Of a stretch of DNA of 24,849 nucleotides, positions 1 to 24,849 are shown in pieces; position 1 is the stretch's first letter; the number at the start of each line of letters is the position of its first letter. This DNA comes from a virus, in IMG/VR virus record IMGVR_UViG_3300050821_003410, positions 1-24,849 of that record. One strand, given 5' to 3'. The notes beneath the pieces were generated by a model. That model did no database searches. It saw only the letters and a program-made list of their open reading frames with translations, and was not told where the DNA came from. The position numbers were made by a program, and so were the translations under genes.

Positions 1-955
1 CAAATTCGTTGTCCGTGGGCTTTGCAGAAGCGTCCGGAGCCTCGTCAGCCCAGTTCTTGTGGTCACTGGCTTTTTGGTTGTGCCAGTCCGCAAAAGCTTT
101 GTTCTTCGCTTTAGTATAGAGCCGCGCAGCTTTCTCGTGTGCTTGAGCTGCGCCCTCGTGTGCTTTCTTGGTGCCTCCGATTACTGCCCATGCTCCTTTT
201 TTGACAGCTTGCTGACTCGCGGCTTGTGCGGGATCTCCTTTGGGCTCGTCTTTGCTCGGTGAGGGCTTCTTCGCATTATAGACAAGAATCGCGTCAACGA
301 GTCCAGGAGCTTCGTCAGCACGGTTACGGATGAACCCCGCGCCGTCCTCGATAGCGCAGGCACCTTTTTTGTCCGGTAGTACAGCGAGATGATCAGGGCG
401 ATAGTTACGCGCAATAGCTTCATAGGCTTCTCCTTCGTATTCGCCTGCCACATAGTCTTTATCAACAAAGACACCTGTGGAAAGCTCCATCATCGTTTGG
501 TTCTCCACGGCTTCCATGATCCGTGGCTCAATCTCGTCGGCCCGGTGTGCCTCAATCCAGGCTTCTGCTTTGAGACGGCCGAGATCATCAAACTCCGTGT
601 TCATGATCATTCCGATCTTGTACTTCTCCGCAACCTCAGGATCACAGGCGCTCATGCCCACTCCGTTAGCTTCAGGGTGGTTGACGACAATCGGCTTCAT
701 GTTCCAGACACAAGGCGTCTTGCTCAGCTCGTCCGCGGGATAGTACAGAGATCCATTGGACCCTCTGTGAACCCCCTCTGTCATCATCACCATCGGCACA
801 ACGGTGAACTTCCTGCCCTCCAGTGTCTCATTGCGGACGAGATTCTTGGACGGACGCAGATTGAAAATGATTTCCTGGCGCTCGTTCTGGATTAGCTTTG
901 CGGCGCTGCGGTTGCGAACGAAGACAGACCGACCTTTGGCGCGTTTTTGTTTCAT
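1..955 (-). CDS. DUF2213 family phage head protein (possible prohead protease), 3' end outside window
   Basis: The gene starts at an ATG at 953-955 and stays open for 318 codons to the window edge, so its C-terminus is missing. Segments typical of DUF2213 phage proteins are visible: KPIVVNHP at residues 87-94, ELSTGVF at 157-163 and PDHLAVL at 187-193, followed by a short acidic/Gly stretch. After about residue 225 the sequence becomes Lys/Ala-rich and probably helical. DUF2213 proteins sit in head modules next to portal and minor head genes and are often annotated as putative head maturation proteases; I see no motif here that proves protease activity. It lies downstream of the portal and head morphogenesis genes, and a major capsid gene would be expected beyond the window. 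There is no clear Shine-Dalgarno sequence. Confidence 0.8.
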   Translation of the reverse strand, partial: MKQKRAKGRSVFVRNRSAAKLIQNERQEIIFNLRPSKNLVRNETLEGRKFTVVPMVMMTEGVHRGSNGSLYYPADELSKTPCVWNMKPIVVNHPEANGVGMSACDPEVAEKYKIGMIMNTEFDDLGRLKAEAWIEAHRADEIEPRIMEAVENQTMMELSTGVFVDKDYVAGEYEGEAYEAIARNYRPDHLAVLPDKKGACAIEDGAGFIRNRADEAPGLVDAILVYNAKKPSPSKDEPKGDPAQAASQQAVKKGAWAVIGGTKKAHEGAAQAHEKAARLYTKAKNKAFADWHNQKASDHKNWADEAPDASAKPTDNEF

Positions 956-1035
956 ATGAGTGACGGAGAGTAAGGACCAAGTTCAAATAAACTTGAGCCC
1001 GTTCAACGGTCACTCCACTATGGAACCACAGTTAC

Positions 1036-1063
1036 CACATAGATGGTCCTACCAAGAAGTCAA
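1036..1063 (-). promoter_or_regulatory. weak candidate promoter upstream of the DUF2213 gene
   Basis: In the 135-base gap before the DUF2213 gene the minus strand reads TTGACT, 16 bases, then TATGTG. The -35 match is 5 of 6, but the -10 match is only 3 of 6. Closer to the gene is an inverted repeat, CAAGTT-TATTTG-AACTTG, at roughly 980-998. This is one of the few gaps over 100 bases, which favours a control site, but the -10 is poor. Confidence 0.22.
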
Positions 1064-1090
1064 TAAAGAAACAAATCCCACCTGGTAAAA

Positions 1091-1291
1091 TTATCCCTTT
1101 GGAAGGCGATCTTTAACCATTATATTCTCAGACTTCACTATACGGAACGCCACACCGTTCTCAATATACACTGTCACATTACCAAAAAACTTATCCGCTT
1201 TTACTTGTATTAACTCTTCCAATACAACCTCAAGGTCAGGCGGGATTGGTTTTGGTTGTTGCGTTATTATCTGCTCTTTTATCGTGGGCAT
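1091..1291 (-). CDS. small YezD/DUF2292-like protein
   Basis: A 66-residue protein. The second half (LEELIQVK, then GNVTVYIENG, then a basic/acidic tail with IVKSENI) resembles the pattern of the small DUF2292 (YezD-like) family, which has a helix followed by a strand hairpin ending in a K/R-x-EKI-like segment. The function of that family is not established. The ATG start at 1291 overlaps the end of the upstream gene by 56 bases, more than is usual here. A TTG start after the Pro-rich N-terminal part would remove the overlap. It is the last gene of the accessory cassette before the DUF2213 gene. The assignment is from pattern only. Confidence 0.5.
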   Translation of the reverse strand: MPTIKEQIITQQPKPIPPDLEVVLEELIQVKADKFFGNVTVYIENGVAFRIVKSENIMVKDRLPKG

Positions 1292-1748
1292 CAGAGATAG
1301 GTTTTAAAACAGGGCGTGGAATAATGATAAAGTTTCTGTGGAGCAAGAACGCAGCAAAGCGATGGAATAACATCCGCGGCTCCTCGAGCTGGTACCACAA
1401 GGCGTAATAGTTACTCATACAAGCAACCATTTCCGCCTCGGTAGGGGCACGGGATACTATTCCCTCTACCGCTTGCACGGTATCCGTTACTGCGGCAGCT
1501 TGTTTCTCGATCTGGTCAAGCAGCACAAGGAAGCTGTTGGAAATATCTAGAGGAGTCTCTTCCTCTTTTGGTTTTACCTGCTCAACAGGATCGGAAGGTG
1601 GAGTGATATTTCCTTCAATCATATCTCCTTTCACGTCCTCCCATTTATACACCGGGCCTATTGCTTTTAATATCTGTTCAGCTGTGTAATCTCGGATAAC
1701 ATATTGACCGATTTTGTTGCGGACATGAATAGGTAACTTGAAACTCAT
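1236..1748 (-). CDS. unknown phage protein, 170 aa
   Basis: I do not recognise this protein. The start at 1748 was chosen over an in-frame ATG at 1814 because it forms an ATGA overlap with the methyltransferase stop, the common junction in this genome. The N-terminal part (about residues 1-45) looks globular, with KIGQYVIRDYTAEQILKAI resembling a short helix-rich fold. A Pro/Glu-rich linker follows (about 48-68), then a helical segment and a C-terminal region rich in aromatic residues and Met. The last 20 residues are polar and Asn-rich, probably disordered. It may belong with the upstream sugar- and methyl-transfer genes, but that rests on position only. Confidence 0.6.
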   Translation of the reverse strand: MSFKLPIHVRNKIGQYVIRDYTAEQILKAIGPVYKWEDVKGDMIEGNITPPSDPVEQVKPKEEETPLDISNSFLVLLDQIEKQAAAVTDTVQAVEGIVSRAPTEAEMVACMSNYYALWYQLEEPRMLFHRFAAFLLHRNFIIIPRPVLKPISDAHDKRADNNATTKTNPA

Positions 1749-2209
1749 TTGATTGCCTCCGTCCTCATTGTTTCCAGCGTGTCCGTTTCCAACCCCACTT
1801 GTGGAATCTTCCAATGACCGTCACATTCCTTCCTTGGCACTTCGACTTGAACATTGGTAAATCCCGCTGTCCACAGCATAAGCCGCATATTCTCTGGACA
1901 ATAAACCATCAAGTGCCCGTGGCAAGTGATTATGCTCACGCGAGCATCCTGTGAAAGATTTCGTAGCTGAGGAACACAAATGCGCAGCGTTCCCCCTTTC
2001 TTAAGGATACGGTAAGCCTCACGCATAAAGTGAAAGCCCTCCGGGCCTGTGACGTGCTCAAGGCAATGTTCAATTAGGATGAAGTCCACAGTTCCGTCCA
2101 GCCACGGTAGACGCTTAGTGACATCTACATCACGGTCATGGTTTTGCCAAGGCGCGGGCAATATATTTGCGCCACATCCTAAATTGATCCACGTCAATGT
2201 TTCGTTCAT
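1745..2209 (-). CDS. class I SAM-dependent methyltransferase
   Basis: A 154-residue protein with a compact methyltransferase fold. Motif I is NLGCGANI at residues 9-16 (SAM-binding Gly loop). The acidic motif II region is near HDRDVDV, motif IV is FILIEHCLEHV at about 43-53, and the post-motif helix-strand RILKKGGTLRICVP is at about 68-81. The EHCLEHV pattern is typical of small methyltransferases next to glycosyltransferases, where they act on sugars or lipid-linked precursors; the substrate here is not known. The family is usually longer than 200 residues, so this is a minimal version. ATGA overlaps on both sides place it in one translation unit with its neighbours. Confidence 0.82.
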   Translation of the reverse strand: MNETLTWINLGCGANILPAPWQNHDRDVDVTKRLPWLDGTVDFILIEHCLEHVTGPEGFHFMREAYRILKKGGTLRICVPQLRNLSQDARVSIITCHGHLMVYCPENMRLMLWTAGFTNVQVEVPRKECDGHWKIPQVGLETDTLETMRTEAIK

Positions 2210-2901
2210 ATTAGGTTCCTCTTTTTTGCTTCGTTAAATTCTTCTAAGGTCCATTGCTGTGCAGACCACACAGGAGCGTCCCAAGTGATGGGACGGTTGC
2301 GATCCAATATCCATTTACCAGACACCCGTACCATCTTAGGATCCATATTAAACAACCGCGTAAACTTTTGCTCTCCAAACTGACCTGCGTGGCAGGCATC
2401 AGCTCCGCATGACAGGTAATGCTGCACAAAAGTAGGAATGTAGAAGTGCCGCACGAGAAACAAAGACTGTGCGGAAGTCAACTTTTGATGCGGAGGATTC
2501 AACCCAGGGCCGATGGTCATGCCTCCATCTCCTACGTCTTTGTAGAGCTGTTCATCTGCATTTCCAAAACACAAGGCGTCTTGTTCCTTGTATATGAAAT
2601 CCAATTCTGAATTATATGCCAATAAAGCAAGAGCGAGCATAGTCCCTGTCCATCCTACAAGGTGATGGTTTTTTCTGCCCTCGTGCTTGTCTCGTATATG
2701 TCCAAGATCACCTTTCAAAGGAACCGGAGTGAATCCCCGATTGAAATAAATCATTGGGATGTCGTGTCCCATCACTACACAAGCGGAAGGATAATACTCT
2801 TTCTTCATCGAAAGGTTGTTCAGCCATACTCGCGCAAATTCCTCCGCAGGAATAGGAGTTCTTGAATTGGGGTGATATCCTGTGCCAAGTAAGTATTTCA
2901 T
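2206..2901 (-). CDS. unknown protein, possibly glycosyltransferase-like
   Basis: A 231-residue protein joined by ATGA overlaps to the glycosyltransferase before it and the methyltransferase after it. The centre reads LDFIYKEQDALCFG (about residues 100-113), which recalls the acidic strand end of GT-A type glycosyltransferases and related sugar-transfer proteins. A Gly-rich GGMTIGPGL stretch follows, and the C-terminal half is rich in Trp, Arg and His. I see no classical DxD motif and cannot name a family. The sugar-transfer idea rests on the EQD segment and the neighbours, so it is inference. There is no signal peptide or membrane segment. Confidence 0.6.
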   Translation of the reverse strand: MKYLLGTGYHPNSRTPIPAEEFARVWLNNLSMKKEYYPSACVVMGHDIPMIYFNRGFTPVPLKGDLGHIRDKHEGRKNHHLVGWTGTMLALALLAYNSELDFIYKEQDALCFGNADEQLYKDVGDGGMTIGPGLNPPHQKLTSAQSLFLVRHFYIPTFVQHYLSCGADACHAGQFGEQKFTRLFNMDPKMVRVSGKWILDRNRPITWDAPVWSAQQWTLEEFNEAKKRNLI

Positions 2902-3797
2902 TTTAGTAATTGAGAGACAGCGACGCCTACTTCCTCAACCGATATTGTTGACATCGGGTTGCGAGGAGGCCATCCGAGATCAATCGTTGCCATGCCTCCT
3001 TTGATGCGATGGCGGATTCCAGTGAAAGGATGCGCTGCATCACTTTTTATCGCTATCGTATTAGGCGCGTCGCACAAAATACATTCTGGGCTTGTGATAC
3101 CGAACAGAACCACACGAGGAACGCGCATTGCACCGGCTACATGACACGGAAAGCTATCTATGCCTATGAATAGCTTCGCCGCTCCTATCAACGCCGCTAA
3201 ATGCATAAATGTGCAGGTTCTACCGCGGAAGTCGTGACGCACAGCTATAGGAAGCGACAAGTGGCGAGTTTTGCCTTCAATCACGCCCACGACAACTACA
3301 GGTAGTCCATACTCATGTTGAATCCAATTCACCAAATCATTCCATTTCTCAGGCTCCCAATTGCGCCCTTCCCACAAGCCAGGACCTGGAGCAATCACCA
3401 CAAATCCATTTTTGTGACAGTCAATTGGAAGTTGCTTTGCAGCCCAGTCTCGGTCCTCCTGGGATGGAAAAAGTTCAGTGATCCTCGGACATTCGTATCT
3501 GCGAAAATTCACTCCTGAGGCGAAACTATCTATAAGATGATATCCCTGCATAGATTCATACCTTATAAAATCCAAGTTCTTAACATTTACGTAATGCGCT
3601 GGATGTCCGTGTTCTAGGGGACCGGCACTCACTACATTAGGATTGTTCTTAAATATCTCTGGGTAGTCGGTGCTGAAGTATATTTTATCCTGCGGACGGC
3701 GTTTCTTTAACTCCCGCACTATAGCGGTACAGAGCAACACGTCTCCTCTTGCAATCCTGCGGCAAAGCAAGATGTGTTCTTCTTGTTGGGTATTCAC
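2898..3797 (-). CDS. family 9 glycosyltransferase (ADP-heptose:LPS heptosyltransferase-like)
   Basis: A 299-residue protein of the GT9/heptosyltransferase type. The N-terminal part has RIARGDVLLCTAIVREL (residues 14-30), matching the GD-x-hhh start of the family. The second domain has VVIAPGPG at 133-140, the RNWEPEKWNDLV segment at 145-156, and the diagnostic nucleotide-sugar site with IGIDSFPCHVAG (211-222) followed by VPRVVLFG. The family moves heptose or a related sugar from an ADP- or GDP-linked donor to LPS or another glycan. Most members run 320-350 residues, so this is slightly short. The start is a GTG five bases after a GCGATAATAT element. Possible roles are altering the host surface or decorating virions; the sequence does not decide. 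Confidence 0.85.
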   Translation of the reverse strand: MNTQQEEHILLCRRIARGDVLLCTAIVRELKKRRPQDKIYFSTDYPEIFKNNPNVVSAGPLEHGHPAHYVNVKNLDFIRYESMQGYHLIDSFASGVNFRRYECPRITELFPSQEDRDWAAKQLPIDCHKNGFVVIAPGPGLWEGRNWEPEKWNDLVNWIQHEYGLPVVVVGVIEGKTRHLSLPIAVRHDFRGRTCTFMHLAALIGAAKLFIGIDSFPCHVAGAMRVPRVVLFGITSPECILCDAPNTIAIKSDAAHPFTGIRHRIKGGMATIDLGWPPRNPMSTISVEEVGVAVSQLLK

Positions 3798-3800
3798 TGT

Positions 3801-3810
3801 ATATTATCGC
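3801..3810 (-). promoter_or_regulatory. GCGATAATAT element before the glycosyltransferase
   Basis: The minus strand reads GCGATAATAT, ending 3 bases before the GTG start of the family 9 glycosyltransferase and just after the stop of the DUF6527-like gene. It is one of six near-identical copies, all on the coding strand. GATAAT resembles a -10 box, which would give an almost leaderless transcript, but no -35 is seen. Confidence 0.5.
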
Positions 3811-3812
3811 AC

Positions 3813-4112
3813 TCAACAAGAAACTAACCGACCGGAAGTGAGGTGCCCGTGCCAATGTCCTTTGATCTCCAAACTAGGTTCTAGAGTAGGCGAATCTAGT
3901 GTCCCTGTAAACTTCCATCCTTTAGCGGAATACCTAGCTCCTTCAATTGGCAAGTAATCCAGTGTACCTAACTCTGAAATCATAGGCATCCTGATTTGAA
4001 ATCCTTGAGGTTGTCCATCTATAAATCTAACCGTATAATCCCCTACATTGACCAGCAGTTCGTCGTCACAGTTATCGGGCATCCGTCGAGTGCTGTAACT
4101 TTTTGTATTCAT
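3813..4112 (-). CDS. DUF6527-like small protein
   Basis: A 99-residue protein whose C-terminal third, PTLEPSLEIKGHWHGHLTSG (residues 75-94), fits the pattern of DUF6527 and similar phage proteins: a Pro-Thr-Leu-x-Pro-Ser segment, then a His-containing strand and an xDG-like turn. That family has no established biochemical role. It starts at an ATG overlapping the head morphogenesis stop (ATGA). Its stop is followed at once by a GCGATAATAT element and the glycosyltransferase start. It is the first gene of the accessory cassette between head morphogenesis and DUF2213. Confidence 0.6.
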   Translation of the reverse strand: MNTKSYSTRRMPDNCDDELLVNVGDYTVRFIDGQPQGFQIRMPMISELGTLDYLPIEGARYSAKGWKFTGTLDSPTLEPSLEIKGHWHGHLTSGRLVSC

Positions 4113-5029
4113 GCAGCCAGTCCTTCTGCTTTGAACAATGAATCAAACACACGACGCCTTATATTGTCCGTGGGCTGCTCCTCAAGGTCAGCTTGATAGG
4201 GAATCCAACTGCATCTGCAATTTGGATGTGCGGGAATTAAGCCTCGAGCTTCGTCAATGGTGTAGGGACTGTCTGCGGCCATATCAAAACACTCATCACA
4301 CACTAAATCATCATCTGCTGTAGACCATTCTGCCTCGACTCCTAACTGCTTTGTGGGATCTAGTTTTTGATAACTGTCTAGCTGTCCCTCTGCATGGGCT
4401 CGTACAATCTCGGTTCTTGCAATGACGTTGGCGCGTGTGCGGGTTAAACCGTCAATCTGATCAGTCATGTCCCTTGCAACTTCGTCAGCGTGTGAGCCGT
4501 TTGCGAGCCCGTCTGCAAGGATGCGGTTTAGCTGCGTCTTTTCCGTGTTGGTGAGACCTTTCATTTCCTCAAAGGTGCGTGTGGCAAGCAACTGCACTTG
4601 CTCAATCGCAATCGGACTTCCCATAGACTCCGCAAGGAACGCTTCTGCGCTCTTATTGTAGAAATCAGGATCCGTCGCAAGGTCCCCTGAATGCGCGTCG
4701 AGGTAGGCTCGCGTCACGCCCTGCTTGTAGGCACTCTGGATATATTTAATAGTAAGGGGATCTGCGGCGTCTGTTTGTCCTGTTCCCATGAGCACACCCG
4801 CATCTATTTGATCTTGGAGCCAACTGCTAAAAGCTTTCAACTTACCACTGTCGGTAAGGAATTGATAGTCTGCATTCGCGACAGGCTTGCCGAGACCGTA
4901 GCTATCCTCGTGGAGGATGTGCTTTGTTACTTGCTCCTTGAGCCATTCTTGTCGTGCCGCTAGCTCGTTTGCAAACTTAGTCTGCAACAGCATCGTCCGG
5001 GAGGGATCAACTCGCTTGGCGACTGGCAT
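4109..5029 (-). CDS. phage head morphogenesis protein, SPP1 gp7/Mu gpF-like
   Basis: A 306-residue minor head protein. The C-terminal half carries the family signature: a helical region ending in RANVIARTEIVRAHAEG (about 199-215), then CDEC at 244-247 and HPNCRC at 268-273. The Cys/His set may bind metal. Proteins of this family are incorporated into the procapsid near the portal in small copy number and are needed for head assembly or DNA ejection. The N-terminal 150 residues are helical and less conserved. The start follows the upstream stop by one base (TGAcATG) and the stop overlaps the next gene by ATGA, placing it in the head operon. Confidence 0.9.
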   Translation of the reverse strand: MPVAKRVDPSRTMLLQTKFANELAARQEWLKEQVTKHILHEDSYGLGKPVANADYQFLTDSGKLKAFSSWLQDQIDAGVLMGTGQTDAADPLTIKYIQSAYKQGVTRAYLDAHSGDLATDPDFYNKSAEAFLAESMGSPIAIEQVQLLATRTFEEMKGLTNTEKTQLNRILADGLANGSHADEVARDMTDQIDGLTRTRANVIARTEIVRAHAEGQLDSYQKLDPTKQLGVEAEWSTADDDLVCDECFDMAADSPYTIDEARGLIPAHPNCRCSWIPYQADLEEQPTDNIRRRVFDSLFKAEGLAA

Positions 5030-5030
5030 G

Positions 5031-5288
5031 TCAGGAGGGAGTAACTACTTCGCGCGGAGATTGTTTCTTGCCAAACTTCATCCCGCCACTAGCCTTGCTG
5101 CTCTTTCCTTGTCCGGAAGGAGCCTTGGCCGCAGGGGCTGGTTTGAGTTTGCTTCCTTTTTGGATCTTGCTGCCAGGAGGTCCTTTGGGGAGCTGGACCC
5201 CGTACTTGGGACCGCTACCACTGCCGCCATTCCAGGCGGCTTCTCGCTCCATGTAGGAAAGCGGCTTTCTATGGAATCTGTTTTTCAT
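5031..5288 (-). CDS. small basic low-complexity protein
   Basis: An 85-residue protein very rich in Lys, Gly, Pro and Ser, with no hydrophobic core, so it is probably disordered. It begins at an ATGA overlap with the portal stop and ends one base before the head morphogenesis start, so it is translated with both. I do not recognise a family. Its composition resembles the Gly/Pro/Lys-rich tail of the preceding portal protein, so it may have come from the same kind of low-complexity sequence. The basic charge would suit DNA contact or packing in the head, but nothing shows this directly. Confidence 0.65.
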   Translation of the reverse strand: MKNRFHRKPLSYMEREAAWNGGSGSGPKYGVQLPKGPPGSKIQKGSKLKPAPAAKAPSGQGKSSKASGGMKFGKKQSPREVVTPS

Positions 5289-7198
5289 GACCTGTTGTGT
5301 GCTGCACTGCGATAGCCCGCTTTATATTGGATATACTGCGAACGATTTCCTACCCATGCTTTAGGAACAGACGGACCTTTGCCTGTGCGCTTGGCAGTGG
5401 CTCCGTCTGCAAAAGCTTGTTCGTTGAGACTGGGGATTTTTGCACTCGCACTCTTTAGCTTCGCAGCAGGCTGGATCGTTTGCGGCTTTTTGAGGCTGGG
5501 TGCTTTCATAGGTGATGCAGCTTGGGTTTGATCTAAGCCGCCTTTGCCAAACGCTCCTCCTCGAGCTGCACGGGCCTGATCTTTGGGATCCCCTCCGTTA
5601 GGAAAATTACTCACCTTGTCCATCACTGAGGCGCCTTCACCGTTCTTGGCTCCCGGGATAGGCACGCCTCCGGGGGGTGGCGGCTGAGGAGTTCCGGGAG
5701 CTGCGGGGTTGAGTGCCGCACGTTGTGAATTCGGATCGGCACTCGTGCTCAAGTACTTTTTGAGGTTGCCGAGGATTGCATCTGCTTCCTCTTCCGTCTT
5801 GTTCATAAACATGACAAGGAAGTCTTTGGGAGGGATAACCGTATCGCAGCCGCCTGTCACGTATTTGTTCAGCGCGTCCATGAGCGTGTCTGCCACTTCC
5901 GCCTTCTCAGTGTCACTCGGGCTGTGCAAGTCCTCCCAATTTACAATGATGCCTTTCTGCATGTCTTGCAGCGGCGGCAAGATCCCCATATAAATGAGGC
6001 GAGTGATAACAGGTTCAATGATGTAAGGCGTGCAGTATTTCGTCTGCCTGTTGCCTACTCGCTCCATCCATGCAGTGGCATCTTGATCCGCTGCCAGCTT
6101 TGCCTCCTCCGTTCCAATAAGCACACGGTAAGGAATCCCGAGTGAGGCCCCGATCGCTTGCATGTGTGTCTTAAAGTGGTTGGAAGGATCCGCAAGCTGG
6201 ACTTGGAGGCTCTTGGCTGTAACACCTACTAACGCCAGATACCTTTGCAAGCCTTGTTGGTAGCGTTCAAACTGCTCGCGCATCTCTTCGGGGTCAAGTT
6301 GTGCTGTGCTTTGCAGCTCAGGGTTGACCTCAAAGCTAATGCCAGGGAATCCGCCCTTCCAGAACATCTCGCCGCTGCCTGCAAGCACCTTGCGCAGGTC
6401 GATAAGGCGGTTGTACACGCTCGAGGCGCGAGGCACCCCATAGACCTCACTGCTCTCCCTGTTGTCCGCTAAATGGATAATGCGTGTCCAATGCACAGGC
6501 GTCGGGCTCGTAGGCATGGGCGCTACGGGCTGGATAATTTGTGTGTTCACTCCATACTGGATAAAATTCACATTGTAGAGCAACGGCAACCCATAACGAG
6601 GACTCCTGATGTCTATCTCAAATTTGTTGATGCTCACCGCAGTCTCATCAAAGACGCGAGTGTAGATTAAATTGTGCTTGGGATTGCGCGTGTATTTTTT
6701 GCGCATATCCATCTTCTGCCCGGGCTTCAATGCGAGCCAGGTTGGAACAGAACCGTCCAGTGGTACCCCATCCACAGGTTCAATGAGTTGCTTATCGTCA
6801 TCAATCCCTAACAACATAATTCCAAATGTTGCAATTCCACTCAGCTTGTCCGCACGCTGCATGATGCTGAACAGTTGGAATTGCTTGAGGATATTATTCA
6901 GCGTCGCTTCAAACAAAGTGTCTTTGGTATCGTCCGTCTCGATGATTTCAGGATCCTGCTTCCAGCACTCATCGGGAAAGATGTTCACCACCCGCTTGCA
7001 AATGCCTTCCCTGTCATAAAGCAGCTTGAGCAGCGCAGGAGTGAGAAACTCAGGGTATCCGCATTCTTTGTCAATGTCCTTGCCGCGGTCGAGGAACTGC
7101 TCCAAAAAAGCACCACGCAGGCTAAGTGCGTGGTTGACAAGTTCGCTGTTGGTTATTGCCTTGGCAGACTGATTGGTAGTGGCTTTCGCGTCGCTCAT
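5285..7198 (-). CDS. phage portal protein, DUF1073 type
   Basis: A 637-residue protein in the portal position, downstream of the terminase and directly upstream of head morphogenesis. The N-terminal two thirds resembles the DUF1073 portal family: REGICKRVVNIFPDECWK near residue 65, then DKLSGIATFGIMLLGIDD, and a long central domain with QKTKYC-like and helix-rich segments leading to YIIEPVITRLIYMGILP. The portal is the 12-subunit ring through which DNA enters and leaves the head. From about residue 485 the protein changes to Pro/Gly/Ala/Lys-rich sequence, probably a flexible tail. The ATG at 7198 (MSDAK) is preferred over a GTG eight codons earlier. The gap upstream is 79 bases. Confidence 0.87.
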   Translation of the reverse strand: MSDAKATTNQSAKAITNSELVNHALSLRGAFLEQFLDRGKDIDKECGYPEFLTPALLKLLYDREGICKRVVNIFPDECWKQDPEIIETDDTKDTLFEATLNNILKQFQLFSIMQRADKLSGIATFGIMLLGIDDDKQLIEPVDGVPLDGSVPTWLALKPGQKMDMRKKYTRNPKHNLIYTRVFDETAVSINKFEIDIRSPRYGLPLLYNVNFIQYGVNTQIIQPVAPMPTSPTPVHWTRIIHLADNRESSEVYGVPRASSVYNRLIDLRKVLAGSGEMFWKGGFPGISFEVNPELQSTAQLDPEEMREQFERYQQGLQRYLALVGVTAKSLQVQLADPSNHFKTHMQAIGASLGIPYRVLIGTEEAKLAADQDATAWMERVGNRQTKYCTPYIIEPVITRLIYMGILPPLQDMQKGIIVNWEDLHSPSDTEKAEVADTLMDALNKYVTGGCDTVIPPKDFLVMFMNKTEEEADAILGNLKKYLSTSADPNSQRAALNPAAPGTPQPPPPGGVPIPGAKNGEGASVMDKVSNFPNGGDPKDQARAARGGAFGKGGLDQTQAASPMKAPSLKKPQTIQPAAKLKSASAKIPSLNEQAFADGATAKRTGKGPSVPKAWVGNRSQYIQYKAGYRSAAHNRS

Positions 7199-7277
7199 AT
7201 AAATAGAAGCGAAACTGCACACCTTGGCAGTTTGCTGAAAGCACGCTTAGCGGAACGCCCTTGCAAAAGCAATTACA

Positions 7278-7562
7278 TTACTTGGCTGTGACTGCCTGGT
7301 AGATTGCAAATACGGACAAGCTCAGCACGGCAACAGCAAACAAAACGCCCAAGTAATAAAAGAAAGAACGCGGCTCAATTCTTCCTTGCTTAATTGCTCC
7401 CGCTTCAGAGATCTCGTCAATGATTCCGTGTCCTCGATAAACTGAAATGTGTTGGCGAACAGGCTTGCGGGGAAACAGCGCAGTAAGAAAACGGAACGTG
7501 AAGAAGTAAATCACGGCACGGGTAAAAGTGCGGAGTACATAGTTGGAATTGGAGTAGCTCAT
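7278..7562 (-). CDS. small membrane protein with two hydrophobic segments
   Basis: A 94-residue protein with a hydrophobic, aromatic-rich segment near the N-terminus (about 15-31) and a clear membrane helix near the C-terminus (about 67-90: YYLGVLFAVAVLSLSVFAIY). The polar middle is basic. The ATG at 7562 is chosen; a GTG two codons earlier is also possible. Small two-helix proteins in phages include holins and other membrane effectors, but there is no endolysin nearby and no family match that I can name, so a lysis role is only a guess. It lies directly upstream of the portal gene. Confidence 0.65.
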   Translation of the reverse strand: MSYSNSNYVLRTFTRAVIYFFTFRFLTALFPRKPVRQHISVYRGHGIIDEISEAGAIKQGRIEPRSFFYYLGVLFAVAVLSLSVFAIYQAVTAK

Positions 7563-7599
7563 GCTCACAGTTTACCATCTACGTGGATCTTTGCAAGCT

Positions 7600-7860
7600 T
7601 CAAAGCAGCGTCTGAGCAAGGCAGAACTTGAGCATCATTTCATCCTTCGATTGGCGTTCGCTGTCGTAAGGAAGATTCAGCGAGTAGGACCCTAGCACCA
7701 CTAACATCTCCTTGTCTTTGATTTGAATCAATCCGGCTGACACGACTTTTGCAGAGGAAGGAAGCATCTTTAAAATGTCCTTGTGCTCAATCGCAGGGGT
7801 GAAGATTATGGCTTGAGGCATACCTGCAAGCTTTTCTATTTCGTAAATAACGTATTTCAT
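7600..7860 (-). CDS. conserved-looking small phage protein, unknown function
   Basis: An 86-residue protein of mixed strands and helices. The run AKVVSAGLIQIKDKEMLVVL in the middle, followed by a GSYSLNLPYDSERQSKDE segment, reminds me of a family of small phage proteins of the form 'xxVSAGFhxh-D...G.S.SLxxxSRPEDxxhh', whose role is unknown. The resemblance is from memory and cannot be confirmed here. It starts in an ATGA overlap with the zinc-site protein upstream and ends shortly before the small membrane protein. Confidence 0.65.
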   Translation of the reverse strand: MKYVIYEIEKLAGMPQAIIFTPAIEHKDILKMLPSSAKVVSAGLIQIKDKEMLVVLGSYSLNLPYDSERQSKDEMMLKFCLAQTLL

Positions 7861-8135
7861 AATAATCTTTCACGTGGAGGGCTGGTCATACGATCCATTG
7901 CAACGATAGACTTCCATTTGTAGCAGGTATGCAGCTTGTCCCCCACATACCAATTTACTGCACCACAGTAACGACAAGTGAATCGGACTTGGGATTCTGC
8001 GTCCACCCAAGTGTCGACATCTTTACCATGCAAGGGATGTGGTGTTTGGCAATCGTGACAGCGCAAACACACCAGCAGCGTGCTTTTGAATGTCTCGGGA
8101 CTTTGTCCTACGGGAATGATGACAACTGTGTTCAC
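7857..8135 (-). CDS. small protein with a zinc-ribbon-like Cys cluster
   Basis: A 92-residue protein with CLRCHDC at about residues 23-29, a HPLHG stretch, and CRYCG at about 54-58. Two CxxC pairs about 30 residues apart suggest one zinc ribbon. It starts at a GTG that overlaps the stop of the 44-residue gene upstream (GTGA) and ends in an ATGA overlap. I cannot name a family. In phage operons such small zinc proteins are often DNA- or protein-binding, but there is no direct evidence for either. Confidence 0.65.
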   Translation of the reverse strand: MNTVVIIPVGQSPETFKSTLLVCLRCHDCQTPHPLHGKDVDTWVDAESQVRFTCRYCGAVNWYVGDKLHTCYKWKSIVAMDRMTSPPRERLL

Positions 8136-8266
8136 TTAATCACTTTCTCGAATCGCAAAATGTACGTTGTTTTATCCAACTGGTAGGAATCAAGTATGTG
8201 GTATTTCTTATTGAGGTATTTTGCAATTAGCTCGTGTGCCTGCTTGGAGAGGGATAAGGAAGGCAT
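8132..8266 (-). CDS. 44-residue small protein
   Basis: The ATG at 8266 opens a 44-residue frame ending in a GTGA overlap with the zinc-site gene. The protein begins MPSLSLSKQAHELIAKYL and continues with a Tyr/Lys-rich strand-like half, a plausible helix-strand-strand mini-fold. Support comes from the overlap junction, the lack of any other gene in the stretch and the amphipathic pattern. A competing 29-residue frame (8227-8316), which starts in an ATGA overlap with the upstream stop, covers part of it. No function can be named. Confidence 0.55.
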   Translation of the reverse strand: MPSLSLSKQAHELIAKYLNKKYHILDSYQLDKTTYILRFEKVIK

Positions 8267-8312
8267 TTGACAATGACACGCTCCAAATGCTCAACGTGTA
8301 TAGAGGGTGATT

Positions 8313-8588
8313 TCATGTCAGTAAAGTTGGAGCTGAGGCAGCAGACGGAACTGCGCCTGCCATTCCCGCATCTACTATCTCCACACCATCTACAGGGAAA
8401 GGGATGCAGACTTTGCGACCGGGATTGCTCATCACCATTATATGGGTTTCAGTTAGCGCCTCAAGTAGTTGCTCCAGTTTCCTTTTCGTCGAAGCAACAT
8501 CCCAGGCATTGTCAAACGCCAATTCAACAGTGGAAAAGACTCCGCCGTTCTTGTGTTGGCTCTTTGCTGTGCAGATTTGGAGCTTCAT
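8313..8588 (-). CDS. unknown phage protein, 91 aa
   Basis: A 91-residue protein starting in an ATGA overlap with the upstream gene. It has a strand-rich start (MKLQICTAKS), a long helix at about residues 27-48 (AWDVASTKRKLEQLLEALTE), then IMVMSNPGRKVCIPFP and an Ala-rich tail. The pattern looks like a small alpha/beta protein of unknown role. It belongs to the small-gene run between terminase and portal. Confidence 0.62.
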   Translation of the reverse strand: MKLQICTAKSQHKNGGVFSTVELAFDNAWDVASTKRKLEQLLEALTETHIMVMSNPGRKVCIPFPVDGVEIVDAGMAGAVPSAASAPTLLT

Positions 8589-8959
8589 TCGATCTCCTCT
8601 TCTACCAAATACAACAAATCAACTTCTGGTTCAAACCAAACATCATCTATAATATGTCCAATAGCTTTGATCTTGCTGTAATTGCTACGAATGCGGCAAT
8701 GTTTGCCTTTTAGGTCTTCCCACTTATCCACTCCCACTGTTCTTAAGATTCGAGAAATAAACTCCATACCATACGCGGTGCCCTGACGGCATTTAAATTT
8801 CCCTTTGCCGTCTTTTATGGGAGTGTCTAAACAATAGCCTCCAAATCCTTGACCTGCTCCCTTCCATTCTAAATAGACAAAACAAGACAGGATTCCATGA
8901 TCTTCAGTTCCGAGCATGGTCCCTGTGATTTTGGCGTTGCGTTCTTTATACTCGTCCAT
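8585..8959 (-). CDS. conserved-type phage protein next to terminase, 124 aa
   Basis: A 124-residue protein. The N-terminal part has ITGTMLGTEDHGILSCFVYL (residues 11-30) and then GQGFGGYCLDTP (about 37-48), a combination I have seen in small conserved proteins of other phages, with no known function. The C-terminal part has WEDLKGKHCRIRSNYSKI and an acidic end. It begins 6 bases after the terminase stop, with a GCGATAATAT element over that stop, and ends in an ATGA overlap. It may bind a ligand through the Gly-rich loop, but that is speculation. Confidence 0.65.
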   Translation of the reverse strand: MDEYKERNAKITGTMLGTEDHGILSCFVYLEWKGAGQGFGGYCLDTPIKDGKGKFKCRQGTAYGMEFISRILRTVGVDKWEDLKGKHCRIRSNYSKIKAIGHIIDDVWFEPEVDLLYLVEEEIE

Positions 8960-8962
8960 GCT

Positions 8963-8972
8963 ATATTATCGC
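8963..8972 (-). promoter_or_regulatory. GCGATAATAT element at the terminase stop
   Basis: The minus strand reads GCGATAATAT, with the terminase TAA stop inside it and the next ATG 3 bases after it. It is a second exact copy of the element seen before the glycosyltransferase. Confidence 0.5.
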
Positions 8973-10501
8973 TTCCCAAACAGAGCACCTACGCGCACCT
9001 TGTTGGTAAGCACGGCAAAAGCTCCACTTGCCGCATCCACTCCGTCTTTCAGCTTCGCCATGGGAAATAGTGAAAGCTGATCGCGCAGATAAGGCCACCA
9101 TAAAGCGCCCTGCAAGGCGCGTACGTTGCCTTCATTCACTTGTACGCTGAAAGGGTCCGCTCGCAGAATCTTGTCGCCTGTCACCTTGTCTTTGCCGATT
9201 GTGTAGCCTGCTAGGTTGCGCACGGTGCCTTGCGCACTCTCCTTACCGCCGCTACCTGGCTCCTGCTCAACACAAATAATGACATTCTTCCCATCCGCTT
9301 CCGCAGTTTGTCTGATAATGCGTTCGCGTTCTCCACTGTCCCACCTTCCATGGATAGCGTCAAGGATCCAGAACAAACGGACACTTACTTTACCGCCCGC
9401 CCACTCCATATATTCACCCATCTTAACGCCTGCTGTTTCTGCTCCCTGCCCCATCTCGGAGCCTGCTTTATCCCAATAACGACAAATGCGATGGAATTTT
9501 AGTACAGGAGGAGGCGCTCCTATTTGAATGCGATCCACTTTGAACATACCCCCTTCAGGCGGCACAGGCCACTGCTCAATTTGTCCGCTGTACCCAAAGG
9601 GCCCTAGCTTAATTCTCCATTCCTGCAATACGGAGTAATTGATGCGCACGGGATCTAGCAAGCTGTGTCCGTCTTTGTCTTTGGTATATTTGAGACGCAG
9701 GCGCTTAGGCTTGACACGGTCGCTCTCTTCCGCAGGCAAACAGATATGGCGCAGTTTGATTTGATCAGGATGCAGGCGCGACATTTCCATCATTGCGCCT
9801 GCCGGATCCTCCTCGTGCAAACGCTGCATGATAAGGATGATGACAGACACCTTCTTATCGACCTTGCGCGAGAACAAACTCTCATTCATCCACCTATTTA
9901 CTTTGCGCAGCGCAGCAGGGGAATGTACCTCATTGGGATTGATTGGATCATCCACAATAATAAAGTGTCCGTGGAATCCCCCAATGTCTCCCTCACTGCC
10001 CACACAATGCCTATCACCTCCTTGGATGGTTTCATAAAAAGTTTTGGTGTCTTGATCGTCTCGCAATATGACGCGTTGGTCTTTGTGACCTTTTCCTGGA
10101 CCTGGAACACCTGCTCCAAATAATCTCTGGTATAGCTCGCTTTTAATTACTAGGCGGCTCTTGCGCCCAAGCGACAAGGCTAACTCGTGCGTGTAGCTAC
10201 CGCTAATCGTGCGAATGCTTGACATGCGGCACCAGCACCACGCAGGAAACATGATTGAGGCTGTCGTGGACTTCGTGGAGCCGGGTGGGACGTTAATAAG
10301 GAGATCGTATTCTTTTTCCTCACCTTTGAACACGCGCTCAGCTACAATTTGAAGTTCTTCACACAGGGTCCTTATGTGCCAATTCCAAACTGGCTCTGTT
10401 TCAATCACCACATGCCAAAAGCGTTTCTCAAATTCGTAGAAGCTTCTGCGGCATATTTCCGCTTGGAGGCTGTCTGGCGTTATATTGGGACTATCTGTCA
10501 C
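8966..10501 (-). CDS. terL: terminase large subunit (ATPase and nuclease)
   Basis: A 511-residue packaging motor. The ATPase domain has VPPGSTKST (residues 71-79, Walker A of the terminase type) and HFIIVDDP (179-186, Walker B), with IMQRLHEEDP (224-233) as the coupling region. The C-terminal nuclease domain has YWDKAG at 342-347, an acidic EQEP at 412-415 and KDGVDAASGAF at 485-495, giving the acidic residues expected for metal binding. It drives DNA into the prohead through the portal and cuts the concatemer. The GTG start at 10501 overlaps the end of the 31-residue gene by 11 bases. Length and motif order are normal for the family. Confidence 0.94.
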   Translation of the reverse strand: MTDSPNITPDSLQAEICRRSFYEFEKRFWHVVIETEPVWNWHIRTLCEELQIVAERVFKGEEKEYDLLINVPPGSTKSTTASIMFPAWCWCRMSSIRTISGSYTHELALSLGRKSRLVIKSELYQRLFGAGVPGPGKGHKDQRVILRDDQDTKTFYETIQGGDRHCVGSEGDIGGFHGHFIIVDDPINPNEVHSPAALRKVNRWMNESLFSRKVDKKVSVIILIMQRLHEEDPAGAMMEMSRLHPDQIKLRHICLPAEESDRVKPKRLRLKYTKDKDGHSLLDPVRINYSVLQEWRIKLGPFGYSGQIEQWPVPPEGGMFKVDRIQIGAPPPVLKFHRICRYWDKAGSEMGQGAETAGVKMGEYMEWAGGKVSVRLFWILDAIHGRWDSGERERIIRQTAEADGKNVIICVEQEPGSGGKESAQGTVRNLAGYTIGKDKVTGDKILRADPFSVQVNEGNVRALQGALWWPYLRDQLSLFPMAKLKDGVDAASGAFAVLTNKVRVGALFGKR

Positions 10502-10586
10502 GCGGATTCAGTAGGAAAGATAGTATCGCTACAAAGACAAGCACAACCATCATCACAATGCGGTATATTTCAATATCACTCATCAT
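10491..10586 (-). CDS. 31-residue single-pass membrane protein
   Basis: A very short frame starting at an ATG that overlaps the upstream stop (ATGA) and ending inside the terminase start. After a polar start (MMSDIEIYR) comes one strong membrane helix, IVMMVVLVFVAILSFLL, then NPRDR. The charge pattern suggests the N-terminus outside and the basic end inside. Phages carry many such peptides, some acting on host membrane or lysis; the role here is unknown. It would be missed by a 60-residue cutoff. Confidence 0.6.
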   Translation of the reverse strand: MMSDIEIYRIVMMVVLVFVAILSFLLNPRDR

Positions 10587-10780
10587 TGGTGTTTGATTAT
10601 TTTCGCAGCGTGAGAAAGTCGTATCAGACAATTATGATCCAGATAGCGCAAGAGTTCTTCCACACTTCCAGCGGATGCTAAATCTTGCGCAGTAATAGTA
10701 ACAGCAGCCACGTCGTATCCCACAAGGGCCGCACCAACCGCAAATTCAATCACCTCCCCACTTGTCAGTGCCATCTTCAT
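10583..10780 (-). CDS. unknown small protein, 65 aa
   Basis: The start at 10780 (MKMALTSGE) is preferred over an ATG five codons earlier because it forms an ATGA overlap with the newly seen gene upstream. The protein is mostly helical: an Ala/Val-rich helix near residues 10-25 (EFAVGAALVGYDVAAVTITA) and a second near 32-45. It could be a small helical regulator or subunit. No family recognised. Confidence 0.58.
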   Translation of the reverse strand: MKMALTSGEVIEFAVGAALVGYDVAAVTITAQDLASAGSVEELLRYLDHNCLIRLSHAAKIIKHQ

Positions 10781-10941
10781 AAGGTTGTAACACATAGCCG
10801 AAGTCGTGCCCAGTGTTCAAATTCCATTAGGAATGAAGCCTGTTCAGGCAAAGGCAACTTAGTTCTAGTGGTTAGGAATTCCTTAACTAAATGAGAAATC
10901 CTGTCCTGCTGCTCGCCAACTGTTTCTGGTGTGGTTTTCAT
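10777..10941 (-). CDS. unknown small helical protein, 54 aa
   Basis: A 54-residue frame bounded by ATGA overlaps on both sides. The protein is polar and helical, with TVGEQQDRISHLVKEFLTT near the start and a QASFLMEFEHWARLRL helix near the end. The two junctions are the main evidence; the stretch would otherwise be an unexplained gap of over 150 bases. Function unknown. Confidence 0.62.
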   Translation of the reverse strand: MKTTPETVGEQQDRISHLVKEFLTTRTKLPLPEQASFLMEFEHWARLRLCVTTL

Positions 10942-11126
10942 CGTGGTAAGTTCCTAAATTCGTATTTGTCCATGAACTTGGTAATTATTTCCTTTTGTCT
11001 ATCAGTGAACTCCTTGCGCGTGGAATTGGATTCACAGAAAGACTCCTCCCACTCCGTCATGTCAAAGCCCTCAGTAAGCATTTGATCAATGACAGCGGCA
11101 CAGACGTCGTTGGATGGAATGATCAC
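10938..11126 (-). CDS. unknown small acidic protein, 62 aa
   Basis: A 62-residue protein with a GTG start in a GTGA overlap and an ATGA overlap at its end. It is helix-rich, with acidic patches (MTEWEESFCES) followed by a charged helix (TDRQKEIITKFMDKYEF). No family recognised. It sits between a possible packaging-related gene and the terminase. Confidence 0.62.
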   Translation of the reverse strand: MIIPSNDVCAAVIDQMLTEGFDMTEWEESFCESNSTRKEFTDRQKEIITKFMDKYEFRNLPR

Positions 11127-11608
11127 AACGCTGCCCTTTCTGCTTCACACTTCTCAGCATCGATTTGCGCTCTTAACTGTGCTTCCTGATCCGCTTTACT
11201 GGGAGGTTCTACATCCACTCCCTCTCTGATCACTGTGTCTGTCACAACTTCCACCGCCTTGGCTTTTTGCTTCTCTTGGTAGGCCCGCCGATGCGCTGCC
11301 ATCTTCTCCTTGTCGTACACATCCTCAAAGGGAAATCCATTTTGCTCTGCAAAGTCGAAAAAGAACTTCGATTGCGCACAGGCGAGAAGGAATTCTAAAC
11401 GTTGGTGTCGATGTAGTAAAGCCACCTCTTCTCCATTGACCACAGCACATTTAATCCCAGCATTCGCTTCCAACTTCAAAGCTCCCCGCACCATCTGGTC
11501 TATTGTCTCATTGCTTTGCTGGCGATAGAACTTCTTTGCCGTTTCCAAGTACCGCTTCATTTGCATGTGCGGATGGTTGGGATTCCAGTTGGTTAATTTA
11601 CGGCTCAT
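11123..11608 (-). CDS. unknown phage protein with charged helical tail, 161 aa
   Basis: A 161-residue protein and the first gene after the terminator at 11619-11653. The N-terminal half has HPHMQMKRYLETAKKFYRQQ and a compact segment around LLHRHQRLEFLLACAQ. The C-terminal third (from about 105) is a Lys/Glu/Ala-rich helix likely to form a coiled coil. It heads the unit leading to the terminase large subunit, so a packaging or scaffolding role is possible, but a better terminase small subunit candidate lies at 15009-15788. Function not assigned. Confidence 0.66.
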   Translation of the reverse strand: MSRKLTNWNPNHPHMQMKRYLETAKKFYRQQSNETIDQMVRGALKLEANAGIKCAVVNGEEVALLHRHQRLEFLLACAQSKFFFDFAEQNGFPFEDVYDKEKMAAHRRAYQEKQKAKAVEVVTDTVIREGVDVEPPSKADQEAQLRAQIDAEKCEAERAAL

Positions 11609-11618
11609 GGTATGTTCA

Positions 11619-11653
11619 ATAAAAACGCCTCACTACATTATCGCAGTGAGGCG
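11619..11653 (-). terminator. rho-independent terminator with the repeated motif as its loop
   Basis: The arms CGCCTCACT and AGTGAGGCG (plus-strand 11626-11634 and 11645-11653) form a perfect 9-base-pair stem. On the minus strand the stem is followed by TTTTTATTG, so it terminates minus-strand transcription. The 10-base loop is GCGATAATGT, a copy of the element seen near several gene starts. It lies after the coiled-coil membrane protein gene and 11 bases before the next gene start. Confidence 0.85.
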
Positions 11654-11676
11654 CTAAGCGATGCATCAAAATAAGC

Positions 11677-11973
11677 TTAAACTTTGTCAGTCAAATTACT
11701 TGATCCCGTCTCCACATCCTTTGCCACTTCTGCTGCCGTAGTTTTGACTACGCTCACATCTTTGCTAACTGTGGCTTGCTCTACAGCGATATGGACAGCA
11801 ACATCCTTCTCCAATTGGGTGAGTCCTTTACCAACTCCGTCAAACCATTGGAAGGTGTTATTTTTGTAGGTGGTGAATTCTGCTTTTAGTGACTTGTGAT
11901 CCCGATGTGCTTGAATTGCCACGAGCGCCACAATGACGAGGAGCACGAGCAAGATGATTTCTACGATGTTCAT
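11677..11973 (-). CDS. membrane-anchored coiled-coil protein, 98 aa
   Basis: A 98-residue protein with an N-terminal membrane helix (IVEIILLVLLVIVALVAI, residues 3-20), then a charged helical region predicted to be coiled coil (QLEKDVAVHIAVEQATVSKD) to the end. The layout resembles small inner-membrane proteins with a long exposed helix, such as spanin-like or assembly proteins, but no Cys lipobox is visible. It is the last gene before the 11.6 kb terminator, and its upstream gap is almost 200 bases with an A/C-rich leader. Confidence 0.68.
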   Translation of the reverse strand: MNIVEIILLVLLVIVALVAIQAHRDHKSLKAEFTTYKNNTFQWFDGVGKGLTQLEKDVAVHIAVEQATVSKDVSVVKTTAAEVAKDVETGSSNLTDKV

Positions 11974-12167
11974 ATGTTTTGTTGTTGGTTGTGGTTACTT
12001 ACTAAAAACGTGCCAGGGGACCTGAACACACTACCCTTTAGCTACTCTCATGTGTTGTAATCAGTCTCTTCCACTATATTCTATCCCCGTTTTCACTTGG
12101 TGAGTTTCTGAGACGACGTCTGAGTCCCTAACCCTGCCAAGTTACTGATACGGAGCCTAACAAGATA
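11974..12167 (-). other. intergenic leader region, no supported gene
   Basis: 194 bases without a supportable gene. On the minus strand it starts in a GCGATAATAT element, contains a TCAGACGTCGTCTCAG-type imperfect palindrome (about 12105-12120), then a GATAGAATATAG stretch near 12070-12080 that resembles the repeated motif, and ends in an A/C-rich leader (CCACAACCAACAACAAAAC) before the ATG at 11973. A 4-bp CAGG/CCTG hairpin near 12010-12020 is too weak to call. I found no tRNA-like cloverleaf. It may hold a promoter and a structured leader. Confidence 0.4.
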
Positions 12168-12174
12168 TTATCGC
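12165..12174 (-). promoter_or_regulatory. GCGATAATAT element at the end of the 151-residue gene
   Basis: A third exact copy of the element, with the TAA stop of the 151-residue gene inside it. It lies about 190 bases before the next start. Confidence 0.45.
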
Positions 12175-12623
12175 TGCTTCCGTTCCTGACGGCATTTGTT
12201 GAAGTCCTTGATCGCGTTGGTTAGAGCATGGTGGACGCTAAGGCCTGTGTACTCTTTGTCTTCCCATCCTGTGTATTCATTGGAAACGATTACTTTGGAT
12301 TCCACTCCACCCATGTGCGGATCGGGATTGTCACACACCAGCGTTACCATGTTGCCTTCATCCGCTCTCATTGCCTCCACCATCTGCCAGCACTCCATCA
12401 TTACACATAGCGCAGCGCGAGCGGGAAGGATTTCAGTGACGTGGAAGTCTTCCGCATTCACCCACCATATTTGCGGCATGGGCTCCACTGTGGAAAACTT
12501 AACACTGGTGCCTTTGGGAGATACCTCGATTACAATCACCTCGCTTGTCCCCTCTTGGCAAACGTCGGTGGCTTTAATCAGTACACGTCCACCTACCATT
12601 TCCTTCCAATTGGTTTTATTCAT
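12168..12623 (-). CDS. two-domain protein sharing domains with both upstream neighbours
   Basis: The start at 12623 is favoured by an ATGA overlap with the 32-residue gene. The 151-residue protein has an N-terminal part (about 8-68: GGRVLIKATD through VTEILPARA) that matches the start of the 12715-13227 protein in pattern: RVL, T-x-E-x-I-V-x-EVS-x-x-G, W and LPA+. Its C-terminal part (about 90-145: VTLVCDNPDP, SKVIVS, then a helix) resembles the 13234-13554 protein (VTLVCDDP, SKILVAG, then a helix). The function of neither domain is known. The layout suggests fusion or duplication among three neighbours. Confidence 0.68.
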   Translation of the reverse strand: MNKTNWKEMVGGRVLIKATDVCQEGTSEVIVIEVSPKGTSVKFSTVEPMPQIWWVNAEDFHVTEILPARAALCVMMECWQMVEAMRADEGNMVTLVCDNPDPHMGGVESKVIVSNEYTGWEDKEYTGLSVHHALTNAIKDFNKCRQERKQR

Positions 12624-12718
12624 TTGAGTTTCATTATTAACAAACCTATAAGCGCCAATAGTAGTAATCCACACACTACTAAAAGAACATCGCAGATGAG
12701 TATAAACAAACGAATCAT
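12620..12718 (-). CDS. 32-residue single-pass membrane protein
   Basis: A short frame with an ATG in an ATGA overlap at its start and another ATGA overlap at its end. Nearly the whole protein is hydrophobic (LFILICDVLLVVCGLLLLAL and more), with Arg at position 3 and Lys near the end. It resembles other phage membrane micropeptides. It sits between two proteins that share a domain. Role unknown. Confidence 0.6.
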   Translation of the reverse strand: MIRLFILICDVLLVVCGLLLLALIGLLIMKLK

Positions 12719-13227
12719 GTATGTTCTAGCGTTGGCGGAGTTGTGACAGCAGGAACGTGAACACGGTCTGGATGTGATGCACGAGTAGGCAGGGAGGGAT
12801 CAGGCAAACCTACTTTGGAAGCAATGGGCATCTTGCTGTTTAAGACATCAACTTCAGTTTGGTGCGCTGCTTTGAGCAACAAGAGTTCGTTTGCGTGTGT
12901 TGCCTTTAAAGCCTCGTGAGCTTTTTCAGCCGCTACTTTCGCGTCTAAGTGCTTCCCCGCCTCCTCTTGCGCCTGCTGCGCGGCATCTTGCGCTAGTTGT
13001 ATGGGTCCTTTAGCGGGCAGAACGTCCACAATAGCAATACTGCCAAAGTGAGTCCAACGAGTCGAGGCAGGCCGTCCATCATGCGTTAGCTCTGTCCATT
13101 TGACTTGGCCGGTGTTTGAGACCTCCACAATAATAGCTTCTGTGGAAGCTGAGTTGGAAGCGGTGCCGCTGAGCAGAACTCGCTTGCCGATGTTGTCAAT
13201 AAAGTCCTGTGGTGTGGAAGTTGGCAT
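12715..13227 (-). CDS. unknown protein with shared N-terminal domain and helical/Pro tail, 170 aa
   Basis: A 170-residue protein. Residues 12-76 form the domain shared with the 12168-12623 protein (GKRVLLSG, EAIIVEVSNTG, VDVLPAKG). After it comes an Ala/Gln/Glu-rich coiled-coil-like helix (about 82-135), then a Pro-rich tail. This is a globular head, helical stalk and flexible end, as found in structural or anchoring proteins, but no family is recognised. It starts 6 bases after the upstream stop, with a GGATAATAAAA stretch covering the stop. Confidence 0.66.
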   Translation of the reverse strand: MPTSTPQDFIDNIGKRVLLSGTASNSASTEAIIVEVSNTGQVKWTELTHDGRPASTRWTHFGSIAIVDVLPAKGPIQLAQDAAQQAQEEAGKHLDAKVAAEKAHEALKATHANELLLLKAAHQTEVDVLNSKMPIASKVGLPDPSLPTRASHPDRVHVPAVTTPPTLEHT

Positions 13228-13233
13228 ATTTTA

Positions 13234-13554
13234 TTATCCGCCCATCATTTTGAGCAGTTGTTGGAGTTGTTGTTTGATTACGACGTGAGCTGCGCCTAAG
13301 TCTCCGCCAAATATAGTCGCTACTTTGCAGCCTGCAACGAGAATCTTTGAATCAGGTTGCACGGACTGCCATAGCTGCTGACTAAGAAAAGGGTCGTCAC
13401 AGACCAGCGTCACGCTAAACACGTGGCCTTTCTTGGCAGAGTTCTTGAAGTAGTTTTCAATATACTCCCTGTCTCCGCTTGCCATGCGTTTGTTATGCTC
13501 CGCTTCTGGATTAAACGAAGCAGGAGGAGTAATGTCTATAACGTCGTCAGGCAT
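13234..13554 (-). CDS. unknown small protein sharing a domain with 12168-12623, 106 aa
   Basis: A 106-residue protein with a polar N-terminal half and a compact C-terminal part, VFSVTLVCDDP (about 46-56) and SKILVAGCKVATIFGG (about 69-84), then a Gln/Leu helix. This part aligns in pattern with the C-terminal domain of the 151-residue neighbour. Start and upstream stop are one base apart. Function unknown. Confidence 0.64.
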   Translation of the reverse strand: MPDDVIDITPPASFNPEAEHNKRMASGDREYIENYFKNSAKKGHVFSVTLVCDDPFLSQQLWQSVQPDSKILVAGCKVATIFGGDLGAAHVVIKQQLQQLLKMMGG

Positions 13555-13555
13555 G

Positions 13556-13768
13556 TTAATTGGCAGTAGGATTAAGAAGTTCGTGGCATTGCTGGATGAA
13601 GATTTCGCGTGTCATCCCTTCTTTCCCATTATCCCATGCACGCACAATGCTGTTTGACTGCACTAACCCTACCAAACAAAGGATAGGGAGTCTGTGTTTT
13701 TGGCAATGAACTTTCAAATCGAGCACCATCTTTGCAGCCTGCTCTTCTGCGGTGAAAGGTGAATCCAT
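13556..13768 (-). CDS. unknown small protein, 70 aa
   Basis: The start at 13768 (TAATATG after the upstream stop) is chosen over an ATG 11 codons earlier that would overlap the upstream gene by 32 bases. The 70-residue protein has a helix near residues 7-22, a strand-like CLVGLVQSN, then AWDNGKEGMTREIFIQQC. It looks like a small alpha/beta fold. No family recognised. Confidence 0.58.
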   Translation of the reverse strand: MDSPFTAEEQAAKMVLDLKVHCQKHRLPILCLVGLVQSNSIVRAWDNGKEGMTREIFIQQCHELLNPTAN

Positions 13769-13769
13769 A

Positions 13770-14078
13770 TTAGTCGGTGTGTTGAGCAGGGAATGAATCA
13801 CGAGGATCCAGTTCCCTTGGTTTATTTATATTCGCGGGTCCTTCTTGTGGACGATCAAGCAACGTCAAAGCCGCTACCGCTTGTAACCGCGCATCGCTAT
13901 CCAAGCGTGACATCATTCCAAGTTTGATGTTAGGACTGTTGGGATTGATGGCCGCTGCAAAGCGCACCACAAGCAAAGGGTGCTCCATTAGAACCCAAAG
14001 CTCCGCGGTGCTCGTAAGTGGATTGGATGCCTTGTTAAGGGCATTCCAGATTACTGTTTCGTTTGGTGTTAGGTTCAT
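13770..14078 (-). CDS. unknown helical protein, 102 aa
   Basis: The start at 14078 (MNLTPNET) is chosen because it forms an ATGA overlap with the 17-residue frame; a longer reading adds 29 Pro/Arg-rich residues and would run across two small genes. The 102-residue protein is helical, with repeated short helices (LWVLMEHPLLVVRFAAAI, DARLQAVAALTLLD) and a polar end. This resembles HEAT-like helical repeats but is too short to be sure. Confidence 0.58.
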   Translation of the reverse strand: MNLTPNETVIWNALNKASNPLTSTAELWVLMEHPLLVVRFAAAINPNSPNIKLGMMSRLDSDARLQAVAALTLLDRPQEGPANINKPRELDPRDSFPAQHTD

Positions 14079-14128
14079 AAATTTGGTGCGGGCTGGCCTG
14101 CGGGTTGGATGGGGGTTGGGTCGCTCAT
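14075..14128 (-). CDS. 17-residue Pro-rich peptide frame
   Basis: A frame of only 17 codons (MSDPTPIQPAGQPAPNL), with its ATG in an ATGA overlap with the upstream stop and its TGA in an ATGA overlap with the next start. It may encode a real peptide, or it may exist only to pass ribosomes from one gene to the next. The two matched junctions make pure chance unlikely, but protein evidence is lacking. Confidence 0.4.
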   Translation of the reverse strand: MSDPTPIQPAGQPAPNL

Positions 14129-14268
14129 TTGCGTGTCCTCGCGTATTTGTAAACCTTTGCGGCAATCTGGAAAAGTTCTCTCTGTTGATATTTTGGAAGC
14201 AGATGAATTGTGCCGTTAACTGTTTGGCAACGTAGGATGAAACGAACTAAGTGCTTAGGCGTGCTCAC
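14125..14268 (-). CDS. 47-residue basic small protein
   Basis: The GTG start at 14268 overlaps the upstream stop (GTGA), and the stop overlaps the next ATG (ATGA). The protein is basic and helical (LVRFILRCQT, YQQRELFQIAAKVYKYARTRK), as for a small nucleic-acid-binding peptide, though nothing proves that. The junctions are the main support. Confidence 0.58.
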   Translation of the reverse strand: MSTPKHLVRFILRCQTVNGTIHLLPKYQQRELFQIAAKVYKYARTRK

Positions 14269-14723
14269 GCTCCACCCGCTTTCTGTGTGGCGGCGTGCGC
14301 TGCGATGGACTGCACAAGCGCGTGCGCTCCGTGCGGGTCTTTTATTTCTCCATCAGAATTCGACCATAACGGGTGTCGGTCGCTGTAGTAATGCGCAAAA
14401 AAGGCAGCCTCGTTCAGCAATCGAGCCAGCTCAGCGTTCGCGCTGCTCAGGGCAGCCTCTCTATCTACTCCGCGCTGAACCATATCAGCGGACACTCTAG
14501 CGCGCTGTTCGGAAGCTGCGGATAAATTGTCGAAAGCCGCCACCATCGCGGCGTTCTCGCGCTCGAGCTTGGATCGTAGGTGGTTGCTCGACCTCTCTAA
14601 ATCTCGCATCCGATCTTTAACATACTTTAAACCACACTCTCGTAATTCATACGACTCGAATGCATCATCCGTAATGGGCGTTCTCGGCGTCGGCACGCTG
14701 GCGGGGGGGTTGTCGGTAGTCAT
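14265..14723 (-). CDS. coiled-coil protein, 152 aa
   Basis: A 152-residue protein with a Pro/Thr-rich start (typical of phage proteins beginning MTTDNPPASVPTPRTPITDD), then a long charged helix from about residue 28 to 106 likely to form a coiled coil. The C-terminal part (HYYSDRHPLW... HALVQSIAAH) may be a small cap. The N-terminal pattern occurs in many phage accessory proteins whose role is unknown. Overlaps: ATGA at the start, GTGA at the end. Confidence 0.65.
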   Translation of the reverse strand: MTTDNPPASVPTPRTPITDDAFESYELRECGLKYVKDRMRDLERSSNHLRSKLERENAAMVAAFDNLSAASEQRARVSADMVQRGVDREAALSSANAELARLLNEAAFFAHYYSDRHPLWSNSDGEIKDPHGAHALVQSIAAHAATQKAGGA

Positions 14724-14884
14724 TTCAGTTTGATGTTTACCTTGCGTTCGTTCCTTCGCTTAGAGCGGTAGTTTCTGTAACGATGCGAATGCTCCGCCGC
14801 ATAATCACTTAACTGTTGGCGCTTGCTCCACGACAAAATAAGCACAAGCAGGAAATGGATAAAGTCGTGGATGGACTCTTTCAT
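14720..14884 (-). CDS. 54-residue protein with hydrophobic start and basic tail
   Basis: A 54-residue frame with ATGA overlaps on both sides. It has a short hydrophobic stretch (FIHFLLVLILSW, about 8-19), then a very basic tail (RYRNYRSKRRNERK). This could be a membrane-tethered basic peptide. It is too short for family assignment. Confidence 0.58.
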   Translation of the reverse strand: MKESIHDFIHFLLVLILSWSKRQQLSDYAAEHSHRYRNYRSKRRNERKVNIKLK

Positions 14885-15012
14885 TTCTCTTCCTTGTCTT
14901 TCCTATTGGACATCATCCTGCAAAAATTACCCCACATATTATCAATGATACACAGCACCATAAAAACAATAACACAGGTGCAAATAGGGTGGGCTGTGCA
15001 AAAGTCTTTCAT
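14881..15012 (-). CDS. 43-residue Cys-rich membrane peptide
   Basis: The ATG at 15012 lies in an ATGA overlap with the stop of the terminase-small-like gene, and its stop overlaps the next ATG in the same way. The protein has one hydrophobic span (CTCVIVFMVLCIIDNMW), five Cys in all, and a charged end (NRKDKEEK). A GCGATAATGT element lies 22 bases upstream of the start. Role unknown. Confidence 0.6.
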   Translation of the reverse strand: MKDFCTAHPICTCVIVFMVLCIIDNMWGNFCRMMSNRKDKEEK

Positions 15013-15788
15013 ATTGGAATAGCCTGCTTCATTACATTATCGCTTGATCCATTAGTCAGCTGCTTCTGCGCTTCCTCCGCTTGTTGGAGCTCCTTCATTG
15101 CTGTCTCTATTTCGAGAAGGCACTCTACGGACAACTTCAATTTATGGAGCGGAAGCACGTTGTGATTTATGGTCCCTGTGTGCTCGATTGTCAGCTTGTC
15201 AGAATATCCACGTTTCGCGTTATAAGTTCGGTTGGCAAAGATTACCGCAAGTGGATGGCCTTCCTCCGCAAGCTTCAACAGTCCTTTCTCAAAGAAATTC
15301 CCTTTGTGCCACTCCATCTCTCTTATCAGCTGTTGGAACTTAGGATCCCGTTCTCCCCATCCCTGCAAGATGCCTAATGGTACATTGACAATGCGGCACG
15401 CCTCACTCGCATTGAAGTTTGTCGCTATCATGGCATGGAGCCATAGTTGCTGTCGTACTCGTGTAGGATATCTGCCTAATAGTGTCTGGGTAAGCTCATG
15501 TCCATTCTTTTGATCGGCATTCCATTCTATCTCGTCCCACAGCTTGCGCATATCCTCAGATAGATGGTTATACACATAATCTGCGTACTTCTCTGTTTTC
15601 TCAGTGTCTTTCCTTGCTAAGTCTATCGCATATCTGAGGGCCTCATGCTTTTGCACCCATCCGTTGAAGTTAGTAATATGGATATTTAGAGCACGCGCTA
15701 GCTCCATGTTACTGAGCCCTGTCTTGGCTAAGATGTATGCATCTACGGGCACTCTGTCGTTATATTTCGTGGGAGTTCCTTTAGCCAT
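15009..15788 (-). CDS. probable terminase small subunit / helix-turn-helix DNA-binding protein
   Basis: A 259-residue protein with two regions that look like helix-turn-helix units. The first is near residues 20-45 (ILAKTGLSNMELARALNIH, then FNGWVQKH). The second is near 120-150 (NFNASEACRIVNVPLGILQG, then WGERDPKFQQLI). It is followed by LLKLAEEGHPLAVIFANRT and a AKRGYSDKLTIEHTG segment typical of phage terminase small subunits. That protein recognises the packaging site and recruits the large subunit. The start at 15788 (8-base overlap) is preferred over an ATG six codons earlier. It lies 4.5 kb upstream of the large subunit, unusually far. Confidence 0.72.
   Translation of the reverse strand: MAKGTPTKYNDRVPVDAYILAKTGLSNMELARALNIHITNFNGWVQKHEALRYAIDLARKDTEKTEKYADYVYNHLSEDMRKLWDEIEWNADQKNGHELTQTLLGRYPTRVRQQLWLHAMIATNFNASEACRIVNVPLGILQGWGERDPKFQQLIREMEWHKGNFFEKGLLKLAEEGHPLAVIFANRTYNAKRGYSDKLTIEHTGTINHNVLPLHKLKLSVECLLEIETAMKELQQAEEAQKQLTNGSSDNVMKQAIPI
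15034..15043 (-). promoter_or_regulatory. GCGATAATGT element inside the end of the terminase-small-like gene
   Basis: A copy with G for A at position 9, inside the last codons of the upstream gene and 22 bases before the ATG at 15012. A promoter for the downstream small genes would fit. Confidence 0.4.
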
Positions 15789-16005
15789 GGGATTTAGTGC
15801 TTTCAATCATTTTGCTCCACTCTTGCTCTGTGATATTCTCTGTGGGCGCTGAGCAGCAAACAAAAAGGCTGACCTCATTAAATCTACCATCGGGATGATA
15901 AGGACCGCACAAACTACCATATCCTTCTTCCTCTTCAGTGTGGCACGAAGAACAGCATTCAAAAGGCCTGATCTTTTTCAGATCATCACAGTACAGACAA
16001 ATCAT
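15781..16005 (-). CDS. small Cys-rich probable zinc-binding protein, 74 aa
   Basis: A 74-residue protein with CLYC at residues 3-6, CCSSCH at about 17-22, a lone C near 33 and CC near 50. The first two pairs could form one zinc site. It is short and acidic, with an EEEEGYG stretch. The upstream gap is 46 bases. It may bind nucleic acid or protein. No family recognised. Confidence 0.62.
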   Translation of the reverse strand: MICLYCDDLKKIRPFECCSSCHTEEEEGYGSLCGPYHPDGRFNEVSLFVCCSAPTENITEQEWSKMIESTKSHG

Positions 16006-16051
16006 GGTAGTTCACTGCGCTTATACAACGACAGGATGTGGAAATACAATG

Positions 16052-16303
16052 CTAATCCTTGAGGATATTCTGTTTGATTGCTTTCATGCGCCTGCGTTGA
16101 TGGTTTCGGGCTTGGGTGAGATGATAATCACAAAGGCTCGCATAAGTTCCGTCGGGATACCGCTTGCGAGCTTTGAGGCAGCGAGGACATTCAGGATGTC
16201 CGTCTAAGGTTACTCGCTGTTGAGGGACAGGAGGAGGCTCCACAAGGATCAATCCTCGCATTCTGAGTCGCGCACGCTCTAATGGTGTGAGAGCTTGGAT
16301 CAT
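16052..16303 (-). CDS. small basic protein with a CxxC...CxxxH zinc-like site, 83 aa
   Basis: An 83-residue basic protein with CPRC at about residues 39-42, then CDYHL near 58-62, giving a possible Cys3-His zinc site. The remaining sequence is Arg/Lys-rich, with a helical tail (QARNHQRRRMKAIKQNI). It starts in an ATGA overlap with the DUF3310 gene. DNA or RNA binding is plausible from charge, but not shown. Confidence 0.63.
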   Translation of the reverse strand: MIQALTPLERARLRMRGLILVEPPPVPQQRVTLDGHPECPRCLKARKRYPDGTYASLCDYHLTQARNHQRRRMKAIKQNILKD

Positions 16304-16617
16304 TTGCGCAGAAAAGCTTTCTTATTGATTACAAACAAAGGTTTCTTTTTAGCCACAGCCTTTGCACACACCTCTTTGAGAATGTTCTCATATCCTATTT
16401 GCTGCGCTTCCTCTATCATCTTGATTTCGTCGTCCAAGTAGTAGCGAGCCTTCTTGAGATCCTTGAGCGAAGCGTCTTTGAGTCCTGCTCGCCACAAATA
16501 CTTAATGACGTTGCCAATGTTGAAGCTATGATGGCGCACGACAGTGATGCACTCCACGCCACTTGGATGTTGGTTGTAGTGCGCGGCTTTTTGGATTTCG
16601 TCGAATTGTTTTTTCAT
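16300..16617 (-). CDS. DUF3310-like phage protein
   Basis: A 105-residue protein with the DUF3310 pattern near its start: HYNQHPSGVECITVV (residues 13-27), then NIGNVIKYLWRAGLKD (34-49), DLKKARYYLDDEI (53-65). DUF3310 is a small helical family common in phages and often found near nucleotide metabolism genes; I know of no proven activity. The last third is basic (AVAKKKPLFVINKKAFLRK). It ends in an ATGA overlap with the basic zinc-like gene. Confidence 0.85.
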   Translation of the reverse strand: MKKQFDEIQKAAHYNQHPSGVECITVVRHHSFNIGNVIKYLWRAGLKDASLKDLKKARYYLDDEIKMIEEAQQIGYENILKEVCAKAVAKKKPLFVINKKAFLRK

Positions 16618-16618
16618 G

Positions 16619-16780
16619 TTAAGAGTTCTTTATTTCCTCCTCCAGATTGTCTAATTGGATGGCAAGCTGATCTCGCTCAGCCATAACCATCGCCACATCA
16701 CGAATAACCTTTTCAGTTGGAACGCCCACCTGGTTGATGATTTTAAGTGCCTCGGTTATTTGTGCAGCAGTGGGTTCCAT
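16619..16780 (-). CDS. 53-residue helical small protein
   Basis: A 53-residue frame starting in a TAATG overlap with the MazG stop and ending one base before the DUF3310 start. It looks like two helices (AAQITEALKIINQVGVP, then KVIRDVAMVMAERDQLAIQL) with an acidic end, a typical small coiled-coil pair. It fills an otherwise empty 160-base gap. Function unknown. Confidence 0.64.
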   Translation of the reverse strand: MEPTAAQITEALKIINQVGVPTEKVIRDVAMVMAERDQLAIQLDNLEEEIKNS

Positions 16781-17172
16781 TACGCTTTGTCAGCTCGCTC
16801 TTGCGCAGCTTTATCCGTGTAGGTTAGTGAAGCGTATCGTTTGGAGAGCTTGGCGATGTTTCCTTCTATTGTCACTTCGCGCTTAACGCCAAGCGAGGCG
16901 CGAAGTCCCTCCATGTAGAACTCCAAGTCTCCGAGCTCCTCAATGACATTCTCGATGTCGATGCCTTTTTGGTATATCGCTGCTTTCTTTATTGCGTCAA
17001 GCAACTCCCCTGCCTCCCCACAAATACCCAAAGCCATATGAAGCCGGTGTGCGTTCTCGGGGGTTAAACCCATAATGATTGACTGTCCTGATTTAGCAAG
17101 AGCTTTGACAAGCTCTGGGTGTGTTATTTGATTTGGTTCCATAAAGTAATTTGTAGTTGCGAGCGTAGTCAC
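16780..17172 (-). CDS. MazG-like nucleotide pyrophosphohydrolase
   Basis: A 130-residue all-helical protein with the MazG-type metal site: HMALGICGEAGELLDAIKKA (residues 45-64) carrying GEAGE, and NVIEELGDLEFYMEGL (75-90) carrying EExxD. MazG-fold enzymes cleave NTPs or dNTPs to NMP and pyrophosphate; phage versions may trim nucleotide pools or lower ppGpp-type signals. The GTG start at 17172 forms a GTGA overlap. A shorter form from the ATG at 17142 is possible. Length fits single-domain phage members. Confidence 0.82.
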   Translation of the reverse strand: MTTLATTNYFMEPNQITHPELVKALAKSGQSIIMGLTPENAHRLHMALGICGEAGELLDAIKKAAIYQKGIDIENVIEELGDLEFYMEGLRASLGVKREVTIEGNIAKLSKRYASLTYTDKAAQERADKA

Positions 17173-17266
17173 GCATGTAATTGGGATTTCGTTTGCGCCA
17201 TTCGGCTCCGTATCGTTTCCAATAGGCTTTGATATCCTTTGTTTTGGATCCCCACGGCGCTTTCAT
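17093..17266 (-). CDS. alternative reading frame, basic aromatic-rich, 57 aa
   Basis: A 57-residue frame starting at ATG 17266 overlaps the end of the 17169-17351 frame and the start of the MazG gene. Its first 40 residues (starting MKAPWGSKTKDIKAYWK, with AEWRKRNPNYMRDYARNY) look like real phage protein: Lys/Arg/Tyr/Trp-rich, with a pattern seen at the ends of some phage basic proteins. The last 14 residues look random. A TATAAT sequence lies just before its ATG. Either this or the other frame may be real, or both. Confidence 0.35.
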   Translation of the reverse strand: MKAPWGSKTKDIKAYWKRYGAEWRKRNPNYMRDYARNYKLLYGTKSNNTPRACQSSC

Positions 17267-17351
17267 AAATTATAGTGAGCAGTTTCACCACATGCTCAGG
17301 TGGTCCAGCTTCAACTAACAATTCCTGCGAATCGACGCGCAGGAAATTCAA
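17169..17351 (-). CDS. unknown small protein, 60 aa
   Basis: A 60-residue frame beginning at a TTG in a TTGA overlap with the QueC stop and ending in a GTGA overlap with MazG. The first half (EAGPPEHVVKLLTIIYESA) looks like a normal helix; the second half is less certain, because another frame over the same bases gives a more protein-like reading (17093-17266). A frameshift joining the two is possible. No family recognised. Confidence 0.45.
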   Translation of the reverse strand: MNFLRVDSQELLVEAGPPEHVVKLLTIIYESAVGIQNKGYQSLLETIRSRMAQTKSQLHA

Positions 17352-18076
17352 GTTTGGTTTTCGTAGGTGAGTTTGAAGTTATTCTTAACGAGGAGCTCCA
17401 GCGAGGGAGCGTCTGCGGCGTACTCAGTGGGGTCAGGGATGCCTGCGAGGTAGAATGCCTCTCTGCGCTCGATGCAGGTACCACAGCGCCCACAATGCAG
17501 AGGACCCCCAACATAACAACTCCAAGACTCGCGCAAGTCAACACTAAGCTCCGCAGCTCGCTTGACAATATCGGCCTTGCTCATGTGAATGAACGGACGA
17601 ATAAGTTCGATCTGGCGATAAGTGCCTTTGTGGATGGCGCCTGCCATGTTGATCATGAAATCCTCACGGCAATCAGGATAGATCGCGTGGTCGCCGGCGT
17701 GAGCTGCAATGACAACACCATCCGCCTCGAGGCTCTCGGCAAGGCCTGCTGCGATCGACAGCATGATGCCATTACGAAACGGCACCACCGTCTGCTTCAT
17801 CACATCCGCCTCATAGTGGCCAGGAGGGATCGTGCCGCCTGACATGAGCAAGTGACTCTTGAAGTAGTGGCCGATGAAGCCCAGCGGGAGCGTGTAATGC
17901 GGCAGCTTGAGCTTGTCCGCGTGCAATGCTGCAAAAGGAAGCTCTTTCGGGTTGTGCTTGCTGTTGTAATCAAAGCTAGCAACACCCACCACCTGATAGT
18001 CGTTGTGAGCTGCGATATGGTGTAGTGCTGTGACTGAATCCATTCCGCCTGAGCAGAGGACGATGACTTTTTTCAT
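17348..18076 (-). CDS. queC: 7-cyano-7-deazaguanine synthase QueC
   Basis: A 242-residue enzyme converting 7-carboxy-7-deazaguanine to preQ0 with ATP and ammonia. Visible features: SGGMDS at 9-14 (ATP PP-loop), DYNSKHNPKEL at 36-46 (DYGQRHxxEL equivalent), VPFRN at 98-102, HAGDHAIYPDCR at 126-137, and Cys 187, 195, 198 and 201 for the structural zinc. Length is normal. ATG 18076 (MKKVIVLCSGG) is chosen; a GTG 12 codons earlier has an AAGGAG 5 bases upstream and is possible. It follows QueF by 50 bases. In phages preQ0 is made to modify DNA guanine or to supply host tRNA queuosine. Confidence 0.93.
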   Translation of the reverse strand: MKKVIVLCSGGMDSVTALHHIAAHNDYQVVGVASFDYNSKHNPKELPFAALHADKLKLPHYTLPLGFIGHYFKSHLLMSGGTIPPGHYEADVMKQTVVPFRNGIMLSIAAGLAESLEADGVVIAAHAGDHAIYPDCREDFMINMAGAIHKGTYRQIELIRPFIHMSKADIVKRAAELSVDLRESWSCYVGGPLHCGRCGTCIERREAFYLAGIPDPTEYAADAPSLELLVKNNFKLTYENQT

Positions 18077-18126
18077 TTGATGTATATTTGAGTTGGAGAG
18101 GTTGAGCAGCACTTTCTCCTTCGCTG

Positions 18127-18534
18127 TTAAAATCCACTCTTGGAAGTGTCCGCAGAGGCGCAAGCAACGATTGACACCCCACCTCGAGCTTTCTGTGTGA
18201 TCTGCACATGGACACGGTGAGCGACGAGGGCTTTCTGAATGTCGTGTGCAATAATAGAGGCAAACTTCTCACAGAAGTGACCCTGGTTGCGGAAGTGCTG
18301 GAGATAGAGTTTGAGACTCTTGCTTTCCACGCACAGCTCGGAAGGCTGGTATTCGATTTCCACTTTGTACCAATCCGGTTGATTAGTGACGGGACAGTTC
18401 GCCGTGACTTCGTCGCTAATGCACGTGACACGATGCACGCCCTTGGGTGTTTTGAACGTGTCAAATTGAGTGAAGCGAGTCACCTTGCGGCCAAGTGCTG
18501 CGGTGGAAGGCAGAGGTTGTTTTTTCATTGTCAT
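18127..18534 (-). CDS. queF: QueF-like preQ0 reductase, short type, with altered FHE motif
   Basis: A 135-residue protein of the single-domain QueF type, which reduces preQ0 to preQ1 with NADPH. CPVTNQPD at 47-54 holds the Cys that forms the covalent adduct and the catalytic Asp. ESKSLKLY at 70-77 is the QueF-defining motif. FRNQGHFCE at 81-89 aligns with the usual FRN-x-G-x-FHE, so the His is replaced by Cys while the Glu that binds the base stays. Whether it is a normal reductase is therefore open. Starts at 18534 or 18528 are both possible. A GCGATAATAT element ends one base before the first ATG, after a terminator. Confidence 0.87.
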   Translation of the reverse strand: MTMKKQPLPSTAALGRKVTRFTQFDTFKTPKGVHRVTCISDEVTANCPVTNQPDWYKVEIEYQPSELCVESKSLKLYLQHFRNQGHFCEKFASIIAHDIQKALVAHRVHVQITQKARGGVSIVACASADTSKSGF

Positions 18535-18535
18535 T

Positions 18536-18545
18536 ATATTATCGC
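18536..18545 (-). promoter_or_regulatory. GCGATAATAT element before queF
   Basis: A fourth exact copy. It lies between the terminator at 18551-18598 and the QueF ATG, ending 1 base before it. Of all copies this has the best promoter position, because upstream transcription stops just before it. Confidence 0.55.
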
Positions 18546-18550
18546 TGTGT

Positions 18551-18598
18551 TCATAAAAAGAGCGCCGCAGGATAATCCAATAACCTTTGGCGCTCTGA
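18551..18598 (-). terminator. rho-independent terminator between the 148-residue gene and queF
   Basis: AGAGCGCC (18559-18566) and GGCGCTCT (18589-18596) form an 8-bp GC-rich stem. The 22-base loop contains smaller self-complementary stretches (GGATAATCC). On the minus strand the stem is followed by TTTTTATGA. It ends the early/replication block. Confidence 0.82.
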
Positions 18599-18616
18599 TT
18601 GTACTTACCCGAAGGG

Positions 18617-19063
18617 CTAGGTACAAAAGTATTCGCGGTTGTCAATGCACGCTGTCACGCGACCTACTCGCAATTGATCGAAATCATTTTGAGTGGAAGG
18701 CCACGGAGCAGGAGGGCAGTGACGACTATTCCTGTCGTATGCTGGTCCACCTGGTCCTGCGGGAAAGAAGATTGCAGGCGCTTTTGTGCGCTGTGTGACT
18801 TTGTGTGAGATCAAAGTCAGATGCTTACCCCGAACCTCAAAGGTGGATTCAACACAATGATCCGATCCCGTGTGTGCTTTGTCAAAGCCAACAACCCTGG
18901 ATTTGCCTTCAGCTGCAATTGTAGGCGCATTACGCATCGCTAGCGTGTGCGGCAGCGTTGCGACGTTGGTTTGTGCGGGCTTTGCAGCAGCAGGAGCTAG
19001 CTTTGCGGCTGCTTCGGCACGAGCTGCACGATTGCGGGCTTTGTTTTCTTGGCGTTTATTCAT
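18617..19063 (-). CDS. unknown protein, Ala-rich start, 148 aa
   Basis: A 148-residue protein with a basic, Ala-rich N-terminal part (ARNRAARAEAAAKLAPAAAK, then PAQT), likely disordered, and a compact rest with KSRVVGFDKAHTGSDHCV, LTLISHKVTQRTKAPAIFF and a Cys/Asn-rich end. The start follows an AAATCC element directly (AAAATCCAATG), with no space for a Shine-Dalgarno site. No family recognised. It lies between the AAA+ ATPase and the terminator, so it is the last gene of the block. Confidence 0.64.
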   Translation of the reverse strand: MNKRQENKARNRAARAEAAAKLAPAAAKPAQTNVATLPHTLAMRNAPTIAAEGKSRVVGFDKAHTGSDHCVESTFEVRGKHLTLISHKVTQRTKAPAIFFPAGPGGPAYDRNSRHCPPAPWPSTQNDFDQLRVGRVTACIDNREYFCT

Positions 19064-19071
19064 TGGATTTT
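19063..19071 (-). promoter_or_regulatory. AAATCCAA start element, copy 1
   Basis: The minus strand reads AAAATCCAATG, with the ATG of the 148-residue gene touching the element. The upstream gene's TAA stop is joined to its left side. Confidence 0.5.
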
Positions 19072-20794
19072 ATTGTTTGGTTGGAGTGACGTTCTTAACT
19101 GTCGGGAAGGTAACAAAGGGAGCCACGCGGCGGATTAGCTCGATTCCCTTTTTCTCTTGATGGAAGTTGCTGATAGAAACCGCTGTGGCGAGTTTGAGGA
19201 GTGTTTTGACATTGCGACCTGAAATGCAAGGAAACTCTTTGATTAGAGTTTCGATTTCTTTGTCAGTGAGATCCACGTCGTAGTTGTCAGACAGCACACG
19301 CCAGATTTGCTTGAGGCTGTTCGCATCAGGCAAATCATATTTGATGTGAGCAATAGCACGAGACATGATGGCGTCGTCAATAGCGTCAGGGCGGTTGCTT
19401 GTCATGAACAACACACCTTGGAAGCGTTCGAGCATACGCAGGAACACTCCGACAATGGCGTTCTGCTGGAGATCGTTTTCACGCGCTCTCACATAGACGT
19501 CAGCCTCGTCAATAAGAAGGATGGCGTTCCAGCGGGTGGCTCGTTTGAGCACGACACCTAACTGCTCCTCCAACTTTTCTTCTTCCGTACCAAGCTGGGC
19601 GCATTGGATAACGTACAGCGGGCGTTTGATTTGCTCGCTGTACACCTCTGCGGTGAGCGTTTTGCCAGTGCCAGGCAAGCCTGTAGCAATCACAATCACG
19701 CCACCTACTTTTCCTGTCACAATGTCTTCCATGTGATGCGCAGCTCCCTCGATCAGGACGGTGACAAGCTCCTTAACTGCGGCAGGAAGGATCAACTTGC
19801 TCTCTAGATTCGTCTTGTAGACATAGGGCTTGAGTGCTGTGACGTGCGCAGTGATGAATTCGTGAGAGTCAAGCGAGAAGATTTGGATATAAGGATGGAT
19901 TGGTTTGATAAACGTGTATTTCTTTATCAAATCTGTTGCCTCCGAATCTTCAGGCTCGTCGTCTTTATCGTTCTTATTGTTCTTCCACCAAGCACAGTAA
20001 CGCTGCGTGCGCTCGTGTTTGTCGTCGTCATCCCGTTCCTTCTCGTCATCAGGATCACCATCATTGTCAATAACGACACGAGTAGGAACACCATCACGAG
20101 TCAAGGAGATCGTTTTTTCGTTTGAGCTGCGCCACCAGTTGCTGCTTTCTCTTTCAGCAAATCCGTAACCAGAGGCAAGAAACTGAGTGCCTGTCATTGT
20201 AAGGAGCTCTTTATATCGAGATAGATGCTGCTCCCACAAAGCGAAGCTTTCAGGCGTCTCGCGGTACAGTTCTTCGTCTTCCATTACTTCCGAGACCTTG
20301 CGCCGTCCCAGCACCGTGTCTTCGCCAAACCTTACACTTTTTTCTTGTGCTTCACCGTCAAAAATAGCTTCCATCTTTAGATAGACAAATGCAGGATGGC
20401 GATACCCGTCTCTGTAATACGCTGCATGATACTCACAATGTACGAGCAAGTAAGGCACGAGCACACCATCGTCATTGTGCGTGAAGACAAAGCGATGCTC
20501 AGCCTTGCGGATATACTCAGTGATAGCGACTTCGAGTGCAGCTAGCGTCTTGACAGATTCTCCTTCGGGGTTGCGCTTAAGGATTAAATAACTTGACAGC
20601 TTCGCGTGCAACGCATGGTTCGCATTAGCCGCGTGTTGAAGTATTTTTGCCGTGTTCTCTTCGCTGAGATCCTCAGCGTTAAAGGCGACACGTTGTCCGC
20701 CTGTCTTCCATCTGAGATCCTCAAATAGTTTCTTAGCGGCTTCAAGTGAGCCAAACGCGGTTTCGAGGAATTGTGCTGATGCTGTTAATTTCAT
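19070..20794 (-). CDS. AAA+ ATPase with large N-terminal domain and acidic insert
   Basis: A 574-residue protein. The AAA+ core is at the C-terminus: GLPGTGKT at 372-379 (Walker A), LLIDEAD at 426-432 (Walker B), MTSNRPD at 464-470 (sensor 1), an SRA with the likely Arg finger near 479, and GRNVK at 526-530 (sensor 2 region). Residues 1-240 form a domain I cannot name. Residues 243-288 are a highly charged segment (DNDGDPDDEKERDDDDKHER) and likely flexible. The order resembles AAA+ proteins that remodel complexes or unfold partners; the target is unknown. An AAATCC element precedes the start. Confidence 0.85.
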   Translation of the reverse strand: MKLTASAQFLETAFGSLEAAKKLFEDLRWKTGGQRVAFNAEDLSEENTAKILQHAANANHALHAKLSSYLILKRNPEGESVKTLAALEVAITEYIRKAEHRFVFTHNDDGVLVPYLLVHCEYHAAYYRDGYRHPAFVYLKMEAIFDGEAQEKSVRFGEDTVLGRRKVSEVMEDEELYRETPESFALWEQHLSRYKELLTMTGTQFLASGYGFAERESSNWWRSSNEKTISLTRDGVPTRVVIDNDGDPDDEKERDDDDKHERTQRYCAWWKNNKNDKDDEPEDSEATDLIKKYTFIKPIHPYIQIFSLDSHEFITAHVTALKPYVYKTNLESKLILPAAVKELVTVLIEGAAHHMEDIVTGKVGGVIVIATGLPGTGKTLTAEVYSEQIKRPLYVIQCAQLGTEEEKLEEQLGVVLKRATRWNAILLIDEADVYVRARENDLQQNAIVGVFLRMLERFQGVLFMTSNRPDAIDDAIMSRAIAHIKYDLPDANSLKQIWRVLSDNYDVDLTDKEIETLIKEFPCISGRNVKTLLKLATAVSISNFHQEKKGIELIRRVAPFVTFPTVKNVTPTKQ

Positions 20795-20798
20795 GACT

Positions 20799-20807
20799 TT
20801 GGATTTT
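20799..20807 (-). promoter_or_regulatory. AAATCCAA start element, copy 2
   Basis: AAAATCCAA sits 4 bases before the AAA+ ATPase ATG, after an A/C-rich stretch (CAACCACAA). There is no purine-rich Shine-Dalgarno sequence. Confidence 0.5.
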
Positions 20808-20819
20808 TGTGGTTGTCGA

Positions 20820-21248
20820 TTACTTTAGTTTCTGGATGAAGGCGATGGCCTCGTCAACACGCTCTTTCGGCATGAGGTCGCGACGGGCCACGCTCTGCGT
20901 GATATGCATGGAGTAATTGTAGCAGAGCAAGTCATCCCAGTCTTTCCCCATCTTATCGAGGATCAGAATGCGCGACTCACCGTAGGAGGTTGAGATGGCA
21001 AAGTGCCCGTCGGGGACAGAACACTCGGGAAAGATGCGCGAGGGCACAGCGGATTTGGCTTTGATATTGCGCAAGATAGCTGCATCCGTATGGCCATCTA
21101 GTGAAGCTTCCATAACAGCTTTCTTTTCCTTGGGCTTGGCGTCTGCAAAGAAATCATCGTCATCGTCTCCGAAGTCAATGAGTGGTTTGGTGGACTTGAG
21201 CATCTTGGAAACTGCTGCCGTGCGTCCAGGTTTTGGTTCTTGTTTCAT
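20820..21248 (-). CDS. unknown protein with acidic N-terminal region, 142 aa
   Basis: The start at 21248 (MKQEPKPGR) is preferred because an AAATCCAA element touches it; an ATG 18 codons earlier would overlap the upstream gene. The N-terminal part has an acidic run (DFGDDDDDFFAD). The rest has PSRIFPECSVPDGHFAIST, RILILDKMGKDWDDLL and a C-terminal helix with KERVDEAIAFIQKL. It may be a small globular protein with an acidic tether, possibly a partner of the AAA+ protein next to it. Function unknown. Confidence 0.62.
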   Translation of the reverse strand: MKQEPKPGRTAAVSKMLKSTKPLIDFGDDDDDFFADAKPKEKKAVMEASLDGHTDAAILRNIKAKSAVPSRIFPECSVPDGHFAISTSYGESRILILDKMGKDWDDLLCYNYSMHITQSVARRDLMPKERVDEAIAFIQKLK

Positions 21249-21256
21249 TTGGATTT
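21249..21256 (-). promoter_or_regulatory. AAATCCAA start element, copy 3
   Basis: CAAATCCAAATG: the element touches the chosen start of the 142-residue gene. A CGATAATAAC stretch (21267-21276), related to the other repeated motif, lies about 20 bases further upstream. Confidence 0.48.
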
Positions 21257-21276
21257 GATTGTTGGTGTTATTATCG

Positions 21277-21597
21277 TTAGCGGTTGACTTTGCGGATGTC
21301 ACGCGCCAGCTTTTGCTCGCGTGCGTACTTGTCTTTGGCGGCTTTGCGCTCTGCCATCTTTTCTCTGTCTGCTTTGTTGAGACGGCATTTCATAGCGTAG
21401 GTGTAGACGTCAATGACAGTCATTTGCTCAGCGCGGTGACCGCGAGCACGAGCAGGACGAATGCTAATGATGTCTTGGATATCACTTCCATTGCCGGGAA
21501 TGAGCGTAACAGCGAGGCGCTTGCCGCTGTCGGGTCCGTAGAACCGTGACAGCGGAGTAAGGGCGAGGCGATGGACTTGTTTCTTTAGTGGTGTCAT
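21277..21597 (-). CDS. unknown phage protein, 106 aa
   Basis: A 106-residue basic protein. The first half has RFYGPDSGKRLAVTLIPGNG and ISIRPARARGHRAEQMTV, a strand-rich segment like small phage nucleic-acid-associated proteins. The second half is a charged helix (LNKADREKMAERKAAKDKYA). No family can be named. The start follows an AAATCC element that also covers the upstream gene's stop. Confidence 0.64.
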   Translation of the reverse strand: MTPLKKQVHRLALTPLSRFYGPDSGKRLAVTLIPGNGSDIQDIISIRPARARGHRAEQMTVIDVYTYAMKCRLNKADREKMAERKAAKDKYAREQKLARDIRKVNR

Positions 21598-21602
21598 TTT
21601 GT

Positions 21603-21611
21603 TTGGATTTT
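21603..21611 (-). promoter_or_regulatory. AAATCCAA start element, copy 4
   Basis: TTAAAATCCAAACAAAATG: the element overlaps the TAA stop of the 290-residue gene and lies 5 bases before the start of the 106-residue gene. Confidence 0.48.
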
Positions 21612-22482
21612 AACTGACCTGGAGTTGCTTAACAGCTGAAACTGATTTGATGACTGGGCGCTTTCCGAAGGCGAACGAGGGATCGTCTTTGGAGGGCTCA
21701 AGTGTAACAGCAAAGGTAATTTTATCGCCGATGCGCCGATCCTGAACATGCTCAGACGGTATCGTGCAATACACTTTCGCACCGGATTCAAGTTCGACAA
21801 TCATCTTGAAAGTGTCGCCGTAGAACTCGCTGTGTTGGGTTTTGAATTTGACGATGGTCCCTGTTACGGTGACACGGCCGCTAGGAGCGATTGCAGCCGG
21901 GTTCGCAACGCGCTGCGCACGCTCTGCGGCCCACTTACGATCCCGTTCCATGCTCGTGAGTACGCAAGAGATTTGACGCTCGCTCAGCTCGCCGTAGGTT
22001 TCCAACTTGCTGAGCACGTCTTGCGCGAAACCGTTCTTGGCGTGCTCAGGCTTGGAAATGTCATTCACCGCTTGCTGGATGTCAGGATGCGCTTCGAGGA
22101 ACGCAAGACGCTTCTTGAATAGCGCGACACGCTTTGCCTCTGTGCTCGCTTTGCTGCGGATGCACTTCATCCTGAATTCGCTCGCGTTGGGAATTGACAG
22201 ACGATGGACGCAGATATCGCCGAAGCAGACGCGCTGGCCGGTAGGGATGTGATCCGCTGCGACAACGTAGCGAACGGTTCCATTTCCGCAATGCGTGCAA
22301 CGATGCGCAGAGCAGTTTTTGGAAAGGAACAAGGCTTCCATTTCCCTGCGATGCGCTTCCCTCCACCGTTGCCAAACTTCCAAGTCCATTCCCAAGACAT
22401 ACTCGGGCGGCTTATTGTCAAAGTAGTCAACAATGACATACTGCGTCGGATCAAAGTTGACGGGATTGTGGATGGTGCTCAT
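21610..22482 (-). CDS. zinc-site and OB-fold-like phage protein, 290 aa
   Basis: A 290-residue protein. Cys 62, 65, 86 and 91 (CTHC, then CFGDIC) form a probable zinc site. The middle is helical, and the C-terminal part from about 198 (RVTVTGTIVKFKTQ, MIVELESGAKVYCTIP, GDKITFAVTLEPSKDDP) looks like an OB fold with the pattern seen in phage proteins of the same layout. I recall similar tails in other phages but no assigned function. A nucleic-acid-binding role is reasonable. It starts in an ATGA overlap with the upstream gene. Confidence 0.7.
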   Translation of the reverse strand: MSTIHNPVNFDPTQYVIVDYFDNKPPEYVLGMDLEVWQRWREAHRREMEALFLSKNCSAHRCTHCGNGTVRYVVAADHIPTGQRVCFGDICVHRLSIPNASEFRMKCIRSKASTEAKRVALFKKRLAFLEAHPDIQQAVNDISKPEHAKNGFAQDVLSKLETYGELSERQISCVLTSMERDRKWAAERAQRVANPAAIAPSGRVTVTGTIVKFKTQHSEFYGDTFKMIVELESGAKVYCTIPSEHVQDRRIGDKITFAVTLEPSKDDPSFAFGKRPVIKSVSAVKQLQVS

Positions 22483-22742
22483 GACGTGAGCTTTCCTTTG
22501 ATGTGTTTGCAGACGAGGGTTTCGATCGTGTACTGATTGGGAAGCAGGCCTGTCATTTCTTGGACATATTTATCGAGGCCTGCGCGAACTTGGAAACGAG
22601 CAGCTTGGTCGATGCTCGTCCATTGGATTTGTGGAACTTTGCGAGTGTGGACGACATCTATAACGAAAGTGACTTCTTTGAAGTAGAGGTCGCGCTCGGC
22701 GTCTTTGACAACGTAGAGTAGGAACTTTTTATCGGAGGGCAT
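22479..22742 (-). CDS. unknown small protein, 87 aa
   Basis: The start at 22742 (MPSDKKFLLY) is chosen because an AAATCCAA element precedes it; an ATG 14 codons earlier would overlap the upstream gene by 11 bases. It is strand-rich at first (FLLYVVKDAERDLYFKEVTF, VIDVV), then helical (TSIDQAARFQVRAGLDKYV). It ends in an ATGA overlap with the zinc/OB protein. No family recognised. Confidence 0.62.
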   Translation of the reverse strand: MPSDKKFLLYVVKDAERDLYFKEVTFVIDVVHTRKVPQIQWTSIDQAARFQVRAGLDKYVQEMTGLLPNQYTIETLVCKHIKGKLTS

Positions 22743-22747
22743 GTTAT

Positions 22748-22756
22748 TTGGATTTT
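22748..22756 (-). promoter_or_regulatory. AAATCCAA start element, copy 5
   Basis: AAAATCCAAATAACATG: the element lies 5 bases before the ATG of the 87-residue gene, after an A/C-rich run (CAACCACAACAG). Confidence 0.48.
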
Positions 22757-22773
22757 CTGTTGTGGTTGTTCGT

Positions 22774-23043
22774 TTACGAAACAAAAGGAGCGAGATGAGA
22801 AATTGGAAAACGCTCCCGATTAGGAATTCTACCTACGCCGTATTTTGATCCCCACATATGGTGGACGGAACGCGAAGTGATATGCACCGCATGGAGTTGC
22901 CCTCCTGCGGTCCAGCACACGCTTTTAACTCCTGATTTTCCTAATCCTAAAAGGACCGCGGTGCGCTCCCAAATGGAAGCTGTGACTAGTCCTGTTTCTT
23001 TGTTGTGCCAGTTGCCGTTGATTGAATAGTTGTCGATTTTCAT
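22774..23043 (-). CDS. unknown small protein, 89 aa
   Basis: An 89-residue protein with SINGNWHNKETGLVTASIWE, VKSVCWTAGGQLHAVHITS and a basic end (KYGVGRIPNRERFP). It looks strand-rich and compact; no family recognised. It starts just after an AAATCCAA element at the end of a leader that can fold in two ways. Confidence 0.62.
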   Translation of the reverse strand: MKIDNYSINGNWHNKETGLVTASIWERTAVLLGLGKSGVKSVCWTAGGQLHAVHITSRSVHHMWGSKYGVGRIPNRERFPISHLAPFVS

Positions 23044-23105
23044 TTTGGATTTTGTTTTTAACTTAACTGATTACAAAAGCATAAGTTTGTAATCCAAAAC
23101 CGCAA
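23041..23105 (-). promoter_or_regulatory. structured leader with two mutually exclusive helices, candidate promoter
   Basis: On the minus strand GATTACAAA (23094-23086) and TTTGTAATC (23077-23069) can form a perfect 9-bp hairpin. TTTTGGATT, overlapping the first arm, is also an exact complement of AATCCAAAA at the start codon (the start element, copy 6, 23045-23053). The two helices share bases and cannot form together. A weak promoter, TTGCGG (23105-23100), 16 bases, TATGCT (23083-23078), overlaps. No T-run follows the hairpin, so it is not a standard terminator. Confidence 0.45.
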
Positions 23106-23178
23106 GCAAAATCTTCCACCTTCTAACATTTTTAGTTGCCGTGACTGCCAACGACTTACAAAATCTCCAAGTCGCTTG

Positions 23179-23772
23179 TCAGGAAAAGTGCTCAGGATTT
23201 ACCACCTCAAAGAAGTTTGCGAGCGTAGTCCCCCAGATGTCTAGCGGTACAACTCCTGCAATCATTCCCTTGCCTTTGAACCTCACCGCAACCTTCATCC
23301 GCATGAGAGGAGTGGTGGCATAAAGTTTGCTGCCTGACTCCTTGAGCAGTGAGAACAAGCCGCACGACATAAAAACAAAAGGCTGGCGCTTGTCGCGTTT
23401 CGTAATAAGCATCCATTCCGTATTCGCTTCGTGTGCGGCTTCGTGCGCTTGCTCAAGGAACGCTTCAAACATTTGCTGCACCGCACCCTGTGGCTTGTCG
23501 AGCAAATGAGTAACTGTGGAAGAATCGTTTTTGTATCCGCACTTCAATTCCAATGTAACTTTGTCAAGCAGTCCGCGTCCGCTGGGATGCACCGCAGCAA
23601 TGTCTCCGTAGGATCCGTAAGTGCCCTTTCCTCGTGCGCTGTTGTTTGTGGCACGCCCTCCGCTTGCTGCGCTGCGCCAAAACACATTGCTTTCAGTACC
23701 ACGCGACCACCACATGGACAGTTGACGGCAAATCTCCCTTTCAAAATCTTGTCCTTTGGTGCGTCCACTCAT
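23179..23772 (-). CDS. PD-(D/E)XK nuclease (resolvase-like)
   Basis: A 197-residue protein of the restriction-endonuclease/resolvase fold. Residues: GQDFERE at 7-13 (first acidic helix), FWRSAASGGRAT near 31-42, YGDIAAV at 55-61 (catalytic Asp 57) and LELKCGY at 74-80 (E-x-K, E75 and K77). Members of this type cut branched DNA or recombination intermediates, or act as host-type nucleases. The start at 23772 forms an ATGA overlap with the upstream Myb-like gene. The C-terminal half has no recognised domain. Next to the exonuclease it fits a DNA processing role. Confidence 0.78.
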   Translation of the reverse strand: MSGRTKGQDFEREICRQLSMWWSRGTESNVFWRSAASGGRATNNSARGKGTYGSYGDIAAVHPSGRGLLDKVTLELKCGYKNDSSTVTHLLDKPQGAVQQMFEAFLEQAHEAAHEANTEWMLITKRDKRQPFVFMSCGLFSLLKESGSKLYATTPLMRMKVAVRFKGKGMIAGVVPLDIWGTTLANFFEVVNPEHFS

Positions 23773-24128
23773 TTTATTTCCTTCCAATGCGTGCGAATGC
23801 TCTGTGGATTACGAAGCAAAATCTTTGAGCAAGCAACAGCATCACGTTTTAGTGCTACCATGCGCCTCAAAATATCGTCTTCTCTTTTGGTCCAGTTCCT
23901 CTGCTTGTCGAATCCATAAATTCCACTGAGGGTGTAGTCTGTGAACTCAACGTCTCCCGAAAGCACTCGCAGGATTTGATCTCTGATCCCTGCATGAGAC
24001 CTATCGAGCATGTAGCCAATCTGGTCAATTAAAGCCCCGCGCAAAAACAACCACAATAAGGAGTCCGTGTCTTTGAGCGTCCACGAATCCTCTTTAAAGT
24101 CCAAATGTTGCTGTTTTTCTTTTGGCAC
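23769..24128 (-). CDS. twin SANT/Myb-like small DNA-binding protein
   Basis: A 119-residue protein with two Trp-starting helical units of similar plan: WTLKDTDSLLWLFLRGA...HAGIRDQIL (about 16-53) and WTKREDDILRRMVALK...QSIRTHWKEI (about 78-118). This W-[TS]-x-x-[ED]-[DE]-x-x-L pattern with a final recognition helix resembles SANT/Myb DNA-binding repeats, which are also known in phages. The first unit is less typical. The GTG start at 24128 overlaps the exonuclease end by 35 bases; a later TTG start is possible. It may act as a transcription or replication factor. Confidence 0.68.
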   Translation of the reverse strand: MPKEKQQHLDFKEDSWTLKDTDSLLWLFLRGALIDQIGYMLDRSHAGIRDQILRVLSGDVEFTDYTLSGIYGFDKQRNWTKREDDILRRMVALKRDAVACSKILLRNPQSIRTHWKEIK

Positions 24129-24849
24129 GGTGAGAAATAGGATCTTTGTCGCGCAAGCTTTCGATGCCTAGCGTGTCACAAACTTCACGCCAGCCCTCTT
24201 GCGAGATGCTGTCTTGTTTGAATTCAAATGTGGGAGTCCCTTTGTAAGGGAGTTGGACTAAGGATTTATTGCGACGAGCTGTTTCGCGCCCTTCTTTTCC
24301 GCAGATGGCTTTGTAGGATTTGAAATGAGGGGGCAGCGTGTTGTTGATAAACTTTATCGCGGTTTCTTCTCCCACTCCTTTGATACCCGGCACTTCGTCG
24401 GTGTGACAACCTGCTAGAGCCCGCACACGCGCCCATTGCTCTGGTTTTACGCCCCGATCCTTGCAAAAGCCGGCGTAGGTCGTGATTTTGTGCTTCGTGG
24501 GATTGTAGAGGCTTACGTTGGAGTCAAGGAGCTGGTAGAGGTCTCCGTCTGCGCTGATGATGATGGCTTCGTCGTCTCGTGAGAGCGACTGTGTAATGCT
24601 CGCAATAATGTCGTCCGCCTCGTACCCCTCGCAGCCGCAGATATTATGATAGCCAATCTTTGGAAGGTACTGAGTGCGCAGGAGGTTGACTTGCTCGTGG
24701 AGGTGTTGGCGAATATCTTGTTTTTCTTTGTCGTCGGGAGCATGACGTTTTTCTTTGTAGGAAGGTAGGAGCGTGCGGCGCTTAGGTACGCCTTGGTCAA
24801 AGCAAAAAATAATGTTGTCGGTGCCAAACTGATCTTGGAATTGAGTGAT
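24094..24849 (-). CDS. 5'-3' exonuclease/flap endonuclease, N-terminus outside window
   Basis: The last 252 codons of a 5' nuclease of the Pol I N-terminal/T4 RNase H type. CFDQGVPKRRTLLPSYKEKR near the start, YEADDIIA, ISADGDLYQLL and the helix-hairpin-helix region with GCHTDEVPGIKGVGEETA are visible; the acidic residues of the metal site are present in the order expected. It trims 5' flaps and RNA primers during replication. The frame is open to base 24849, so the true start lies beyond. It ends 35 bases after the start of the next gene. Confidence 0.9.
   Translation of the reverse strand: MTQFQDQFGTDNIIFCFDQGVPKRRTLLPSYKEKRHAPDDKEKQDIRQHLHEQVNLLRTQYLPKIGYHNICGCEGYEADDIIASITQSLSRDDEAIIISADGDLYQLLDSNVSLYNPTKHKITTYAGFCKDRGVKPEQWARVRALAGCHTDEVPGIKGVGEETAIKFINNTLPPHFKSYKAICGKEGRETARRNKSLVQLPYKGTPTFEFKQDSISQEGWREVCDTLGIESLRDKDPISHRAKRKTATFGL

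Follow-up and report, generated by a model that had tools for sequence, protein, structure and literature searches.

An exact eight-letter sequence at the start codons of one phage accessory operon coincides with breakpoints of gene exchange

Introduction

What keeps the same eight letters, AAATCCAA, at the start codons of six genes in a phage that appears not to rely on Shine-Dalgarno (SD) pairing? The genes lie in 24,849 nucleotides of viral DNA (IMG/VR record IMGVR_UViG_3300050821_003410, positions 1 to 24,849), referred to here as the window. Phage genomes are mosaics with their seams at gene borders, and it is debated whether short shared sequences direct these seams or whether selection alone does so. 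In the phage studied here an exact eight-letter start tag coincides with mosaic seams.

Results

Both strands of the window together hold 10 copies of AAATCCAA, against 1.22 expected and a maximum of five across 100 shuffles. A minus-strand operon (23043-18617) has seven starts, and at six of them a copy stands -1 to 5 nt before the ATG, in each case in sense orientation (Table 1). The initial annotation had recognised these six starts and is amended only in the range of spacings, which it gave as 0-5, because the copy at ATG 19063 shares an A with the start codon. There is a single copy per start, with no tandem direct repeats. Start 22482, which overlaps the preceding stop codon, is the sole operon start without the octamer, and the remaining four copies (minus strand, 22623 and 16591; plus strand, 2597 and 3568) lie inside genes or antisense to them.

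Table 1. Features of the operon and of the two start-linked motifs in the window
Feature	Coordinates	Strand	Remarks
AAATCCAA copy 1	23045..23052	-	spacing 1 to ATG 23043, the operon's first gene
AAATCCAA copy 2	22748..22755	-	spacing 5 to ATG 22742
AAATCCAA copy 3	21603..21610	-	spacing 5 to ATG 21597; first A is final base of upstream TAA stop
AAATCCAA copy 4	21249..21256	-	spacing 0, abuts ATG 21248
AAATCCAA copy 5	20799..20806	-	spacing 4 to ATG 20794 (AAA ATPase)
AAATCCAA copy 6	19063..19070	-	spacing -1; last A doubles as first base of ATG 19063, first A lies in ATPase stop TAA
Seven-gene operon	18617..23043	-	AAATCCAA at all starts but 22482; intergenic spacers 31, -4, 12, 28, 25, 6 nt
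89-aa gene	22774..23043	-	no match; replaced motif to motif in L015 by unrelated 190-aa gene
290-aa gene	21610..22482	-	phrog_4265, 1.2e-19; start overlaps upstream stop; only block gene without AAATCCAA
AAA+ ATPase gene, 574 aa	19070..20794	-	Pfam PF00004, 3.6e-16; PHROG 29662, 1.3e-85; cassette between AAATCCAA direct repeats; missing in L015
Terminator-like hairpin AGAGCGCC...GGCGCTCT, then T run	18559..18596	-	operon end; fold -19.6 kcal/mol for 76-nt stretch; not listed by a consensus scan with loops limited to 3-8
CGATAAT	18538..18544	-	junction h: L015 has extra ~135 bp between two CGATAAT copies
CGATAAT before ATG 8959	8965..8971	-	junction k: homology with 32-kb contig breaks directly behind; gene 8585-8959 lost there
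CGATAAT before GTG 3797	3803..3809	-	junction l: homology with G002 resumes here

The restriction of the octamer to this block, as originally reported, is borne out over a wider range of sequence. Across a near-identical 32-kb contig and the adjoining 28-kb structural contig of the same phage, 6 of the 86 called starts bear it, all within the block, and none of the other ~80 starts does, replication genes included; the octamer therefore marks one accessory operon. It is confined to non-structural genes, and in the relative L015 it is attached to other gene families. The suggestion that it labels one regulatory class, for example replication genes, holds insofar as the block resembles one transcription unit, but the genes for primase, DnaB-like helicase, PolA, clamp, clamp loader, SSB and the RecA-like protein lie upstream of the operon and none has AAATCCAA.

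It could be supposed that the octamer is a chance product of ordinary A/C-rich, SD-free leaders shaped by an S1- or Kozak-like preference, and A/C-rich leaders are indeed found throughout this phage and its SD-free relative L018. When the leaders were shuffled with their composition preserved, however, at least three bearing starts arose in 0 of 200,000 trials, and A is present at -3 in only three of the six starts. One-mismatch copies at starts of the 32-kb contig are at chance level (1 against 1.7 expected), the copies being exact only, which rules out a degenerate Kozak-like preference. We consider chance strongly disfavoured and hardly credible. The octamer is also sharply bounded: its flanks are no more similar among the six copies than shuffles are and have only base composition in common, so that a recently duplicated leader is ruled out as its source.

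When viral contigs were searched with a 17-mer leader, two more, unrelated contigs (L023 and L027) were found to have AAATCCAA before an ATG. These were rejected as members and look like chance, given that only one of the nine copies in the 40-kb contig behind L023 is at a called start; that contig has its own, different leader repeat. The octamer is absent around other related ATPase genes and is carried by two lineages only, a small depth of conservation. The block has no DNA match among annotated phages, no further lineage was found for the protein at 21277-21597 (small and basic, like that at 18617-19063), the genome collection searched for a host yielded no relative of the RecA-like protein or of the ATPase, and Rfam gave no match in the window.

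The six leaders have no Shine-Dalgarno sequence, as previously observed, and this proved to be a trait of the phage as a whole and not of the block: SD-like tetramers precede 6 of 51 starts in the 32-kb contig (4.7 in shuffles), compared with 16 of 24 in an SD-using relative (6.3 in shuffles). In the five internal genes the region of the motif is essentially unfolded, which rules out a hairpin at the internal copies. At the first gene AAAATCCAA has a potential pairing partner upstream in TTTTGGATT, yet the resulting fold does not surpass shuffles (z -1.4), and the leader of the L015 first gene (z -1.2) adopts a fold other than that of the window.

These observations bear on whether the octamer acts in DNA, as part of a promoter or as an operator before each gene. 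A short repeat upstream of genes would suit such an element, as would the inverted repeat GATTACAAA...TTTGTAATC upstream of the operon's first gene. Against this, the octamer touches the start codon, so that a -10/-35 role would put the transcription start inside the gene; a consensus promoter scan found no sigma-70-like site before the AAATCCAA starts, and two copies overlap the preceding stop in a compact operon. A DNA-level role is on these grounds improbable. The alternative favoured in the initial annotation, a translation-initiation or regulatory site, would, if the regulation is post-transcriptional, better fit the fixed position, the single orientation, the unstructured leaders and the retention in L015 irrespective of gene.

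Another way in which the octamer could act in RNA is by pairing with 16S rRNA, AUCCA(A) meeting (U)UGGAU in a start-shifted, SD-like contact. The bacterial 16S tail has a (U)UGGAU stretch directly 5' of the anti-SD, and the mRNA partner would therefore fall beside the start codon, as is seen. With common 16S tails, which may not be the host's, the octamer forms 5-6 bp at -5.5 to -5.6 kcal/mol, a value reached by 1.7-1.8% of motif shuffles, and with a Bacteroidota-type tail, equally possibly not the host's, 4 bp only. A shuffle fraction of about 0.02 is weak after target choice, none of the phage's other ~80 starts uses this contact, and some of the bases concerned on the rRNA side lie in helix 45. 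We consider this pairing very improbable.

Comparison with L015 proved informative about the borders of the genes. L015 keeps AAATCCAA at three starts, two of which now precede a replaced or removed gene. Junctions a and b bound the replacement of the first gene, where the octamer, its spacing and ATGAAA are kept (L015 motif about 4686, ATG 4695) before an unrelated ORF, the 190-aa gene, which matches phrog_4687. At junction b (ATG 22742) L015 homology starts exactly at AAAATCCAA, with unrelated sequence ahead of the motif; the 5-nt spacing is common to both while the spacer letters differ. At junction d (ATG 21597) L015 has a fused TAAAATG in place of the octamer, which it also lacks at the equivalent of 21248; both genes are still present, so that AAATCCAA is not indispensable. 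At junction e (ATG 20794) L015 shares CAACCACAAAAATCCAA and continues with the 19063-type gene, the ATPase being absent, and junction f (ATG 19063) marks where the ATPase cassette ends on its right side. Four junctions (b, d, e and f) are on the octamer or directly behind it. This coincidence with the breakpoints of gene swaps between relatives had been missed in the initial annotation.

A second start-linked motif, CGATAAT, is found at three further junctions (Table 1). With both motifs pooled, 8 of 12 start-located homology ends are at motif-bearing starts, compared with 20% of starts (P about 5e-4), and 6 of 7 swap events are there (P about 0.009), values to be read with the ends not being independent and being clustered in the accessory block, and with gene starts being favoured breakpoints anyway.

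The octamer might then be primarily a recombination linker with no need of a role in translation. Its use in short-homology recombination between cassettes would both spread the eight letters and keep them identical, and they would sit before start codons since no place other than a gene junction is tolerated. The four junctions at the motif and the ATPase cassette, which lies between two copies and is absent in L015, agree with this, as do the three CGATAAT junctions, h, k and l. Genes for a RecA-like protein and a 5'-3' exonuclease are present in the phage, and the strict exactness of the copies is consistent with homogenisation. However, junction b keeps the motif and its spacing without the spacer letters, and the flanks are unlike, whereas tracts left by recombination would tend to run on further; a pure linker has no need to stand at each uncoupled start, and 8 bp is short for efficient homologous recombination. 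A linker alone is a possible but unlikely explanation.

Discussion

It is suggested here that one accessory operon carries in AAATCCAA a start-associated sequence, probably read in RNA, which doubles as a seam for gene swaps; we give this reading a probability of about one half. In a phage without reliance on SD pairing, a strict, single-stranded octamer would be presented on the polycistronic mRNA in an unstructured A/C-rich stretch overlapping the footprint of a ribosome at the start codon. It would probably be read as single-stranded RNA, either by a ribosome-associated factor or by an RNA-binding regulator of phage or host, and genes that are uncoupled from the preceding stop would thereby be started or regulated together. 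Since these letters recur at the start of nearly every gene of the operon, the copies could also act as short seams, and gain, loss or replacement of a gene between two of them would leave a working start signal. Several observations count against this explanation: the spacing covers a range of six nt, more than a rigid contact would permit, the motif is missing in L015 from the two retained genes described above, its depth of conservation is small, and the breakpoints are neither independent nor evenly spread, gene starts being favoured in any case.

A bolder and tentative version, which we think rather unlikely, is that the octamer is a socket, at which a reader encoded by phage or host sets translation of the whole operon at the start codons of an SD-free host. 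Recognition would be independent of the gene, and accessory genes could for this reason be exchanged motif to motif with their expression kept. If so, a single short sequence would be both translation signal and recombination seam. Were AAATCCAA also a translation signal, the immediate expression of a swapped-in gene would be accounted for, and there would be a defined sequence for studying SD-free initiation in uncultured bacteria.

Comparison with known systems

Mobile regulatory cassettes of T4-type phages, reportedly described by Arbiol et al. in 2010, a paper cited in PMC4177764, are said to tie a regulatory sequence to the shuffling of small accessory genes, a likeness to the present case; they reportedly carry promoters and stem-loops, whereas AAATCCAA has no promoter site and its internal copies no fold. 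A model of phage mosaicism by short conserved boundary sequences (PMC3233612) and Corndog gene 14, flanked by a 17-bp direct repeat (PMC4351075), are matched in that a gene lies between two direct repeats in one relative where the other has a single repeat, and in that homology breakpoints coincide with the repeated sequence. The octamer differs in being tied to start codons and in recurring through a whole operon.

Among systems of initiation, Flavobacterium johnsoniae has A at -3 as a positive determinant within the A-rich, Kozak-like context of Bacteroidota (PMC6847099). SD-free, A-rich leaders are common to both, but that context is a positional preference and not an exact octamer, and half of the AAATCCAA starts have the A. 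The TAACTGA heptamers of marine Beggiatoaceae, immediately before starts, replace the SD and have been proposed as the site of a post-transcriptional regulator (PMC4679880). They too are a fixed short sequence directly before start codons without an SD, although they form tandem direct repeats across a bacterial genome whereas AAATCCAA occurs once per start and in a single phage operon.

The SAS of Cluster K mycobacteriophages, a 13-mer (GGGATAGGAGCCC / GGGAAAGGACCCC) with an AGGAG Shine-Dalgarno core, lies 3-7 bp before starts, about half of the sites having a 17-bp imperfect inverted repeat, the ESAS (PMC3203893); SAS and ESAS are also found in Cluster EF Microbacterium phages (PMC7302621). 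The function of the SAS is not established. The octamer is shorter, lacks an SD, lies slightly nearer the ATG, has no ESAS-like inverted repeat linked to its copies, and is limited to one operon where it coincides with breakpoints of gene exchange. In both cases a short, asymmetric and nearly invariant sequence stands in one orientation a few nucleotides before the starts of non-structural genes that belong to differing families in related phages, and by this analogy AAATCCAA may work like the Cluster K SAS without being a member of it.

The octamer at operon starts

The window contains ten copies of the eight-letter element AAATCCAA, where 1.2 are expected, and six of them stand at start codons of a single seven-gene minus-strand operon (23043-18617), all in sense orientation to it. 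The initial annotation gave the element a fixed position 0-5 bases before the ATG; it does stand close to the ATG at all six starts, with a spacing that runs from -1 rather than 0 to 5 nt (Table), and two copies (21610, 19070) overlap the stop codon of the preceding gene. The seventh gene, 22482, carries no copy; its ATGA shares bases with the stop codon of the gene ahead, which allows initiation by coupling. In 200,000 letter shuffles of each 20-nt leader, never more than two starts bore the element.

At the 86 called starts on two contigs of this phage there are six exact copies and two with one mismatch, where shuffles predicted 2.6 of the latter; at starts the element is exact or absent. 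Between copies, the 24 upstream and 12 downstream bases agree no better than shuffled sequence does, and the octamer is sharply bounded. Taken together, these results define an octamer and rule out both a duplicated leader, since the flanks show only shuffle-level likeness, and base preference, since one-mismatch copies do not exceed shuffles. Upstream of the five internal genes, the leaders are essentially unfolded.

Ahead of the first operon gene lies an inverted repeat, GATTACAAA and TTTGTAATC separated by 8 nt, with the motif in inverted form, TTTTGGATT, in front of it; the relative L015 retains the repeat with one change. This stretch may contain the operon's operator or promoter.

Location of features in the window and in related contigs
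Feature	Location	Detail
AAATCCAA	gene 23043, minus	1 nt to ATG
AAATCCAA	gene 22742, minus	5 nt
AAATCCAA	gene 21597, minus	5 nt
AAATCCAA	gene 21248, minus	0 nt
AAATCCAA	gene 20794, minus	4 nt
AAATCCAA	gene 19063, minus	-1 nt
Inverted repeat	~23066-23098, minus	
CGATAAT(ATA)	21270-21276, 18538-18544, 15036-15042, 12167-12173, 11637-11643, 8965-8971, 3803-3809, minus	
CGATAAT(ATA)	L015:6047, 6883, 7018; L018:2801	relatives
AAA ATPase and 19063-type gene	18617-20794; L018:11348-13701	order reversed
QueC, QueF-like, queuine tRNA-ribosyltransferase-like genes	17348-18070, 18127-18534; L008:8579-9529	
tmRNA gene	L018:14415-14714	Rfam RF00023, 87.8 bits

Distribution in the phage and its relatives

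The window is part of an IMG/VR record. The contig G001 (IMGVR 3300021401_000027), a 32-kb record 99.9% identical to the window across 15.9 kb, reaches 15.5 kb further upstream, and G002 (3300021401_000029) runs on into structural genes. All other called starts of both lack AAATCCAA, those outside the block having been called with a simple purpose-written gene caller, which bears out the element's supposed absence there. The suggestion that it marks replication genes fails: the replication set (primase, helicase loader-like, DnaB-like, PolA in two genes, clamp, clamp loader, gp32-like SSB and RecA-like protein) sits upstream of the motif block and none of its starts has the element. Motif-bearing genes are mostly unknown genes plus one AAA ATPase, and a terminator-like hairpin closes the block.

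The distant relative L018 has a similar gene order, a RecA-like protein 61-63% identical and A/C-rich leaders free of Shine-Dalgarno (SD) sequences. Its starts lack AAATCCAA, the sole copy lying about 20 nt before the ATPase in the final codons of a small ORF, and no start carries it in the loci surrounding other related ATPase genes; within this sample of contig fragments two lineages carry the element. L018 also holds a tmRNA gene, not detected by ARAGORN, which could aid host identification. The Que-type genes probably represent a 7-deazaguanine modification pathway of the phage, for DNA or tRNA.

Motifs at the seams of gene exchange

L015 (IMGVR 3300050821_000819) is mosaic, its DNA being ~80-98% identical to the window. 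Upstream of 23043 homology passes through AAAATCCAAAATGAAAA and stops (junction a), the gene behind the motif in L015 being an unrelated 190-aa protein. It restarts exactly at AAAATCCAA of gene 22742 (b), where the five letters behind the motif differ (ATAAC vs CCCAC) before ATGCCCTCC is again identical. At c/d a short ORF takes the position of the 290-aa gene, and L015 has a fused TAAAATG in place of the motif ahead of 21597. At e/f homology extends up to and including the final base of the AAATCCAA copy that precedes the ATPase; L015 lacks the ATPase and has the 19063-type gene immediately after the motif. The element therefore stays with the place while the genes behind it change. The ATPase and 19063-type gene appear in reversed order in L018 (judged by eye), another sign of the ATPase moving as a cassette.

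A second start-linked motif, CGATAAT(ATA), behaves likewise at homology breaks: in L015 two copies enclose ~135 additional bp (h), gene 8585-8959 is missing from G001, where homology breaks immediately after a copy (k), and homology with G002 restarts at the copy before 3797 (l). It is common to the window phage and L018, lies 0-11 nt before several ATG/GTG starts and often contains the preceding gene's stop (CGA TAA). Possibly it acts as a -10 box (GATAAT), in which case transcripts would be leaderless or almost so.

Of the homology ends at gene starts, 8 of 12 fall on starts bearing either motif, which make up 20% of starts (binomial 5e-4); counted by events the figure is 6 of 7 (0.009), and circular shifts of all 18 homology ends give 9e-4, these tests being approximate because ends are paired, breakpoints are concentrated in the accessory region and CGATAAT was spotted in the same data. 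The breakpoints show the letters of AAATCCAA to be seams of gene exchange, and the element might either cause that exchange or simply keep the products of exchange viable.

Mechanism and comparison with known systems

The best explanation would be a site on the mRNA, read at initiation, because the element is strict, single-stranded and independent of the gene, runs in one direction, sits at the start codon and marks every uncoupled start in one operon. The reader could be the ribosome (e.g. via S1 or the 16S tail) or a regulator; AUCCA of the element can pair with UGGAU of common 16S tails, though the host's may differ.

The closest known kind is the Start-Associated Sequences of Cluster K mycobacteriophages (PMC3203893), 13-mers with the SD inside and often a linked upstream element, which Cluster EF Microbacterium phages (PMC7302621) carry too. 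AAATCCAA resembles these in position, orientation, limitation to non-structural genes and gene independence, but is an SD-free octamer whereas theirs is an SD-containing 13-mer. It is like the Beggiatoaceae TAACTGA repeats (PMC4679880), which stand in for the SD, in place, while tandem arrangement is a feature of TAACTGA. An unrelated phage contig, G005 (IMGVR 3300042347_001356; loci L029, L030), carries a directly repeated heptamer (CTTAAAA CTTAAAA CT) immediately upstream of six or more ATG starts, and these repeats resemble the TAACTGA heptamers of SD-poor bacteria. Short boundary sequences (PMC3233612) and repeat-flanked insertions (PMC4351075) are on record in mosaic phages. Among start-associated sequences, AAATCCAA is a new form: it lacks an SD, is restricted to a single operon and coincides with seams of gene exchange.
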